Below are positions 1 to 64,000 of a stretch of 64,000 nt of DNA, in pieces; the first letter of the stretch is position 1, and the number at the start of each line of letters is the position of its first letter. The notes under the pieces are model-generated. The model was not told the origin of the DNA. It ran no database searches and saw nothing but the letters and a program-made list of their open reading frames with translations. The position numbers and the translations under genes are program-made. Source of the stretch: Maribacter algarum (ex Lu et al. 2025) (nom. illeg.) (lineage in GTDB: Bacteria; Bacteroidota; Bacteroidia; Flavobacteriales; Flavobacteriaceae); contig CANMAW010000001.1 of NCBI GenBank assembly GCA_947495915.1, positions 620,001-684,000 on the forward strand, in the 5' to 3' direction.

Positions 1-42
1 ACAAATGTTCATGAGAGGTTTTTGCTTTTTATTTCAAATGAT

Positions 43-588
43 TTATTGATATAGAATATACCGTGGAGGTTTTATTCCATTAATTCTTAAATAAACAATC
101 ATTTGCCCTCTATGATGGGTTATATGATCTGCAAGCAGTAAAAAAATTTGCCTTTTGGTTCTTTTTAGCCCCAAATAATCTAATTCGTCGTTAAGTCGTA
201 ACGTGTCAAAGTCACTAAGAAGTTGTATGGCGTTATCAAAGGTTGTTGAAATAGTGGCAATCATTTCTTCTTTAGATTTCTGAGCTACTTTAAGTTCGGT
301 ATCTGTGTTCCAATCTCTAGCTTTTCGACCACCTAATAGCGATTGACTATGCCAATCTAAGGCCCAGCCTATATGCATTAAATTTTCAGCAAAACTCATA
401 GAATCAGCAGTCGCTTTAAAGTCATAATGTTCTTCTGGCATGTTTTCAGCCATCAGAATTAAATAGGTTTTAGAATTTTCTAAGCGCTCTAAGTATTGTT
501 CAATGAAATCATTTTGCTGTGCAAACGCGGGGGAAGAAAAGGTTGCACAGTATAGCAGAATTGCTAATAAAACTTGATGTTTTTTCAT
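43..588 (-). CDS. Secreted DinB-family protein
   Basis: 181 aa. Residues 1-23 form a signal peptide ending in a FAQQ cleavage region, so the product is exported. The rest is a DinB-like four-helix bundle. It has the helix segment with HIGWALDWHSQSL and the C-terminal LADHITHHRGQM stretch, where DinB proteins place metal-binding histidines. The family includes bacillithiol-type transferases and many proteins of unknown role, so no substrate is assigned. The first ATG is kept because it directly precedes the signal peptide. It is the last of several minus-strand genes at this edge but is separated from the next one by about 84 bases. Family call is good; function unknown. Confidence 0.8.
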   Translation of the reverse strand: MKKHQVLLAILLYCATFSSPAFAQQNDFIEQYLERLENSKTYLILMAENMPEEHYDFKATADSMSFAENLMHIGWALDWHSQSLLGGRKARDWNTDTELKVAQKSKEEMIATISTTFDNAIQLLSDFDTLRLNDELDYLGLKRTKRQIFLLLADHITHHRGQMIVYLRINGIKPPRYILYQ

Positions 589-672
589 CGTATGGAATTT
601 TGAAGATTTTTAATTGTTCCTTGAAGCTTTGTGAAATTAAGGATTTTTGAAACCTACAGTACCATCTATTTT

Positions 673-1053
673 TTATTTCATTGCCGTTGGTAGTCTGCCT
701 AATTCAATTTCTTTGTTGATGACGGCGACAATTTCTAAATACATCGCTTGCATATTGTTCTTTTCATCGGTTTTCTTTTCAATTAGAAATTTAGCGAATA
801 CATATTGTGATGCAAAAAGAGGGACATCATTTTGCCCCGTTTTAATATATTCTGCTTTAATATCACTCCAATTCAATTCATAAGGTCGTTGGCCCACAAA
901 ATTGTTAAGTGCATCATTCACTTTATCAATAATGGAAGCAAATAGCTGCTTCGATTCTGGAACAAAAGCGAAGCGTTCGACATCATAGTTAATATTATAC
1001 TTTAAAATTCTACCTGAGGGGGAGTAGTCATACGCGTTTTTTTTAAAAATCAT
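673..1053 (-). CDS. Conserved-looking hypothetical protein
   Basis: 126 aa, soluble, no signal peptide or membrane segment. It is mostly mixed helix and strand, with a PYELNWSDIKAEY segment in the middle. I do not recognise a family. Its ATG overlaps the stop codon of the duplicated membrane protein upstream by four bases (ATGA), so the two are probably translationally coupled and may act together. No catalytic pattern is visible. Confidence 0.7.
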   Translation of the reverse strand: MIFKKNAYDYSPSGRILKYNINYDVERFAFVPESKQLFASIIDKVNDALNNFVGQRPYELNWSDIKAEYIKTGQNDVPLFASQYVFAKFLIEKKTDEKNNMQAMYLEIVAVINKEIELGRLPTAMK

Positions 1054-1985
1054 TCTGGTTTGTGTTTGATAGGTTTGTTTTGTGGGCTTATGTTCATTTT
1101 TGTTAAACCCTTGTTATTGAAAAAAAATAGAATGCCCGCTAGTACTCCAAGCAGTAATAGGATGAGCAATTTCATATCTGGTAAGTTTACAACGGTATCA
1201 GATTTATCTAACATTAGAATGACTATTTGATGTAAACTTAATCCCAGCGGTACAAGTAAAAAAGGGCGGTATAACCTGTATTTGGCGTCTAACAACCAAC
1301 CAGCCCAAGCAATTTGCGTAAAAACCTGTAAAAAAAAAGTTAAGATCAGTAGTCTATAGGAAGAAAAACCCCATACAGTTTCAGTATCATATGTTAGGCT
1401 GCTTTCAATTCCTAAATTAGGAACCCATTCTTTTAACCCAATTCGGGGTAGGGTAATGATATCATGAAAATAAATCAGCGTTGAAACGCCAATTAGTGCA
1501 AGCCAACCCAACACCACTTTACCAGTAATTATCCTCTTCGGGGGAGAGCCAAAAGTGGTGTAGGCAGCAAGCAACAATTTTCGCTTTTTGACTGATGTAT
1601 ATAAGAAAACTCCAAAAAGAAGCGCTGCAATGAAGGCAGTAGCCCCTAATTTCAAATCAAAATTATTTAGATCTGTTTTACGGTTGTCCGAAAGAATTAA
1701 AAAGAGGTGATAGCCAACGCTAAGAATGCATATTAGTATGGCATTTCGGTAGGGTTTGTTTCTAGCAACTATGAACCAACCGACCCAAGCAATTAAGGCT
1801 GCAGTTTCAGCAAAGAAGTAATAGAGAAAAACACGGTATGTAGAGAAACCTAATATTTTTCCGTTGTCGTCTAGTAGTGAAGCTTCAATATTTAAAATTG
1901 GAACCCAACGAGCAAAGGTTCCATTTTCGTCGATAATTAATTCATGTAAAAAGGGAAGCAATGACAACCCAATTAAGATTGTCAT
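1050..1985 (-). CDS. Polytopic membrane protein with internal duplication
   Basis: 311 aa from the ATG at 1985. A longer frame starts at 2111, but its first 42 codons lie over the small lipoprotein gene in another frame and encode no membrane segment. The protein has about eight hydrophobic helices in two homologous halves of about 130 residues. Each half has a loop with WVP, then IEASL or IESSL, then GFSTYR or GFSSYR, followed by IAWVGW or IAWAGW and a conserved YR. That pattern shows a tandem duplication giving a pseudo-twofold membrane fold. The family is unknown to me. It is the middle gene of a three-gene operon (lipoprotein, this gene, 126-aa protein). A transport, sensing or enzyme role cannot be told from sequence. 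Confidence 0.72.
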   Translation of the reverse strand: MTILIGLSLLPFLHELIIDENGTFARWVPILNIEASLLDDNGKILGFSTYRVFLYYFFAETAALIAWVGWFIVARNKPYRNAILICILSVGYHLFLILSDNRKTDLNNFDLKLGATAFIAALLFGVFLYTSVKKRKLLLAAYTTFGSPPKRIITGKVVLGWLALIGVSTLIYFHDIITLPRIGLKEWVPNLGIESSLTYDTETVWGFSSYRLLILTFFLQVFTQIAWAGWLLDAKYRLYRPFLLVPLGLSLHQIVILMLDKSDTVVNLPDMKLLILLLLGVLAGILFFFNNKGLTKMNISPQNKPIKHKPE

Positions 1986-1998
1986 TGCTAACAAAAAA

Positions 1999-2145
1999 CT
2001 AGGAATCGTCCTCGTCGTCGAGTTCCGATCTTCTGATTGAGTCGTATTCTTCTTCTGTTTCTGAAGCACTGTCTTTGTCACATGAATAGTTAAAACCAAC
2101 CATGAACACAAGTGCTGCTGCGAGTAATAATCGCTTTTTAATCAT
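1999..2145 (-). CDS. Small acidic lipoprotein (48 aa)
   Basis: A 48-codon gene found by eye. It starts with MIKKRLLLAAALVF, a basic then hydrophobic signal, followed by GFNYSC, a loose Bacteroidota-type lipobox with Cys22. The mature part is very acidic (SETEEEYD, then LDDEDDS at the end). Its stop lies 13 bases before the proposed ATG of the duplicated membrane protein, so the two probably form one transcript. Evidence is the signal peptide, the Cys and the spacing; the role is unknown. The coding frame differs from the over-extended frame of the downstream gene, which explains why automatic calls would miss it. Confidence 0.6.
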   Translation of the reverse strand: MIKKRLLLAAALVFMVGFNYSCDKDSASETEEEYDSIRRSELDDEDDS

Positions 2146-2284
2146 AATTACAGTTTAAGGGTTAATACCTTTTACTAACTATGATGCGGCTGGTTAAATT
2201 GCGAATTTGGGACATAAATCGACCAAAAACACACATTTTGGAAGACATTGGAAAGATATTGTGAAACAATTAATTTTCATAGTC

Positions 2285-2313
2285 GGAAAACCTTATAAAT
2301 ACTAAGGTTTTCC
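2285..2313. terminator. Hairpin between two minus-strand operons
   Basis: An 11-bp perfect stem (GGAAAACCTTA with TAAGGTTTTCC) and a 7-base loop. It sits 34 bases after the stop of the 205-aa gene. No strong T-run follows on the minus strand, so it may be a weak terminator or an RNA-stabilising hairpin. Confidence 0.45.
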
Positions 2314-2346
2314 TTAGTCTGCTACGGAGGTTTTCAGAGTTAAACA

Positions 2347-2964
2347 TTATTTATTTATGCAGGCTAATTGTTTATCCTTGTTTTTCCATTGAATCCAATA
2401 TTCTTGAAGACCCTCGGTGGTAGTTTTAAGCGAACTAATGTTTAGTTTTTCGTCAGGTAACAGTAGTGACTGTAATTCGCTTTTTCTTTTATGTAATGCC
2501 GGTTGATGGTTCCAGCCACCTACATGATCGAAGGAAGTGTAGGAATCGCATTTTTTGACAACTCGCATAAATGGAATTTTGAGTTTAAATATTACATGCC
2601 CCGATCCCATTCCTTCAGTAGTCATAACAATTTTTGAAAAATCTACCTTGCTGTAATAACCTTCATCAAACATGATCTTTAATTGATCACCAACTTTACC
2701 AGACATTTTATTAGAAAATTGATGCGCGATATCTAAACCATTTATAAACTCAGGCCCATTATAACTTCCTTCACATGCTGCATTTGAACAAGCGATTTCA
2801 TTTTTATTGATTAAATCTTTAGAAGACAGATCATATATTCCTTTGGTAGACATCACTATTGAATTTCCTATTCCGGTAATTACTTGATTTAAAAAATAAC
2901 CACCAACACCACATAGAAGCAGTGTTAGTATCATTATGAATAGGGTACGTTGTCTAATTTTCAT
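2347..2964 (-). CDS. Membrane-anchored hypothetical protein
   Basis: 205 aa. Residues about 8-30 form one hydrophobic segment (signal anchor), so the rest is probably periplasmic. There are five cysteines after the anchor, including a CSNAACEG pair, which may be oxidised. No family recognised. The gene follows cardiolipin synthase by 21 bases on the same strand and probably shares its transcript. A role in membrane homeostasis would be only a guess from context. Confidence 0.65.
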   Translation of the reverse strand: MKIRQRTLFIMILTLLLCGVGGYFLNQVITGIGNSIVMSTKGIYDLSSKDLINKNEIACSNAACEGSYNGPEFINGLDIAHQFSNKMSGKVGDQLKIMFDEGYYSKVDFSKIVMTTEGMGSGHVIFKLKIPFMRVVKKCDSYTSFDHVGGWNHQPALHKRKSELQSLLLPDEKLNISSLKTTTEGLQEYWIQWKNKDKQLACINK

Positions 2965-2985
2965 TTTTTATTCAATATTAAACCA

Positions 2986-4410
2986 TCACAATAGTGGACT
3001 AAAAAATCGTGCTAAACCTTCTAAAAATTTCTGAAATCTTGATCTATTTTTAAATAATTCATAATCAAGACGAACTTGATCAACACAATGCTGATCAAAT
3101 TCCTTAATAATAGCTTTTGCTAGTTCTTTATCATATAATACAGCATTTGCCTCAAAATTATGTTCAAAACTGCGGTAATCAAAATTTCCTGATCCGACAG
3201 AAGCAATAGCCTCGTCTATTACAATAACTTTACTATGAGAGAAATCTGGCCGCAAAAAAATACGAACCCCAACAGCTAATAACTGTTCAAACTGAGAAAA
3301 CATGCTTAAACGAGCCAATATCGAATCTGATTTTTTCGGTACTAATATGGTAACTTTTACACCACTCATTGATGCAATTTTTAATGCTTCTAAAACCGCA
3401 AAACCTGGTATGAAGTATGGATTTTCAATGTAGATGTTCTTTTCTGCAGAATGAATCATTGCTAGATATTGTTGCATAACTGCCGGATGTTCAGAGTCTG
3501 GCCCACTCGCAACAATTTGAACAATATCTTCGCCTTTAGGCTCAATATCTGGAAGGTATTTTTTTTGTAGCAATAAATTTTCTTCTCCAGAAAAATGATA
3601 ATCTTTAATAAATATACGATGTAAACTATTTACTACTGGTCCGTGTAGTTTAAGGTGAAAGTCTTTCCAAATACCCAAATCATCGGTTTTTTTAATGTAC
3701 TTATCAGAAAAATTAACGCCACCCGTAAAACCAGTATGACCATCAATAATGACAATCTTTCGGTGATTTCGGTAATTTAAAGTAAATAACAAATTTCCGA
3801 AACGCAGGGGCATGATAGAGTGTGCCCTGACCCCAATGGCTCTGAATTTTTTAATGACTTCACCTCTAAACATAAAGCTACCTAATGAGTCATAAATCAT
3901 ACGTACTTCTACACCTGCTTTCACTTTGGCCGCAAGTAGTTCATATAAGGTATCTAGCAGTTCTCCTTTTTCAATAATATAATATTGTAGGTGAATAAAT
4001 TTTTCGGCCTTTTCAATGGCCTTAAATAAAGCATCAAAGGTTTCCGCACCATCGTTTAATAGGGCGACCCTATTTCCTGAATAAGCAGACATTAAACTAT
4101 TCTTATATATCAATTGAGATATTTTGCGACTTTGAACCGTACCAAATTGTTTCAAAAACTCTTCACGGTTCACTAATTCTTGTGATCTTCGATCGTAAAG
4201 CTTTCTTTTTAAAGTCTGCTTAAGCTTAAAAAGTTTAAATTTTCTTCGGTTAACCCCAAAAAGGTAATACAAGAAAGGCCCTGCAAAGGGCAATGTAATA
4301 ACTGCCAATACCCAACTTATAGATTTTGTAGGCCTTGTACCATGAAATATTATACTTGCCAGGGCCCAAGTTGTAAGTCCTAAATAGATGATGGTTAACA
4401 GGGTGTTCAT
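2986..4410 (-). CDS. cls: Cardiolipin synthase (phospholipase D family)
   Basis: 474 aa from the ATG at 4410. It condenses phosphatidylglycerol into cardiolipin in the inner membrane. Two N-terminal membrane helices are followed by two PLD domains. The HxKxxxxD motifs are at His216 (NHRKIVIID) and His392 (HSKVIVID), each followed by a Gly/Asn motif (GGVNF, GSGNF). Length matches ClsA-type enzymes. A longer frame reaches an ATG at 4482, but that ATG lies inside a terminator hairpin, and ClsA proteins normally begin close to the first membrane helix, so the later start is preferred. Probably co-transcribed with the 205-aa anchored protein. Confidence 0.93.
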   Translation of the reverse strand: MNTLLTIIYLGLTTWALASIIFHGTRPTKSISWVLAVITLPFAGPFLYYLFGVNRRKFKLFKLKQTLKRKLYDRRSQELVNREEFLKQFGTVQSRKISQLIYKNSLMSAYSGNRVALLNDGAETFDALFKAIEKAEKFIHLQYYIIEKGELLDTLYELLAAKVKAGVEVRMIYDSLGSFMFRGEVIKKFRAIGVRAHSIMPLRFGNLLFTLNYRNHRKIVIIDGHTGFTGGVNFSDKYIKKTDDLGIWKDFHLKLHGPVVNSLHRIFIKDYHFSGEENLLLQKKYLPDIEPKGEDIVQIVASGPDSEHPAVMQQYLAMIHSAEKNIYIENPYFIPGFAVLEALKIASMSGVKVTILVPKKSDSILARLSMFSQFEQLLAVGVRIFLRPDFSHSKVIVIDEAIASVGSGNFDYRSFEHNFEANAVLYDKELAKAIIKEFDQHCVDQVRLDYELFKNRSRFQKFLEGLARFFSPLL

Positions 4411-4465
4411 AGTAAAGAAAGGTAGTAATAAATGCAGTTGATAAAAACAAAAAAGAATACTTAAA

Positions 4466-4500
4466 CAAAAAAGGTAGATCATATGACCTACCTTTTTAAA
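4466..4500 (-). terminator. Rho-independent terminator
   Basis: Stem AAAAAGGTAG (4468-4477) pairs with CTACCTTTTT (4488-4497) around an ATCATATGAC loop that is itself partly palindromic. It lies just after the small lipoprotein gene and before cls on the minus strand. It ends the lipoprotein transcript and excludes the most upstream cls start. Confidence 0.75.
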
Positions 4501-4521
4501 TATGTTAAAAGCTATTGGTGA

Positions 4522-4707
4522 TTAATTATCATCAACTGCATCTTCAACTTCGTCTTTAATTTCTTCTGCGCCATCTTCAATTTCATCACCTACTTCTTCA
4601 ATGCTGTCTTCAACTTTTTCTGAAGTGGTTTTCTCTCTGCAGCTTGACACTGAAAGTACGAAAGCTGACATAAATAAGATTAAAAATAATTGTGCTGATT
4701 TTTTCAT
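4522..4707 (-). CDS. Small highly acidic lipoprotein (61 aa)
   Basis: 61 aa. Signal peptide with lipobox ending at Cys23 (SVSSC). The mature part is almost wholly a charged helix of repeating Glu/Asp with Lys (IEEVGDEIEDGAEEIKDE and onward). Such peptides are common in Flavobacteriaceae beside stress genes; the function is unknown. The DUF1328 gene lies 37 bases upstream on the same strand, and a terminator follows. A role in envelope or osmotic stress is inferred from the neighbours only. Confidence 0.7.
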   Translation of the reverse strand: MKKSAQLFLILFMSAFVLSVSSCREKTTSEKVEDSIEEVGDEIEDGAEEIKDEVEDAVDDN

Positions 4708-4744
4708 GATATATAATTTAAATTCTTAGTGCTAATCGTTTTTG

Positions 4745-4906
4745 TTATATTTTTTTTCTTCCTGTAATTAAAGAGATCACAAATAAGACTATGAATAGGA
4801 AGAATAGAATTTTTGCAATACTAGCTGCTCCAGCTGCGATTCCTCCAAATCCAAAAATTCCGGCAATAACTGCCAATATGATAAAAGTAACTGTCCATCG
4901 TAACAT
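4745..4906 (-). CDS. DUF1328 small membrane protein (53 aa)
   Basis: A 53-codon gene found by eye. The protein starts [10 protein letters not shown] and contains [19 protein letters not shown] followed by a second hydrophobic helix and a basic GRKKI tail. This pattern (LRW start, GFGGIA, AKILFF, basic end) is that of DUF1328/YtjA proteins, two-helix inner-membrane peptides of unknown role that are often stress-induced. The expected family length is about 50-60 aa. It stands 37 bases before the acidic lipoprotein gene and probably shares its promoter in the 240-base gap upstream. Confidence 0.85.
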
Positions 4907-5145
4907 AATATTAAAGTTTTTAAGGTTTATAAATTAGAAAGTGTTTTACGCTTTCTCTTTCTGTCTGGTACAAATATCATCGATTTTTAAACCAAGTATT
5001 GATGGTATCGCCGCAATTCTTAACCCATTTGATATGTTTTGTAACTATTTGGTAATCAAACCAATATTTTAGATAACAAACTATTTACATAATCTTTTTA
5101 CACCAAAAATGAAAGTATTATGGTAAAGATGATAGGTATTTACAA

Positions 5146-5850
5146 TTATTTGTAAGGGTTGAATTGATCGGTTTCTAGCAATGGAAAAATCTGATTATAG
5201 GCCTTATTTTTATTAAAAAAATCTTCAGAAATTGGTGAGGCAGTAAAGCTGTATTGTTCAGAATTAGTCAAAACCTGTTTAATTTGCCCCAATGAAGCAC
5301 CATTTTTTAGCCAGAGATTTTTCTTGTTTCTTGCAATAACTACTGGCATATTATCAACAATATTTTGATAATTTTCTAAAGAGCGGTTGGTTTTGCTTAA
5401 TAATAAAGAACAAGTAATAAAGCCATCGTCTAAAGTGTTGTAAATTCCAGCTAAGAAAAAGGGTTCACCAGAATTTAACTTAATTTGAAAATGGTGTAAT
5501 AAACCGTTTTTCAATATGGAAGTGAAAAAACCTGTAGCTAAGATCAAACACCTTCTACTGCTCAGTGCTTCACTTTGCCATAAAACAGATTGTAAAGTGC
5601 GTTCATCAATATTTAACGTATTTGTTAGCTTTTGAAATTGTTGCCAATCGTCTTGGTATTTTTTTGGAAGCATTCCCCAAATTGCGAATAAAACCGAATT
5701 TGGTTCTTCCATTGTAAGCACCGGCAGATTTGATTCTTCTAAACCATTAATAACAGTTTCTGGACGATAGAGATTAGGATATTTGAAAGACACATCGAAA
5801 AAGGCTTCAATCTGTTTTCTTTCTGCGGTATTTGAAAGTTGATAATACAT
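5146..5850 (-). CDS. SRAP-domain protein lacking catalytic residues
   Basis: 234 aa from the ATG at 5850. The SRAP fold (HMCES/YedK, which crosslinks to abasic sites in single-stranded DNA) is recognisable from the IWGMLP, TLNIDERT, RRCLILATGFF, PFFLAGIY and NMPVVI blocks in order. The active-site residues are changed: the position of Cys2 is Tyr2, the Glu of the FEW motif is Thr110, and the His of the IHDRMP motif is Val165; only the Asn (Asn80) is kept. A 9-codon extension upstream exists, but MYYQLSN aligns with the family start. It is therefore probably a DNA-binding or regulatory paralogue rather than an abasic-site crosslinker. Confidence 0.8.
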   Translation of the reverse strand: MYYQLSNTAERKQIEAFFDVSFKYPNLYRPETVINGLEESNLPVLTMEEPNSVLFAIWGMLPKKYQDDWQQFQKLTNTLNIDERTLQSVLWQSEALSSRRCLILATGFFTSILKNGLLHHFQIKLNSGEPFFLAGIYNTLDDGFITCSLLLSKTNRSLENYQNIVDNMPVVIARNKKNLWLKNGASLGQIKQVLTNSEQYSFTASPISEDFFNKNKAYNQIFPLLETDQFNPYK

Positions 5851-6067
5851 AATTATTCGATCTGCTCGAAATAACAATAAGCTGCATAAAAGCTTTGGTT
5901 CATTTCAAGTAATATGTAACTCAAAAGCAAATTTTGGCTTTTTAACAGGTTTTTTTAAGCAGTATGTAACTAGTACATATAAGGTATAGATATGTGCAAT
6001 TGCCTGTATATCAGTGATTGTGTTAAGATCTTATGCAAATGAGCAAAGGGTAAAGCTAAGCTCTCAA

Positions 6068-6075
6068 TAACTTTG
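6068..6075 (+). promoter_or_regulatory. -7 element of dps promoter
   Basis: TAACTTTG matches the Bacteroidota -7 consensus TAnnTTTG exactly and lies 55 bases before the dps start. No convincing -33 TTG at the usual distance. Confidence 0.45.
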
Positions 6076-6090
6076 TACGGCAAGAAGATG

Positions 6091-6107
6091 AGTATGAGAA
6101 TCATACT
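6091..6107. repeat. Inverted repeat in dps leader
   Basis: AGTATGA-GAA-TCATACT, a perfect 7-bp inverted repeat 23 bases before the dps ATG and just downstream of the -7 element. It could be an operator or an RNA hairpin. Confidence 0.5.
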
Positions 6108-6130
6108 AATAAAACATAAAAAATTACATT

Positions 6131-6637
6131 ATGAACTATTTAAATATGAACGATAAAGAAATTAAACCTGTTGTGGATGAATTGAATATACTATTGGCAG
6201 ATTACAGCGTGTATTACCAAAAGTTGAGAAGTTTTCATTGGAATGTACTTGGAAAAAGTTTCTTCAGTTTACACGAAAAATTTGAAGAATTATACAATGA
6301 TGCCCGATTAAAGGTTGATGAAATTGCAGAAAGAATATTAACACTTAGATATCATCCTGTAAGTAGTCTTAAAGATTATTTAAACATGGCTCATGTAGAA
6401 GAAACATCTGCTTTCATAAATGATACTGAAATGGTAAGTGAAATTCTTTCAGATCATAAAAAGTTATTAAAACAAATGAAAACTGCTATTGATAAAGCCG
6501 ATAGTGCCGGAGATGAAGGAACAGTGGATATGTTGGGAGGTTATGTTGGAGATCTTGAAAAAGCTAGTTGGATGCTTGATGCATTTAATAAAAAAACATC
6601 AGAACAATTGAAAATGAGCTCAACGGCTACTGTTTAA
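6131..6637 (+). CDS. dps: Dps family DNA-protection / ferritin-like protein
   Basis: 168 aa, cytoplasmic. It forms dodecamers that oxidise and store iron with hydrogen peroxide and shield DNA in stress. Ferroxidase ligands His36, His48, Asp63 and Glu67 keep the exact spacing of E. coli Dps (12, 15 and 4 residues), within FHWNVLG and KVDEIAERI. Dodecamer assembly is inferred from the family. The next genes (mscS, secreted 159-aa protein) follow on the same strand at short distances, suggesting a stress operon. A second ATG at codon 6 is possible. Confidence 0.93.
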   Translation: MNYLNMNDKEIKPVVDELNILLADYSVYYQKLRSFHWNVLGKSFFSLHEKFEELYNDARLKVDEIAERILTLRYHPVSSLKDYLNMAHVEETSAFINDTEMVSEILSDHKKLLKQMKTAIDKADSAGDEGTVDMLGGYVGDLEKASWMLDAFNKKTSEQLKMSSTATV

Positions 6638-6689
6638 CCAAAACGATTAGTTATGCGCAATTCAATTAATAATCATTAAATCATCAAAA

Positions 6690-7589
6690 ATGACTACCGA
6701 AATAACAGAATCTTTTACAGAAATATATGACAAACTTGAAGGTTGGGTGACCTCTTTTATACATAGTTTACCCAACTTACTAGTTGCCGTTGTTGTTATG
6801 ATTCTTGCCTTCTTTATAGCAAGATTTGTAAATAAATGGACAGTTCGTTTGGCTTCTAAAAAAATTCCTCAGGAAAGTATTTCTAAATTAATAGGAAGAA
6901 TGTCCTCGATTTTTGTGGTCTGTGTAGGCTTATTTCTGGCCCTAGGTGCTTTAGACTTAAGTAAAACTCTTAATACACTATTGGCGGGTGCCGGTATCTC
7001 TGGTTTAGTAATTGGTTTAGCTCTTCAAGGTACATTATCAAATTTACTATCAGGTGTGGTTCTTTCTTTTCGAAGAAGAATTCAATTGGGTAACTGGGTA
7101 GAAACTACGGGTTATGCAGGCGAAGTAGTCGATATTAACTTACATAGTTTGGTATTGAAAGAATTTGATAACGGATTGGTGATAATACCGAACAAAACAA
7201 TTGTTGAGAATCCTTTAAAAAACTATTCATTGAATAGTAAAATGAAAATTGCTCTTGAATGCGGAGTTGGTTATGAGTCTGATCTCGAACAAGTAGAAGC
7301 ATTGGTTAAAGAAGCTATTTCATCAGTATATCACCAAAATGAAGGCTCAGAAATTGAATTATACTATACCGAATTTGGTGACAGCTCAATTAATTTTGTC
7401 TGCAGGTATTGGGTAGATGCAAAAAATGCTAAGAACAGGTTAGATGCAAAAAGCGCCGGTATGAAAGCCATTAAAAAGGCATTTGACGAAAATGGAGTTA
7501 ATATTCCATTCCCCATTCGAACGCTTGAATTCAATAATAAGATCGACGTAAATCGAATTAGTACTGATGATAAAGTGCTTCAGAACTAA
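6690..7589 (+). CDS. mscS: Small-conductance mechanosensitive channel
   Basis: 299 aa. Three membrane helices in the first about 125 residues, then a cytoplasmic beta domain. The pore helix AGISGLVIGLALQGTLSNLL carries the Gly/Ala-rich TM3 pattern typical of MscS, followed by RRRIQLGNWVE, the start of the beta domain. It opens under membrane tension to release solutes in hypo-osmotic shock. It lies between dps and a secreted protein gene, consistent with a general-stress transcript. The family has many members and the exact subfamily is not resolved. Confidence 0.9.
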   Translation: MTTEITESFTEIYDKLEGWVTSFIHSLPNLLVAVVVMILAFFIARFVNKWTVRLASKKIPQESISKLIGRMSSIFVVCVGLFLALGALDLSKTLNTLLAGAGISGLVIGLALQGTLSNLLSGVVLSFRRRIQLGNWVETTGYAGEVVDINLHSLVLKEFDNGLVIIPNKTIVENPLKNYSLNSKMKIALECGVGYESDLEQVEALVKEAISSVYHQNEGSEIELYYTEFGDSSINFVCRYWVDAKNAKNRLDAKSAGMKAIKKAFDENGVNIPFPIRTLEFNNKIDVNRISTDDKVLQN

Positions 7590-7636
7590 GCGAATGAATC
7601 GTTAAACAATTAATTAATTTTTAAAAAGTATAAATT

Positions 7637-8116
7637 ATGAAAACAATAAAAATATTAAGTTTAATAGCAGCTACATTTATGGTAGTTCAAGTAAGCGCAC
7701 AAGAAATGAGCAGTCAAACAGGTGTATTAAACGCCGTAACCACCAATACTTTTAGTTACGTAGATGATGGTGTAGAATACCCCTATAAAGTCACGGTTCG
7801 CGAAAAACGAGCCTACACAGCAAAATTTGATGAAGCAGATATCAATAAAGTAAATCAAGATCGAATATCAACGCCAGCTCATGTTGCGGTATTAATAACA
7901 ATAAATAATCCAAGAAATTCATTTGACAATAGGGTGTTAGCACTGCGATATGAAAAACAAATTAACGATACTTTTGAAATCGTACCGAATAAGAAAGGTT
8001 TTGCGGTAAAAGTAAATGACAAGATTTTAGACTACATCGTTGGTGAAGGTGTGTTTTTTGCAGATGCAGCTCATAAAGACTTTTTTATAGTTGATGAATT
8101 TGATGTTTTGAAATAG
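7637..8116 (+). CDS. Secreted hypothetical protein
   Basis: 159 aa with a clear signal peptide (residues 1-21, ending VSAQ). The mature part is beta-rich with a FSYVDDGVEYPYKVTVRE segment near its start. No lipobox, membrane helix or known catalytic motif. Unrecognised family. Third gene of the dps-mscS group, 47 bases after mscS, and followed by a terminator. Periplasmic or surface location inferred. Confidence 0.7.
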   Translation: MKTIKILSLIAATFMVVQVSAQEMSSQTGVLNAVTTNTFSYVDDGVEYPYKVTVREKRAYTAKFDEADINKVNQDRISTPAHVAVLITINNPRNSFDNRVLALRYEKQINDTFEIVPNKKGFAVKVNDKILDYIVGEGVFFADAAHKDFFIVDEFDVLK

Positions 8117-8143
8117 TTTGATTGGCTATTTTGATTGATGATG

Positions 8144-8173
8144 AAAGGCCTCTAGCAATAGAGGTCTTTTTTT
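8144..8173 (+). terminator. Rho-independent terminator
   Basis: GGCCTCT and AGAGGTC pair around AGCAAT, followed by seven T. It ends the dps-mscS-159-aa transcript. Confidence 0.75.
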
Positions 8174-8231
8174 GCAAAAAATTAAAAAATATGAGGTTTT
8201 TTTTGCATTATGTACCTATTGACATTTGATT

Positions 8232-8239
8232 TATCTTTG
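8232..8239 (+). promoter_or_regulatory. -7 element upstream of AraC gene
   Basis: TATCTTTG, an exact match to TAnnTTTG, 36 bases before the start codon. A TTTG at 8202-8205 is 26 bases upstream, slightly too far for an ideal -33. Confidence 0.45.
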
Positions 8240-8274
8240 TTTATCTATTAATTTAAGTCAAAATTGATAACAAT

Positions 8275-9309
8275 ATGACCGAAATAAAAATTGATGCCGA
8301 GGGTACCGAAGGAACGGTTCGCCAAATTCAAGCGGTTATTGGGGGTCGTATTGAAGAGCGATGGGGAGAGTACATTCTAACAGTAAATAGCGCTAAAGCT
8401 ACGGGCAGTATTCGGTTTATAACTTTTGATTGGGGAGTAAACCTTTTAGAATATGATATCACTTTTCACGATGAAGTAACATTGATTATGGATGCTTCTG
8501 AATTTAACCCCATTCATTTTACATATTGTCTTGAAGGTTATTGCAAACATCGTTTTGGTAGTCAAACGGAGGAAGATTACCGAACTTTAGAACAGTTTCA
8601 GTCTGTAATTATTACTAGCCGTGATGGTGGTTATAACTATGGTTATTTCCCAAAGGATAAAAAATTAGCAATTAACGTTATACAAATAACACGTAAAAAG
8701 TTTCTTAAAAAGAGACTCAATAATGTTGATGAGTTAAATAGAAAATTATATGAAGTTTTTTTAGACACTGACCATGAAAGTGCGTTCGCCTATTATGGCA
8801 CCTATAATTTAAAACTAGCAGATAAAATCAGCGCCTTGAGAAAAGTGAAAACTAAAGGGATGATTCGAATAATGAAAATCGAGGGATTGGTTTACGAAAT
8901 ACTTTCTGCTCATATTCTGCAACATGATAAAGATTTTAAAAACAAAATGCCCGCAACAACTTTAATTCGAAGTGAATTAAAGATGGTTAGAAAGATGGCA
9001 AAAATGATTGTTAAAGACCCTTCAAAAGATTATTCTTTAGAGTTGTTAGCCCTTGAATCTGGGCTTTCACAAGCCAAATTACAAGAAGGGTTTAAATTAC
9101 TTTATACGCGTACAGTAACCGAATATATTCGACACATTCGACTTGAAGCTGCTCGCGACTATATTCGTACTACAGATTTAAATATTTCTCAAATAGTGTA
9201 TACTATAGGTTTTAGTAGTCGAAGTTATTTTTCTAAAATTTTTAAAAGAAAGTACGGTATTAGTCCGAGTGAATTTCAAAATCATGTTCGAGTTCCTTTA
9301 GAATTATAA
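8275..9309 (+). CDS. AraC-family transcriptional regulator
   Basis: 344 aa. The N-terminal about 220 residues are a divergent sensing domain with a beta-rich part (residues about 30-130), no membrane helix. The C-terminal about 85 residues hold the two helix-turn-helix motifs: SLELLALESGLSQAKLQEGF and ISQIVYTIGFSSRSYFSKIF, ending in KRKYGISPSEF, the AraC signature. Ligand and targets are unknown. It faces the DUF6327/holin/YtxH genes with a shared terminator and sits beside dps-mscS, so these stress genes are plausible targets, but this is inference. Confidence 0.9.
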   Translation: MTEIKIDAEGTEGTVRQIQAVIGGRIEERWGEYILTVNSAKATGSIRFITFDWGVNLLEYDITFHDEVTLIMDASEFNPIHFTYCLEGYCKHRFGSQTEEDYRTLEQFQSVIITSRDGGYNYGYFPKDKKLAINVIQITRKKFLKKRLNNVDELNRKLYEVFLDTDHESAFAYYGTYNLKLADKISALRKVKTKGMIRIMKIEGLVYEILSAHILQHDKDFKNKMPATTLIRSELKMVRKMAKMIVKDPSKDYSLELLALESGLSQAKLQEGFKLLYTRTVTEYIRHIRLEAARDYIRTTDLNISQIVYTIGFSSRSYFSKIFKRKYGISPSEFQNHVRVPLEL

Positions 9310-9310
9310 C

Positions 9311-9337
9311 AAAAAAACGCACAATTATGTGCGTTTC
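9311..9337. terminator. Bidirectional terminator
   Basis: AAACGCACA and TGTGCGTTT pair around ATTAT. A run of A lies on the left, giving a T-run on the minus strand. It separates the convergent AraC gene and the DUF6327 operon. Confidence 0.7.
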
Positions 9338-9381
9338 TCATTGCTGATAGTATAACCTTAACCTGACCATAATACTTGTTA

Positions 9382-9582
9382 CTATCGCAATATTTTTCTA
9401 ATGAGATATAGTACCCCATATTTTTTTACGGCAGAAAAAGCAGTGCTCAACCAGTTGTATGAACTGAAGTCATTTTTAACATCGTGTTTTAAACTTTTCA
9501 TTTCTTCCCAGGCAATTTGCCGTTCAAGATTTAATCGTTTTAAATCTTGATTTATGTCTTTAATAGAGCTGTATGTTTTCAT
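9382..9582 (-). CDS. DUF6327-like small protein
   Basis: 66 aa, charged N-terminal helix (SIKDINQDLKRLNLERQIAWEEM) then a short WLSTAFSAVKKYG amphipathic end. It resembles the small DUF6327 proteins that in Flavobacteria follow holin-X/YtxH genes. Its start lies directly next to the stop of the holin-like gene, so it is the third gene of that operon. The role is unknown; a membrane-associated partner of the two upstream proteins is inferred. Confidence 0.7.
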   Translation of the reverse strand: MKTYSSIKDINQDLKRLNLERQIAWEEMKSLKHDVKNDFSSYNWLSTAFSAVKKYGVLYLIRKILR

Positions 9583-9930
9583 TTAATCGAAAAAGGTTTT
9601 TGCTGTTGTTTTAATAACCGCAGTGTCAATTTTGCCTCTTAAAAAGTATACAAGGATTGATAGTATGAATAAAAAGCCGCCTACAATGATACAAGCTAAT
9701 GAGGTGTTGTCAATTACCTCAGCTAAAGCTATTGTACCACTAACAATAAAGAATATGAACCCTAGAAATAAGAGCACTCCGATTATTGCTATTTTGCATA
9801 GCATACTTACTGTTAAAGTAAGCTGTTGAAAAACCTTTAGTTTATAATATTCTTGAGTTTTTTTTAGATACACTTCACCGGTATCAACAGCTTTTTCAGA
9901 AGTTTCATTTAAAGATTGAATAATACTCAT
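9583..9930 (-). CDS. Holin-X/YqjE-like two-helix membrane protein
   Basis: 115 aa. Amphipathic N-terminal helix (residues 1-35), then two hydrophobic helices (about 42-68 and 76-97) joined by a short turn, then a charged end. This is the pattern of the Actinobacterial phage holin family/YqjE, which despite the name is a common chromosomal stress-gene family. The start overlaps the YtxH stop (TAATG). No phage genes are near. Confidence 0.8.
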   Translation of the reverse strand: MSIIQSLNETSEKAVDTGEVYLKKTQEYYKLKVFQQLTLTVSMLCKIAIIGVLLFLGFIFFIVSGTIALAEVIDNTSLACIIVGGFLFILSILVYFLRGKIDTAVIKTTAKTFFD

Positions 9931-10271
9931 TATGACGTTTTCTGAAGCTTTTTATTTTTCAATTTTAATTCAGCTAATTTCTTTTCTAAAGTGGTAATCA
10001 CTTCTTCGGTTTTATAGCTTGCGTCAGAAACGATATGATTCATTTTATGCTCTAAAGTATCTGATTTTGAAGCTAGGGTAGTAGCAGCTCTATCTCTTAA
10101 ATCAATCGCCGTTTCTTCTAAATTATCCTTAGCGGCAATAGCTTTTTCAGCGATTTTCTTTCTAGTATTCTCACCTTTATCTGGCGCAAATAATATACCT
10201 AAGGCAGCTCCGATTGCTGAACCTGCAATTATTCCTGCTATTGTACTCGTTGTATTTCCCATTGTCTTCAT
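9930..10271 (-). CDS. YtxH-domain protein
   Basis: 113 aa. Starts with a Gly/Ala-rich transmembrane segment (IAGIIAGSAIGAALGILFAP) immediately followed by DKGENTRKKI, the YtxH/gas-vesicle-like signature. The rest is a long charged coiled coil rich in Lys and Glu. YtxH proteins are general-stress proteins in Bacillus; the molecular function is unknown. First gene of the three-gene stress operon. A start at codon 4 (MGNTTST) is equally possible. The leader upstream contains an unusual hairpin. Confidence 0.85.
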   Translation of the reverse strand: MKTMGNTTSTIAGIIAGSAIGAALGILFAPDKGENTRKKIAEKAIAAKDNLEETAIDLRDRAATTLASKSDTLEHKMNHIVSDASYKTEEVITTLEKKLAELKLKNKKLQKTS

Positions 10272-10452
10272 ATTTTAATTTAATCATGATGACCTTCATC
10301 ATTCAACACAAAGATCACAAGAAGGCCTTATTTCGTTTAGCTCATATAACATAATTGTTAACGCCTATGAAATATTCTGAGAAAAAAGAAGTGTGGTCGT
10401 ACTTTAGACAGGTTATATCCAATACTGTAAGTGGTATTCTAATTAAAAAGAC

Positions 10453-10478
10453 AAAGCCAGTGTGGAGACACTGGCTTT
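10453..10478 (-). terminator. Perfect 11-bp hairpin with T-run on minus strand
   Basis: AAAGCCAGTGT (10453-10463) pairs with ACACTGGCTTT (10468-10478), loop GGAG. On the minus strand GTCTTTTT follows. No protein gene lies directly upstream in that direction. Confidence 0.65.
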
Positions 10479-10784
10479 AAAACAAACTAACTCAAACTCG
10501 ACTAACGCAATAATCACAGTGCAAATATCAACAAGAGATTATCTTTTAAGGTTAACTAAACTTAATTGCTACATTATATTAATGTTTAACCTTTTTTTGC
10601 TTAAACCTTGAATATCAATAAACAAGAGCGCTATGATTTCTTGATATTAGAGCTATTTCTATATGCTTTATGCACGTTTTACAGCAAATAATTTTGAATA
10701 AGTGAGCTTGTAAGTGACTGATAATGAGTTGTTGTTTAACAAAAAGATTACAACAATTTGATAACAAGTATTTTACAAAACCTT
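10453..10784 (-). ncRNA. Candidate small RNA or attenuated leader of the YtxH operon
   Basis: The 695-base gap between YtxH and the metallophosphoesterase has no convincing gene. On the minus strand it has a good promoter (10790-10823) and, about 330 bases downstream, a perfect 11-bp hairpin followed by TTTTT. No start codon with a usable frame lies between them. The hairpin is 182 bases before YtxH. Either a roughly 330-nt RNA ends there, or the hairpin attenuates the YtxH operon. It does not match tmRNA or RNase P motifs that I could see. Confidence 0.35.
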
Positions 10785-10789
10785 AAAAC

Positions 10790-10823
10790 CAAATATACTT
10801 GAAGGAGTAAGTTTATTTACAAA
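10790..10823 (-). promoter_or_regulatory. Minus-strand promoter in the long gap
   Basis: Read on the minus strand: TTTG (10820-10823), 22 bases, TATATTTG (10790-10797), a full match to the Bacteroidota pattern. Confidence 0.45.
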
Positions 10824-10966
10824 CTTTGACCTTATGAATATTCTTCGTTGCAAAAGATGTTAAATAGCAGTTCATACCATGTTGGTCGATTATTTAATTC
10901 AGCGAAACTACTGCATCCATTAGAACCATCTTTTTATAATTCAAATTACAATACCCTAGCATATTT

Positions 10967-11827
10967 ATGAAAAAAAGACCAGTTGATCTCGTTGTAATCT
11001 CTGATGTGCATTTAGGCACTTATGGCTGTCATGCGAAAGAATTGTTGGCTTATATGAAGTCTATAAAACCTAAACAAGTAGTATTAAACGGAGACATCAT
11101 AGATATTTGGCAGTTTAATAAACGATACTGGCCAAAATCGCATATGAAGGTAGTAAAGCTTTTAATGCAATGGATTTCTAAGGGAATTAGGGTTCATTAT
11201 ATCACAGGAAATCACGATGAAATGTTAAGAAAATTTGTCGGATTTAAACTCGGTTCATTTTCAATTTCAAACAAAATTGTGCTACCTCTTCATGGTAAAA
11301 AAGCATGGATGTTTCACGGAGATGTTTTTGATGTTACTATGCAACATTCTAAATGGATTGCAAAACTCGGTGCCATGGGTTACGATTCGTTGATTTTACT
11401 TAACCGTTTTGTCAATTTTATTAGTAAGAAAATGGGTAAAGGGCCTGTTTCAATGTCTAAAAAAATTAAAAACGGAGTAAAATCTGCTATTAAGTTTATT
11501 GGCGACTTTGAACAAACAGCGGCTGATATTGCCATAGAAAAGAATTTTCAATATGTAGTTTGTGGGCATATTCATCAACCACAAATCAGAACAATTACGA
11601 CTGAAAAAGGCGCTGTGGTTTATCTAAACTCTGGTGATTGGGTAGAAAATTTAACTGCTTTAGAATACCATAGAGGTAAGTGGAAATTATACCAGTATAG
11701 TGAAGATGTTAATACTCAAGTTGATAAATACGATGTCAAAGACCCTCTTGAAGACCTAGAGAAGAATGCTCTTTTTGAAAGCTTAATGGAAGAATTTAAT
11801 AATCTTGAAGAAAGCAATAGTTACTAA
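10967..11827 (+). CDS. Calcineurin-like metallophosphoesterase (LpxH-like)
   Basis: 286 aa, soluble. Metal-binding motifs in order: ISDVHLGTYG (start), NGDIIDIW, TGNHDEML, FHGDVFD, CGHIHQPQ. This arrangement resembles UDP-2,3-diacylglucosamine diphosphatase (LpxH), but a second, closer LpxH is encoded at 54019-54792, so this one probably acts on another phospho- or nucleotide-sugar ester. It is the first gene of an operon with a MurG-like glycosyltransferase (22 bases after) and a GH1 glucosidase, pointing to glycoconjugate or glycolipid metabolism. Confidence 0.85.
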   Translation: MKKRPVDLVVISDVHLGTYGCHAKELLAYMKSIKPKQVVLNGDIIDIWQFNKRYWPKSHMKVVKLLMQWISKGIRVHYITGNHDEMLRKFVGFKLGSFSISNKIVLPLHGKKAWMFHGDVFDVTMQHSKWIAKLGAMGYDSLILLNRFVNFISKKMGKGPVSMSKKIKNGVKSAIKFIGDFEQTAADIAIEKNFQYVVCGHIHQPQIRTITTEKGAVVYLNSGDWVENLTALEYHRGKWKLYQYSEDVNTQVDKYDVKDPLEDLEKNALFESLMEEFNNLEESNSY

Positions 11828-11849
11828 TTTTTATCAAAATTGACGATAT

Positions 11850-12860
11850 ATGAAAGTGCTCTATGCCATACAAGGAACCGGAAATGGTCATTTGAGTCGT
11901 GCTCGTGATATTATACCTATTCTACAAAAGAAAAATATTGAACTCGATTTATTAGTAAGTGGTACTCAAGCTGATATTAAGATTCCGTATCCTATAAAGT
12001 ATAAACTGAACGGGTGGAGTTTTATTTTTGGTAAAAAAGGCGGCGTTGATATGTGGCGAACATACCTAAAAAGTAATACAGCCCGATTTCAGCGTGAAAT
12101 AAAAAGTATACCTATTTCTGATTACGATCTTGTAATCAATGATTTTGAACCTGTTTCTGCATGGGCCTGCAAATTAATAAATAAGCCTTGTATTGGTTTT
12201 AGTCATCAAGGGGCAGTATTGGGCTTCAATGTTCCAAAACCAAAAAAAAAAGATCTTCTAGGCAGGTTAATCCTTCAAAAATATGCTCCGATCACCAAAG
12301 GCTTTGGTTTGCATTTTAAAGCTTACAGCGAACGCATTTTTACACCAGTTATACGGCAAGAAATAAGGAATACAACACGTACAAATGGTAAACATTATAC
12401 GGTTTACTTACCATCTTATAGCGACGAAAAGATTTTAAATATTCTTTCAAAAGTAAAATCTGTTCAATGGGAAGTTTTTTCAAAACATACCGAGTCTAAT
12501 TATTTCTGGAAAAATATTTCAATACAAAAAATCAACAATGAAGCATTTATAAAAAGTATGGCTTCGAGTAAAGGTATACTTTGTGGTGCTGGTTTTGAAA
12601 CGCCCGCAGAAGCCTTATTCATGGGTAAAAAATTAATGGTTATTCCGATGAAAAGTCAATATGAACAGCAATGCAATGCTGCAGCATTGAAAGATATGGG
12701 GGTGTCGGTGATCAAATCGCTAAAACTAAAGCATCTTACAAAACTGAAAGAATGGGTAGATAATGACCAAAAAATTGAAGTGCATTACCCTGATATTACT
12801 GAGGCCATTGTAGACCAAATTCTTGATGAAGTACCACTTCTTGCCACTGCTAATAAATAG
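11850..12860 (+). CDS. MurG-like (GT28-type) glycosyltransferase
   Basis: 336 aa. Starts MKVLYAIQGTGNGHLSRA, the N-terminal GT-B motif with the glycine loop and His seen in MurG/UGT-like enzymes. The C-terminal half has CGAGFETPAEALFMGKKLM followed by EQQCNAAAL, the nucleotide-sugar donor site pattern. No membrane helix; probably works at the inner face of the membrane. Acceptor unknown. It stands between a metallophosphoesterase and a cytosolic beta-glucosidase, so it may build a glycosylated lipid or glycan that the other two trim. Confidence 0.83.
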   Translation: MKVLYAIQGTGNGHLSRARDIIPILQKKNIELDLLVSGTQADIKIPYPIKYKLNGWSFIFGKKGGVDMWRTYLKSNTARFQREIKSIPISDYDLVINDFEPVSAWACKLINKPCIGFSHQGAVLGFNVPKPKKKDLLGRLILQKYAPITKGFGLHFKAYSERIFTPVIRQEIRNTTRTNGKHYTVYLPSYSDEKILNILSKVKSVQWEVFSKHTESNYFWKNISIQKINNEAFIKSMASSKGILCGAGFETPAEALFMGKKLMVIPMKSQYEQQCNAAALKDMGVSVIKSLKLKHLTKLKEWVDNDQKIEVHYPDITEAIVDQILDEVPLLATANK

Positions 12861-12893
12861 CTACAATACATTCTAATACCTAATTCAACAGAT

Positions 12894-14225
12894 TTGAAAA
12901 AAAAAGATTTTGGTGAAAATTTCATATGGGGAGTTTCTACTGCAGCTTATCAAATAGAAGGGGCATATTTATCTGAGGGAAAGAAAGCATCAATATGGGA
13001 CGAGTTTACTTCGAAGCCAAAAAAAATCTATGAAAACCAAAATGGGCAAGTAGCATGTGATTTCTATCATCGTTATAAAGAAGACATTCTTATGATGAAG
13101 AAAATGAATATAAAGAACTATCGTTTTTCTATCTCCTGGTCAAGAATAATTCCGAATGGTACTGGTGCACTTAATGAAGCGGGAATCAATTTTTATAATG
13201 AAGTAATTGATTTTTGCCTAGCCTGTGAAATTACTCCGTGGGTCACTCTGTATCATTGGGATTTGCCCCAAGAATTAGAAAACAAAGGCGGGTGGGTGAA
13301 TAGAGCCATCTTAGAATGGTTCTCAGAGTATGTAAAGGTTTGCGCAATACGTTTTGGAGATAGGGTAAAGAACTGGATGGTTTTAAATGAGCCCATGGTA
13401 TTTACTGGTGCTGGCTATTTTTTGGGTGTTCATGCTCCTGGTCGCACTGGCTTGAAAAATTTCTTACCCGCCATGCATCATGCAACCCTTTGTCAATCGC
13501 TTGGTGGAAAAATCTTAAAAACTTACGTTGTCAACGCAAATGTTGGTACCACTTTTTCGTGTTCTCAAATAACTGCACATTCTGATAGTGATAAAGATAT
13601 TAGAGCTGCTAAAAGAGCTGACACCCTAATTAATCGTTTGTTTATTGAACCTGCATTAGGAATGGGATATCCTGTGGAAGATTTAAAGGTTTTAAAAAAA
13701 CTTGAAAAACACCAATACCCTGAAGATGCTGATAATATAATCTTTGATTTTGATTTTATAGGAATTCAGAATTATACTCGAGAGGTTATACGACATAGCT
13801 ATGGAGTACCCTATTTACGTGCAAAGATTGTACCTGCAGAAGAACGTGATGTGCCCCTCACCGAAATGAAATGGGAAGTTCATCCACTCAGTATTTATGC
13901 AATGATTGAACAGTTTAATCAGTATAAAAAAGTAAAGAAATTGATCATTACTGAAAATGGCGCTGCCTTTAAAGATACAGTCATCAATGGGCAAGTAAAT
14001 GATAAAGAAAGAACACAGTATTTTATTGATTATTTAAATCAAGTGAATAAAGCAAAAAAGTCAGGGTTTGAGGTGTCGGGTTATTTCGCATGGACATTGA
14101 TGGATAATTTTGAATGGGCAGAAGGCTTTCGCACGCGTTTTGGCTTGGTTCATGTGAATTACGAAACTCAACAGCGAACACTTAAAAAATCTGGACAATG
14201 GTTCGCTGATTTTTTAAAAGGGTAA
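12894..14225 (+). CDS. bglA: GH1 beta-glucosidase, cytosolic
   Basis: 443 aa, starting at TTG 12894 (no in-frame ATG nearby; DFGENFIWGVSTAAYQIEG is the normal GH1 N-terminus). Acid/base Glu166 is in WMVLNEP and nucleophile Glu354 in LIITENGAA, both GH1 signatures; FEWAEGFRTRFG near the end binds the sugar. Full length, no signal peptide, so it acts on imported or internally made glucosides. It follows the glycosyltransferase by 33 bases. Substrate specificity (beta-glucoside, galactoside or glycolipid) is not determined by sequence. Confidence 0.93.
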   Translation: MKKKDFGENFIWGVSTAAYQIEGAYLSEGKKASIWDEFTSKPKKIYENQNGQVACDFYHRYKEDILMMKKMNIKNYRFSISWSRIIPNGTGALNEAGINFYNEVIDFCLACEITPWVTLYHWDLPQELENKGGWVNRAILEWFSEYVKVCAIRFGDRVKNWMVLNEPMVFTGAGYFLGVHAPGRTGLKNFLPAMHHATLCQSLGGKILKTYVVNANVGTTFSCSQITAHSDSDKDIRAAKRADTLINRLFIEPALGMGYPVEDLKVLKKLEKHQYPEDADNIIFDFDFIGIQNYTREVIRHSYGVPYLRAKIVPAEERDVPLTEMKWEVHPLSIYAMIEQFNQYKKVKKLIITENGAAFKDTVINGQVNDKERTQYFIDYLNQVNKAKKSGFEVSGYFAWTLMDNFEWAEGFRTRFGLVHVNYETQQRTLKKSGQWFADFLKG

Positions 14226-14303
14226 ACTTCATCTCAAATTGCAAGACTACAAAAGCATTAGTTATATTTCTTATCGAAAGTTTCTTTGCTATTAGCTGAT
14301 TTT

Positions 14304-14311
14304 TATCTTCG
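14304..14311 (+). promoter_or_regulatory. -7-like element before Kelch gene
   Basis: TATCTTCG differs from TAnnTTTG at one position; a TTTG lies 15 bases upstream (14285-14288). About 21 bases before the start codon. Confidence 0.3.
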
Positions 14312-14332
14312 TAGGTAACTAAAAATAAAACC

Positions 14333-15355
14333 ATGTTTCGAAAGTGTTATTTTGTAATAGGGCTGCTACTTTTCATCAATTGCAAAGAGAAGCACGTTGA
14401 TAAAAAGACTGTAATTGAGAGTAATCAGACCACGAAACAATTAAGCTGGCAGGCTGTTGAATCTTCTGATGATAGTATGCCAATTGAAAGGCATGAGGCG
14501 GCCTTTGTTCGGGTTAATGAAAAATTTTATTTATTAGGAGGTCGCGGTATCAAACCTGTCAGCATTTATGATACAACTACGAAACGTTGGTCGAAAGGAG
14601 CTGAAACTCCTATTGAAATGCACCATTTTCAGCCCGTAGTTTATCAAAACAAAATTTACTGTATTGCCGCCATGACGGGTGAGTGGCCAGATGAAACCCC
14701 AACAACACATATTTATATTTACAATCCTGCAAAAGACGAATGGAAAAAAGGAGACGAAATACCTGCGGCACGTCGAAGAGGTTCTACCGGAAATGTGTTA
14801 TATGAAGGTAAAATTTATTTGGCTTGTGGTATCAAAAATGGACATATTGGCGATCATAAAAAATGGATGGATAGCTATAACCCTGAAACAGGAGAATGGG
14901 AAGTTCTTGAAGATGCTCCCAGGGCTCGCGATCATTTTCAAGCCGTATTGATTGATGGAAAAATAATAGCTGCTGCGGGAAGAAACACTGGTATTATTCC
15001 CGAAGAAGCTTTTGGTGGAACCATTACTGCCGTTGATGCGTATGATATAAATAGTAATACTTGGCAAACCTTACCATATCCAATTCCGACAGAACGAGCA
15101 GGAAATGCAGCTATTGTTTATAATGATGAAGTTTTGATTGTTGGCGGTGAATCAATGAGTCAAGAAAAAGCACATGCTACCGTTGAAGCTCTTGATATGA
15201 AAACAAATAATTGGCGAAAGTTGCCCGACATGACTGAAGGACGCCATGGTTCAGGGCTATTATACTTTGAGGGTGGTATTTATATTGCTTCCGGTTGTGG
15301 AAATCGAGGAGGTAATCCAGAATTGTTTACTATGGAGAAGCTAAGTACGCATTAA
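14333..15355 (+). CDS. Kelch-repeat lipoprotein
   Basis: 340 aa. Lipoprotein signal with Cys17 (LLLFINC). The remainder has five to six Kelch blades. Examples of the repeat core are KFYLLGGRG, KIYCIAAMTG, KIYLACGIKNG, EVLIVGGES and GIYIASGCGNRGG, each followed by a W-bearing strand of the type RWSKGAETP or NWRKLPDM. This forms a beta-propeller at the outer membrane or periplasm. Such proteins bind carbohydrates or sialic-acid-like ligands (for example NanM) or other proteins; ligand unknown. The gene converges on the metalloprotease gene with 7 bases between. Confidence 0.85.
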   Translation: MFRKCYFVIGLLLFINCKEKHVDKKTVIESNQTTKQLSWQAVESSDDSMPIERHEAAFVRVNEKFYLLGGRGIKPVSIYDTTTKRWSKGAETPIEMHHFQPVVYQNKIYCIAAMTGEWPDETPTTHIYIYNPAKDEWKKGDEIPAARRRGSTGNVLYEGKIYLACGIKNGHIGDHKKWMDSYNPETGEWEVLEDAPRARDHFQAVLIDGKIIAAAGRNTGIIPEEAFGGTITAVDAYDINSNTWQTLPYPIPTERAGNAAIVYNDEVLIVGGESMSQEKAHATVEALDMKTNNWRKLPDMTEGRHGSGLLYFEGGIYIASGCGNRGGNPELFTMEKLSTH

Positions 15356-15362
15356 AAAGTGA

Positions 15363-17930
15363 TTACTTCTCTTCCATTTCTTTGATTGAAATATCTTTTC
15401 TAATTGGTGTAAATAAAGGTGTTGTACTTTCAGTTTCTCCGACCACTGCTTCTATTTCCCTTTGTAAATAATTTAAATGAGCAATTGTAAGACGATCGGT
15501 TATTATGGGTAAAGTGCTTTTAATTTTCGCTTGTAACGAAATCAAATTGTCTAATGCCAGCGATCGAACATCTGTATTTGCCGTATAGCCTTTAGATAAC
15601 TCAGCCAGTAGACCTTCAACTACACCTTCAGTAACATCGGGTTTATAAAGGGCTATCATATTGGCAACGTATGATTTTTGTAATTTTCTTTTGTAAGCAT
15701 TAGTTTGATAAAAAACATTCATATCACCCCATACTAATTGGCTCAAATCATCAATATAATCGTGAGGTAGGTATGGGTTTTCTGTATCATAACGTTCAGC
15801 AATGAATGTCATTCTACTTAATCTGCTTCCCCCCAACAAATTCATCATAACACTTTCCATAGTTTTAGTTACCGCTTCCTTTGAACGCGGTGATCGAACT
15901 GCATTTAAAATATCATTTCGCATAAGCCATTTTGGCTCTTTAAAAATGTAATTGTTTAAAAAAACTAAGGCTTGTTTCTGCGTAAGTTGATCTACTGGTT
16001 GGTATACATCACCTTCCTCTCCCATAGTTTTTGGCGTAACGTAAATTCCTCCAATATTTTTAGTAACATGAAAGATGTAATCGCTGTATTGTTCAACAAT
16101 ATCGTTGTAAAGTTGATCTAAGTTTGAGTAATCATCACTGTTATTATCTTTTACCCATTCTTTAATGCAGGGTGTAATGCGTTGCAGATTTAAAATCCCG
16201 AACATACTTGCTTCCATTGCATTGTCACCTAAATCTTCTCTTTGCGATCTCGGATCAAAGTCGCGTCCCTCACCCCCAAACCATAATCTAGGATTATTAT
16301 TAACACTGTCAACCACCATTTGACTTAATACTTCTTTCTCTTCTTTCGAACTTAACCCTTCTGAAACTCTTGTATAGCCCCATTGTATAGCCCATTTGTC
16401 ATAATCACCAATACGAGGCATGAGGTTTTTTACCGGAATATTGTCTTCTGGCTGTGCTACATAATTAAAACGAGCATAGTCCATTATTGAGCTGGTATGG
16501 CCATTTTTTTCAAGCCAATCGGCATCTCTAAGTTTAGAAACAGGTGTCGCAGAACTAGCACCCATATTATGTCTCAAACCCAGCGTATGACCAACTTCGT
16601 GCGAACTTACGAATCGAATTAAATCTCCCATCAGTGCTGTATCGAATTGCATTTGTTGTGCACGTTGATCAACTGCACCTGCCTGCACCATGTACCAGCT
16701 ATGTAAAAGATTCATCAAATTATGATACCAACCGATATGACTTTCTAGTATTTCTCCACTTCTTGGGTCAACAATATTAGGGCCATAAGCATTTTTAGAT
16801 GGCGAAGCGAAATAACGCAAAACAGAAAAGCGAGAATCTTCTAAGCTCATGCTCGCATCATTTTCTGGCCATTCTTTACCAATGATCGCATTTTTAAATC
16901 CTGCTTGCTCAAAAGCAACCTGCCAATCATTAATGCCCTGTATTAAATATGGGCGCCATTTTTTTGGGGTGGCCGGATCAATATAGTAGACAATAGGTTT
17001 TTTAGGTTCTACTAATTCACCGCGCTTCCATTTGTCGACATCTTCCTTATTAGGCTCAAGTCTCCACCGATGTATATACGCGTTTTTTGATACTTGTTGT
17101 TGATTATCGCCATACTCAATGTAAGAACTAGCGAAATATCCAACCCTAGAATCAAAGTATCTTTTTTTCATTGGTTCTTTTGGAAGCAAAATGAAAGAAT
17201 TATTGATTTCTAGTGTAACGACTCCTGCTAAAACAGCGGCAGGCAACTCTTTTCTAAGCTTATCTTTACTTGACTTCGCTTTGTAGGTTTTAACGGTTTT
17301 AATTTCAGTATTCTGTTGATAAGAATTAATCTCATTGATATAAGACTTGTCTTTTTCTAAACCTAATAGGCGATAGGCATCTTTTTTTGAAGAACTTAAC
17401 GCCAACAAAGGGTTTTCACTGTTTAAGAAATCTGTTACTTGAATGAGATATGTATTTTTCTTTTTATCAAAAGCTTCAATATCAAATGCTTCAAGAATTG
17501 GTGTAATGTTTGAATTATTTACCGCTTTTGAAATGGCATCTTCTTCATCGGCAGCACTTACTAAAGTTGCAATTCTAAGAAATAGTTGATCTGCTGGTCC
17601 TTTTTCAAACAGAATGGTATTCTCTGAAATTTTTTCACCTCCATAATTACGTGCACCTGAAGGAGTTTTTATAAACCTTGTTACTACTAAAATCTCTCGA
17701 TTCAACAGACTATCTTGAATTTCAAAATAGTATTTTGAACCTACTTGATGTACAGTAAAAAGACCATTTTGAGAAAGTGTATCATCAGTAAGTATTTGTT
17801 TAATGCTTGAAGACTCTTTTGTAGAATGTACCTGAGTTGAATTTGATTTTTGTGATTTTGAGGCCATCGTTATCGATCCGCAAGAAGCGAATAATAAAAC
17901 GATACTAATTACAAAAATGAAAAGCCTCAT
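15363..17930 (-). CDS. DUF5117-type zinc metalloprotease, lipoprotein
   Basis: 855 aa from the ATG at 17930 (MRLFIFVISIVLLFASC, a proper lipoprotein signal with Cys17); a longer frame adds six residues. The HEVGHTLGLRHN motif at about residue 440 gives three zinc ligands and the catalytic Glu. The large N-terminal region and the C-terminal helical part match Bacteroidota zinc-dependent metalloproteases with DUF5117/DUF5118 domains. It is exported and lipid-anchored; the target is unknown. It is transcribed alone. Confidence 0.9.
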   Translation of the reverse strand: MRLFIFVISIVLLFASCGSITMASKSQKSNSTQVHSTKESSSIKQILTDDTLSQNGLFTVHQVGSKYYFEIQDSLLNREILVVTRFIKTPSGARNYGGEKISENTILFEKGPADQLFLRIATLVSAADEEDAISKAVNNSNITPILEAFDIEAFDKKKNTYLIQVTDFLNSENPLLALSSSKKDAYRLLGLEKDKSYINEINSYQQNTEIKTVKTYKAKSSKDKLRKELPAAVLAGVVTLEINNSFILLPKEPMKKRYFDSRVGYFASSYIEYGDNQQQVSKNAYIHRWRLEPNKEDVDKWKRGELVEPKKPIVYYIDPATPKKWRPYLIQGINDWQVAFEQAGFKNAIIGKEWPENDASMSLEDSRFSVLRYFASPSKNAYGPNIVDPRSGEILESHIGWYHNLMNLLHSWYMVQAGAVDQRAQQMQFDTALMGDLIRFVSSHEVGHTLGLRHNMGASSATPVSKLRDADWLEKNGHTSSIMDYARFNYVAQPEDNIPVKNLMPRIGDYDKWAIQWGYTRVSEGLSSKEEKEVLSQMVVDSVNNNPRLWFGGEGRDFDPRSQREDLGDNAMEASMFGILNLQRITPCIKEWVKDNNSDDYSNLDQLYNDIVEQYSDYIFHVTKNIGGIYVTPKTMGEEGDVYQPVDQLTQKQALVFLNNYIFKEPKWLMRNDILNAVRSPRSKEAVTKTMESVMMNLLGGSRLSRMTFIAERYDTENPYLPHDYIDDLSQLVWGDMNVFYQTNAYKRKLQKSYVANMIALYKPDVTEGVVEGLLAELSKGYTANTDVRSLALDNLISLQAKIKSTLPIITDRLTIAHLNYLQREIEAVVGETESTTPLFTPIRKDISIKEMEEK

Positions 17931-18266
17931 AAGTAGCCAACGTTGCAAATTTTAGTTTCGTATGAAAGGTTTAGGGTCAGGCTATTGATTTAACATATCA
18001 ATAGAAATACGCGCCTTGAATTGGTGATGAACTGCGTAGTACATTAAAAAGTAATGTTTAAAAGCATCAGTTTTTAAGCTAAATCGGCACTCTATTAACA
18101 TTAAATGTATTATTAAAGGTTGTTTTATGATAATAAATACTGCCTTTTATAGAAGAAGTCGTCATTAATAGGTAGTCGTATTCTTAAATGTTGTACATTA
18201 CTTCCCCATTTTTTGGGCAACCATAAGAATTTCACTAATATAAATGTATCGTTAATAACCGAAGTG
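17931..18266. other. Divergent intergenic region with inverted repeat
   Basis: 336 bases between the metalloprotease and the GTPase-operon starts. It holds a perfect 8-bp inverted repeat (CTATTGAT, 17982-17989, and ATCAATAG, 17997-18004) 52 bases before the metalloprotease start. No clean TAnnTTTG was found on either strand. Confidence 0.4.
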
Positions 18267-18626
18267 ATGGATAAAAAGCACGAAACCATGTTTAAATTAG
18301 AAGATAAAATTGAAAGCTCAGTTTCTAAGATTGATGTTATCAAAAATTTGATTTTCGGCGAAACTATTCAGGCATATGATGCAGAGTTTGAAGAATTAAA
18401 GAAAGATATTTTAAACAAAAAGAAGGTTTTAGAAGATTTGATTGAAGACATCAAGGCTGATTTAAATACAACCATTGATAGTGTTGCTACTGATGTAAAT
18501 ATTAGAATTACTGCTTTAGAAAAGAATCTTGATGATAAGATTGAAAATCTAGGAGAGGAGGCTGTAAATAAGCAGGTTTTAGGAAAGCTGTTGGTAGAAT
18601 TAGGAGAGAAAATAGGTAAAAAATAA
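18267..18626 (+). CDS. Coiled-coil protein, first gene of Ras-like GTPase operon
   Basis: 119 aa from the ATG at 18267 (a longer frame using TTG 18213 adds an unlikely tail). Almost entirely helical, with long heptads rich in Glu, Lys and Ile/Leu; examples are FEELKKDILNKKKVLEDLIE and ITALEKNLDDKIENLGEE. No membrane segment. No known domain recognised. Ten bases before the roadblock-like gene, so probably in the same transcript. A scaffold or GTPase partner role is inferred from position only. Confidence 0.72.
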   Translation: MDKKHETMFKLEDKIESSVSKIDVIKNLIFGETIQAYDAEFEELKKDILNKKKVLEDLIEDIKADLNTTIDSVATDVNIRITALEKNLDDKIENLGEEAVNKQVLGKLLVELGEKIGKK

Positions 18627-18635
18627 ATTAGCACC

Positions 18636-19499
18636 ATGTATCCTAAAATGAATGAAAAAGATAAGATAGAAATCTTAAAAGACATTCTTTTTGCGGATGA
18701 TCATGAATTTGAACAAAAAATTTCTCAACGGGTTGAACTTTTAGAACAAACAGTTCAAGAACGAGATAAATTATCGGAAAAAGTGGATCCAATAATTTCG
18801 TATCAAATTGATGAGTTTAAAAAAAGTATTCCTGATACGTTAGGCCCTACTATTACAGAAACTTTACGAACTGAGATTAAGAACCACAAAGATGAGGTTG
18901 TTGATGCTCTATATCCGGTTTTGGGTAAGATGGTTAAAAAGTATGTAGCCCAAGAAATGAAGCTGCTTACTGAAAAAATGAATGGTCAATTAAGTTTTAT
19001 TTCACTGTGGAAGAGAAAACTTAAAGCTACATTTTCTGGAAAGAATGAAGAGCAGATGATGCTCGATGATATGGCATCTGCAAGAATTCAACAGGTCATG
19101 TTGATTGAGAAAGATTCTGGAATTCTTAAGGCGGGTTATAGCAAATCAAACATGATGGATGAGGAATTGATTTCAGGCATGTTGACAGCTATAAAATCTT
19201 TTGTTGAAGACGCTTTCAATCAAAGAGATCAAAATCTTGAATTGATTGAATATGAATTGTATCAAATTCACTTACAAAGTTTTGCTACACATTATATGGC
19301 GGTAGTAATTTCAGGTGATTTTGGACTTAGCTCTAAAAACAAACTTCAAGATATTATATTTGATTTTTATCATAGTTTTATGGCAATGAATGTTGATTTG
19401 GTGTTTGATACGAAAAACGCTCAAAAAAGTATAGTTACTGTTCCTAAATCACGAATAGAAAGAGAATTGGCCAATTATTTTGGGGGTGATAAGATCTAA
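18636..19499 (+). CDS. Roadblock-like GTPase partner with coiled-coil N-terminus
   Basis: 287 aa. N-terminal about 115 residues are helical (LEQTVQERDKLSEKVDPII, then SIPDTLGPTITETLRTEI and VDALYPVLGKMVKKYV). This block resembles the N-terminus of cyanobacterial and proteobacterial OmpA-type proteins linked to small GTPases. From about residue 145 (RIQQVMLIEKDSGILKAGY ... MMDEELISGMLTAIKSFVEDAF) the sequence resembles roadblock/LC7 or MglB-like domains. No OmpA domain follows. The C-terminal coding region overlaps the GTPase start by 14 bases, so the two are translationally coupled. Family assignment by pattern, not by search. Confidence 0.68.
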   Translation: MYPKMNEKDKIEILKDILFADDHEFEQKISQRVELLEQTVQERDKLSEKVDPIISYQIDEFKKSIPDTLGPTITETLRTEIKNHKDEVVDALYPVLGKMVKKYVAQEMKLLTEKMNGQLSFISLWKRKLKATFSGKNEEQMMLDDMASARIQQVMLIEKDSGILKAGYSKSNMMDEELISGMLTAIKSFVEDAFNQRDQNLELIEYELYQIHLQSFATHYMAVVISGDFGLSSKNKLQDIIFDFYHSFMAMNVDLVFDTKNAQKSIVTVPKSRIERELANYFGGDKI

Positions 19500-19983
19500 A
19501 AAAATTGTTGTTTTAGGACATTTTGGCGTTGGCAAAACATCGCTAATTCGTCGGTTTGTCACTGATACCTTTTCTAATAATTATAAAGTTACTATAGGTG
19601 TTCATATAACTAAAAAGGTTGTAGAAATCGCTCCAAACGATTCAGTTTCATTAATTCTATGGGATTTAGAAGGAACTGATGATATTGCTACCCTTAGAAA
19701 ATCTTATTTGTTAGGAACCCATGGTGTGGTTTACGTTTTTGACATTACTAGGCCGTCAACTTTTCAAAATTTAAATGTAGACTTAGGTATACTTAAAGAA
19801 AAAATACCTGAAATACCCTTATTGATTGTTGGTAATAAATTTGACCTTATTGATGAAAACCAAGTAAAGGAGGTCTTTGAAAAGAATGCTATTGCCTATG
19901 ATTTTTTGACTAGTGCAAAATCAGGTGTCGCCGTTAACGAAATGTTTTTACAATTAGCAACCCTTCTTTCAACCAATGCTTAA
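19486..19983 (+). CDS. Ras/Rab-like small GTPase
   Basis: 165 aa from GTG 19486 (TTG 19480 is the alternative; no ATG nearby). It has all G boxes: P-loop GHFGVGKTS (11-19), switch I VTIGV with Thr36, G3 WDLEG (59-63), G4 NKFD (117-120), G5 TSAK (142-145). The residue after G3 is Thr64 where Ras has catalytic Gln61, so intrinsic hydrolysis may be slow and a partner may be needed. The length and order are those of eukaryotic-type Ras-superfamily GTPases (the bacterial MglA/Rup groups). It overlaps both neighbours. Likely a molecular switch in signalling. Confidence 0.88.
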   Translation: MIRSKKIVVLGHFGVGKTSLIRRFVTDTFSNNYKVTIGVHITKKVVEIAPNDSVSLILWDLEGTDDIATLRKSYLLGTHGVVYVFDITRPSTFQNLNVDLGILKEKIPEIPLLIVGNKFDLIDENQVKEVFEKNAIAYDFLTSAKSGVAVNEMFLQLATLLSTNA

Positions 19984-21502
19984 CAAATACCTAAAGCAAT
20001 ATGCTGAGAAAAGTAATCAATTCATTTTAACAAATGAAGAGGGTAAAATTTTAGAAAGTGATGAGGTCATTTGGCCTACAGTTGTTGGTCAATCAATTCT
20101 TGAACTTCATCCTTTTTTTCAAAGTATTCCTTTAACGGTAAGTGACAAAAAAACTGAAAATAGGGTTTTCTGTGTTCATCTTGAAATTAACGAAACTGCT
20201 TATATCGTTGACATTAGGCAATTATTTGTAGCAGAGGGGGTATTATTTATTATTCAAAATCTTACTGATCATTACACAGAATATCAATTAGTAGCCCAGT
20301 CTAGAAACGAATCTGTTATCGAAAAAGAACTTACTGTTCTTAAAAATATTGAATTGCAACAAAGAGAACAGTTTAAAAATAAGTTTATTCAAAACTTTAG
20401 CCATGAGTTAAGAAACCCATTAACAAGTATTATGGCTATTGTTGATCTTTTGAGAGAAACAGAATTAACCAATGAACAACAGAGCTTGTTGGCTTTTTTA
20501 CAAGAGTCGAACAGTAATTTGAGACTCATGCTAGAAGATACTTTAAGTATCGGAATGATAGATGCTGGAAAACTTAAGATTTCTCAAAAGGTGTTTGACT
20601 TAAGTCGATTTTTTGACCTGATCGAATTTACTTATACATCTAAGGCAAAGAAAAAAGGTTTGAACTTTAGCAGTTATTACGACAAGAATATTCCTAAAAT
20701 GGTCGAAGGAGACCGATTAAGGCTTTTTCAAGTAGTAACTAATCTTTTAGATAATGCCTTAAAATATACAAAGGAAGGTGAAATAACTTTTAAAATTAGT
20801 TTAAATCAAAAGAGAGCGAATACTTTAAATTTACGATTTGAAGTAAGTGACACAGGAGTTGGAATTGCTAATGAAGACCAGAAAACTGTTTTTGAAAGTT
20901 TTCAACAAGTTTCTAATGAAAACACGAAAAGAGGTGTTGGGCTTGGTTTAACTATTGTAAAAAAGTTGTTAGAATTAATGGAAAGCAAAATTATGCTTCG
21001 ATCTATAGTAGATGAGGGTACAATCTTGCACTTTGATATTACATTGAAATATCCGCTCTTTCCTGGTGTAGACAAAACAAAAAAGGTCGATAATCAAGTT
21101 CCAAAGCCATTGAAATCAAGTACTTCTAAATTCAATCTTTTACTGGTTGAAGACGATGAGCTTGTACAAGCCGCTCTATTTAAAATTCTATTAAAAACTC
21201 AAAATTATAATATTAATCTAGCGTATGATGGGGCATTGGTATTGCAAGAAGTGGTCAATAATAATTACGACATTATTTTAATGGATGTTAATTTGCCAAA
21301 TATTAATGGCCTTCAGTTAACTAAATTAATAAGAGACTTTCCATTTAAGAATATTAAAAATATACCGATTGTTGGTATTACTGCAAATGCTTACCAAACT
21401 GATCTTGATCAATATTTGAAAGCCGGTATGAATGACGTGTTAACAAAGCCTTTTGACAAGGAAGATCTTGTTAATTCGCTTTCAAGGTTTTTAAAAACAT
21501 AG
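19976..21502 (+). CDS. Soluble hybrid histidine kinase with receiver domain
   Basis: 508 aa, no membrane helix. Order: N-terminal PAS-like region (1-105), coiled coil (106-135), HisKA with phosphoacceptor His143 (FSHELRNPLTS), HATPase with N-box NLLDNALKYTKEGE, G1 DTGVGI and G2 GVGLGLTIV, a linker, and a REC domain (about 385-508) with Asp437 (ILMDVNLP) and Lys in VLTKPFD. It can autophosphorylate and pass the phosphate to its own receiver. Its ATG overlaps the GTPase stop by 8 bases, so coupling is strong. Output partner is not encoded nearby. Confidence 0.92.
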   Translation: MLNKYLKQYAEKSNQFILTNEEGKILESDEVIWPTVVGQSILELHPFFQSIPLTVSDKKTENRVFCVHLEINETAYIVDIRQLFVAEGVLFIIQNLTDHYTEYQLVAQSRNESVIEKELTVLKNIELQQREQFKNKFIQNFSHELRNPLTSIMAIVDLLRETELTNEQQSLLAFLQESNSNLRLMLEDTLSIGMIDAGKLKISQKVFDLSRFFDLIEFTYTSKAKKKGLNFSSYYDKNIPKMVEGDRLRLFQVVTNLLDNALKYTKEGEITFKISLNQKRANTLNLRFEVSDTGVGIANEDQKTVFESFQQVSNENTKRGVGLGLTIVKKLLELMESKIMLRSIVDEGTILHFDITLKYPLFPGVDKTKKVDNQVPKPLKSSTSKFNLLLVEDDELVQAALFKILLKTQNYNINLAYDGALVLQEVVNNNYDIILMDVNLPNINGLQLTKLIRDFPFKNIKNIPIVGITANAYQTDLDQYLKAGMNDVLTKPFDKEDLVNSLSRFLKT

Positions 21503-21703
21503 ATGATTCTAAGCTTACAGTGTAAGATAAAGACTACAAATATGTATTTTGTCGATGATTTATGCTTTTAATCGACCTCTTTAAATTTAGTTTTAAAGCC
21601 CCTTTCAAGTTAAGGTGTCATTTATACTTTTACAGCACCACTGCCAATAACTTCTAATTTTTAATTAAAAAAAAGGTAGATAGAGAACCAATACCAAGAA
21701 CAA

Positions 21704-21847
21704 ATGAAAATTTTAGAAATACCGTATCTCGCTGAGATTGTTTTTAGCTTGAGTACTATGGTGTTTGCAGTTACCGTTTATGCAATTGCACCAGCGATTT
21801 TTAACAGAAAAAGAATAAACATAGGCTATACGAAATCTAACCATTAA
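21704..21847 (+). CDS. Possible small membrane protein (47 aa)
   Basis: A 47-codon frame found by eye (starts MKILEIPYLAEIV, one hydrophobic helix VFSLSTMVFAVTVYAIAPAIF, then a basic NRKRINIGYTKSNH tail). The topology is plausible for a single-pass peptide with basic cytoplasmic end. No homologue recalled; no ribosome site to confirm. Moderate to low confidence. Confidence 0.4.
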   Translation: MKILEIPYLAEIVFSLSTMVFAVTVYAIAPAIFNRKRINIGYTKSNH

Positions 21848-21983
21848 GTAGAACCCCCCAACTAACTAAAAAATAAACGAGGTAAGATCGAGTTACAGTA
21901 ATTTGGAGGCGTTTTACTGAAACAAGAATGAATGGCTTTATTGTCGTTCCTTACTCAAGATTTGGTTTTTTGAAGGTTGGTTG

Positions 21984-22013
21984 TTTGAAGCCCTGTCTGA
22001 CAGGGCTTCAAAA
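21984..22013 (+). terminator. Rho-independent terminator
   Basis: TTTGAAGCCCTG pairs with CAGGGCTTCAAA around TCTGA. Strong stem, followed by AAATTT rather than a clean T-run on the plus strand; a T-run exists upstream for the minus strand. Confidence 0.6.
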
Positions 22014-22024
22014 ATTTATAAAGT

Positions 22025-22186
22025 ATGCGTCATTTTACAAGAACACACCAAACGTTTGAAGATTGGTACAGTTATATCGTAAAATCAACGAAGTATTCTA
22101 CACTTGAGAGTAACTTGTATCTGGGTACCAAACAAATTGCCACAGATCAAAAATTATCAAAAGCGTACCTAGAAAAATCAATATAA
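22025..22186 (+). CDS. Small hypothetical protein (53 aa)
   Basis: A 53-codon frame found by eye, MRHFTRTHQTFEDWYSYIVK at the N-terminus, soluble, Lys/Thr/Tyr-rich. Its stop directly abuts the end of the TSUP gene on the other strand. It follows a terminator by 11 bases, which leaves no room for a normal promoter, so it may be non-coding. Low confidence. Confidence 0.35.
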   Translation: MRHFTRTHQTFEDWYSYIVKSTKYSTLESNLYLGTKQIATDQKLSKAYLEKSI

Positions 22187-22948
22187 TTATCGAAAGAGAA
22201 TTAATAGCGCACCTAAGGCGGTTAGTATTAAAATCATTTTTCGATAAAAATCTTCTTTGATTAAATTCACTAACTTAACTCCAATAAAAACGCCAAGTAT
22301 AATTGCTGGAATTAACTTCAAATCAAAAATAAAGGTATCAAGGGTAATGGTTTCCCAAACGAATATGTGAAGTGGAAGTTTTATAATATTTATTATTAGA
22401 AATAACCAGGCAGCTGTACCAATAAATTCATTTTTGGGCACTCTCATAGCTAAAAAGTAAATGTTGCTAAATGCTCCTCCAAGGTTTCCAATCATGGTGG
22501 TTATTCCTGCAATGGTACCCACAATACTAGCAAACAGCCAGTGAGTGGGAACGTTTTGTGATTTTTTTCTATCCCACCAATACATCATTACCACACTGGT
22601 CAAGATAATGATCGCCATACTTATTTTAAAAGTAGCTTCATTCAAATCATTACCGATCAAAACCCCAATAACAATACCTACTAAAATCCACGGTAGAAAT
22701 CGAATTATATACAACCAGTTAGCATGTCTGTTGTAATAGATAACAGCAAAAATATCACCAAATACCAATAGCGGTACTACGATTCCGGTTGACTCTTTGA
22801 CTTCAAAAGCTAAGGCCATCAGAGTTACGTTAACTATCGCAATGCCTTTGATTCCAGCTTTTGAAAGACCAATAACCATTGCGGCTGTAAGTGCTAAAGT
22901 CCAAGCCGCAATTGAAATATCTGACACCAAAAAAATGGACATATACAA
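22187..22948 (-). CDS. TSUP-family (TauE/SafE) membrane transporter
   Basis: 253 aa, about eight membrane helices in two halves. GLSKAGIKGIAIVNVTLMAL (N-terminal) and the second-half IVGTIAGITTMIGNLGGAF segment match the two TSUP signature repeats. The family exports or imports sulfur compounds and small anions (sulfite, sulfoacetate and the like); substrate not set here. It converges on the 53-aa frame and diverges from the SSS gene. ATG 22948 or 22942 are both possible. Confidence 0.87.
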   Translation of the reverse strand: MYMSIFLVSDISIAAWTLALTAAMVIGLSKAGIKGIAIVNVTLMALAFEVKESTGIVVPLLVFGDIFAVIYYNRHANWLYIIRFLPWILVGIVIGVLIGNDLNEATFKISMAIIILTSVVMMYWWDRKKSQNVPTHWLFASIVGTIAGITTMIGNLGGAFSNIYFLAMRVPKNEFIGTAAWLFLIINIIKLPLHIFVWETITLDTFIFDLKLIPAIILGVFIGVKLVNLIKEDFYRKMILILTALGALLILFR

Positions 22949-22966
22949 GGTTTAACAAACGAAAAG

Positions 22967-22974
22967 CAAAAGTA
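22967..22974 (-). promoter_or_regulatory. -7 element for TSUP gene
   Basis: TACTTTTG on the minus strand matches TAnnTTTG, 19 bases before the start. No good -33. Confidence 0.35.
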
Positions 22975-23024
22975 TTCTAATTTATTTTATCTTTAAAGAC
23001 ATACAAACTGCCAAACTCCCAATT

Positions 23025-24836
23025 ATGCAATTAAGCTCACTCGATTATGGCTTTATAATCGTTTTTTTCACCCTTGTTTTAGGTATTGGAATTTATGTTT
23101 CCAAAAAATCAGGAGAAAGTTCTTCTGAATTTTTTCTCTCAGGTAGAACTATGCCTTGGTGGTTGTTGGGCCTCTCAATGGTAGCAACTACTTTTTCTAC
23201 CGACACTCCTAATTTAGTAACTGACCTTGTTCGAACTACAGGAGTTTCAGGTAACTGGGGATGGTGGTGTTTTCTGTTAACAGGAATGCTTACCGTTTTT
23301 GTTTATGCCAAATTATGGCGAAAATCGAATGTAAAAACTGACCTAGAGTTTTACGAATTACGATATGGTGGTAAACCAGCAAGTTTTTTACGAAAGTTTC
23401 GTGCGGTTTATTTAGGGGTTTTGTTCAATGTGATTACAATGTCTGCTGTAACGCTAGCGGCAATTAAAATTGGAGGTATAATGTTGGGTTTAGAGCCATG
23501 GCAAACTGTCGTAGGAGCAGGGCTAATAACCGTTGTTTTTAGTGCTTTGGGCGGATTTAAAGGAGTGGTTTACACCGATTTTTTGTTATTTTTTGTGGCG
23601 ATGGCGGGGGCAATAGGAGCTGCATTTTATTTGGTAAATATTCCTGAAGTGGGTGGGTTAGAAGCGGTAATATCAAATGATTTAGTGAAAAATAAAATGA
23701 ACATTTTACCTGATTTGTCTGACACCAAAATGGTGATTACAATTTTAGTAATACCATTAGCAGTGCAATGGTGGAGTTCTTGGTACCCCGGTGGCGAGCC
23801 TGGTGGTGGTGGTTATATTGCACAGCGTATGTTGGCAGCAAAGAATGAAAACCATGCTATAGGCGCAACTTTCTTTTTTAATATTATGCACTATGCTTTA
23901 CGCCCGTGGCCATGGATTCTGGTTGCATTAGCATCTTTGGTTGTGTATCCTGATGTGGCTAGTATTGCAGAAGCATTTCCTAATGTTCCTGCCGACAAAC
24001 TTGGGCATGATTTAGCATATTCAGCAATGTTAACCAAACTACCTAGCGGATTACTAGGGGTGGTTTTAGCATCGCTTATCGCTGCATATATGAGTACTAT
24101 TTCAACGCAACTGAATTGGGGGTCCTCCTATTTGGTTTTTGATTTTTACAAACAACAAATAAATCCGAATGCAACCGAAAAGCAAATGGTTGCTGTTGGT
24201 CGCTTATCAACCGTAGTGTTAATGGTACTAAGTGCATTTTTAGCACTTGCCATGCAAAACGCTATGGATGTCTTTAATCTACTATTATCCTTTGGGGCAG
24301 GCACCGGATTGATTTTTATTTTAAGATGGTTTTGGTGGCGAATCAACGCTTGGAGCGAAATTTCAGCCATGTTTGCTTCCGGAATTTTGTCTATTCTCAT
24401 AGCAACGACATCTTTGAAGTCTTATTTATTTGATGCTCAAAATGGAGTATTGCCTGAATGGGGAGAATTACCATTTATAATGATCATCACTACTGTGATT
24501 TGGCTAACCGCAACATTCATGACTCAACCAGAATCTAAAGAAGTTTTGAGAAGTTTTTACCTTAAAATTCAACCTGGCGGCCCTGGATGGGCAAAAGTCG
24601 TTGATGATGCAAATGACGATAACGAAGTAATCGTAAATACTGATGAAAAATGGAGTGTTCCATCAGGCATTACAGCAATGTTATTAGGGGTTATTTTGAT
24701 TTATACGCTCATGTTTGCAACCGGATATTGGATATACGGCAGAACTACTCTCGCGCTTATATTATCAGGTGTTGCCGTCGTTTCAGGCATACTTTTGATT
24801 GTCGCATGGAATCGAATGAAAGAAAATATTTTATAA
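23025..24836 (+). CDS. Sodium:solute symporter (SSS family)
   Basis: 603 aa, about 13-14 membrane helices. SEFFLSGRTMPWWLLGLSMV and ATTFSTDTPNLV carry the sodium-site motif region of SSS (SLC5-like) proteins; the later helix MSTISTQLNWGSSYLV carries the second Na site. Members move sugars, proline, nucleosides or sialic acid with sodium. It is followed 4 bases later by an HGSNAT-like acetyltransferase and then a secreted protein gene, so a glycan or amino-sugar substrate is plausible. Confidence 0.9.
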   Translation: MQLSSLDYGFIIVFFTLVLGIGIYVSKKSGESSSEFFLSGRTMPWWLLGLSMVATTFSTDTPNLVTDLVRTTGVSGNWGWWCFLLTGMLTVFVYAKLWRKSNVKTDLEFYELRYGGKPASFLRKFRAVYLGVLFNVITMSAVTLAAIKIGGIMLGLEPWQTVVGAGLITVVFSALGGFKGVVYTDFLLFFVAMAGAIGAAFYLVNIPEVGGLEAVISNDLVKNKMNILPDLSDTKMVITILVIPLAVQWWSSWYPGGEPGGGGYIAQRMLAAKNENHAIGATFFFNIMHYALRPWPWILVALASLVVYPDVASIAEAFPNVPADKLGHDLAYSAMLTKLPSGLLGVVLASLIAAYMSTISTQLNWGSSYLVFDFYKQQINPNATEKQMVAVGRLSTVVLMVLSAFLALAMQNAMDVFNLLLSFGAGTGLIFILRWFWWRINAWSEISAMFASGILSILIATTSLKSYLFDAQNGVLPEWGELPFIMIITTVIWLTATFMTQPESKEVLRSFYLKIQPGGPGWAKVVDDANDDNEVIVNTDEKWSVPSGITAMLLGVILIYTLMFATGYWIYGRTTLALILSGVAVVSGILLIVAWNRMKENIL

Positions 24837-24840
24837 ACCA

Positions 24841-25932
24841 ATGCCTATGAAGAATAGAATTCTTTCAGTTGATATTTTTAGAGGCGCCACTATTATCTTA
24901 ATGATTTTGGTGAATACGCCAGGTACTTGGTCTGCCGTGTATGCACCATTATTACATGCGAAATGGCATGGTTATACACCTACAGATTTAGTATTTCCGT
25001 TTTTCCTTTTTATCGTTGGAGTATCTATTGTGTTTTCTTATAAGAACAAAACTCCTAACAAAAACACCTATAAAAAAATCATAATCCGAACCCTAAAGTT
25101 GATAGGTTTGGGGCTTTTCTTAGGTGCTTTTTTAATTCATTTTCCGTTTTTTAAGTCGTTTGAAAATATTCGATTTCCCGGAGTTTTACAGCGAATAGGC
25201 GTCGTTTTTTTATGTGCATCAATTTTGTTTTTAAATTTTAATTGGAAAACCATAATTGGTTTAGCAGTGTTCTTTTTATTTGGTTATTGGTTGCTGATGA
25301 CACAAATTCCGGTTGAAGGCATGACTTCTACTTTAGATCGTGCACCAAACAACTTTGCAAACTGGCTTGATGTTAAGGTTTTTGGCACACACAATTATAA
25401 AGCTGACTATGATCCCGAAGGGCTATTAAGTACAATTCCGTCAATCGTTAGCGCTTTATTTGGAATATTCACAGGCTTAATATTAACTTCAAAACAAAAG
25501 CAAAAGGAAACGATATTATTTGGAATAGGAGGGACACTATTGATTCTAGGACACCTGTGGAACATTTTCTTCCCTATTAATAAGGCACTTTGGACTAGCA
25601 GTTTCGTCCTCGTAACATCAGGATGGGCCAATTTAATCTTAGCCCTGATTTATTATTTTACCGATGTAAAAGGATTGAAGTTTGGTAGCATATTTAAATA
25701 TGCTGGTGCGAATGCAATTATACTTTATTTTCTTTCAAGCTTTATAAGTAAAATTATGGGGCAAATTAAAATAGGTGAAACCTCTTTACATGGGTGGCTA
25801 TTTGATAAAGTGTACGTACATGATTTTATTTCTATGCAACTCTCTTCTTTGTTGTATGGCTTAACTGTAGTGGCGTTTTATACACTTTTGGCATATATAT
25901 TGTTTCGAAGAAAGATATTCTTCAAAGTATAA
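24841..25932 (+). CDS. HGSNAT/NagX-like membrane acetyltransferase (DUF5009-type)
   Basis: 363 aa, about ten helices. LSVDIFRGATIILMILVNTP and KWHGYTPTDLVFPFFLFIVG are the signature of heparan-alpha-glucosaminide N-acetyltransferase-like proteins; the His of WHG is a likely catalytic residue in this family. They acetylate amino sugars across the membrane from acetyl-CoA in the cytosol. In bacteria (NagX) the gene is linked with amino-sugar use. Operon with an SSS transporter (4 bases before) and a secreted protein (2 bases after). Confidence 0.85.
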   Translation: MPMKNRILSVDIFRGATIILMILVNTPGTWSAVYAPLLHAKWHGYTPTDLVFPFFLFIVGVSIVFSYKNKTPNKNTYKKIIIRTLKLIGLGLFLGAFLIHFPFFKSFENIRFPGVLQRIGVVFLCASILFLNFNWKTIIGLAVFFLFGYWLLMTQIPVEGMTSTLDRAPNNFANWLDVKVFGTHNYKADYDPEGLLSTIPSIVSALFGIFTGLILTSKQKQKETILFGIGGTLLILGHLWNIFFPINKALWTSSFVLVTSGWANLILALIYYFTDVKGLKFGSIFKYAGANAIILYFLSSFISKIMGQIKIGETSLHGWLFDKVYVHDFISMQLSSLLYGLTVVAFYTLLAYILFRRKIFFKV

Positions 25933-25934
25933 CT

Positions 25935-26546
25935 ATGAGAAATGCCATTAGGTTTTATAGATTTATTATTCTAATATTTATTTTGATGGGATGGCCTCAG
26001 GAAAGCATTGCCCAAAATGGGTTTCAAGAGGGTTATGTGGTCACAAAAAAGAATGACACGTTATATGGTGTTGTTAGAGACAGAAAACTAGGTGCTTTTG
26101 CCAAGCTTTATAAAAAGATAAAATTTAAAGGTAAAAAGGGTAAATCAAAGTATGCTGCCAAAGATCTAATTGCATATAAGATTGGTGATATTACCTTTGA
26201 AATAATGAAAACAACGAGAACAGGGCAGTTTTTCAATCAACAATTGCAACTGTCAGACGATGGTGATTATGAGTTTTTTAAAGTAATACACAAAGGAAAC
26301 CTAAGCTACTATATGCTAGAGTTTGAAGATGCTGATTCAGGGCATATAGATGCAAATGCCTATTTTAAAAAAGAAAATGATGATACTTTAATCCGTGTTA
26401 ACCAAGGTATTTTGGGTTTAAAAAGGAAAAAGTTGGCAAGGTATTTCTCTAATTATCCTGAATTGGGTCAGCGCATTTTAAACAAACAGTTCAATAGTGC
26501 TTCAGAAATAGTTCACTTTTACAATGCTTGGAAAATAGATAATTAA
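25935..26546 (+). CDS. Secreted hypothetical protein
   Basis: 203 aa, signal peptide residues 1-26 (SIAQNG). The start of the mature part, EGYVVTKKNDTLYGVVRDRK, is a motif common in Flavobacteriaceae secreted proteins of unknown role. No lipobox. It starts 2 bases after the HGSNAT-like gene, so the SSS, acetyltransferase and this gene form one operon. Function not known. Confidence 0.72.
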   Translation: MRNAIRFYRFIILIFILMGWPQESIAQNGFQEGYVVTKKNDTLYGVVRDRKLGAFAKLYKKIKFKGKKGKSKYAAKDLIAYKIGDITFEIMKTTRTGQFFNQQLQLSDDGDYEFFKVIHKGNLSYYMLEFEDADSGHIDANAYFKKENDDTLIRVNQGILGLKRKKLARYFSNYPELGQRILNKQFNSASEIVHFYNAWKIDN

Positions 26547-26577
26547 ATAGAAGTTATTATTGAATTCTGTTTCAATC

Positions 26578-27162
26578 CTATTTTTGCATCAATTTTGCAA
26601 CATATTTTCCAATAACGTCAAACTCTAAATTAACTCTAGTTCCAATTTGGTATGTTTTAAATCGCGTATGCTCATAAGTATACGGAATAATCGCAACTGT
26701 AAAAGTATTTTTACCCGAATCAACAACCGTTAAACTAGTGCCGTCTATAGTAATCGATCCTTTTTCTATGGTCGGATTGTTAAATGACGCATCGTATTCA
26801 AATGAAAAATGCCAGCTACCATCTTTTTGATTAATTGATGTGCATATACCGGTTTGATCAACATGACCTTGAACAATATGCCCATCAAGACGGCTTCCTA
26901 AAATCATAGCGCGTTCTAAATTAACTTCATCTCCAATTGAAAGATCATTCAAATTCGTTTTCTGTAATGTTTCGTCAATAGCAGTAACTGTGTATTTGTT
27001 GCCATCTAAAGCAACCACGGTTAAGCAAACTCCATTGTGCGCAACACTTTGATCTATTTTCAGCTCATTTGTAATACTAGATGCTACGGTAATATGAAGA
27101 TTACTTCCATCAGTTTCTAGATTTGTAATTTCCCCTAAGGTTTCGATTATGCCTGTAAACAT
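26578..27162 (-). CDS. ribE: Riboflavin synthase, alpha chain
   Basis: 194 aa. Catalyses dismutation of two 6,7-dimethyl-8-ribityllumazines to riboflavin. Begins with the invariant MFTGIIETLG. Two homologous barrels: N-terminal VAHNGVCLTVV and C-terminal SITIDGTSLTVV (both carry the ligand-binding loop), and RLDGHIVQGHVD. No FMN riboswitch is seen in the 58-base leader, which is only a divergent promoter region with pdxA. Confidence 0.97.
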   Translation of the reverse strand: MFTGIIETLGEITNLETDGSNLHITVASSITNELKIDQSVAHNGVCLTVVALDGNKYTVTAIDETLQKTNLNDLSIGDEVNLERAMILGSRLDGHIVQGHVDQTGICTSINQKDGSWHFSFEYDASFNNPTIEKGSITIDGTSLTVVDSGKNTFTVAIIPYTYEHTRFKTYQIGTRVNLEFDVIGKYVAKLMQK

Positions 27163-27179
27163 CTTACATTTAAATTAAG

Positions 27180-27187
27180 TAATTTTG
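27180..27187 (+). promoter_or_regulatory. -7 element of pdxA
   Basis: TAATTTTG, exact consensus, 33 bases before the pdxA ATG. It overlaps the TTG at 27185 that a longer frame would use, so the ATG at 27221 is the start. Confidence 0.5.
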
Positions 27188-27204
27188 CAACTTCAACTTG
27201 CAAT

Positions 27205-27212
27205 CAAAGGTA
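27205..27212 (-). promoter_or_regulatory. -7 element of ribE
   Basis: TACCTTTG on the minus strand, exact consensus, 42 bases before the ribE start. It lies inside the pdxA leader, so the two divergent promoters overlap. Confidence 0.5.
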
Positions 27213-27220
27213 AGAATAAC

Positions 27221-28267
27221 ATGGATGAAAACAGAAAAATTAGGCTTGGTATCTCCATAGGAGATATCAACGGTATTGGTTGTGAAGTAGCGCTAAAGAC
27301 ATTTACTGATTCTCGGATGCTTGATTTTTGTACACCTGTTTTTTTTGCATCTAATAAAACAATTGCCGGTCAGACCAGCGCATTGAATATAGACATCAAG
27401 TATAACGGAATTCAAGAAACCTCAAAAGCGATTGACGGTAAAATAAATGTCGTAAATATTTGGAAAGAGATTCCGAAATTAGAATTCGGGCAAGCTACTA
27501 CAGAGGCTGGAAAATTTGCTATTCGTTCTCTTAAAGCAGCTGTAGAGTCATTAAAAGTTGGTGATATTGATGTTCTAGTAACTGCCCCAATTAATAAGAA
27601 CAATATTCAGTCTGACGATTTTAAATTTCCAGGGCATACTGATTTTCTTGCTCAAGAACTTGACGGAGATAGTTTAATGTTCATGGTTACTGATGGTTTA
27701 AAGGTTGGTCTATTAACTGATCATGTAGCAGTAAAAGATGTACCTGCAGCAATAAATCCTATTTTAATACGAACCAAAGTACGCACAATTGAAAAGTCAT
27801 TAACTATGGACTTTGGAATTCGTAGACCCAAAATTGCCCTTTTAGGAATTAATCCGCATAGCGGCGATAATGGAACCATTGGAAAGGAAGATGAAGAAAT
27901 TTTAAAGCCAGTTATAAAAGAAATGTCAGCTGCTGGTCATTTAGTTTTTGGGCCTTATGCTGCAGACAGTTTCTTTGGGTCTGATAGTCACACAAAATTT
28001 GATGCTATACTAGCTGCATATCACGATCAAGGTCTAATTCCGTTTAAAACATTATCATTCGGTAATGGTGTCAACTATACTGCAGGTCTTAGTAAAGTAA
28101 GAACTTCTCCTGACCACGGTACGGCTTATGAAATTGCGGGCACCGGAAAAGCAGACAACAGTTCATTTAAAGAAGCGGTGTTTACAGCTCTTCGGGTGTT
28201 TAAAAATCGTTCTGAATATGCAGAATTAACTGAAAACGTTTTACAAAAACAACGTATTCGTAGATAG
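27221..28267 (+). CDS. pdxA: 4-hydroxythreonine-4-phosphate dehydrogenase
   Basis: 348 aa from ATG 27221. Pyridoxal-phosphate synthesis: oxidises 4-phosphohydroxy-L-threonine with NAD, using a divalent metal. It has GDINGIG near the N-terminus, PGHTDFLAQ, the metal-binding His in LLTDHVAVKDVP and YHDQGLIPFK, and the NAD-binding SPDHGTAYEIAG. Full family length. Followed by a hairpin terminator. Confidence 0.95.
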   Translation: MDENRKIRLGISIGDINGIGCEVALKTFTDSRMLDFCTPVFFASNKTIAGQTSALNIDIKYNGIQETSKAIDGKINVVNIWKEIPKLEFGQATTEAGKFAIRSLKAAVESLKVGDIDVLVTAPINKNNIQSDDFKFPGHTDFLAQELDGDSLMFMVTDGLKVGLLTDHVAVKDVPAAINPILIRTKVRTIEKSLTMDFGIRRPKIALLGINPHSGDNGTIGKEDEEILKPVIKEMSAAGHLVFGPYAADSFFGSDSHTKFDAILAAYHDQGLIPFKTLSFGNGVNYTAGLSKVRTSPDHGTAYEIAGTGKADNSSFKEAVFTALRVFKNRSEYAELTENVLQKQRIRR

Positions 28268-28278
28268 TAATTGAAAGA

Positions 28279-28312
28279 GAATTATTCATATTGAATAATT
28301 CATTCTTTTTGC
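28279..28312 (+). terminator. Rho-independent terminator
   Basis: GAATTATTCA with TGAATAATTC, loop TAT, then ATTCTTTTTG. It ends the pdxA transcript. Confidence 0.65.
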
Positions 28313-28314
28313 GG

Positions 28315-28344
28315 TTGTCTATTATTAAAATAATAGTATCTTTG
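28315..28344 (+). promoter_or_regulatory. Promoter of the yceD-rpmF transcript
   Basis: TTG (28315-28317), 19 bases, TATCTTTG (28337-28344). A clean match to the Bacteroidota -33/-7 pattern, 47 bases before the yceD start. Confidence 0.6.
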
Positions 28345-28391
28345 CACCCGCCTTTACATAGAGGTAAAATGTTTTAAACAAGTGTGATACA

Positions 28392-28922
28392 ATGAAAAAA
28401 AAGGAGTTTAGCGTTCCTTTCTCAGGGTTGAAGCAAGGGAAACACGAGTTTAAGTATGTTGTAAATAAGGAGTTCTTTGAATCTTTTGGGTATACTGAGT
28501 TTAATGATGCAAATGTAAATCTGCAGGTTTTGTTAAATAAAATGAGTACGATGCTTGAATTTGAACTACAGGCTGAAGGTACCATTAATGTAGATTGCGA
28601 TCTAACTAGCGAACCTTATGATCAACAAATTAATTCTGATTTAGAGTTAGTTGTAAAATTTGGAGAGGAGTTTAATGATGATGACGATGAAATTTTAATT
28701 ATACCTCATGGTGAGCATCAAGTCAATATTGCACAATATGTGTATGAGATGTTAGTCTTAGCGGTACCTCAAAAAAGAATTCATCCTGGTGTGGAAGATG
28801 GCACATTAGATTCTGAAGTTTTGAAGAGACTAGAAGATTTACAGCCTAAAGAGAAAAAAGAAAATAAAGAAGAAACTGATCCCCGATGGGATGTATTAAA
28901 AAAGTTAATAACGGATAAATAA
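28392..28922 (+). CDS. yceD: YceD/DUF177 family protein
   Basis: 176 aa. Members of DUF177 are coded before rpmF throughout bacteria and are linked to rRNA processing. Features include the conserved [10 protein letters not shown] segment and an acidic FNDDDDEI region, then [12 protein letters not shown]-type C-terminal end (here [12 protein letters not shown]). It stands 8 bases before rpmF and starts the transcript. Confidence 0.9.
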
Positions 28923-28930
28923 GTTGTAAA

Positions 28931-29128
28931 ATGGCACATCCTAAACGTAAGATTTCCAAAACCAGAAGAGACAAAAGAAGAACTCACTATAAGGCAGTTG
29001 CGCCTACTTTAGCTACTGATTCAACCACAGGTGAAATGCATTTGTACCACAGAGCGCACTGGCATGAAGGTAAATTATATTACAAAGGTCAAATATTGAT
29101 TGATAAAACTGAAGAAGCAGAAGCTTAG
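28931..29128 (+). CDS. rpmF: 50S ribosomal protein L32
   Basis: 65 aa. [20 protein letters not shown] is the L32 N-terminus. The zinc-type cysteines of some L32 are absent, as is usual in Bacteroidota. It follows yceD by 8 bases. A terminator follows directly, separating it from fabH, so the classical rpmF-plsX-fabH order is broken: plsX is absent here. Confidence 0.97.
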
Positions 29129-29154
29129 TGTTTGCTGTTTTCAAAATATGAAAT

Positions 29155-29186
29155 AACTCCCACTTTTATAAGTTGGGAGTTTTTTA
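29155..29186 (+). terminator. Rho-independent terminator after rpmF
   Basis: AACTCCCA(CTT) pairs with AAGTTGGGAGTT around TTAT, then a TTTTT run. Confidence 0.75.
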
Positions 29187-29259
29187 ATATACAATCATTT
29201 CCATCTTTTTTAACGGTTAATGAACTAGTTTACAGAGAAGTATTGGTTTTTGAAGAATC

Positions 29260-29292
29260 TTGAGGTTTTAAGCTAAAAAATCACTAATTTTC
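29260..29292 (+). promoter_or_regulatory. Putative fabH promoter
   Basis: TTG (29260-29262), 22 bases, TAATTTTC (29285-29292; one mismatch to TAnnTTTG), 51 bases before the ATG. Confidence 0.4.
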
Positions 29293-29342
29293 AACTCTTT
29301 TTAACCATTTTCGAGCTTTTTTTGTCAAAAAACGATTTAAGT

Positions 29343-30335
29343 ATGAGCAAGCTAACAGCAGCGATAACCGCTGTGGGATCATATGTTCCGAAATTTGTAA
29401 TGACCAACAAGATGTTGGAAGACCTGGTAGAAACCAACGATGAGTGGATCACCAGCCGAACCGGAATTAAAGAAAGAAGAATTCTTAAGGAAGATGAAGG
29501 AGAAGGAACTTCTTATTTGGCGATTAAGGCTGCGAATGACTTAATTCAAAAAAGAAACATTAAGCCTGAAGAAATTGACCTAGTAATGGTAGCTACTGCA
29601 ACACCTGATAGTATGGTGGCTTCAACTGCTGCTTTTGTTGCGTCAGAAATAGGTGCGTCAAATGCATTTGCCTATGACTTACTCGCAGCTTGTTCTAGTT
29701 TTCTTTTTGGAATGTCAACGGCATCCAGCTATATCGAATCTGGTAGATACAAAAAAGTTCTATTGATAGGTGCAGATAAAATGTCATCCATCATTAATTA
29801 TAAAGACCGTACGACCTGTATTATTTTTGGTGATGGAGCAGGAGCTGTATTATTCGAACCGAATAACGAAGGGTTAGGCTTGCAAGATGAGTACCTTCGA
29901 GCAGACGGGTCAGGTAGAAAATACTTAGGTATGGAAGCTGGTGGTTCTATATTACCAGCGACTCATGAAACGGTTGACGCAGGTCAACATTATATTTTTC
30001 AAGATGGTAAATCAGTTTTTAAGTTTGCTGTTTCGAATATGGCAGATGTAGCAGAGAAAATCATGTTACGAAATAACTTAAAAAATACCGATGTATCATG
30101 GCTAGTTCCTCATCAAGCTAATAAGAGAATAATTGATGCTACTGCCAATAGAATGGGTCTTGACTCTTCAAAAGTACTAATGAACATTCAAAGATATGGT
30201 AATACGACCTCTGCAACCTTACCATTGCTTCTTGCAGATTACGAAGAAAAGCTGAAAAAAGGAGATAATTTGGTATTTGCTGCTTTTGGTGGCGGGTTTA
30301 CTTGGGGTTCTATTTACCTGAAATGGGCATATTAA
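29343..30335 (+). CDS. fabH: Beta-ketoacyl-ACP synthase III
   Basis: 330 aa from ATG 29343 (TTG 29322 would add seven residues). Starts fatty-acid elongation by joining acetyl-CoA with malonyl-ACP. Catalytic Cys117 (DLLAACSSF), His in VPHQANKRI and Asn in YGNTTSATLPL form the thiolase-fold triad; NDEWITSRTGIKERR is the usual N-terminal signature. Followed 25 bases later by accB. Confidence 0.96.
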   Translation: MSKLTAAITAVGSYVPKFVMTNKMLEDLVETNDEWITSRTGIKERRILKEDEGEGTSYLAIKAANDLIQKRNIKPEEIDLVMVATATPDSMVASTAAFVASEIGASNAFAYDLLAACSSFLFGMSTASSYIESGRYKKVLLIGADKMSSIINYKDRTTCIIFGDGAGAVLFEPNNEGLGLQDEYLRADGSGRKYLGMEAGGSILPATHETVDAGQHYIFQDGKSVFKFAVSNMADVAEKIMLRNNLKNTDVSWLVPHQANKRIIDATANRMGLDSSKVLMNIQRYGNTTSATLPLLLADYEEKLKKGDNLVFAAFGGGFTWGSIYLKWAY

Positions 30336-30360
30336 AAACAAAGAAACTAAATCAAACTAT

Positions 30361-30849
30361 ATGGATATTAAAGAAATTCAAAGCCTAATTAAGTTTGTGG
30401 CAAAATCGGGCGCTAGCGAGGTAAAGTTAGAAACTGATGATATTAAAATCACCATTAGAACTGGTGCAGCTGGTAGTGGTACAGAAACCACTTATGTGCA
30501 GCAAGTTCCGATGGCGCAACCTCAAATGATGGCTGCGGCTCCTGTTGAGACTGCTGCTGCTCCTGCCGCTACCGAAACAAAGGCCGATGCACCTGCTGCA
30601 GACGATAAATACATTACTATAAAGTCTCCTATTATTGGTACTTTTTATCGTAAACCCGCTCCTGATAAACCATCTTTTGTTGAAGTTGGTGCTGATATAA
30701 ATAAAGGAGATGTACTTTGTGTTATTGAAGCCATGAAACTTTTCAATGATATTGAATCTGAAGTTTCAGGAAAAATCGTGAAAATTTTGGTAGATGACTC
30801 TTCTCCTGTAGAATTTGATCAACCTTTATTTTTAGTAGATCCATCATAA
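30361..30849 (+). CDS. accB: Acetyl-CoA carboxylase biotin carboxyl carrier protein
   Basis: 162 aa. The biotin site is Lys126 in CVIEAMKLFNDIE; an Ala/Pro-rich flexible linker (residues about 50-80) joins the N-terminal helix to the biotinyl domain. It forms acetyl-CoA carboxylase with AccC, encoded directly downstream, and AccAD, which is not in this window. Confidence 0.97.
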   Translation: MDIKEIQSLIKFVAKSGASEVKLETDDIKITIRTGAAGSGTETTYVQQVPMAQPQMMAAAPVETAAAPAATETKADAPAADDKYITIKSPIIGTFYRKPAPDKPSFVEVGADINKGDVLCVIEAMKLFNDIESEVSGKIVKILVDDSSPVEFDQPLFLVDPS

Positions 30850-30932
30850 GTTAAAAACCAAATTAAAAAAAGCAAAATCTATTGCGTTTACGTAGAGATT
30901 TTGGTGCTTTAAATTTAAAATTTGGAAACCGT

Positions 30933-32285
30933 ATGTTTAAAAAAATATTGATTGCAAATAGAGGAGAAATAGCTTTACGAGTTATTAGAACGTGTAAAGA
31001 AATGGGCATTAAAACTGTTGCTGTCTACTCTAAAGCTGATGAAGAAAGTCTTCATGTTCGTTTTGCTGATGAAGCAGTTTGTATAGGTCCGGCTCCAAGT
31101 AGTGAGTCGTATTTGAAAATACCAAATATTATTGCTGCTGCTGAAATCACCAACGCTGATGCCATACACCCGGGCTATGGTTTTCTATCAGAGAATTCGA
31201 AATTCTCAAAAATTTGCGCAGAACATGACATTAAGTTTATTGGTGCTTCTGGTGAACATATTGATAAAATGGGTGACAAAGCCACTGCAAAAGCGACAAT
31301 GAAGAAAGCCGGTGTACCTTGTGTTCCGGGCTCTGATGGCATTATGAAAGATGTTGCTGAAGCTAAAAAATTAGCCAAAAAAATGGGCTATCCTGTCATG
31401 ATAAAAGCTACTGCTGGTGGTGGTGGAAAAGGAATGCGTGCTGTTTGGTCTGAAGATAAAATGGAAGACCTTTTTGAAAGCGCTGTTCAAGAAGCTACTG
31501 CTGCCTTTGGTAACGGAGGCATGTATATGGAAAAGCTTATTGAAGAACCACGACATATTGAGATTCAAATTGTTGGAGATCAATACGGAAAGGCCTGCCA
31601 TTTATCTGAGAGAGATTGTTCGGTACAAAGAAGACATCAAAAGTTAACAGAGGAGACGCCATCTCCGTTTATGACTGATAAACTACGTAAAGAAATGGGT
31701 GAAGCAGCAATTAAAGCTGCTGAATTCATTAAATATGAAGGTGCAGGTACAGTTGAGTTTCTGGTAGATAAACACCGAAATTTCTATTTCATGGAAATGA
31801 ATACCCGTATTCAGGTAGAACACCCAATTACAGAACAGGTAGTTGATTACGATTTAATTCGCGAACAAATTTTAGTGGCTGGTGGAGTACCGATTTCTGG
31901 TAAAAACTATTTACCTAAGTTACATTCAATTGAATGTAGAATAAATGCAGAAGATCCGTATAACAATTTTAGACCTTCACCAGGTCGCATAACTACGTTG
32001 CACACACCTGGCGGGCATGGCGTACGTATGGACACTCATGTTTATAGTGGTTATACCATTCCTCCAAACTACGATTCAATGATTGCCAAACTAATTACTA
32101 CGGCTCAAACCAGAGAAGAAGCAATTAATAAAATGAAGCGCGCTTTAGACGAGTTTGTAATTGAAGGGGTAAAAACTACTATTCCGTTTCATCGTCAGTT
32201 AATGGATCATCCTGATTATTTGGCAGGTAATTATACGACCAAGTTTATGGAAGATTTCGTTATGCTTCCTGAAGAGGAAAGTTAA
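30933..32285 (+). CDS. accC: Acetyl-CoA carboxylase biotin carboxylase subunit
   Basis: 450 aa from ATG 30933: [16 protein letters not shown] is the family N-terminus, whereas the longer frame adds 17 residues from the accB leader. ATP-grasp fold with [14 protein letters not shown] (Gly loop), [17 protein letters not shown] and [15 protein letters not shown] (metal and catalytic residues). Carboxylates the biotin of AccB using ATP and bicarbonate. Confidence 0.97.
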
Positions 32286-32288
32286 AAC

Positions 32289-32316
32289 ATAGCCCCGTTA
32301 TTAGGGGCTTTTTTTA
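32289..32316 (+). terminator. Rho-independent terminator after accC
   Basis: AGCCCC (32291-32296) and GGGGCT (32304-32309), loop GTTATTA, followed by a TTTTTT run. Ends fabH-accB-accC. Confidence 0.85.
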
Positions 32317-32382
32317 TTTCCGTATTCTAAATAACACAGTTACTTTGAAAATGTAAACTCGAATATAGTTGTATTTTAGAGG

Positions 32383-33495
32383 ATGCAGTTAAGTTATTGG
32401 GAATATAAGACGTGGCTTTCAAATATTGATTTTACAGTCGTAGGAAGCGGAATTGTAGGGCTAAATTGTGCCCTAAGACTAAAATTAAAACACCCCAGAG
32501 CAAAGGTTTTGGTTTTAGAAAAAGGATTTCTTCCACAAGGAGCCTCTACCAAAAATGCTGGTTTTGCCTGTTTCGGAAGCATTTCTGAAGTGAAGGCTGA
32601 TTTAAAACATCATAAAGAAGATGAAGTGGTTGAGCTTGTTCAAAAACGTTGGAACGGCATTCAATTTCTCAGAGAAAATTTAGGAGACCAAAATATTGAT
32701 TTTCAACAACTTGGCGGCCATGAGCTTTTTTTAAATAAAGACAAAAAACTTTATGAAGAATGTTTAACAGATTTAAAAACTATTAACCAACTTCTTTTGC
32801 CAGTTTATAAAGACAAAGCGTTCTGCAAAAGTGAAAACATATTTAAATTCGAAAACATACACGAAAATTATATTACGAATACTTTTGAGGGTCAATTAGA
32901 TACCGGAAAGATGATGCGAAATCTTTTAAAGCTAGTTCAAAAAAACAATATTACTATTTTAAATAATATCAGTGTTGAAGCCTTTTCAGAGGATTATGAT
33001 AGTGTTAAATTAAAAACAAATCAATTTGAGTTTTCTACCAAAAAATTATTTTTGGCCACCAATGGTTTTGCCTCTCAGTTCTTGAATGTAGATCTTAAAC
33101 CAGCAAGAGCCCAGGTTTTAATTACTAAGCCCATCAAAAATTTAAAAATTAAAGGCACTTTTCATTTTGATGAAGGGTATTATTATTTCAGAAATATAGA
33201 TCATAGAGTTTTACTTGGAGGCGGTAGAAACCTTGACTTAGCTGGAGAGGAAACTACAAATTTTGGCACTTCAGAGTTAATTCAAGAGCGATTAAAAAGC
33301 ATTCTAAAAGATAATTTATTGTCAGATATAAGCTTTGAAGTAGAGCGCAGTTGGAGTGGAATTATGGGTGTGGGTAAGCAGAAAAAACCCATAGTTAAAA
33401 GCTTATCTAACCATGTATATTGTGGTGTTCGTATGGGAGGAATGGGTATTGCAGTTGGAAGTCTTGTTGGAAAAGAATTAGCAGACTTGGTTTAG
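32383..33495 (+). CDS. FAD-dependent amino-acid-type oxidoreductase (DAO family)
   Basis: 370 aa. The FAD-binding DFTVVGSGIVGLNCALRLK (GxGxxG) begins at about residue 17; later STKNAGFACFG and the C-terminal RMGGMGIAVGSLVGKELA bind the cofactor in the glycine/D-amino-acid oxidase fold. No signal peptide, cytoplasmic. The substrate (amino acid, dipeptide, or sarcosine-like) is unknown. Transcribed alone after the accC terminator. Confidence 0.85.
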   Translation: MQLSYWEYKTWLSNIDFTVVGSGIVGLNCALRLKLKHPRAKVLVLEKGFLPQGASTKNAGFACFGSISEVKADLKHHKEDEVVELVQKRWNGIQFLRENLGDQNIDFQQLGGHELFLNKDKKLYEECLTDLKTINQLLLPVYKDKAFCKSENIFKFENIHENYITNTFEGQLDTGKMMRNLLKLVQKNNITILNNISVEAFSEDYDSVKLKTNQFEFSTKKLFLATNGFASQFLNVDLKPARAQVLITKPIKNLKIKGTFHFDEGYYYFRNIDHRVLLGGGRNLDLAGEETTNFGTSELIQERLKSILKDNLLSDISFEVERSWSGIMGVGKQKKPIVKSLSNHVYCGVRMGGMGIAVGSLVGKELADLV

Positions 33496-33785
33496 GTTGA
33501 AAGCCATAATTACTCAATAGTTTGATCAGCACAAAAGAGGAAACATGGTATTTGGTCTAAGTTTTAGACAATTTATAAAATGCTGCGCTTTTTAATTAGG
33601 TTAAACGAGTTTTCTTCTTATATTGTCAAACCCATCAAACCAATAAATCTTACTGAACACTGAGTTTTTTATTAATTCAGTTTCTTCCTATTTCTTTTGA
33701 TATAGTACTACTATGCCATTTGGAACAACTATAGAATGACGTAGAACACCATTTATGTTGTTAATTGTTATAACGAGATTACTAT

Positions 33786-34331
33786 ATGAAGAATCGAATT
33801 TCCCTTTTGAATATGGGGTTGTTGGCGGTAGTGTTGTTTTTTTGTACAGGCATTTTCGCGCAAGAAACTGACGAATTAATTGCCAGTGCAGAAATGGATA
33901 ACGTGGTTATTCTAGAACCTTCTTTTTCAAGTAGCAAAACCACTAAAGGTTTTGATAAGCGGTATCATTATTTGGTGGCAAGAGCATATTTTAGGTTGCT
34001 TTCAGATGCGCAAAAAGCAGAACGCAAGCTTAAAGCGCAATATGAACGATACCGTTTTGATAATGTAAAATATAATCGTTCTAATAGTGCAGTATATCAA
34101 CGTAAGCTAGCCCTTGCTGAGCAAAAATATAGCGCACATAAAGCCATGCTTCGCGGTTTGAAATCTTGGAATTTGTTTAGTGAAAACAGAACTGGAGATA
34201 TGTTTTACTTCATGATGGAAAATGAAAATCGTATTTTTCAAATGTATGATAGAGAAATATCTGAAGATAAAATGGTCAAGTTTCTTATTTACAAATTAGC
34301 GGATCTCTACCACGTAGAGGGAGAAGAATAG
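33786..34331 (+). CDS. Secreted helical hypothetical protein
   Basis: 181 aa with signal peptide residues 1-25 (GIFAQE). The mature part is almost all helix, with many Arg, Tyr and Lys (LSDAQKAERKLKAQYERYRF). No family recognised. It lies 15 bases before the Gre-like gene on the same strand and may share its transcript; the link may be accidental. Confidence 0.62.
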   Translation: MKNRISLLNMGLLAVVLFFCTGIFAQETDELIASAEMDNVVILEPSFSSSKTTKGFDKRYHYLVARAYFRLLSDAQKAERKLKAQYERYRFDNVKYNRSNSAVYQRKLALAEQKYSAHKAMLRGLKSWNLFSENRTGDMFYFMMENENRIFQMYDREISEDKMVKFLIYKLADLYHVEGEE

Positions 34332-34346
34332 CTATTAATTTCTTTA

Positions 34347-34799
34347 ATGATACCTTCTAAAGTACTTCTCTATAATTTCTGTAAATCCTATGTTGATGAT
34401 TTTACTGGCCGAATTCAAAAAAGCATTGAAGACATTCAAGAGTCTTTAAGCTCTGAAACAAAAAGTAGTGCTGGTGATAAGCATGAAACTGGCAGAGCCA
34501 TGCTGCAATTGGAACGTGAGAAACTTGGAACTCAATTAGCAGAAGCTGAAAAACTGAATCAAATACTAGCGAAAGTTTCTCTAGAAAGTAATAAAGAAGC
34601 CATTGGATTAGGAAGTCTTGTTATCACTTCAAAGGCAACATATTTCATTGCAATTTCTGCAGGGATGTTTGAGCACGAATTTCACAAAGTATATTGCATT
34701 TCATTGCAAACTCCTATCGCAAAGTTGTTGTTTGGAAAAACGCAGGGTGATGTTGTTCACTTTAACAATAACGATATATACATTCAAGGAGTTCTTTAA
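34347..34799 (+). CDS. Gre-like RNA-polymerase secondary-channel factor
   Basis: 150 aa. N-terminal helical hairpin (FTGRIQKSIEDIQESL ... KHETGRAMLQLEREKLGTQL) and a C-terminal beta domain with TPIAKLLFGKTQGDVV, which resembles the SPIGxALLGKxxGD end of GreA/GreB. Such proteins enter the secondary channel of RNA polymerase. The tip carries KHETGR rather than the Asp-Leu-Ser-Glu-Asn of GreA, so it may act differently. In databases such proteins are often given a misleading 3-oxoacyl-ACP synthase name. Confidence 0.7.
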   Translation: MIPSKVLLYNFCKSYVDDFTGRIQKSIEDIQESLSSETKSSAGDKHETGRAMLQLEREKLGTQLAEAEKLNQILAKVSLESNKEAIGLGSLVITSKATYFIAISAGMFEHEFHKVYCISLQTPIAKLLFGKTQGDVVHFNNNDIYIQGVL

Positions 34800-34843
34800 T
34801 TTTTTCTTATTTGTATTCTCGCTGTTTTTTTTATAAATTAATG

Positions 34844-34857
34844 AGTGAGTACTCACT
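34844..34857. promoter_or_regulatory. Perfect 14-bp palindrome (TetR operator)
   Basis: AGTGAGTACTCACT, identical on both strands, ends 3 bases before the TetR-gene ATG. The TGAGTACTCA core is common for TetR-family operators. It would let the repressor control its own operon. Confidence 0.6.
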
Positions 34858-34860
34858 ACT

Positions 34861-35385
34861 ATGTTGAAAGATAAAAAACAAAAAATTTTAGAAAGCGCCC
34901 TTAAGCTCTTTGCTAATGAAGGCTTTGTTGCTGTGTCAACAAGTAAAATAGCGAAGGAAGCTGAAGTTTCTGAAGGGCTCATTTTTAGACATTATAAAAG
35001 TAAAAAAGGACTTCTTGAAGCGGTATTAGCAATGGGAGTCGAAAAGATTCAAGGTTATTTTGAACCGATAATTTCTGAAAAGTTTCCAAGTGAGACTATC
35101 AGAAAAACAATTGAATTGCCATTTTTGGTCGATGAAAGTGAATATCACTTTTGGAAATTGCAGTTTAAACTTAAATGGGAAATAGAATACTCGTCATCAC
35201 AAAAAACAGCTCCTTTAATTACTAAACTTAGCTGGGCGTTTACCGAATTAGGTTACAAAGAACCTAAAAAAGAAGCCGAATTATTAAACCATATCATTGA
35301 GAGTATTTCAAGTGGAATACTTAAAGATGGATTGCATAGTCAGTTATTTTTAAAAGAGTTTTTAATTAACAAGTACCTTAAATAA
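34861..35385 (+). CDS. TetR-family repressor
   Basis: 174 aa. N-terminal helix-turn-helix: ILESALKLFANEGFVAVSTS, KIAKEAEVSEGLIFRHYKSK, the classic TetR domain. C-terminal helices form the ligand and dimer part. Its gene is 6 bases before the di-heme cytochrome c gene, and a perfect palindrome sits before its start, so it likely represses its own operon until an inducer (possibly the molybdoenzyme substrate) binds. Confidence 0.9.
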   Translation: MLKDKKQKILESALKLFANEGFVAVSTSKIAKEAEVSEGLIFRHYKSKKGLLEAVLAMGVEKIQGYFEPIISEKFPSETIRKTIELPFLVDESEYHFWKLQFKLKWEIEYSSSQKTAPLITKLSWAFTELGYKEPKKEAELLNHIIESISSGILKDGLHSQLFLKEFLINKYLK

Positions 35386-35391
35386 TCTAGT

Positions 35392-36006
35392 ATGAAGAAA
35401 AGCATTTTTTTATATAGCCTTGTACTTATTCTAATTTCTGGTGCAGTAGTAGCTTCTAATTACGGTGATGATGTTTATGATTCCAATTTAATTGCACCAA
35501 TTAAAAAATCTAAAAAAGACCCGCATGAGAATTATAATAAAATGATGGATGTTATCATGAGTCCGAGATGTATTAATTGTCACCCGAACGATCACGTACC
35601 GAAACAAGCGGATGATGGTCATCCTCATTATTTCGGAATTGCAAGAGGGGAAAACAATCACGGATTTCAAGCGATCAATTGTGCAACATGCCATCAAAAT
35701 ACCAATAATGATTATTCAGGAGTGCCTGGTGCACCTGAATGGAGTTTAGCTCCAGCCGAAATGTTTTGGGAGGGCTTATCACGTAAAGAAATTGCAGAAT
35801 CAATGATGGACCCCGTTCGAAATGGTGGTCGCACAGCTGAAGAAACAATGCATCATTTAACAGAGCATGAATTGGTGCTATGGGCATGGCAACCAGGTAT
35901 TAAAGCCGACGGAACTCCACGTGAAATTCCTCCAGTTCCTTTAGATGAATATAAGAAGGCCGTTAAAGCATGGATTGCCAATGGTGCTGTTATTCCAGAA
36001 AATTAA
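35392..36006 (+). CDS. Di-heme cytochrome c
   Basis: 204 aa. Signal peptide (residues 1-22, ends VVAS). Two CxxCH heme sites: RCINCHPNDH and NCATCHQN. It is periplasmic. It probably takes electrons from the molybdoenzyme encoded by the following two genes (24 and then -8 bases) to the respiratory chain. This three-gene order (cytochrome, small iron-sulfur, large molybdopterin) is typical of isoquinoline-1-oxidoreductase-type enzymes. Confidence 0.9.
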   Translation: MKKSIFLYSLVLILISGAVVASNYGDDVYDSNLIAPIKKSKKDPHENYNKMMDVIMSPRCINCHPNDHVPKQADDGHPHYFGIARGENNHGFQAINCATCHQNTNNDYSGVPGAPEWSLAPAEMFWEGLSRKEIAESMMDPVRNGGRTAEETMHHLTEHELVLWAWQPGIKADGTPREIPPVPLDEYKKAVKAWIANGAVIPEN

Positions 36007-36030
36007 ACAAGGCAAATAAATAACCATATT

Positions 36031-36522
36031 ATGAAAATAGAATTCACAATAAACGGAGTATTACAATCCGTAGAAATTGAAGATTCGAATACACCTTTAT
36101 TATGGGTTGTTCGTGATGTTTTGAATTTGAAAGGCACAAAATTTGGCTGTGGAAAAGCTGCGTGTGGTGCATGTACTTTGCATGTTGACGACGAAGCTGT
36201 TCGGTCTTGCTCTTATGCTGTAAAGTTCGCAGAAGGAAAGCAAATAACAACTATAGAAGGACTAGGAAGTCCACAAGATCCTCATCCAGTTCAACAAGCA
36301 TGGATTGAAGAAGTAGTTCCACAATGTGGTTATTGTCAACCCGGGTTTATGATGGCGACAGCAGCCTTGCTAAATAAAAAGCCAAATCCTTCTGATGAAG
36401 ATATAGATAATAATATTGTAAATGTATGTAGGTGTGCGACGTACTACAGAATGCGAAAAGCAATACATCGGGCTGCTGAATTAACGCAAGAAACCAACCT
36501 TAAAACTCAAGAAAATGTCTAA
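36031..36522 (+). CDS. iorA: [2Fe-2S] subunit of IorA-type molybdenum hydroxylase
   Basis: 163 aa, ferredoxin-like. Cluster I ligands Cys40, Cys45, Cys48 and Cys60 (FGCGKAACGACTLHV ... RSC). Cluster II ligands are in PQCGYCQPGF and NVCRCATYYR. It passes electrons from the molybdenum centre. Stop overlaps the large subunit start by 8 bases. Cytochrome c gene just before. Called iorA by operon shape; substrate unknown. Confidence 0.92.
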   Translation: MKIEFTINGVLQSVEIEDSNTPLLWVVRDVLNLKGTKFGCGKAACGACTLHVDDEAVRSCSYAVKFAEGKQITTIEGLGSPQDPHPVQQAWIEEVVPQCGYCQPGFMMATAALLNKKPNPSDEDIDNNIVNVCRCATYYRMRKAIHRAAELTQETNLKTQENV

Positions 36523-38668
36523 AGCAAAAAAATTATCGCGGCGAAAATTTTTGGTTCGAGGAGGGTTAGGAACTGTTGGTGTTTTAGCTTTAGGAACCTA
36601 TGTGTTTAGAAATCCTATTCGAAGATCAATATTGAAAATGGTGGAAACATTACCACCAAGTTATATGGGTAGTGGAACAGAAGCCAATTTATGGTTTGAA
36701 CTTACTCAGGAGAATAAAGTTATATTTCACTCTCCTAAAGTAGAAATGGGCCAAGGTTCATTTACAAGTTTTGCGCAGATGATTGCTGATGAAATGGATG
36801 TGCGATTAGATCAAATAGAAGTGGTTGGTGCCGCAACAAAAACGGGAATTGTTGATGTGCTAAGTACTGGTGGTAGTTTATCAGTGGGCTCGTTATGGCA
36901 ACCCTTACGAGAATTGGCCGCCACCATGCGTGAAATGTTGAAAATTGAAGCTGCAAAAAAATTGTCGGTAGAGGTGTCTTCTTTAACAACAAATGATGGT
37001 GTTATTTCAAATGGATTGAAGACAATAACTTATGCTGAAGTCGCTTATGGGATAACTGAATGGAATATACCAGACACTCCTGAATTAAAACCATTATCAT
37101 CTTATAAATTTATCGGCAAACCTGTTAAACGTATCGATTTAGCGTCTAAAGTATTTGGAGACCCAATTTTTGGTTTAGATGCTGAAATGCCTGAAATGTT
37201 ACATGCAGCTATCATACGACCAAGTAAAATTGGAGCTACTTTTAATAGCGCAGACACTTCTAAAGCAGCGCAAATGCCAGGGGTAGTGAAAGTGGTTCAA
37301 ATTGATGATTGGGTTGCCGTAGTAGCAGAATCGTATGCACAGGCTTTGGCCGCAAAAAGAACGATAAAGGTAGAATGGAATATCCTTAAAGAATGGACCG
37401 AAAAAGAGATGCGAGAAATGTTACGGGTTGGAAAAGGGCGGTTAATGATTACTCAAAAAGAAGGGGATGCGATTGATGAAGAAGATGATGAGTTGGTTTC
37501 AATGATCTTTACGAGTCCGATTGGTGCACATGCTCAAATAGAACCGAATGGTGCACTTGCAGATTATAACAACGGAGATATTACGGTGGTGTTGTCAACA
37601 CAAGTGCCTGGTAAAACACAAGAATTTGTTGCTGATGCTTTAGGTGTAGATAAAGACAAGGTTAATATTATACCGGCCTATCTTGGAGGTGGTTTTGGTA
37701 GACGTTTGAATACTAATCATGCTATACAAACAGTGCAATTATCAAAAGCTGTTGGCAAACCTGTGAAGTATATATTTACACGTAAAGAAGAATTTCAAAA
37801 CGATCTTTTTCGCCCACCAACTCACCATATAATGAAGGGTAAATTAGGTAGCGATGGCTTAATTGATTCTTTAGAACACCATTATGCAAGTGGCGATGTA
37901 GCCATTGGCGCTATTATTCTACCGGGCCTTCTGAATGATGTTTTAGGTACAGATATTGGTGCAATGCGTGGTGGAAATATTATGTATGATAAAATACCAA
38001 ATCATAGAGCGGAGCAATGGCATACTACTTTACCATTTGCAACAAGTTGGTGGCGTAGTTTAGGTTTGCTAGCAAATACCTTTGCAGTCGAGAGCTTTAT
38101 TGATGAATTAGCCTTAAAGGCTGGTAAAAACCCAGTGGAATTACGATTAGCTCAAATTAGTAAGGAAGGCAATCAAAAACGCATTTATGACGTGATTCAA
38201 CTCGCTGCTGAAAAGGGTAATTATAATGATACCCCAATGAATGGTCGTGCCATGGGTTTTGCTGCATCTACAGACAGCAATTCACCTGCAGCACATGTTG
38301 TTGAGGTGTCTATTGAAAATAATCAAATAAAAGTTCATAAAGTTATTTGTGCGTTTGACTGTGGGTTTGTGGTTAACCCTGACCAAGTGAGGGCACAGTG
38401 TGAAGGAGCTATTATAATGGGCATGAGTGCCTCAATGTTTGAAAAAATGACCATTGAAGATGGTGAGCTAACTCCAACTATTTATGGCCCTTATGATATG
38501 GCCTTAATGAAACACGCCCCTAAAACTATTGATGTGCATTTTATACAAGGTGCTGATATTCCGTTACCGGTAGGAGAACCACCTATGGGGCCTATTGGAG
38601 CCGCGGTAGCAAATGCTGTTAGAAGATTGACAGGAAAGCGTCTGACTGACCTACCCTTAAAACTGTGA
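36515..38668 (+). CDS. iorB: IorB-type molybdopterin-binding large subunit
   Basis: 717 aa. Twin-arginine motif SRRKFLV at 8-14, then a hydrophobic segment: a Tat signal, so the enzyme matures in the cytosol and acts outside, with the IorA subunit carried along. MoCo regions: PKVEMGQGSFTSFAQMIADE, AYLGGGFGRRLNTN, and near the end VGEPPMGPIGAAVANAV with the catalytic Glu. It oxidises an aldehyde or N-heterocycle by hydroxylation with water; exact substrate not evident. Confidence 0.9.
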   Translation: MSKAKKLSRRKFLVRGGLGTVGVLALGTYVFRNPIRRSILKMVETLPPSYMGSGTEANLWFELTQENKVIFHSPKVEMGQGSFTSFAQMIADEMDVRLDQIEVVGAATKTGIVDVLSTGGSLSVGSLWQPLRELAATMREMLKIEAAKKLSVEVSSLTTNDGVISNGLKTITYAEVAYGITEWNIPDTPELKPLSSYKFIGKPVKRIDLASKVFGDPIFGLDAEMPEMLHAAIIRPSKIGATFNSADTSKAAQMPGVVKVVQIDDWVAVVAESYAQALAAKRTIKVEWNILKEWTEKEMREMLRVGKGRLMITQKEGDAIDEEDDELVSMIFTSPIGAHAQIEPNGALADYNNGDITVVLSTQVPGKTQEFVADALGVDKDKVNIIPAYLGGGFGRRLNTNHAIQTVQLSKAVGKPVKYIFTRKEEFQNDLFRPPTHHIMKGKLGSDGLIDSLEHHYASGDVAIGAIILPGLLNDVLGTDIGAMRGGNIMYDKIPNHRAEQWHTTLPFATSWWRSLGLLANTFAVESFIDELALKAGKNPVELRLAQISKEGNQKRIYDVIQLAAEKGNYNDTPMNGRAMGFAASTDSNSPAAHVVEVSIENNQIKVHKVICAFDCGFVVNPDQVRAQCEGAIIMGMSASMFEKMTIEDGELTPTIYGPYDMALMKHAPKTIDVHFIQGADIPLPVGEPPMGPIGAAVANAVRRLTGKRLTDLPLKL

Positions 38669-38705
38669 TAAGTAGTTATGCTTGCTGGTCTTTTAAAATA
38701 TAGCT

Positions 38706-39743
38706 ATGACAAAACAATTTGGAGGTAAAATAACGGATGCTCTAAAGCAGGAGTATTCCAAATCAGAACAATGGGATGGCAAAAAGTTTGTCAATCTTGA
38801 GGAAACCAATATGAATATTGGCCCATTAAAGATGCCCAAAATATTATATAAACAGTTTTTTGAAACGAATGGCAGAGAGCCTGAGCAGAAGATACCTATA
38901 CTTCCATTTGATAAAGAGGCATTTTTAAAAACTTCTAGTACCATGAAGTTTGTGTGGTATGGTCATTCTGTGGTTTTAATGCGAATAGCGAATAAAACCA
39001 TTCTAATCGACCCAATGCTTGGGCCAAATGCAGGCCCCATTTCTCCATTTCCTATTCGTCGGTTTTCTGAAAACACATTAGACCTGATTGCTGATTTTCC
39101 TGAGATTGATTTGTTATTGTTAACCCATGACCATTACGATCATCTTGATTTAGATAGTATGAAACTTTTATTTCCTAAGGTTGCCTCGTATTATGTAGCA
39201 CTTGGCTGTTCGCGACATCTTGAAAAATGGGGAGTATCCAAAGAAAAAATAGCAGAATTTGATTGGTGGAAGACACGTAATTTCGATGGTATTGAAATTA
39301 CTTTTACCCCTACGCGTCATTTTTCAGGGCGTGGACTTACTGATCGGGCTAAATCTTTATGGGGCGGTTGGGCATTAAAAACCACTCAAGAGAATATTTA
39401 TTTTAGCGGTGACAGCGGCTATGGAGAACACTTCAAGGAAGTCGGTTTAAAATTAGGCCCCTTTGATTTCGGCTTTATGGAATGTGGCCAATACAATGAA
39501 AATTGGCATCTAATTCATATGTTTCCTGAAGAGTCAGTTCAGGCAGCACAAGATTCAAAAGTAAAGCGTATTATGCCAGTGCACTGGGCAGGGTTTGCCT
39601 TAGCACAACACCACTGGAAAGACCCTATAGAACGTTTCGTAATTGCTGCTGAAAAACATGGTTTTGAGTATATACATCCTGCTATGGGTAGTCTTGTAGC
39701 ATACCTTGAAAATGGAAGTGTAAAATGGTGGGAAACGTTGTAA
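38706..39743 (+). CDS. NAPE-PLD/UlaG-like metallo-beta-lactamase-fold hydrolase
   Basis: 345 aa. Central zinc motif LLLTHDHYDHLD; further ligands in FTPTRHFSGRG, YFSGDSGYG and PVHWAGFALA. The order and the GHSVVLMRI strand before the motif place it with NAPE-PLD or UlaG type hydrolases of phospholipids or lactones. No clear signal peptide. It follows iorB by 37 bases and may be co-transcribed. Substrate unknown. Confidence 0.88.
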   Translation: MTKQFGGKITDALKQEYSKSEQWDGKKFVNLEETNMNIGPLKMPKILYKQFFETNGREPEQKIPILPFDKEAFLKTSSTMKFVWYGHSVVLMRIANKTILIDPMLGPNAGPISPFPIRRFSENTLDLIADFPEIDLLLLTHDHYDHLDLDSMKLLFPKVASYYVALGCSRHLEKWGVSKEKIAEFDWWKTRNFDGIEITFTPTRHFSGRGLTDRAKSLWGGWALKTTQENIYFSGDSGYGEHFKEVGLKLGPFDFGFMECGQYNENWHLIHMFPEESVQAAQDSKVKRIMPVHWAGFALAQHHWKDPIERFVIAAEKHGFEYIHPAMGSLVAYLENGSVKWWETL

Positions 39744-39781
39744 ATAAAGTGTTTTATAATTTAAACCAAACAGTATAATAA

Positions 39782-40189
39782 TTAGTTTTCTAAGCTCGGT
39801 TTACCGCGATTTGCCTTTTTCTGCGAAGACCTCTTTTTGCTATTTAGTCGTCGTTCAATAGCAGCTCTTGAAGGCTTTGTTTTTAAACGCTTTTTGTGAC
39901 GTTTTATAGCGTTTTCTAGGGTTTCGAAGAGGCGTTTAACTATCAATTCTTTGTTGCGATGTTGGCTTCTAGTTTCATCGCATTGCATTAGTAGAATTTG
40001 ATCTTTTGAAAGTTTATTTTTTAATTTTAAAAGAATTCGTTCTTTTTCTTGAGTTGATAATCCGTTAGAGTTAGCAACATCAAAATACAATTCAATTTTG
40101 GTGGAAACTTTATTTACATGTTGCCCGCCAGCACCGCTACTACGTACAGCTTTAAACTGTAATTCTTGAAGTATTTGTTCTTGATTCAT
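39782..40189 (-). CDS. arfB: Alternative ribosome-rescue factor ArfB
   Basis: 135 aa. Release-factor-like catalytic Gly-Gly-Gln at residues 21-23 (RSSGAGGQHVNKV), and a basic C-terminal tail (residues about 105-135) that enters the mRNA channel of stalled ribosomes. Hydrolyses peptidyl-tRNA without a stop codon. Fits YaeJ/ArfB length. The ABC-type ATPase stands 5 bases upstream on the same strand. Confidence 0.95.
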   Translation of the reverse strand: MNQEQILQELQFKAVRSSGAGGQHVNKVSTKIELYFDVANSNGLSTQEKERILLKLKNKLSKDQILLMQCDETRSQHRNKELIVKRLFETLENAIKRHKKRLKTKPSRAAIERRLNSKKRSSQKKANRGKPSLEN

Positions 40190-40194
40190 ACGGC

Positions 40195-41172
40195 TTAAGA
40201 ATCAGCCATGCGCTGGTTGATCGTTTCAATTGACACATTTAAAAATACATCTTTATCCTTTTCGATTTCAGAATGATGATGAAAATAGATTTTCTGTTCT
40301 TCATAAATACCTTCAATCATATAATATCCTCCCATATAATACGACTGTCGAACAACTACTTCTAGACCTGATTTTGCGGAAACTTTAAATTCGTGAGCGT
40401 AAACAATAATACGCCTTTTGGTATCTGCATAAGTCTTTACAATATTGATTGGAATTTTATTCGCCTCACCAAAAAGGGAAGCTATATAAATGTCTTTGGG
40501 TTGTTGGTAAAGAAATTGCGGTGTGTTCTTTGCTATAATTTTTTTATCTCTTAACACCACTACACGGTCGGCATAGGGTAACATATCATTGCGATCATGA
40601 GTAGCGGTAAGTACGGTGATATTCTTTTTATTTAAATACCCAAAAAGATTACGTCGTAAGCTGTTCTTTCTAAAATTGTCAATATGACTAAAAGGCTCAT
40701 CTAAAAGAAGTACTTTGGGTTCTTGAGCAAGTACTCGAGCTAAAGCCACACGCTGCTGTTGTCCTCCGCTTAAATAGCGAACTTTAGTTTGGGCAAAATC
40801 AGTCAACTCAATCATTTCTAGCAATTCTTGAGTTCTTAAGTTTAATACTTCGGGCTCAAGTACCGATAAATATTGACTTACATTCTCATGTACTGTTGTA
40901 AAAGGCATTAAATCAAAATCTTGTGATAGATATTTCATGTAAGATTCACCAGGTACGAGATTATAATCTGGTCCTTGCACTTGCTGATCATCCCAATATA
41001 CTTCTCCAGTATTCACTTGAAGTAAACCATAAACAATTTTAAGAAGGGTGCTTTTGCCACAACCACTTTCTCCAATAATACAAATATGTTCACCATCGTT
41101 AACCTTTAAGTTGATGTCTTCTAAAACTGAAAGTTCATCGTAAGCAAATGATACATGATCGATTTGTAGCAT
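40195..41172 (-). CDS. Orphan ABC-transporter ATPase with C-terminal domain
   Basis: 325 aa. Walker A GESGCGKST (34-42), Q-loop region SQDFDLMPF, signature LSGGQQQRVALARVL, Walker B VLLLDEPF, H-loop LTATHDR. The C-terminal about 100 residues form a beta-rich TOBE-like regulatory domain. It resembles import-type ATPases, but no permease or binding protein gene is adjacent. It may serve a permease elsewhere or act as a soluble ABC protein. Five bases before arfB. Confidence 0.9.
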   Translation of the reverse strand: MLQIDHVSFAYDELSVLEDINLKVNDGEHICIIGESGCGKSTLLKIVYGLLQVNTGEVYWDDQQVQGPDYNLVPGESYMKYLSQDFDLMPFTTVHENVSQYLSVLEPEVLNLRTQELLEMIELTDFAQTKVRYLSGGQQQRVALARVLAQEPKVLLLDEPFSHIDNFRKNSLRRNLFGYLNKKNITVLTATHDRNDMLPYADRVVVLRDKKIIAKNTPQFLYQQPKDIYIASLFGEANKIPINIVKTYADTKRRIIVYAHEFKVSAKSGLEVVVRQSYYMGGYYMIEGIYEEQKIYFHHHSEIEKDKDVFLNVSIETINQRMADS

Positions 41173-41205
41173 TGTGGTTTGGTTAAGTGAATTGCGGGGT
41201 AAAAA

Positions 41206-41241
41206 TATAAGTCCGGTTTCTATTGAAGAAAACGGACTTTC
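41206..41241 (-). terminator. Hairpin terminator between prolyl oligopeptidase and ABC gene
   Basis: AAGTCCG and CGGACTT pair around an AT-rich loop that extends the stem (GTTTC with GAA). Located after the peptidase start region boundary; a T-run follows on the minus strand (ATATTTTT). Confidence 0.55.
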
Positions 41242-41257
41242 ATTTCAAATATTGAGG

Positions 41258-43417
41258 TTAATCTTTAAATTCTTTAAGAACAGCTTGATTTGGTAATTTC
41301 TCAAACCCCATATTGTACAGTGTAAATCCGTAGATATCGGCATATTGTTCTATTATTTTGCTTACGGGAGTTCCTGCACCGTGGCCAGCATTTGTTTCAA
41401 TACGAATTAGGGTAGGATTATCTCCTGCTTGCTTTTCTTGTAGTTCTGCAGCAAACTTAAAACTATGGGCTGGTACCACTCGATCATCATGATCGCCTGT
41501 TGTTACAAGGGTAGCAGGGTACTTCACTCCACTTTTTACATTATGCACAGGAGAATATCCTTTAAGATATTCGAACATTTCTTTGTTGTCTTGAGAAGTA
41601 CCATAATCATAGGCCCACCCTGCACCTGAAGTAAATGTATGGTACCTCAACATATCCATTACACCTACTGCAGGCAAAGCAACTTTCATTAATTCGGGTC
41701 TTTGAGTCATTGTTGCCCCAACTAGAAGCCCACCATTACTTCCCCCTCGAATCGCTAAATATTCTGATGAGGTGTAATCATTAGAAATAAGGTATTCTGC
41801 GGCTGCAATAAAATCGTCGAAAACATTTTGTTTTTGAAGTTTTGTACCAGCATCATGCCATTCTTTGCCATATTCACCTCCACCTCTAATATTCGGTACG
41901 GCGTAAATTCCGCCTTGTTCCATCCATACTGCATTTGCAATACTAAAAGAAGGGGTTAAACTGATATTAAATCCACCATAGGCGTATAATATAGTAGGGT
42001 TTTGACCGTTTTGCTGTACTCCTTTTTTATAAGTAATCATCATGGGCACTTTCGTACCATCTTTAGAGTTATAAAATACCTGTTTACTTTCGTAGTCAGA
42101 AGGGTTGAAATCAATTTCAGGTTTCCAGTATAAATCATACGAACCCGTTTCTACATTGAATTTATAAGAAGAACTTGGCATGGTGTAGTTCGTAAAGTTG
42201 AAATAAAACTCTTTGTCTTCATTTTTACCACCAAAACCAGAGGCACTCCCTAGACCTGGTAATTTAACCTCTCTAACAAGTTTTCCATTGTAATCGTATT
42301 GATATACTTTTGAAATAGCATCAATCATATATTCTGTAAAGAAATAGCTACCCCCTTTACTTGCCGTTAAAACATTTTCTGTTTCAGGAATGAGTGTTTT
42401 CCAGTTTTCTGATTCAGGATTAGCAGCATCTACAGTTACAATTTTTTTATTAGGGGCATCTCTATCGGTGACAATAAAGAGCTTAGACCCTACATTTTCT
42501 ATAACATTAGTATCAGAGTCTTCATCAGAAACAATAGGAACCATTAGGCCATTGGGGTCGTTCAAGTCTTGAATAAACAGTTTATTTCCTGCAGTGGTGT
42601 TACGAGCATAGATAAGTAAATAACGGTTATCGTCAGTGACATCAGCGCCTATATAGCGGTGCTTCTCATCTGGGCTACCACCATAAATTACTTGGTCTTC
42701 ATTTTGTGAGGTTCCAATCTTATGATAGTATAATTTATGTTGATCTGTTTTTGCAGAAAGTTCACTTCCATCAGGTTTATCATAACTTGAATAGAAAAAA
42801 CCTTCATTTCCTTTCCATGAAAGGCCTGTAAATTTTAGATCAACAATAGTATCTTCTACAATTTCTAAGGTTTTTGTATTCAATACAATTGCTTTTCTCC
42901 AATCACTACCTCCCTCTGAAATTAAATAGGCAGCTAATGATCCATCTTTTGTAAAACTCAAACCTGCTAAAGAAGTAGTGCCATCTTCTGAAAATTTATT
43001 AGGATCTAAAAATACCTCAGGTTCACCATCACCTTTTTTACGATAGACCACATATTGGTTTTGTAGACCGTCGTTTTTATAAAAGTAGGTGAAGTCTCCT
43101 TCTTTAAAAGGAGCGGTAATTTTTTCGTAATTCCATAATTTTTTTAATCTAGTTTTTAAATCATTACGAAAAGCTATTTGATCTAAATATTTATGTGTGG
43201 TATTGTTCTGTGCCTTTACCCAGGCCTCAGTTTCAGATGATCGATCATCTTCAAGCCAGCGATAAGGATCTTTGACTTCAATATCAAAATAAATGTCTGA
43301 GGTATCAATTTTTGCAGTTTTCGGATATTTCACTGGAGTACTGTTTTTTTTATTTTCGTCATTTGCACATGCTAGAAAAAGAATACTTACTAATAAAAGA
43401 ATCGTGATTTGTTTCAT
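41258..43417 (-). CDS. Prolyl oligopeptidase (S9), lipoprotein
   Basis: 719 aa. Lipoprotein signal with Cys17 (ILFLACAND). N-terminal seven-blade propeller, then alpha/beta hydrolase: nucleophile Ser in RGGSNGGLL, acid Asp in [13 protein letters not shown], His in NAGHGAGTP. Cleaves after proline in short peptides, here on the periplasmic or outer surface. N-terminal [13 protein letters not shown] is the S9A signature. Terminated by the hairpin downstream; a -7 element lies before it. Confidence 0.95.
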
Positions 43418-43437
43418 GGTTGATGTGTTTGTTTTTT

Positions 43438-43445
43438 CAAAAATA
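43438..43445 (-). promoter_or_regulatory. -7 element of prolyl oligopeptidase gene
   Basis: TATTTTTG on the minus strand, exact consensus, 21 bases before the start. -33 is not clear because the asd terminator lies there. Confidence 0.4.
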
Positions 43446-43449
43446 CCAT

Positions 43450-43487
43450 AAAAAAAACCTTTGTGAATAGTTAGTCACAAAGGTTTA
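43450..43487 (-). terminator. Rho-independent terminator of asd
   Basis: AAACCTTTGTGA (43455-43466) pairs with TCACAAAGGTTT (43475-43486), loop ATAGTTAG; a T-run follows on the minus strand. Confidence 0.85.
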
Positions 43488-43515
43488 ACGTTCTTTGAAA
43501 GTAGGCGGAATAGTT

Positions 43516-44505
43516 TTATACCAATTGGTTTTGAACTAAGTATTCTGCAATTTGTACCGCGTTTGTTGCAGCACCTTTTCTGAGGTTATCAGAAACAATC
43601 CACATGTTAAGAGAATTTCTTTGGGTTTCATCTCTACGAATACGACCAACAAAAACTTCGTCTTTATCATGTGCATAAATTGGCATAGGATAGGTATTGG
43701 TGTCAGGATTGTCTTGAACGGTAACCCCTGGGGTCTCATTTAAAATTCGGCGTACTTCATTCAAATCAAAATCAGAATGAAATTCTACATTTACCGATTC
43801 AGAATGCCCGCCCGCGGTAGGAATTCTAACGGCGGTGGCACTAATTGAAAAAGAGCGATCGTCTAATATTTTTTGTGGTTCACGTGCTAATTTCATTTCT
43901 TCTTTGGTATATCCATTTTCAAGAAAAACATCGCAATGAGGCAGTGCATTTCTACTTATAGGATATGGATAGGCCATCTCGCCTTTAACTCCAGCAATTT
44001 CATTTTCTAGTTGACGAACGGCTTTAACACCTGTTCCAGATACTGATTGATATGTTGAAATTACAACACGTTTCATTTGGTATTTTTTGTGTAGTGGAGC
44101 TAAGGCCATAACCAATTGTATAGTTGAACAATTTGGGTTTGCTATAATTTTATCTTCTTTAGTTAGGGCGTTTGCATTTATCTCGGGCACCACCAATTTT
44201 TTACTTTCATCCATTCGCCAAGCAGAAGAATTATCAATTACAGTAGTACCGACTTCAGCAAATTGTGGAGCCCATTCTAATGAAGTGTCACCGCCGGCAG
44301 AAAATATAGCGATGTCTGGTTTAGCCTGAACAGCATCAGCAAGCCCTATTATGGTATACTCTTGGCCTTTATACGAAAGTTTTTTGCCTACAGAACGCTC
44401 TGAGGCAACTAATAACAATTCTGATATCGGAAAATCACGTTCAGCAAGAACTTTTAACATTACTTCACCTACCATACCGGTGGCGCCTACAACAGCTACT
44501 TTCAT
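43516..44505 (-). CDS. asd: Aspartate-semialdehyde dehydrogenase
   Basis: 329 aa. Makes aspartate semialdehyde for lysine, threonine, methionine and cell-wall diaminopimelate. NADP-binding VAVVGATGMVGEVML at the N-terminus, catalytic Cys in NPNCSTIQL, His in IPTAGGHSESVNV. Full length. Its promoter just upstream is a very clean match, and a terminator follows. Confidence 0.97.
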   Translation of the reverse strand: MKVAVVGATGMVGEVMLKVLAERDFPISELLLVASERSVGKKLSYKGQEYTIIGLADAVQAKPDIAIFSAGGDTSLEWAPQFAEVGTTVIDNSSAWRMDESKKLVVPEINANALTKEDKIIANPNCSTIQLVMALAPLHKKYQMKRVVISTYQSVSGTGVKAVRQLENEIAGVKGEMAYPYPISRNALPHCDVFLENGYTKEEMKLAREPQKILDDRSFSISATAVRIPTAGGHSESVNVEFHSDFDLNEVRRILNETPGVTVQDNPDTNTYPMPIYAHDKDEVFVGRIRRDETQRNSLNMWIVSDNLRKGAATNAVQIAEYLVQNQLV

Positions 44506-44525
44506 CTTTACTAATTTTAGAGCAG

Positions 44526-44556
44526 CAAAGGTATAGCAATAGGGCTAATTGAACAA
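44526..44556 (-). promoter_or_regulatory. asd promoter
   Basis: On the minus strand: TTG (44554-44556), 20 bases, TACCTTTG (44526-44533), ending 21 bases before the asd start. Full consensus. Confidence 0.65.
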
Positions 44557-44653
44557 TATAAATTCTCAATAATATTAAAAATATAACACAAAGTTAAATT
44601 TGTAACAATATTATTTTTCAAGAAACATTGGTCGTAGCTTTCAATTTAAGGAA

Positions 44654-44693
44654 TAAAAAACCGCCAACCTTTTTGGTTATGAAGGTTGACGGT
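44654..44693 (-). terminator. Rho-independent terminator of mscL
   Basis: ACCGTCAACCTT and AAGGTTGGCGGT (minus strand) with one mismatch pair, then TTTTTT. It lies about 57 bases past the mscL stop. Confidence 0.8.
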
Positions 44694-44749
44694 CAATTGT
44701 TGGTTGGTATAATTACCTTAAACTTAAATAGGGGGGTATTTAAGTATTT

Positions 44750-45154
44750 TTATTTTTTCAAAGAATCTCTAATTTCAGCAAGTAATTCTTCGGCAGTAGG
44801 CCCAGCAGGTGCAGCTTCTGGTTCTGGTGCTTTTGTTTTGTTGTATGCTTTAACGATTAAAAACATTACCAAACCTACAATCAATAAATTGATGATTGTA
44901 TTTACCCATGCACCCCAAGCGATTACCGCACCACCAGCTTCTTTTGCAGCAGCTAAGGTTGCGTAATCTTTTCCATCCATTGCGATATGTAAATCTTCAA
45001 AATTCATTCCCCCTGCAAAATACCCTACAAAAGGCATGGCAATATTGTCTACAAAGCCCTTGATGACACCACCTAGTGCTCCGGCCATAATAACCGCAAC
45101 TGCAAAGTCAATAACGTTGCCGGTCATGATGAAATCTTTAAATTCTTTTAACAT
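44750..45154 (-). CDS. mscL: Large-conductance mechanosensitive channel
   Basis: 134 aa. Starts MLKEFKDFIMTGNVIDFAVA with the S1 helix, then a Gly-rich pore helix (VIMAGALGGVIKGFVDNI), a periplasmic loop, and TM2 (IINLLIVGLVMFLIVKAY), ending in a charged C-terminal helix. Opens at high membrane tension. Complements the MscS gene at 6690 for osmotic protection. Confidence 0.97.
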   Translation of the reverse strand: MLKEFKDFIMTGNVIDFAVAVIMAGALGGVIKGFVDNIAMPFVGYFAGGMNFEDLHIAMDGKDYATLAAAKEAGGAVIAWGAWVNTIINLLIVGLVMFLIVKAYNKTKAPEPEAAPAGPTAEELLAEIRDSLKK

Positions 45155-45253
45155 GATAATAGTGTTTTAATAGTTAATTCTAATTAATGCAAGTCAATGC
45201 TCTGCAATGTATGAAAAAAAACCATTCATAAGAAAATGTTAAATAGGAAATTA

Positions 45254-46366
45254 TCAGTCAATGAAATATCGTTTTACGCGCTGTGAAATTCCCGTTAAGA
45301 GTTCATATGAGATGGTATTAGATGATGCTGCCAACATTTCGGCAGTATTAAGTTCGCCGAATATGATCACTTCATCACCTTCTTTACATTCAATACCGGT
45401 TACATCAACCATGATCATATCCATACAAACGTTACCCACAATTTCGGCTTTGTGACCGTGAATAGTTACATAACCTGCACCATTACCAAAATGTCGTCCA
45501 ATACCATCTGCATGCCCTAAGGGAAGTGTTGCGGTAACCTGCATTTTTTTGGCTTTATAGGCTCTATTGTATCCAACACTTTCACCTGGTTTAATTGTAT
45601 GAAGTTGTGATATGATTGTCTTTAAAGAGGCGATAGGTTTTAGTGCTTTATCAAATTTTGCATCATTACCAAAACCGTAAATTCCGATACCACTACGAAC
45701 CATATCGAATTGTGCCTCTGAATAATTTAATATTCCTGAGGTATTTAATAGGTGTTTTAAGACTACATTTCCATGAATTAGTTCAAACTCATTTGTAATT
45801 TTCGTAAAACTTTCAATTTGGCTTTGAGTGAACTCTTTTTCATTGACATCTTCAGTAGCTGCTAAATGAGATAAAAGTGATACTACGTTAATTTCATTTC
45901 TATTTGTTATACTTTTTACAATAGCCGTGATATCTTCTTTTGCAAACCCCAAACGATTTAGTCCTGTATTAAATTTTAAATGAATTGGGTATTTCTTTAA
46001 ACGGTGTTGCTTTGCATGATCTAAAAATTTCTTTAAGATCCTAAAGGAATATAGATTAGGTTCAAGATGATGAAGAGTCAACAAATCAAAGTTAACAGCT
46101 TGCGGATGTAAAACTAATATTGGGGTTTCAATACCAGCTTCTCTAAGCATAACCCCTTCAGATGTATATGCAACAGCAAAATAATCTATACCAAGCGACT
46201 CAAGTTTTATTGCAACTTTAACTGCATCACTGCCATATGCAAAAGCCTTTACTACCCCTAAAAACTTTGTTTCAGGTTTGATAAGCGCTTTTAGATAGTT
46301 ATAATTATGTTCTAAATGGCTAAGGTTTATTTCTAAAATTGTTTCCTTAGTTGTTGGCATTTGCAT
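45254..46366 (-). CDS. alr: Alanine racemase
   Basis: 370 aa. Makes D-alanine for peptidoglycan. PLP-binding Lys in [10 protein letters not shown] near residue 40; the second catalytic Tyr in [10 protein letters not shown]; the C-terminal [15 protein letters not shown] segment is a family block. It overlaps the tdk gene by 20 bases, so it is second in that operon. ATG at 46366 or 46360 are both possible. Confidence 0.95.
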
Positions 46367-46997
46367 CCTTTTTACTTGGATTCACTTCTTCTGACTTTAC
46401 CTTCATCGCACTCACTTTCTCTTTAAGCATGGCTTTGTAATATGCTGCTCGACTTAAAGGTTCATATTCTTCGGTCTCACCAAGCATTACCAAATCGTCA
46501 TTCTTTGATTTTCTATAACTGTAATTGGCCAAATTGCCAGTTCTTGTACAAATGGCGTGAACCTTAGTAACGTATTCTGCGGTTGCCATAAGAGCAGGCA
46601 TGGGGCCGAACGGGTTTCCTTTAAAGTCCATATCTAAACCAGCAACGACCACACGAACACCTTTATTTGCCAGGTCATTACAGACGGTAACAATTTCATC
46701 ATCGAAGAACTGTGCTTCATCAATACCTACAACATCACAAGTATCACCTAGTATTCTAATATTGGCTGCTGCTGGTACTGGCGTCGAACGAATTTCGTTT
46801 GCATCATGCGACACCACCATTTCTTCATCATAGCGAATATCAACCATAGGCTTGAAAATCTCTACCTTCTGTTTAGCAAATTGCGCACGTTTTAGTCGTC
46901 TAATAAGTTCTTCCGTTTTCCCAGAAAACATAGAGCCACAGATGACTTCAATCCAGCCGAACTGTTCTTTGTGATTAACGGTATTTTCAAGAAACAT
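46347..46997 (-). CDS. tdk: Thymidine kinase, type II, with reduced zinc site
   Basis: 216 aa. P-loop [11 protein letters not shown], catalytic Glu in GIDEAQFF, and lasso substrate region YKAML preceded by [11 protein letters not shown]. Salvages thymidine to TMP. Type II enzymes normally have four zinc ligands: two in a CxxC and two in a later CxxC/H. Here the first is CTRTG (second Cys replaced by Thr) and the later one is LSRAAYY, so only one Cys is left. Translationally overlaps alr. Confidence 0.94.
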
Positions 46998-47093
46998 TTT
47001 GTAATTTTAGACGAAAATAGCGTGTTTTTTCGTTCTGTTCATACGGAACTTTAAATTTAATAAAGAAAGGCACAGGTTTTGCTACTATCTAAA

Positions 47094-47105
47094 GAAATGC
47101 ATTTC
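47094..47105. repeat. 12-bp palindrome in tdk/47127 divergent region
   Basis: GAAATGCATTTC, perfect palindrome, about 21 bases before the 230-aa gene start. Possible operator shared by the two divergent genes. Confidence 0.3.
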
Positions 47106-47126
47106 GATTTTTAATTCAGAAACCAG

Positions 47127-47819
47127 ATGAAAAGAAAACTAAAAGAGGAGCTCATAAAATTATCTACTGATATCATTACTTCTCGAGATATGAATGAGAT
47201 AACTGACATGTACGAAGCTTCGCGAGTGTTGTATGAAAAGTTAGCGGTTCTTAAGTTCATTGATGAGAAGTTGACTGATATTAAAATTGACGTTTCTAAA
47301 AATGTTATTGCCGAGAAGTTTGAAAAAATGGCAAATCAAGTTTTAAATGCAAATTCTGGAGTTCCAGAGAGCAACCCGCATCAAGAAGACATTATGATTA
47401 AGGGAATGGATACCATTAAAGATATGGTTTCTGAAATGCCTTTACCATCTGGTTCAAATAGTGAGGTACTTGATGACTTTTTAGGGTCTCCAAATGTAAT
47501 GAAGAATGACAAAGACTATTTTATGCCTTCAGAAGAAAGCGAGGTAAAAAAAGAACCTCATGTAAAATCGTTGAATGATACATTGAATGGCAAAGAAATA
47601 AAGGTAGATTTGAATAATCGATTGGCCTTTGTCAAGCATTTGTTTAATGGAAGTACTGCCGATTACAATAGAGTTTTATCACAATTGGCTACTATTGACT
47701 CTGAAGAACGTTCCATAGCTTTTATCACAAATATGGTCAAGCCTGATTACAATAACTGGGAAGGCAAAGAAGAATATGAAGAACGTTTTATGAGTTTGAT
47801 TGAAAGACGGTTTTCATAA
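47127..47819 (+). CDS. Conserved acidic hypothetical protein
   Basis: 230 aa, soluble. N-terminal helices (KLSTDIITSRDMNEITDMYE, YEKLAVLKFIDEKL) and a conserved C-terminal end (SIAFITNMVKPDYNNWEGKE). I recognise the C-terminus as common in Flavobacteriaceae proteins of unknown function, but no domain name applies. Transcribed away from tdk and closed by a terminator. Confidence 0.75.
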   Translation: MKRKLKEELIKLSTDIITSRDMNEITDMYEASRVLYEKLAVLKFIDEKLTDIKIDVSKNVIAEKFEKMANQVLNANSGVPESNPHQEDIMIKGMDTIKDMVSEMPLPSGSNSEVLDDFLGSPNVMKNDKDYFMPSEESEVKKEPHVKSLNDTLNGKEIKVDLNNRLAFVKHLFNGSTADYNRVLSQLATIDSEERSIAFITNMVKPDYNNWEGKEEYEERFMSLIERRFS

Positions 47820-47840
47820 AATATTAACAAGATAATTAGT

Positions 47841-47872
47841 AACCCTGTTTCTTTTTTGAAACAGGGTTTTTT
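47841..47872 (+). terminator. Rho-independent terminator
   Basis: AACCCTGTTTC pairs with GAAACAGGGTT around TTTTTT, then TTTTTG. Confidence 0.9.
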
Positions 47873-47927
47873 GTTACTATTTTGTTAGCATTTGTTACCT
47901 TGTCGACTTATAACAAAAACACTTCTT

Positions 47928-48284
47928 ATGAAATTAAAAAGGATAGGGTATTTTGTTGCAACTGGAGTATTAACGGCAATCATGATTTTTTCAGTGCAAA
48001 TGTATCTGAGAAATCCTGATGTTGTAGCTGGTTATTTTGAAAATTTAAATTATCCTGGGTACTTGGTTTATCCCTTGGCTATCGCCAAAATTTTGGGCCT
48101 AGTGGCTATTTGGTGGAATTTTTCTAAGCCTTTAAAAGAATGGGCTTATGCTGGTTTCTTTTTTGATATTATTTTAGCGTTTACTGCGCATATGGTAGCT
48201 AAAGATGGAGAGTTTATGTTCGCATTAATTGCATTTGTAGCGTTGGTGACTTCATATGCGTTAGGAAAAACAGAAAGAGCATAA
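47928..48284 (+). CDS. DoxX-like four-helix membrane protein
   Basis: 118 aa from ATG 47928 (longer frame extends into the terminator region). Four hydrophobic helices; YLVYPLAIAKILGLVAIWW and EWAYAGFFFDIILAFTAHMV follow the DoxX-like pattern. Inner-membrane; role unknown (redox or small-molecule related in other DoxX proteins). Six bases before rsmI on the same strand. Confidence 0.78.
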   Translation: MKLKRIGYFVATGVLTAIMIFSVQMYLRNPDVVAGYFENLNYPGYLVYPLAIAKILGLVAIWWNFSKPLKEWAYAGFFFDIILAFTAHMVAKDGEFMFALIAFVALVTSYALGKTERA

Positions 48285-48290
48285 TTTACA

Positions 48291-48962
48291 ATGGGAAAAT
48301 TATATTTAGTGCCAACTCCAATAGGGAATTTAGAAGATATAACGCTTCGAGCCATTCGTATTCTAAAAGAGGTTGATTTGATATTGGCTGAAGACACAAG
48401 AACAAGTGGAAAACTATTGCATCATTTCGAAATTGCTACCCCGATGCAAAGTCACCATATGCATAACGAGCATAAAACGGTAGACCAATTGGTACAGCGA
48501 ATACAGGCAGGTGCAACTATAGCTTTAATTTCAGATGCAGGTACGCCGGCAATTTCTGACCCAGGGTTTTTGCTAACAAGAGCATGTGTTGAAAACAACA
48601 TAGAAGTTGATTGTCTGCCTGGTGCAACAGCTTTTGTACCGGCTTTGGTTAACAGTGGTTTACCGAATGATAAGTTTGTTTTCGAAGGATTTCTTCCTGT
48701 AAAAAAAGGTAGGCAAACTCGTTTAAAATTTTTGGCTGAAGAAACACGTACCATGATTTTTTATGAATCGCCACACAAACTTTTGAAAACATTGGGAAAC
48801 TTTGTTGAATATCTTGGTGCTGAAAGGCGAGTTTCTGTTTCGCGTGAATTGACCAAAATTTATGAGGAAACTGTACGAGGTACCGCAAAAGAAGTATTGA
48901 AACACTATAGCGACCATACTGTTAAAGGAGAAATAGTAATTGTAGTAGCTGGAAAAAAATAA
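48291..48962 (+). CDS. rsmI: 16S rRNA C1402 2'-O-methyltransferase
   Basis: 223 aa. Starts MGKLYLVPTPIGNLEDITLR, the family signature; EDTRTSGKLLHHF, ALISDAGTPAISDPG and LPGATAFVPAL bind SAM and the substrate. Tetrapyrrole-methylase fold. Adds a ribose methyl group to C1402 in the ribosomal decoding centre. The next gene (HopJ-like) follows 4 bases later. Confidence 0.96.
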   Translation: MGKLYLVPTPIGNLEDITLRAIRILKEVDLILAEDTRTSGKLLHHFEIATPMQSHHMHNEHKTVDQLVQRIQAGATIALISDAGTPAISDPGFLLTRACVENNIEVDCLPGATAFVPALVNSGLPNDKFVFEGFLPVKKGRQTRLKFLAEETRTMIFYESPHKLLKTLGNFVEYLGAERRVSVSRELTKIYEETVRGTAKEVLKHYSDHTVKGEIVIVVAGKK

Positions 48963-48966
48963 TGTA

Positions 48967-49308
48967 ATGACTATAGAAGCATTTAAGAAAAAATTGGAAG
49001 ACCACAACGAAACTATTGCGTTCTCAGAAACTATGAAGGTTATTGAAGATTATTTTGATTTTACCCCTACTGCATTTACAAATGGTAACATACAAAATGA
49101 TAGTGGCCAAAATTCTGGTTCGTGCAAGTTGTTTGCTTTTGCCCAACATGAAGGTTTCTCTTATGAAAAAACCCTTGCCTGTTTTGGTCAGTACTATACT
49201 GATGTTAAAAATACGCCCAATGGCACAGACCATCAGAATATTCGAAATTTTATAAAAACGGGTTTTGAAGGCATTTCGTTTGAAGGCATAGCGCTCCAAA
49301 AAAAATAG
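48967..49308 (+). CDS. HopJ-family protein
   Basis: 113 aa. Matches the HopJ type pattern: IEDYFDFTPTAFTNG, NSGSCKLFAFAQHEGF, ACFGQYYTDV. Named after a Pseudomonas effector, but it occurs widely in non-pathogens without type III secretion and its function is unknown. No secretion signal is visible. Between rsmI (4 bases) and the UDG-like gene (4 bases), so it is part of that operon. Confidence 0.85.
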   Translation: MTIEAFKKKLEDHNETIAFSETMKVIEDYFDFTPTAFTNGNIQNDSGQNSGSCKLFAFAQHEGFSYEKTLACFGQYYTDVKNTPNGTDHQNIRNFIKTGFEGISFEGIALQKK

Positions 49309-49312
49309 CCCT

Positions 49313-49909
49313 GTGAATTTAGAAAATCTACTATCGGAAATAAGCGCTTGTAAAGTGTGTAAAGAGCACTTGCCACTGGGTCCGCGACCGATAGTTTCAG
49401 CTCATAGCAATGCACGAATAATTATTATTGGCCAAGCGCCGGGAACCAAAGTTCATGCTACGGGTATACCTTGGGATGACCCCAGCGGAAAACAATTACG
49501 AAAGTGGTTGGGTGTTTCTGATGAATTGTTTTATGATGAAACTAAGATTGCCTTGGTACCTATGGGTTTTTGCTATCCAGGTAAAGGAAAAGGGGGTGAT
49601 TTGCCTCCACGTAAAGAGTGTGCACCACTGTGGCACGACCGGTTATGGCAAAGTATGCCTCACTTAACCTTGATTATATTAATTGGCACATATGCCCAAA
49701 AGTATTACTTGAAAAAGAAGATGAAAAATAATCTTACTGAAACCGTAAGTGCCTATGGTGAATATCTGCCGAGGTTTTTTCCTTTACCACACCCTTCACC
49801 TAGAAATCGCTTTTGGCTTAAAAAGAATCCTTGGTTTGAAAAAGAAGTAATTAACGAATTACAACGCAATATTAAAAGTGCATTAAATAAAAAACCCTAC
49901 AAAGAGTAG
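49313..49909 (+). CDS. Uracil-DNA-glycosylase-superfamily protein
   Basis: 198 aa, starting at GTG 49313. Motif A GQAPGTK (catalytic site), a substrate region with IPWDDPSGKQLRKWL, and motif B-like LPHPSPRNRFW. The N-terminal CKVC pair may be part of an iron-sulfur site but other ligands are not obvious. Resembles family 4/5-type or related UDG proteins found in Bacteroidota. Removal of uracil or other damaged bases from DNA is expected. The gene ends inside the convergent terminator. Confidence 0.82.
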   Translation: MNLENLLSEISACKVCKEHLPLGPRPIVSAHSNARIIIIGQAPGTKVHATGIPWDDPSGKQLRKWLGVSDELFYDETKIALVPMGFCYPGKGKGGDLPPRKECAPLWHDRLWQSMPHLTLIILIGTYAQKYYLKKKMKNNLTETVSAYGEYLPRFFPLPHPSPRNRFWLKKNPWFEKEVINELQRNIKSALNKKPYKE

Positions 49910-49912
49910 GGT
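49888..49912 (-). terminator. Terminator overlapping the end of the UDG-like gene
   Basis: ACCCTAC and GTAGGGT pair around AAAGA; on the minus strand a T-run follows. It stops transcription of the AhpD-like gene. Confidence 0.75.
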
Positions 49913-49942
49913 CTAACAAATTCAAGTAATTTTTTTACACAT

Positions 49943-50545
49943 TTAATATTTAGAGCCATCATGTTTACCTTTTTCCCAGCCGTGCTTACCTAAATATTGA
50001 TCACCGCTTTCAACAGCCCCTTCTTCTATAGATGTTCCCATAGAATCATTCCATCTGTTTAAATATCCGAAGAGTGAAATCACCCCTAACATTTCAACAA
50101 TTTCACCTTCGTTCCAATGTTCATACAAACGCGTTTTAATTTCTGCATCTACACCATTGGGCACTTGTGAGGCTTGTAACGAAAAATCTAATGCAGCACG
50201 TTCAGCTTCTGAAAATGAAGGATGTGTGCGATATTCCCAAATATTATCAAGTTGCTCTTGCTCTGCTCCATAACGCTCTGCTGCGCGAATAGCATGGGCT
50301 TGACAATACCGACATCCTGTAGCATTACTACTTACCCATGCAATCATTCTTTTTAAGGCTGAGGTGACACGGCCTTCATTTGCCATTACCGCCTTGTTCA
50401 GGTTAATAAAAGCTTTTGATATGGCAGGTCGATGTTGCATTGTAAGTACTGAATTTGGGCAAAACCCTAGTGTTTCATTAAAGAATTTTGCTAATTCTGC
50501 AGTTTCAGGGCTATGGCTTGGGTCAAGCGGTTTTACTAAAGGCAT
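49943..50545 (-). CDS. AhpD/carboxymuconolactone-decarboxylase-like peroxidase
   Basis: 200 aa. CMD fold with redox pair CRYCQAHAIRAAERYG (CxxCxxH), the proton-relay Glu/His of AhpD-type peroxidases. Cytoplasmic. Removes hydroperoxides with a thiol partner. Divergent from an OsmC gene with about 100 bases between, so both probably respond to oxidative stress. Start chosen at MPLVKPLD, directly upstream of the first helix. Confidence 0.9.
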   Translation of the reverse strand: MPLVKPLDPSHSPETAELAKFFNETLGFCPNSVLTMQHRPAISKAFINLNKAVMANEGRVTSALKRMIAWVSSNATGCRYCQAHAIRAAERYGAEQEQLDNIWEYRTHPSFSEAERAALDFSLQASQVPNGVDAEIKTRLYEHWNEGEIVEMLGVISLFGYLNRWNDSMGTSIEEGAVESGDQYLGKHGWEKGKHDGSKY

Positions 50546-50649
50546 TTTTTAAAGTTTGAAGTTAGAGTTTTATAGTACAAAAGCTAATAAAGCCATCATT
50601 CATGGCTGTAAATTGTTGTACATTTATCCTTCACAAGAAACGAAAATTT

Positions 50650-51078
50650 ATGGCGACAACAAATCATATTACAACCAAATGGTTGGGAAATATGGCCTTT
50701 GAAAGTAATAACCCTTCAGGGCATAATTTGAAAATTGATATTGCAAAAGAAGACGGTGGCGATGGTAGTGGTTTTAGACCTAAGGCGCTTATGTTATCTT
50801 CGCTTGCTGGCTGCTCAGGTCTTGATGTGGCTTCATTAATAAAGAAAATGAAGTTAGAGGTAGATGAGTTTATTATAGAAACAATTGCAAATTTAACAGA
50901 GGAGCATCCTAAATTTTATGATAAAGTAGTAATAGAGTACCATTTTCATGGGGATAATTTGAAGGAAGGAAAACTACAGAAAGCGGTAGATCTTTCTATT
51001 GAGAAGTATTGTGGAGTTATGGAAATGTTTAGACAATTTGCTGAACTAGAGATTAAGACGATTTTTCATCACAAATAG
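50650..51078 (+). CDS. OsmC-family organic-hydroperoxide detoxification protein
   Basis: 142 aa from ATG 50650; a longer frame adds 16 residues with no family match. Two redox Cys: LAGCSGLDV and EKYCGVMEMF, as in OsmC/Ohr-like peroxidases. Reduces organic peroxides. Opposite and close to an AhpD-like peroxidase gene. Next gene recJ is 3 bases later, so DNA repair and peroxide defence may share a transcript. Confidence 0.9.
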   Translation: MATTNHITTKWLGNMAFESNNPSGHNLKIDIAKEDGGDGSGFRPKALMLSSLAGCSGLDVASLIKKMKLEVDEFIIETIANLTEEHPKFYDKVVIEYHFHGDNLKEGKLQKAVDLSIEKYCGVMEMFRQFAELEIKTIFHHK

Positions 51079-51081
51079 TCT

Positions 51082-52770
51082 ATGCGCTGGACGATTAAAC
51101 CCAAACCTAAACAAGAAGATATTGATGGCCTATCAAAGGCACTCAATGTTAATGGGTTGGTGGCGCAATTGTTATTGCAACGCGGAATAGATTCATACGA
51201 AAAAGCAAAAAAATTTTTTAGACCTGAACTTGCTGATATTCATGATCCTTTTTTGATGAAAGACATGCATATTGCGGTTGCCCGAATTGAAAAAGCCATT
51301 GCAGCGGGTGAGAATATTTTAGTATATGGCGATTATGATGTTGACGGCACAACTTCAGTTGCCTTAATGTCTTCTTATTTATTAAGCTATTATCCGAATG
51401 TTGCTACTTATATTCCTGATCGATATGCTGAAGGATATGGGGTTTCATACCAAGGAATCGATTTTGCCGAAGACAATGGTTTTTCGCTGATTATTGCATT
51501 AGATTGTGGTGTTAAGGCTATTGAAAAGGTGGCTTATGCCAAAAACAAAAAGATTGACTTTATAATTTGTGATCACCATCGCCCTGGAGCTTCTTTGCCA
51601 GACGCAGTAGCAGTTTTAGATCCTAAAAGAAATGACTGTACATATCCCTACGATGAATTATGTGGTTGTGGCGTTGGTTTTAAATTAATTCAAGCCTTAG
51701 GAACCAATCGCGGGCAAACTATAGATGATTTAATTTCGTACTTAGATTTGGTAGCAACAGCAATTGGTGCTGACATTGTACCAATAACTGGTGAAAATCG
51801 AGTACTGGCTTTTTACGGTTTACAAGTGATTAATACGAGACCTAGAATTGGTTTTAAAGCAATTATCAACCAAACAAAGAAAACAGTATTAACCATTACA
51901 GATGTGGTTTTTATAATAGCTCCAAGAATTAATGCAGCGGGGCGAATGGAACATGGTCAACATGCGGTAAATCTGTTGACTGAAACAAATATGGAACAGG
52001 CAGCTAAATTTGCTGCCGAAATTGAAAAATATAATCAAGACCGCCGTAATCTTGATCAAGAAATCACAAAAGAAGCTTTAGAACAAATTATTGAGAATAA
52101 TGAAGAAAAAGGTTTTACTTCGGTTGTATATAAAGATTCTTGGCATAAAGGAGTAATTGGTATAGTTGCGTCTCGTTTGACAGAAATATATTACCGACCA
52201 ACTTTAGTTTTTACCAAAAGTGGGGAAAAATTAGCAGCTTCTGCTCGCTCAGTTAAAGGATTTGACGTTTATAATGCTTTACATGAATGTGCAGACTGTA
52301 TTGAACAATTTGGCGGGCATAAATATGCCGCCGGATTAACCTTATTAGAAGAACAATATGAGACTTTCAAAGCACAGTTTGAAAAAGTAGTATCTGATAC
52401 TATTGATCCAAAATTATTAAAACCTGAAATTAGTATTGATGCTTTGGTTGAGGTGAAAGATATGAACTCTAAATTAATGCGAATTTTAAAACAGTTTGCA
52501 CCTTTTGGGCCAGGCAATATGTCGCCCATTTTTATGGCTCAAGATCTTCAAGATTCTGGTTACGCAAAAGGCGTTGGAAAAGAAGAAGCTCACTTAAAAC
52601 TAGCAGTTACTCAAAACGGGTATGGCCCGTTAGCAGGTATTGGTTTCAATTTAGGAGATAAACTACCGCTAGTTATTAATAGGCAAATGTTTGATGCTGC
52701 CTTTTCATTGGATGAAAATGAATGGCAAGGCAATATTAGTTTACAGCTAAAATTGAGAGATATACGATAA
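51082..52770 (+). CDS. recJ: Single-strand DNA exonuclease RecJ
   Basis: 562 aa. Metal-binding motifs: VYGDYDVDGTTS (DHH motif I), ALDCGVK, ICDHHRPG (DHH), and DHHA1 domain with INAAGRMEH and RSVKGFDV, FGGHKYAAG. 5'-3' exonuclease in mismatch and recombination repair. Overlaps the MFS gene start by one base. Confidence 0.95.
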   Translation: MRWTIKPKPKQEDIDGLSKALNVNGLVAQLLLQRGIDSYEKAKKFFRPELADIHDPFLMKDMHIAVARIEKAIAAGENILVYGDYDVDGTTSVALMSSYLLSYYPNVATYIPDRYAEGYGVSYQGIDFAEDNGFSLIIALDCGVKAIEKVAYAKNKKIDFIICDHHRPGASLPDAVAVLDPKRNDCTYPYDELCGCGVGFKLIQALGTNRGQTIDDLISYLDLVATAIGADIVPITGENRVLAFYGLQVINTRPRIGFKAIINQTKKTVLTITDVVFIIAPRINAAGRMEHGQHAVNLLTETNMEQAAKFAAEIEKYNQDRRNLDQEITKEALEQIIENNEEKGFTSVVYKDSWHKGVIGIVASRLTEIYYRPTLVFTKSGEKLAASARSVKGFDVYNALHECADCIEQFGGHKYAAGLTLLEEQYETFKAQFEKVVSDTIDPKLLKPEISIDALVEVKDMNSKLMRILKQFAPFGPGNMSPIFMAQDLQDSGYAKGVGKEEAHLKLAVTQNGYGPLAGIGFNLGDKLPLVINRQMFDAAFSLDENEWQGNISLQLKLRDIR

Positions 52771-54026
52771 TGGACCCGTACGCTGCACTCCGATTTAGAG
52801 AATTCAATATTTTTTTGATAGCACGTTTTGCCATGGTTTTTGCTTGGTCAATGCAATTCATCGTCATTGAATGGCAGGTGTACTCTATGACTAAAGACCC
52901 GTGGTCGCTCGGTATTATTGGGTTAATGGAGGTAATACCTGCGGTGTCTACGGCATTGTTTGCTGGGCATTTTGTAGATCAGAAAGAAAAACGAAATTTA
53001 TTGATCAAATGTATTTTTGGGTTCTCAGTGATCAGTTTAGGTTTATTTCTTTTGAGCGACCCTAATCTAACCTCTGTATTTAGCGCAAAGACAATTTTAT
53101 ATAGTATTTACTTTTTAGTTTTTTTAGGTGGAATTGTAAGGGCTTTTTTAGGGCCAACCATCTTTTCATTAATCGCCTTAATTGTACCTAAAAAAGCGTA
53201 TCCGAATGCCGCAATTTGGAGCAGTACTACTTGGCAAATGGCTTCCGTTTTGGGACCAGCGCTTGCGGGTTTTTCAATAAGCTGGATTGGCGTTCACTGG
53301 TCTATGTGCCTTATTTTTGCGTTTTCAATTATGGCCTTACTAGCTATTTTTCAAATTGAGCGTAAACCTATTTTAAATCCAAAAATTGGTGAACCTATCA
53401 TGGAAAGTCTTCGTGAGGGTCTGCGATTTGTATTTAATTCAAAAGCAATTTTCGGGGCGTTAACACTTGATATGATAGCAGTGTTGTTTGGAGGTGCTGT
53501 AGCGTTACTTCCAGTTTTTGCCCAAGATATTCTACATGTTGGCTCAGAAGGTTTTGGAGTGTTAAGAGCGGCACCTGCGGTAGGTGCAGCAATTACTATG
53601 GTCGGCTCTACTAGATTTCCAGTTCATAAATATGCAGGTAAAAAACTGCTGTGGGCGGTATTCGGATTCGGAATTTCAATAATTCTTTTTGGGCTTTCAA
53701 CCTCTTTTTGGTTGTCAGTATTCGCTTTATTCATGAGTGGCGCTCTTGACGGAATTTCTATGGTTATTCGTCAAACCATCTTGCAATTAAAAACACCAGA
53801 CGAAATGCGGGGAAGAGTAGCTTCTGTAAATTCAATGTTTGTTGGTTCTTCAAATGAGCTCGGAGCTTTTGAAAGTGGTGCAACCGCAAAATTGATGGGT
53901 ACGGTAACGGCTGTAGTTTTCGGTGGTACTATGACTTTATTGACGGTTGGTTTTACAGCCTTTATTTCACCAACCTTTAGAAATTTAGATTTAAGGAAGG
54001 AAGTAGAAGAACATGAGTCTACTTAG
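52770..54026 (+). CDS. MFS exporter, EntS-like
   Basis: 418 aa, 12 membrane helices with MFS pattern. N-terminal NIFLIARFAMVFAWSMQF and the mid-loop of ESLREGLRFVF match EntS/macrolide-efflux type carriers; the second-half QTILQLKTPDEMRGRVASVN is the hallmark motif of the EntS subfamily. Substrate (siderophore or drug) unknown. Its stop overlaps the lpxH stop on the other strand by eight bases. Confidence 0.88.
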   Translation: MDPYAALRFREFNIFLIARFAMVFAWSMQFIVIEWQVYSMTKDPWSLGIIGLMEVIPAVSTALFAGHFVDQKEKRNLLIKCIFGFSVISLGLFLLSDPNLTSVFSAKTILYSIYFLVFLGGIVRAFLGPTIFSLIALIVPKKAYPNAAIWSSTTWQMASVLGPALAGFSISWIGVHWSMCLIFAFSIMALLAIFQIERKPILNPKIGEPIMESLREGLRFVFNSKAIFGALTLDMIAVLFGGAVALLPVFAQDILHVGSEGFGVLRAAPAVGAAITMVGSTRFPVHKYAGKKLLWAVFGFGISIILFGLSTSFWLSVFALFMSGALDGISMVIRQTILQLKTPDEMRGRVASVNSMFVGSSNELGAFESGATAKLMGTVTAVVFGGTMTLLTVGFTAFISPTFRNLDLRKEVEEHEST

Positions 54027-54792
54027 GCAGGTCATATTTTTTTAGAGACAATTTTTCACCATCAAAAACGGCATAAGTGTAATACGTTATCCAATCACCT
54101 AAATTGGTATATTTTGAATTTTTACCTAAATTAATTTCTAAAGGTAAATGGCGATGACCAAATATAAAATGGTCATAGTGTTTGCTTTCGAGTTTTCGTT
54201 TGGCATACTGTACCAACCACTCCTTATCTTCACCTAAAAATTCGGCATCATCATCACCTGAAATAAGTTTGTTCTTCACAGAGAAATACTGAGCTAAACG
54301 TACCCCAATGTCTGGATGCAACCATCTGAAGAACCATTTCGCAACAGGATTTGTAAATAGCTTTTTCATTCGCTTATACCCCTTGTCATGAGGCCCAAGA
54401 CCATCGCCATGACCAACAAAAAAAGTAACACCATTAATAGTATATTGTTGAGGTGTATGGTACACTGGTATTTTTAATTCTTCTTCGAAATACCCATTCA
54501 TCCATAGGTCATGATTACCTACGAAAAAATAAATCGGAATACCTGCATCAGAAATTTCGGCGAGTTTACCAAGCGTTCTAGTAAAGCCTTTTGGAATTAC
54601 TGTTTTATATTCCATCCAGAAATCAAAAAGGTCTCCTAACAAAAAAATAGCCGCAGCATCTTTTCTTATTTCGTCAAGCCAAGCAACAAAGTTGTTTTCG
54701 CGCAATCTACTGGCTTCCATAGTGGGTGCCCCTAAGTGATTATCACTTGAAAAATAGACCTTCTTACCTTTCGAAATCGTGATGTTTTTCAT
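54019..54792 (-). CDS. lpxH: UDP-2,3-diacylglucosamine diphosphatase
   Basis: 257 aa. Motifs in order: YFSSDNHLGAPT, LGDLFDFW, GNHDLWM, GHGDGLGPHD, FGHRHLPLEI (metal-binding calcineurin fold). Removes UMP from UDP-2,3-diacylglucosamine to form lipid X in lipid A synthesis. Its ATG follows the stop of the upstream thioredoxin-like lipoprotein directly. A more distant paralogue is at 10967-11827. Confidence 0.9.
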   Translation of the reverse strand: MKNITISKGKKVYFSSDNHLGAPTMEASRLRENNFVAWLDEIRKDAAAIFLLGDLFDFWMEYKTVIPKGFTRTLGKLAEISDAGIPIYFFVGNHDLWMNGYFEEELKIPVYHTPQQYTINGVTFFVGHGDGLGPHDKGYKRMKKLFTNPVAKWFFRWLHPDIGVRLAQYFSVKNKLISGDDDAEFLGEDKEWLVQYAKRKLESKHYDHFIFGHRHLPLEINLGKNSKYTNLGDWITYYTYAVFDGEKLSLKKYDLPK

Positions 54793-55845
54793 TTAATTAT
54801 CTAATGACTTATCAAAGTTAGAAACAACTTCACCATTTACATGAATACTTTCTAAAAACATATCAGGAGTTATAAAATAACCAAGTGATTTGTTTTGTAT
54901 TTCTCCAGCTTCATTTAAAGTTAGAATCGTGGGTATATTTCTAATGTTATACTTATCAAATAGCCGTTTACCTACTTTGCAATAATTTGATAGCAAGATA
55001 AAATCAAAATTTTTGTTGGCATAAGATTTAAACTTTTGACTTTGAACAAATTTCAAATAAAAATCGGTTGCTAGTCGAGATCGATCTACAAAAAAAACTA
55101 CTTTTTGACTATGAGCTCTATTTACATTTACCTGTTCATCACAATCTAATGTTTTTGAAAAATAGTGAATACCATTTAGAAATAGTTCATTTTCTTTCAC
55201 ACCAATGGGTGAATACAAATAATCAATTGGCTTTGTTAGGTCGTGGCCAACTTTACTTTTTGCAAACCTATCTAAACTTTCATTTTTGTCAAGACCGTTA
55301 CTTGTAGCAATTCGCATCGCCTCTTTTAAATGTTCATCACTTAATTTCATAAGTGTTGGCATATTAATTTTCCAAGAATCATTCTCTTTATTAAAGTAGA
55401 TAACGTCATCATTTTCAAGATGTACCGTTGCTTTGTTATTTTTTACTGACATCCATGAAATATCGAACTGCTGGCGTTGAATCATTTGATGCAGCAGATC
55501 AAAACTTCTAAAATTATAGAGAGCAATCATAAATTCTTTGGGAGTACTATTTACAAGCATAGAATCTGATAAAAACCCCCTGGCCATGATTATGTTCATT
55601 TGATTAAAATCAGGTTGTCTTATGACGCCTAAAGAATCTAAAGTTTGTGTTTTTCGAAGTAGTTGCTGAAAATAAAGGTGTGATTCTTCGTCAGACAAAT
55701 CATAAACTGTTTTTCCTTTTTGGTTATCAAGAGCTTTTTTAAAATTTTTGTAAGTACGATGTACACGTTGTTTTTCTAACGAACAAGCATTAAAAAGGCA
55801 TAAAATAAAAAGGGAAACAACAAGCAGGCTGAATTTAGAATACAT
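54793..55845 (-). CDS. Lipoprotein with redox-dead thioredoxin-like C-terminus
   Basis: 350 aa. Lipobox at Cys21 (LFNACS). The C-terminal about 120 residues look like a thioredoxin fold: strand KVVFFVDRSRL, then FDFILLSNYC, and KYNIRNIPTILTLNEAGEI with the cis-Pro of Trx. The place of the CxxC motif (FVDRSRLATDF) has no cysteine, so no disulfide chemistry is expected. The N-terminal half is unrecognised. Stop and lpxH start are adjacent (TAAATG), so they are co-transcribed. Confidence 0.72.
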   Translation of the reverse strand: MYSKFSLLVVSLFILCLFNACSLEKQRVHRTYKNFKKALDNQKGKTVYDLSDEESHLYFQQLLRKTQTLDSLGVIRQPDFNQMNIIMARGFLSDSMLVNSTPKEFMIALYNFRSFDLLHQMIQRQQFDISWMSVKNNKATVHLENDDVIYFNKENDSWKINMPTLMKLSDEHLKEAMRIATSNGLDKNESLDRFAKSKVGHDLTKPIDYLYSPIGVKENELFLNGIHYFSKTLDCDEQVNVNRAHSQKVVFFVDRSRLATDFYLKFVQSQKFKSYANKNFDFILLSNYCKVGKRLFDKYNIRNIPTILTLNEAGEIQNKSLGYFITPDMFLESIHVNGEVVSNFDKSLDN

Positions 55846-55915
55846 AATAAAAGTTCTAATAGTTTGTAATTAAACCCTTTAACAAGACTCTTATTGTGTG
55901 AAATGTAAAAAGTAA

Positions 55916-55933
55916 TGAAGGTTAAAACCTTCA
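55916..55933 (-). terminator. Short hairpin at the end of queD
   Basis: GAAGGTT pairs with AACCTTC; it includes the queD stop. Followed on the minus strand by CATTACTTTTTAC. Weak. Confidence 0.45.
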
Positions 55934-56383
55934 AGAATTATCGCTGGCATACCACTCAGCAAAAGAGGTCTCAGTTTCTTGTAGTTTTAGTGCGAACAAA
56001 CTTATGTTTTCGGGCAACCTAGAACTTATTTTTGCGGCAAAATCAATTACCATGTTTTCACTGGTTGGTTGATAATCAGCAAGAATAACATTATGACCTC
56101 GATCAGTTAGTTCTTTGGCTAATTCGACATGTGGCGTGTTTTTATTAAACACTGTAGCATGGTCAAATTGATCAACAATTTCTTCTTTGACTATTTTTTT
56201 TAAATCACCAAAATCGATCACCATTCCTAACTTTACATGAGATGTTTCAGTTATTGGGGTTCCGATAACTGTAACTGATAATTTGTAGCTATGACCGTGT
56301 ACATTTCTACATTTACCATCATAACCATAAAGTGCATGTCCGGTTTCGAAATTAAACTGTTTGGTAATTCTAATAGTGCTCAT
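55931..56383 (-). CDS. queD: 6-carboxytetrahydropterin synthase
   Basis: 150 aa. Queuosine precursor enzyme: makes 6-carboxytetrahydropterin from dihydroneopterin triphosphate. Zinc His ligands in ETGHALYG and NVHGHSYK, catalytic Cys in YDGKCRNVHG, Glu near the end in QETETSFAEW. The companion queC/queE/queF genes are not in the window. Confidence 0.93.
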   Translation of the reverse strand: MSTIRITKQFNFETGHALYGYDGKCRNVHGHSYKLSVTVIGTPITETSHVKLGMVIDFGDLKKIVKEEIVDQFDHATVFNKNTPHVELAKELTDRGHNVILADYQPTSENMVIDFAAKISSRLPENISLFALKLQETETSFAEWYASDNS

Positions 56384-56400
56384 GAAAACGTATTGAGTGG

Positions 56401-56427
56401 CAAAGGTAGGAATTCTTTAAAGGCAAA
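56401..56427 (-). promoter_or_regulatory. queD promoter
   Basis: TACCTTTG (56401-56408, minus) 18 bases before the start; TTTG at 56424-56427 is only 15 bases further, slightly short. Confidence 0.45.
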
Positions 56428-56451
56428 TACATCTAAAAATATAGCCGAAAC

Positions 56452-56880
56452 CTAGTTGATGATGATTTCAGGATTACCAGAAGCTAAACTAATGTGGCAA
56501 CAATCTATATTGATTACGTATTCGGCTTCAGCAACGATATTATTTTCAATAAAGCCCCGAAATATTATACTTGTTTGGGTATTCTGATTTTCTGAAACGT
56601 AGGTGTCGTTATATAAGGGGTATTGCCCATTATCTCTGGCAAACTTAAATCCTGAGTCACTAAGAGGAATGGTAACATCTTGCTGTGTATCTTTATTGAT
56701 AACTTCAAAACGATCTAGAGAAATTACTACTCCTGAATTATCTTTTATTGAAACTAGTAATGTAACAAATTCTTCGGTACATGCCACTTCATTACAATTG
56801 ATACCTGTAGTGGCATCATCGTTTTCGTTGCAACCTGCAATTATGAGAAATAAAAAACTGAGAATAAGAAGTTTATTCAT
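56452..56880 (-). CDS. Small lipoprotein
   Basis: 142 aa, lipobox at Cys17 (LIIAGC). After an acidic start (NENDD) the mature part looks like an Ig-like beta domain with VTLLVSIKD, no active-site pattern. Two further Cys pairs (NCNEVAC; DCCH) could form disulfides. Unknown function. A 37-aa membrane peptide gene and an inverted repeat precede it. Confidence 0.68.
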   Translation of the reverse strand: MNKLLILSFLFLIIAGCNENDDATTGINCNEVACTEEFVTLLVSIKDNSGVVISLDRFEVINKDTQQDVTIPLSDSGFKFARDNGQYPLYNDTYVSENQNTQTSIIFRGFIENNIVAEAEYVINIDCCHISLASGNPEIIIN

Positions 56881-56917
56881 GAGTATAATTCTTAAGAGTT
56901 AATACCTTTAAGATGTG

Positions 56918-56941
56918 TTTTACGCAATGTGTTGCGTAAAA
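56918..56941. repeat. 10-bp perfect inverted repeat
   Basis: TTTTACGCAA (56918-56927) and TTGCGTAAAA (56932-56941), loop TGTG, between the 37-aa peptide stop and the lipoprotein start. It lacks the flanking T-run of a normal terminator, so it may be a protein site or an RNA hairpin. Confidence 0.55.
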
Positions 56942-56950
56942 ATTATGCAT

Positions 56951-57064
56951 TTAACGTTTGAACTTACGTCTGGTGCGAACACGATTCACAAAATAAACGA
57001 CCACCACAAACAAAGCTAGGATTGGAAAAATAAGATCACCGTTAAGAAAATTTAAAATATCCAT
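56951..57064 (-). CDS. Small single-pass membrane peptide (37 aa)
   Basis: A 37-codon gene found by eye. MDILNFLNGDLIF starts one helix (PILALFVVVVYFV) and the tail is very basic (NRVRTRRKFKR), giving a clear N-out/C-in topology. No family known to me, but the pattern is that of a real small membrane protein. The inverted repeat follows its stop. Confidence 0.55.
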   Translation of the reverse strand: MDILNFLNGDLIFPILALFVVVVYFVNRVRTRRKFKR

Positions 57065-57110
57065 AATTATAATTGAGTTAGACGACTAGAACGTTTGAAG
57101 CTCGTTCTTA

Positions 57111-57878
57111 TTACTTTTTAAATTTAGAAAGTGCGTTTCTAGTAAATTCAGATAATACTAATTTGCCCGTAATTGCAGCACGATCTGTCAATAGGGTCTC
57201 CCAGTGATCAGTACCTTGCCAAAGTACTTTTTTCCAATCTTTTAGTGCCTCTGGATTGTAAGAAGCTAATTTCTCTGTAAAGAAATCTAGTTCATGATCT
57301 AATTCTTTTATAGAATCAAAAACTTTAGAATAAAGTCCTTTCTCCTGAGCCCAATAAGCAGTTTTCCATTCTGAAGCAGCAAGCGATAGTTCTGATATGG
57401 CAGCAGTGCCAATTTTACGTTCAACAGCAGGGGCAATCACTAAAGGCGCAATACCTATAGTAAGTTCTGACAACTTAATCGAAGCATCAACCGTTGCGTA
57501 TACATAATCACAAGCTGCAGCAAGGCCAACACCACCGCCAACAGTTTTGCCTTGTACTCTTCCTACAATTGCCTTATTGCAAGTTCGCATAGCATTAATA
57601 ACATGTGCGAACCCACTAAAAAAGATTTTACCCTCTTCTAAGTTTGAAACGGCCATTAATTCATCAAACGATGCACCAGCACAAAATGCGCGATCGCCTT
57701 CAGATTTTAAAACAATAACAGATACAGCATCGTTTTCAGAAAGTTGATTTAATTCTTTAGTTAATCTGATTAAAAGTTCGGCCACAAAAGAATTACTAGC
57801 CGGATGCCCAAATTCTACGGTTGCAACTTTACCTACTATACTGGTATATAAGCTACCATTTTGTCTGTCTGTTGTCAT
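57111..57878 (-). CDS. Enoyl-CoA hydratase/isomerase family protein
   Basis: 255 aa, crotonase fold. Oxyanion-hole region RAFCAGASFDEL and second GKTVGGGVGLAAACDY, with glycine-rich loop. Members hydrate or isomerise acyl-CoAs; the two usual catalytic Glu positions are not certain here (GKTVGGGVG has no Glu where hydratases do), so the reaction is unassigned. Promoter element overlaps the MATE stop. Confidence 0.88.
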   Translation of the reverse strand: MTTDRQNGSLYTSIVGKVATVEFGHPASNSFVAELLIRLTKELNQLSENDAVSVIVLKSEGDRAFCAGASFDELMAVSNLEEGKIFFSGFAHVINAMRTCNKAIVGRVQGKTVGGGVGLAAACDYVYATVDASIKLSELTIGIAPLVIAPAVERKIGTAAISELSLAASEWKTAYWAQEKGLYSKVFDSIKELDHELDFFTEKLASYNPEALKDWKKVLWQGTDHWETLLTDRAAITGKLVLSEFTRNALSKFKK

Positions 57879-57894
57879 GAAAAAGTGTTTTTTT

Positions 57895-57902
57895 CAAAAT
57901 TA
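57895..57902 (-). promoter_or_regulatory. -7 element of enoyl-CoA hydratase-like gene
   Basis: TAATTTTG on the minus strand, exact consensus, 17 bases before the start; it overlaps the end of the MATE gene. Confidence 0.35.
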
Positions 57903-59243
57903 GGTGTTTTGCAATAATGGTCGAAATTTTCTTCGAAACTTAACTACAAGCGCTAAACCGCGAATAACCATCCAAACTGTGAATGCGATCCAAATTCCGT
58001 AGAACCCCCATTGCAGTTGTTTTCCAAGAAAAAGCATAGGAATAAAACCTAAAAATGTAGCAGTAAGTAAGGTGTTTCTTAAGTACTTCATCTCTCCTAA
58101 TCCTTTAAATAATCCATCTAAAACAAAAGCTATAGTGTTTATTGGTAAGCCGAGAATTACGATAAAAAAGACAGAATAAAATGTTTCGAGTACGGGAATT
58201 TCGTTAGAAAACAGGCTGCCAATAGGGCGATAGAAAAGCATGGCACCAGTCATTATCATCACGCTAACAAGTAGACCATATAACACTATTTTTTTTGATA
58301 ATAACCATAAGTTATTATAGTCTTTTGCGCCTAAAAGCCGACCGCCTATGATATTTCCTGCTGCACCGTATCCATCGATGAAGAAGGCTGAAAATAACCA
58401 AATGTTAATAGCAATTGTGTGTGCACCTATAAATTTGTCGCCCAAGGCTGTGGCCTCTCTTACGGCTAAAATTAAGGCAGTGTTTAAAGCAATTGCCCGT
58501 ACAAATAAATTTAGACTCATAATGATTAACCTTCGCAACTCAGGGTGCACAGGAAACACTAGTTTTAAGCTAATTTCGGTTTTAGTAACCAGTAAAAAGA
58601 ATGCCATTATTGCCATAATAGCCTGTGCTATTAAGCTAGCCCAAGCGGCACCTTCTAGATACATCGGCTCCAAAAATCCATCAATCCCGTACACTAAAAT
58701 GATATCGAAAATTACATTTAGAATTGCACCTACGATAGCGATCATCATTGGCCAAAAAGTGTTCTGTAAACCTCTGAAAATTCCCATTACCGCAAAGACG
58801 AAAAGGGTTAATGGAAAGCCCCATACTCGAATTGAGTAATAAGAAATGCAATAATTCAGAATTTTTCCGGAAGCATTTAACAATTCAAATATTTCCTCTA
58901 CAATAAATATGGTGGAGAATAAGATAATGATGCTCAAAGTGATATTTAAGAAGATGGCTTGAGCGGGCAAGGTCTTCACCTCTTCTAATCTACCAGCACC
59001 AATATATTGTGAAATAATAGCAGAAATAGCACTTCTAGTCTGACCTAAAATCCAGATCAACATAGATAAAAATGATCCAACTATTCCTGCTGCGGCTAAA
59101 GATTCCAATCCGTCAACAGGAATGTTACCAACGATTGCAGTATCTGTTATTGATAATAAAGGTTCAGCGATACCAGCGATCGTTGCTGGTATAGCTAATT
59201 TGTTGATAGAACGAAAATTAATGGAAGCTTCTTGAATTTTCAT
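57900..59243 (-). CDS. MATE-family efflux transporter
   Basis: 447 aa, 12 helices in two six-helix halves. N-terminal IPATIAGIAEPLLSITDTAIVG and IGAGRLEEVKTL, and the second-half NIIGGRLLGAKDYNNL, fit DinF-like MATE exporters driven by sodium or proton gradients. Substrate unknown (drugs, metabolites). It lies next to a GNAT gene (3 bases). Confidence 0.9.
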   Translation of the reverse strand: MKIQEASINFRSINKLAIPATIAGIAEPLLSITDTAIVGNIPVDGLESLAAAGIVGSFLSMLIWILGQTRSAISAIISQYIGAGRLEEVKTLPAQAIFLNITLSIIILFSTIFIVEEIFELLNASGKILNYCISYYSIRVWGFPLTLFVFAVMGIFRGLQNTFWPMMIAIVGAILNVIFDIILVYGIDGFLEPMYLEGAAWASLIAQAIMAIMAFFLLVTKTEISLKLVFPVHPELRRLIIMSLNLFVRAIALNTALILAVREATALGDKFIGAHTIAINIWLFSAFFIDGYGAAGNIIGGRLLGAKDYNNLWLLSKKIVLYGLLVSVMIMTGAMLFYRPIGSLFSNEIPVLETFYSVFFIVILGLPINTIAFVLDGLFKGLGEMKYLRNTLLTATFLGFIPMLFLGKQLQWGFYGIWIAFTVWMVIRGLALVVKFRRKFRPLLQNT

Positions 59244-59246
59244 AGC

Positions 59247-59747
59247 CTATAGAACCAGTTCATAACAATGAAAAGGGTAATCGCTTTGTTTCGGATAGAA
59301 AATATCTTCGAGGCGTACGTATCCTCTGGTTTCATAAAATTGTTGATTTCTCTTATTCTGGCTAAAAGTATCAAGCCGAATGGAAATCATCTTTTTGTTT
59401 TTCGCTAAATTTTCTGCAAAATTCATTAATTTTTGCGCATACCCTTTTCCTTGATAATTTGGATGTATACTAAGTCTATGTATATAACAATTATTTTCGT
59501 TCTTGGTTAACCATTTAACGGGTTGATATTCAGCATCAAGGTGTGTGGAAATAACAATAGTTCCAGAAATTTTTTCATTAACTTCTAAGACATACAATTC
59601 ATTTCGCTCAATATCTTTTTCGAATACTTCGGCAGAAGGATAATGTAAGTTCCATTGGTATATACCCTTAGAAATCATAAGTTGAGCACAAGCTCTAGTG
59701 ATAACTAAAATCTCAGGTATTTCCGATATCTTTGCATGGCGAATCAT
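59247..59747 (-). CDS. GNAT-family N-acetyltransferase
   Basis: 166 aa. Acetyl-CoA site SIHPNYQGKGYAQKLM (RxxGxG/A-like Q/GxGxA motif), flanked by YIHRLSIHPN strand. Acceptor unknown (amine, amino acid or protein). Cytoplasmic. Three bases before the MATE gene on the same strand; the two may act on one substrate. Confidence 0.9.
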   Translation of the reverse strand: MIRHAKISEIPEILVITRACAQLMISKGIYQWNLHYPSAEVFEKDIERNELYVLEVNEKISGTIVISTHLDAEYQPVKWLTKNENNCYIHRLSIHPNYQGKGYAQKLMNFAENLAKNKKMISIRLDTFSQNKRNQQFYETRGYVRLEDIFYPKQSDYPFHCYELVL

Positions 59748-59803
59748 TACTATCGATCAATTTAATTGTAAATTTAGAATATTAATCAATATCCAATCTT
59801 CTG

Positions 59804-60598
59804 ATGAAAAACATTCTCGTGCCTATAGGAATATCAAATTCTGGTGAAACTTTGCAATATGCGATTGATTTTGCAGTAGAATTCGCTGCTAATGTTTATA
59901 TAATGGACGTTTTTTCCGTGCCTTCTAAAGCTGGAACATTGGCAAATGTTTCTGAAAAAGTGGCTCAGAATAACAAAGATCAACTGCTAGACGTGGTCAA
60001 TAAAATTGATGCAAAAGGTATAGATATAAAAATTGCAACCTTTAACGGAAGCATAGTTGACGGTTTAAAAGACATCGATAGAGAATTAGGTATCGATTTG
60101 ATCATTATGGCTCCGAGAAGTAATGATATTCAAGAAGAAAAGTATTTGGGTTTTACCTCAGGTAAAATTGTAAAACAAACCAATATTGCAACACTAATAG
60201 TACCAAAAGGAACTAATTTTAAACCATTCAAAAGAATTCTAACAGCTTTTAAATCTGGTGTATTAAAAAGAAAGCGAATATTGAATCCGTTGATAACAAT
60301 TCAGTCAAAATTTCGTTCAAAAATTAATTTACTTTTGGTAAAAACTCCAGGGTATTCTGATGAAGATTTACAAATCAATTCTGCTTTAATGGATATTAGT
60401 TCGCAATTGACTATTTCAGAGAATGCAACTACCTATTTGGGTGTAACAGAACATTTTCAATCAAATCAACCTGATTTATTATGTGTTTTTAGACGTAAAA
60501 GAGGTTTTTTCAAAAAGCTATGGGAAAAAAGTACCATATTAAAATCTGAGTTTTCTGCTCCAATTCCTGTTTTAATTTTGAGTGTAAAGAAAGATTAA
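59804..60598 (+). CDS. Universal stress protein (tandem UspA-like)
   Basis: 264 aa, about twice the length of one Usp domain. First half: MKNILVPIGISNSGETLQYAIDFA; DLIIMAPRS; the nucleotide-loop motif GxxxGxV(9)GS-like is not clear (LGFTSGKIVKQTNIATLIVPKG is the nearest). Second half (about 145-264) is more divergent. Stress survival role, ATP-binding unsure. Confidence 0.85.
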   Translation: MKNILVPIGISNSGETLQYAIDFAVEFAANVYIMDVFSVPSKAGTLANVSEKVAQNNKDQLLDVVNKIDAKGIDIKIATFNGSIVDGLKDIDRELGIDLIIMAPRSNDIQEEKYLGFTSGKIVKQTNIATLIVPKGTNFKPFKRILTAFKSGVLKRKRILNPLITIQSKFRSKINLLLVKTPGYSDEDLQINSALMDISSQLTISENATTYLGVTEHFQSNQPDLLCVFRRKRGFFKKLWEKSTILKSEFSAPIPVLILSVKKD

Positions 60599-60649
60599 TC
60601 AGTATTTTGATAGGTTAGATAAAAATACGTCCTTTGTTCACAGTCAGAA

Positions 60650-60727
<78 letters not shown>

Positions 60728-60735
60728 ATATGTAT

Positions 60736-60770
60736 AAAGCTTCAAAGGTTTTTAACTTTTGAAGCTTTTT
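60736..60770 (+). terminator. Terminator of tRNA-Ala
   Basis: AAAGCTTCAAA and TTTGAAGCTTT pair, followed by TTT; loop GGTTTTTAACT. Confidence 0.85.
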
Positions 60771-60994
60771 CATTGGCACACAGAATGGGCCCATTATTTA
60801 AGTCAATTCGAGTGAATCAAAAAAACTCTAAGCAGTTTTGAACTTTTCTGATGAAGTATCTATTATAACAAATTTTGAAGTCTTTATAACGAGATTTAAG
60901 TACAATCTTGTTTCTAGAAAAACATATTTATTGAACTCTATTTTTATAGTAAGCTCTTTTACCCTACCCTCATGTTTTTGTTTAAAAAAAAAAA

Positions 60995-61546
60995 TTAATC
61001 CCAGCCAGATAGTCCAATAATTTCGCCATTTGGTCCAACGAAAAAAGTGTATTTGTCACGAGCATAGTTTTCATTTTCTAATTCGTAACCTTCTTCTTTT
61101 AGTTTATCACCAATTGGAACAATGTCATTTACTTTTAACATAAAATGATTGTGGTTAGTGTTGCCAATTGGTCCAATAGTATCTATAAATTCAGGTGCTG
61201 TAAGCGAAAGCCCAATGGTTAAGTCATCGGCCTTTAGTTTCATTACCAACATACCTTCAAGTCCAGGTCCGTGAAGTATTTCGGCATCTGCCATTTTAAA
61301 ACCCAGTATTTCACGATACAGTTTTAAAGTTTTTTCAAGCTCTAACACATGTACACTAATATATTTTAAACCTGTAACTCTGGCTTCTGTATTACCATTG
61401 TTCTTTTCATTAGAAGATGATTTTGTGGTTTGGCCCATGCCAGAATTGGTACCTGCTAGTACAAAAGCTAGTAGCAAGCAAAATTTTAAAAATGGAGTTA
61501 GTGAATTGTTTTTTTTTGAAGTGCGGTTGTTGGTTTTAACTGTCAT
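60995..61546 (-). CDS. Secreted VOC-family (glyoxalase-like) protein
   Basis: 183 aa. N-terminal signal peptide (residues about 18-37 hydrophobic, then GMGQ). The rest is a single VOC domain with paired beta-alpha-beta-beta-beta: ISVHVLELEKTLKLYREILG, and HNHFMLKVNDIVPIGDKL, ending GPNGEIIGLSGWD. Such domains usually bind a metal in dioxygenases, fosfomycin-type or glyoxalase enzymes. A periplasmic location is unusual. Substrate unknown. Confidence 0.82.
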   Translation of the reverse strand: MTVKTNNRTSKKNNSLTPFLKFCLLLAFVLAGTNSGMGQTTKSSSNEKNNGNTEARVTGLKYISVHVLELEKTLKLYREILGFKMADAEILHGPGLEGMLVMKLKADDLTIGLSLTAPEFIDTIGPIGNTNHNHFMLKVNDIVPIGDKLKEEGYELENENYARDKYTFFVGPNGEIIGLSGWD

Positions 61547-61610
61547 AAGAAATATCGTTTTTATAAAACTATGATATTATATGATAATCTTAAATGCCGT
61601 ATCACTTAAC

Positions 61611-61638
61611 AAAAACTGAACAATTTAAATTTTTGATA
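61611..61638 (+). repeat. Direct repeat copy 1
   Basis: AAAAACTGAACAATTTAAAT then TTTTGA. A near-identical copy begins 63 bases downstream, about six helical turns away. Confidence 0.55.
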
Positions 61639-61673
61639 CAAATTGCCCTTACCATTCTATAAGGTGCTTCAAT

Positions 61674-61700
61674 AAAAACTGAACATTTAATTTTTAGTCA
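61674..61700 (+). repeat. Direct repeat copy 2
   Basis: AAAAACTGAACATTTAATTT then TTAGT. First 12 bases identical to copy 1; the rest differs by two single-base deletions. About 150 bases before the DUF1080 gene. Confidence 0.55.
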
Positions 61701-61850
61701 GTAATTCATAAGTTCTAGTACAAATTTCTTTGTAAAATTACAATGCTTGCCTATTCATACTGTAGCTCTAAAATTTCGTTCTTAAAATGGAATGAGGCTT
61801 AAAATCCATAAACGTAGATGGATTGACGTAATTACTAATCTATAATCGAT

Positions 61851-62750
61851 ATGAAACATTTTACATTTTTATTACCGTTCGTACTTCTTGTTATATCCTG
61901 CGCTCAAGTAAAAAATGAGGAAGAAAAAAATCTTGATGAAGAATATCAATGGGAAGAATTAATCGATAAAGATTTAACCCAGTGGGATAATTATTTAAGC
62001 TATCAGCACCAACCCGGTTACGATGGTTCTGTACCACTGGATGAAAATGGGAAAGAAGTAGCACCAATTGGTTTGAACAATAGCGACTATACCGTTTTTT
62101 CAACTTTTCAAGAAGGGGAGGAAACCATCATTAAGAATACGGGAGAGTATTATGGTTGTCTTATAACCAAAAAGGAATTTAAAAATTATCACTTTCAATT
62201 AAAGTACAAGTGGGGAGATAAGAAGTGGGCCTACCGAAAAGATTTGCTGAAAGACTCCGGAATATTGTATCACTCCGTAGGGCCAATGGCTGTTGAATAT
62301 TGGCGATCATGGATGCTTTCCCAAGAATTTCAGATTATGGAAGGGCATACCGGAGATTTTTGGAGTCAGGCCAATTCTGCAATAGATATTAGAGCTTATA
62401 AACCAGAATCTGTTTTAGATCCATTGGCTCATGAGTCACAAGATTATTTGCCTATAGGCATGGGTAGCTCGTATAATAATTATTGTTTGCGAAGTGGTAA
62501 TTATGAAAAACCTCATGACGAATGGAATACACTTGACTTGATTTGCTATGAGGGTAAAAGTCTTCATATCGTGAATGGTGAGGTAGTTATGATTTTGAAA
62601 GATTCAAGATATATTGATGAAAACGGTAAAGAAGTGCCATTGATTCAAGGTAAAATACAATTACAAAGTGAAGCTGCAGAGGTATTTTTTAAAGACATCA
62701 AAATAAGACAAATTGATTCTCTTACACAGCAACAAAAAGCACTATTCTAA
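61851..62750 (+). CDS. DUF1080-like (3-keto-disaccharide hydrolase-type) lipoprotein
   Basis: 299 aa. Lipobox Cys17 (LLVISCAQ). The DUF1080/LamG-like jelly-roll shows KDLTQWDNYL at the start, NYHFQLKYKWG, DSGILYHS, and EWNTLDLICYEG then GKIQLQSEAAEVFFKDIKIR at the end, which are family blocks. In Bacteroidota such proteins bind or process oligosaccharides at the outer membrane. It precedes the GH16 enzyme by 28 bases, so both act together on an external polysaccharide. Confidence 0.83.
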   Translation: MKHFTFLLPFVLLVISCAQVKNEEEKNLDEEYQWEELIDKDLTQWDNYLSYQHQPGYDGSVPLDENGKEVAPIGLNNSDYTVFSTFQEGEETIIKNTGEYYGCLITKKEFKNYHFQLKYKWGDKKWAYRKDLLKDSGILYHSVGPMAVEYWRSWMLSQEFQIMEGHTGDFWSQANSAIDIRAYKPESVLDPLAHESQDYLPIGMGSSYNNYCLRSGNYEKPHDEWNTLDLICYEGKSLHIVNGEVVMILKDSRYIDENGKEVPLIQGKIQLQSEAAEVFFKDIKIRQIDSLTQQQKALF

Positions 62751-62778
62751 ATTAAACAAATTATAAAGGTAAAATTAT

Positions 62779-63777
62779 ATGACAACTAAGGTATTTCTGT
62801 TTTGTGGTATTATAAGTGCATTGATAGCATGTTCTTCGAATTCTGGTGATGATGATGAATTGGTTACCGGTCCTGAAAACCCGATACAAATAGATGACGA
62901 AGAAGAAGAGAATGACGATGAAATTGAGCCGTTTGAATTTTCAGATCTAGACCCTAGTTTACCTTCTTTTGTGTCGGTAGTTGATGATACCCCTGAGGGA
63001 ATGCAATGGGTGAAGGTTGACGCCATGTCTGATGAGTTTGAAGCTTGGGATGATGAAAAGTGGTTTAATTCTTTTTGGAATTATGGAAATACCCCAGTGT
63101 CTATGCGAAGTGAAAATTCTAGCGTAGTAGATGGAAAACTGAATATACAGGCCACATTAGACGAGGGTAGTTCGCGATGGTTTCAAACGGCAAGAGTTCA
63201 TTCTAAAACTAAAATAAGTTACCCTATGTATACGGAGTGTAGTATGAAAACCTCAAGTATATCAGCGTTCAATACATTTTGGTTGAATAATGGCGATATT
63301 GATGATAGGGATGAGATTGATATTGTTGAGAGCAATGCAAACCCAACCCCTGAGTGTAGTGATCAAACTACGAAGCCAAGTAACTATCCGTGGACTCCGT
63401 GGGACTTTCCGACCCAAATGAACTCTCAATATTTCATTGCTAAAAACGGTGTTACAGAAAGGCATGAAGATAATTTTGATACTAGAATGCTGTCAGAAGC
63501 AAATCCTAATAAGGGAAAAACGTGGGATGAAACCTACCATATCGTTGGAGCTTGGTGGAAAGATGCTAGAACCGTTCAATTTTATTTAAATGGTGAACCA
63601 GCTGGTGTCGTTACTACTAACCAAGATTTTACTAGAGAATTAGAGTTGATATTTGATTTGTGGACCTCTGAAGAGTGTTATTTAGGAGGCCTTCCTCAAA
63701 AAGAAGAACTTAATGACAATTCTAAAAATACCATGCGCGTAGATTGGGTTCGTACCTGGAAATTAGAAGAGAGTTAA
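62779..63777 (+). CDS. GH16 family endo-glycanase, lipoprotein
   Basis: 332 aa. Lipobox Cys18 (SALIACSSN), then an acidic linker to about residue 55. GH16 active site: nucleophile Glu179, assisting Asp181 and acid/base Glu184 in DRDEIDIVES. This ExDxxE form with beta-bulge occurs in agarases, porphyranases and carrageenases. WWKDARTVQFYLNGEP and the C-terminal NTMRVDWVRTWKL also fit GH16. It cleaves beta-linkages of an algal or fungal polysaccharide at the cell surface; the substrate is not certain. Pair of the DUF1080 gene. Confidence 0.9.
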   Translation: MTTKVFLFCGIISALIACSSNSGDDDELVTGPENPIQIDDEEEENDDEIEPFEFSDLDPSLPSFVSVVDDTPEGMQWVKVDAMSDEFEAWDDEKWFNSFWNYGNTPVSMRSENSSVVDGKLNIQATLDEGSSRWFQTARVHSKTKISYPMYTECSMKTSSISAFNTFWLNNGDIDDRDEIDIVESNANPTPECSDQTTKPSNYPWTPWDFPTQMNSQYFIAKNGVTERHEDNFDTRMLSEANPNKGKTWDETYHIVGAWWKDARTVQFYLNGEPAGVVTTNQDFTRELELIFDLWTSEECYLGGLPQKEELNDNSKNTMRVDWVRTWKLEES

Positions 63778-63850
63778 CAATAGTTGACCTAGTGGTCAAT
63801 ATGTTTGCAATTTGTAAACACTTTGTTTTCAGTTAGTTTAGTATGGAATT

Positions 63851-63884
63851 GGGGCTTGGGTAATACCGTGCCCCTTTCTTTTTT
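63851..63884 (+). terminator. Terminator of the GH16 gene
   Basis: GGGGC and GCCCC close a bulged stem with GGT-AAT-ACC inside, then TTTCTTTTTT. Confidence 0.6.
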
Positions 63885-63914
63885 GGTAGCTTTTAACACA
63901 AAACTTAGGTTCAT

Positions 63915-64000
63915 TTAATGGTGCTGTCTATTTAACTTAGTATTATAGTCATAAGTGTCAGCTTTCATGTAATCTTTCACCATTTGGTATTCATTACGTA
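63915..64000 (-). CDS. C-terminal end of a gene running out of the window
   Basis: A minus-strand frame without a stop runs from the window end to TAA at 63915-63917. It ends NEYQMVKDYMKADTYDYNTK then LNRQHH. Composition is protein-like. Too short to assign. Confidence 0.4.
   Translation of the reverse strand, partial: RNEYQMVKDYMKADTYDYNTKLNRQHH

Follow-up and report, generated by a model that had tools for sequence, protein, structure and literature searches.

A small Ras-type GTPase encoded in one tight row with a histidine kinase raises the question of whether such a switch could govern a two-component kinase, and through which partner proteins. A row of this kind is present in the window analysed here, a stretch of 64,000 nucleotides from Maribacter algarum (contig CANMAW010000001.1, positions 620,001 to 684,000). 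The original prediction of four consecutive genes was correct, as all four ORFs (g1 to g4) were found on the + strand at 18267-21502. Of the spacing it gave, the overlaps of 14 bases between g2 and g3 (with a GTG start) and 8 bases between g3 and g4 stood, whereas the gap between g1 and g2 was 9 bases rather than 10. The start of g2 may lie at 18636 or 18648, because many relatives align from residue 4-5 and the nearest from residue 1. The features are:

18267..18626, + strand: g1, 119 aa, sequence resembling a coiled coil; conserved motif SKI(E/D)xIKNLIFGE (ORF; family alignment of 41 sequences)
18636..19499, + strand: g2, 287 aa, N-terminal helices and a predicted C-terminal roadblock/longin-like domain (ORF, Pfam, AlphaFold2, hydropathy)
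19047..19400, + strand: predicted roadblock/longin-like domain of g2, residues about 138-255 (AlphaFold2 model, Foldseek)
19486..19983, + strand: g3, Ras/Rab-type small GTPase, GTG start, the ORF opening at TTG 19480 (Pfam Ras 4e-32)
19516..19542, + strand: G1 P-loop of g3, GHFGVGKTS (sequence)
19660..19677, + strand: G3 motif of g3, WDLEGT, with Thr at the Gln position of Ras (sequence, alignment)
19976..21502, + strand: g4, soluble hybrid histidine kinase, 508 aa (Pfam, hydropathy)
19976..20263, + strand: predicted N-terminal PAS-fold domain of g4, residues 1-96 (AlphaFold2, Foldseek)
20018..20020, + strand: Gln15 codon of g4 (residue conservation across kinase rows)
20297..20299, + strand: Gln108 codon of g4, in a QxxNE motif at the junction of PAS domain and long helix (residue conservation)
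20375..20569, + strand: HisKA of g4, phospho-accepting His143 at 20402-20404 (Pfam)
20708..21043, + strand: HATPase_c of g4 (Pfam)
21140..21481, + strand: receiver domain of g4, Asp437 at 21284-21286 (Pfam, Response_reg)

The shared presence pattern of these genes and their kept order went far beyond chance. In a genome-wide search covering g1, g2 and g3 (g4 was counted at loci only), matches to g1 and g2 occurred in an identical set of 46 of 199 genomes of the same family, and the g3 GTPase was present in 43 of those 46 and absent from the remaining 153. Two of the three exceptions came from assemblies with 81-84% completeness, one showing a stretch with two stops and the other having its locus at the end of a contig; the third carried g1 with a divergent g2. 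An unconserved gene order had been named beforehand as one refuting outcome, and the operon passed this test: the order g1-g2-g3-g4 held in 39 of 40 loci examined, some with additional copies, with g1 adjoining in all 40. In a second set of 80 loci, g1-g2-g3 was found in every one and a g4 ORF in 78, the remaining two being cut by contig ends. One genome carried g3-g4 and g1-g2 on separate contigs, with all four genes still present. That the four genes are co-transcribed and functionally unrelated has next to no probability, given that the presence patterns of g1, g2 and g3 match, that the order is kept, and that all four persist even where g3-g4 lies on another contig. A mirror-tree comparison gave r = 0.73 for g3 against g4 distances and r = 0.60-0.80 for g4 against flanking control genes; as there was no excess over these controls, it was not counted as support. 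No obvious target gene was seen by eye among five flank families common to 25-27 of 41 loci, and none of the five adjoins the window copy of the operon.

The assignment of g3 as a Ras/Rab-type GTPase was borne out by its Pfam match (Ras, 4e-32) and by solved sequences, among which Rab-1 and Rab-35 matched best; the best 60 of 950 such matches were Rabs and their kin, with no MglA among them. Core residues of the G boxes were identical in all 40 sequences of the alignment, among them that of the window, namely G13 and F15-K19 (G1), D62, E64 and G65 (G3), N119, K120 and D122 (G4), and S145 and A146 (G5). In Ras proteins, the G3 glutamine serves catalysis. This position is Thr in the window and is other than Gln in 36 of the 40 aligned GTPases, being retained as Gln in four (L043, L046, L049 and L053); none of 10 distant GTPases examined had it.

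The original prediction of a soluble hybrid kinase also held, as g4 matched HisKA, HATPase_c and Response_reg in Pfam and had no strong membrane segment; hydropathy gave a single borderline hydrophobic stretch at residue 75, inside the predicted PAS strands. His143 and Asp437 were at their predicted places. The AlphaFold2 model of residues 1-210 (mean pLDDT 86.4) and its Foldseek rows, which included PAS and LOV proteins, suggested that g4 opens with a PAS-fold domain. Conservation was read from two sets of kinase rows, 43 and 79, with 13 records common to both. Gln108 was kept in 43/43 and 79/79 rows and Gln15 in 43/43 and 78/79, so that both glutamines of the PAS region surpass in conservation the receiver aspartate, which was found in only 26/43 and 65/79; His143 was kept in 42/43 and 78/79. 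Among the best-matching 40 kinases, the receiver Asp was lost in 13 and the G1-box Asp in two, so some members must have an output other than phosphorelay.

For g2, the predicted roadblock-like character emerged from the modelled fold and not from sequence. Pfam matches of g1 and g2 were weak and all below curated cut-offs, and neither Pfam nor a PDB sequence profile search returned a roadblock in g2. Robl_LC7 (PF03259) had no match in the same genome, with controls matching in 3 of 14, and of the 86 Pfam families matched in 41 relatives, the 25 listed did not include a roadblock. The fold claim was drawn from one AlphaFold2 model together with Foldseek. The C-terminal topology of this model was helix-strand-strand-helix-three strands-helix, with a five-stranded sheet; the helix count does not tell roadblock from longin. 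Model quality was moderate (mean pLDDT 70.5, pTM 0.50, residues 171-200 at 64-70), and the other four models had mean pLDDT of 59.8-65.5. Foldseek gave 713 rows, six of them at E <= 0.001 (best 2.6e-4), and the best 50 were longin/roadblock-bearing entries by title, mostly handling small GTPases, with MglA-MglB entries ranked 36th and 47th. TM-scores were low (0.18-0.33 by query, 0.15-0.64 by target). These results predict a roadblock/longin domain in what has been called the "domain of unknown function" next to the GTPase.

Although the original prediction knew of no described example of such a GTPase-to-kinase chain in Flavobacteria, this was wrong, as the four-gene kind has been known as Group 1 Rup since 2014, when it was described computationally from several phyla including Bacteroidetes (Wuichet and Sogaard-Andersen, PMC4316618). 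In the passages of that paper dealing with this group, the system comprises a GTPase without the G3 Gln, a cytoplasmic coiled-coil protein, a protein that has a conserved domain of unknown role and often a TM segment and OmpA as well, and an output protein, typically a diguanylate cyclase/phosphodiesterase or a histidine kinase, whose N-terminal region carries an invariant Gln. The same passages place Rup in a clade not coupled to MglB homologues, propose that a glutamine may act in trans, and report no Group 1 Rup system characterised experimentally as of 2014 (PMC4316618); no later experiment appeared among the matches listed from the open-licence literature.

Distant loci showed how the arrangement varies. 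The g2 profile matched relatives of 589-636 aa in other classes, which had a strong hydrophobic segment in 12/12 cases and OmpA in the 4/4 scanned, and in 10 of 13 such loci a GTPase of this family was encoded close to g2, with differing outputs beside it. The partner next to the GTPase was a hybrid kinase, a sigma-54 activator or a separate kinase. In these outputs, Gln15 was not kept and was by eye Glu or Asp. With hhalign, the N-terminal part of L086 matched the flavobacterial PAS at 97% probability, that of the sigma-54 set at 27% and those of the L090 and L094 kinases at under 1% (shuffles 0.1-0.2%); as homology was strong solely for L086, no single shared effector domain is claimed for all. 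Within the family, each of four two-GTPase loci carried an extra GTPase followed by a PAS-bearing protein of 198-200 aa without a kinase, and all four of these stand-alone proteins kept both Gln15 and Gln108.

Starting from the observed linkage, co-occurrence, domain make-up and residue conservation, we infer a Group 1 Rup module in which the GTPase, carried by a roadblock platform, sets the kinase by way of its PAS domain; the contacts, the dimerisation of g2, the flow of control from GTPase to kinase and the input signal all belong to this inference. We consider this reading somewhat favoured by the evidence. In it, g3 would dock on a roadblock/longin dimer of g2, which together with the coiled-coil-like g1 would be the platform and regulator of g3 (GAP, GEF or both). 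GTP-bound g3 would bind g4 on its PAS-fold domain, close to Gln15/Gln108 at the junction with the signalling helix, and this binding would set how actively the soluble kinase phosphorylates itself and feeds the phosphorelay. Because flavobacterial g2 has neither the strong hydrophobic segment nor the OmpA of its distant relatives, the module would be cytoplasmic.

The direction of control could be the opposite, with the kinase/PAS protein sensing a signal and setting the GTP state of g3, possibly via the roadblock, so that the GTPase is the output. An upstream place for the kinase has been put forward for conservons, in the account of CvnA and CvnD (PMC13343842), and the loss of the receiver Asp in a third or so of the best-matching kinases makes phosphorelay output dispensable; in addition, no response-regulator or target gene was recognised by eye in the shared flank families. 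However, the GTPase family is constant while its adjoining partner varies, a pattern suggestive of a single switch serving many outputs, and His143 is nearly always kept, leaving this reversal an unlikely reading. Slightly less likely still is that the PAS domain is itself a GAP, Gln108 or Gln15 replacing the missing G3 Gln in trans, so that effector and GAP would be one protein. The G3 Gln is indeed missing in 36 of 40 GTPases and in all 10 distant ones, Gln108 is present in 122/122 rows and Gln15 in 121/122 (two overlapping sets), and the stand-alone PAS proteins keep both. Yet the four GTPases that have the G3 Gln belong to loci that keep both PAS glutamines as well, Gln15 is replaced in the distant outputs, and Gln108 is placed on the signalling helix in the model and may serve coupling instead.

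The prediction also extended to polarity or gliding, and this part found no support. A device like MglA/MglB would agree with the related folds of the proteins, but GldJ was over the cut-off in 190 of 199 genomes against 43 of 199 for the GTPase, no gliding gene was recognised in the shared flanks, and the best 60 of 950 solved sequences for g3 were Rabs and their kin, none of them MglA. Such a device is thus highly improbable. A core gliding role was rejected, since GldJ is near universal and the system occurs in about a fifth of genomes; a modulating role in gliding is possible.

In a more far-reaching reading, to which we give a little under an even chance, GTPase-on-roadblock control would be common to both described prokaryotic Ras-like GTPase families, and a bacterial Rab-like switch would be wired straight into a two-component kinase. 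Should the protein that constantly accompanies these GTPases prove to be of the roadblock/longin type, Rab-like GTPases may have been paired with such platforms before eukaryotic membrane traffic arose. The small soluble operon would also offer a convenient system for studying the control of a histidine kinase by a GTPase.

Several known systems resemble this one in part. MglA/MglB of Myxococcus likewise combines a small GTPase with a roadblock regulator, and MglA-MglB chains were among the g2 fold matches, whereas here the genome has no Robl_LC7 match, the operon includes a hybrid kinase and the GTPase is Rab-like. The conservons of Actinomycetota (AGPS, CvnA-D) also have a small GTPase in one operon with a roadblock protein and a histidine kinase, and the order proposed for them is kinase to GTPase (PMC13343842). 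CvnB is described as an MglB-type roadblock, CvnD as an MglA-family GTPase and CvnA as a kinase with membrane helices (PMC4316618). In contrast, the predicted roadblock here is invisible to sequence models, the GTPase is Rab-like and the kinase lacks a strong membrane segment; g4 ends in a receiver and has no LPxR, the motif that conservon kinases carry at the C-terminus in addition to their membrane helices. Rab/Rag GTPases with longin/roadblock platforms (Mon1-Ccz1, Ragulator, TRAPP) are alike in GTPase type and in the predicted g2 fold, a resemblance of fold and not a family assignment, but the present system is bacterial and its presumed effector is a two-component kinase.

By gene set and residue features, the operon fits Group 1 Rup as outlined in the relevant passages of the 2014 paper. 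Both have a single-domain Ras-like GTPase with G1-G5 motifs (without the G3 Gln in the window), a conserved-domain neighbour (g2, whose window copy without TM or OmpA is compatible with "often"), and an output kinase with an invariant N-terminal Gln, for which Gln15 and Gln108 are both candidates here. Compared with that description, the domain of the second protein is here predicted to be roadblock/longin, and the output protein is a hybrid kinase that is soluble and opens with a predicted PAS fold. The four-gene kind was thus already known, and our study adds the predicted roadblock/longin nature of g2, the predicted PAS fold with its conserved glutamines, and the kinase-less PAS proteins.

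The operon was read in the window as a head-to-tail array of four open reading frames (ORFs), occupying 18267-21502 on the + strand:

g1, 119 aa, + strand, coiled-coil-like protein (ORF)
g2, 287 aa, + strand, roadblock-like candidate (ORF)
g3, GTG start at 19486, + strand, GTPase (ORF; Pfam Ras, 4e-32)
g4, 508 aa, + strand, hybrid histidine kinase (ORF; Pfam HisKA, HATPase_c and Response_reg)

Neither g1 nor g2 matched a Pfam or NCBIfam model above the curated cut-off. The coordinates of the original prediction held, except that ORF reading gave a g1-g2 gap of 9 bases instead of 10. A Ras-model search returned g3 as the sole strongly Ras-like GTPase of its own genome (E 1e-31), the five further matches above the Pfam cut-off being weak (1e-7 or worse), and Pfam model search found no Pfam roadblock in that genome.

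Around the operon, a large Met-zincin with DUF5117/DUF5118 (15363-17948) was transcribed away from it; genes for a sodium:solute symporter and then an HGSNAT-like acyltransferase (23025-25932) and, upstream, a GH1 enzyme and a kelch protein (12894-15355) are possibly a sugar-use region. Five flank families, one resembling aspartate kinase, were common to 25-27 of 41 loci (relatives L034-L070), which suggests an old fixed operon position; none of the five flanked the window copy or relatives L031-L033.

Presence of g1, g2 and g3 was compared across 199 genomes of the same family. The g2 gene was present in 46 genomes, g1 in exactly those 46, and g3 in 43 of the 46 and in 0 of the other 153. The three g2-bearing genomes without g3 held a stretch with two stops (G062), a fragment at a contig end (G079), and g1 adjoining a divergent g2 (G182). 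This last pair (locus L185, 4983-6249; g2 at 28% identity), with no g3-family GTPase at 1e-10, represents either a leftover of the operon or a case in which g1-g2 serve without a GTPase. Of the 45 loci other than the window copy, 40 were read for gene order: all 40 had g1 upstream, and in 39 both g3 and g4 lay downstream, with extra copies in some, the sole exception having g3-g4 on a different contig. A second scan found 393 relatives, of which 80 were kept, including Maribacter, Cellulophaga, Kordia, Algibacter, Lacinutrix and Sinomicrobium; g1-g2-g3 occurred together in 80/80 and g4 ORFs in 78, the two remaining loci ending too soon and the ORF being split in L104, L108 and L118. The 40- and 80-locus counts are not addable as independent, because 13 records with identical g2 are common to both. 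The original observation of the four-gene operon was correct, and it has better support than could have been known then.

AlphaFold2, run on 41 aligned g2 sequences, predicted long helices and then the order helix-strand-strand-helix-three strands-helix (mean pLDDT 70.5, pTM 0.50; residues 151-250 at 64-93 in ten-residue blocks). Foldseek returned 713 rows, six at E <= 0.001; TM-scores were low, in part since the domain makes up much less than half of the model. The best 50 rows included AP sigma subunits, Mon1-Ccz1, Ragulator, CPLANE, TRAPP, Rag, axonemal roadblock and MglA-MglB entries, which we take to be sortable into longin and roadblock matches. From the predicted topology together with these matches, the uncharacterised domain conserved in Group 1 Rup systems, Ras-like GTPase gene systems described computationally, is probably a roadblock/longin domain, an assignment not found in print among open-licence papers.

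Residues 1-210 of g4, modelled from 86 sequences (mean pLDDT 86.4), were predicted to form a PAS-like fold passing into a long helix, and PAS- and LOV-bearing kinases were in the best 50 of 877 Foldseek rows. Residues were counted in kinase rows >400 aa, second copies included, for loci of the 199-genome search (set A) and the 80-locus scan (set B). Gln108, within a QxxNE motif at the PAS/long-helix junction, was present in 43/43 (A) and 79/79 (B), Gln15 in 43/43 and 78/79, and the receiver Asp in 26/43 and 65/79. Taking the single best kinase per locus, window counted, the receiver Asp was lost in 13/40. Lys replaced this phospho-acceptor in L054, L055, L057, L062, L063, L064 and L066, and Ser, Thr or Ala elsewhere; decay apparently happened repeatedly. 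The GTPases bearing a G3 glutamine (L043, L046, L049 and L053, probably one lineage) all adjoined kinases whose receiver Asp was lost to Ser or Thr.

Two GTPases were encoded at L055, L057, L062 and L066, and in all four loci a 198-200 aa protein followed the first; these proteins resembled the PAS part of g4 only, without a kinase domain, and kept both glutamines. A second full kinase, with Asn for the receiver Asp in 7/7, occurred in seven locus rows, representing six genomes because L047 and L169 are one record. In the tandem hybrid kinases of L051 (9307-12356), the first copy had Asp for His and kept the receiver Asp, while the second kept His and had Asn for the receiver Asp; the relay looks divided between two proteins.

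Across the phylum, a g2 relative was found in 14 of 395 genomes drawn. Those outside the class were 589-636 aa long, with a strong hydrophobic segment in 12/12 and an OmpA domain in 4/4 scanned. A g3-family GTPase was present in 10 of 13 fetched distant loci, the three without it being one genus, and neighbouring outputs differed by Pfam and by reading of sequence:

L086, hybrid kinase with Hpt (Pfam)
L087, PAS/sigma-54 activator after the GTPase (Pfam)
L089, activator similar to that of L087 (by reading)
L090, separate kinase (Pfam)
L094, separate kinase

At L090 (10011-13328) and L094 (2472-5661), from other classes, the GTPase headed its own divergent gene run with the kinase and, by reading, a sigma-54-type response regulator, adjoining g1-like and OmpA-bearing g2 genes.

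Two observations indicate the PAS domain as the GTPase's partner: a single switch goes with varying outputs, and duplicated GTPases are accompanied by PAS copies. We infer that g3 would sit on a g2 roadblock dimer and that its GTP-bound form would act on the g4 PAS domain, setting the kinase. The opposite direction, from kinase to GTPase, is a serious rival, since that order was proposed for conservons, the actinobacterial GTPase/roadblock/kinase operons (PMC13343842), and the receiver decays in many members. Co-evolution by pairwise distance gave no excess over control genes. As to GTP hydrolysis, an unidentified GAP was proposed as glutamine source for the Group 1 Rup GTPase (PMC4316618). 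A universal trans-glutamine is opposed by the G3 Gln of 4/40 GTPases and, by eye, by the replacement of Gln15 with Glu or Asp in distant outputs.

The original prediction was mistaken in holding the GTPase-to-kinase chain to be without precedent, as Group 1 Rup was described in 2014, and its suggestion of gliding was unsupported. We found no experiment on a Group 1 Rup-type system in the open-licence literature. In Wuichet and Sogaard-Andersen (2014; PMC4316618), Rup names a clade whose genes are uncoupled from MglB homologues, and Bacteroidetes are among the Group 1 carriers. Group 1 systems, likened by those authors to the conservon, combine a GTPase that lacks the G3 glutamine with three further proteins: one coiled-coil, one carrying the conserved domain, to which TM and OmpA are often added, and an output whose N-terminal part has an invariant glutamine. 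Four of six listed features were found in the window: a Ras-like GTPase, a G3 without Gln, a conserved-domain neighbour and a Gln-bearing output. The window operon belongs to this known kind as a flavobacterial member, and the predicted roadblock and PAS handle add to its interest.
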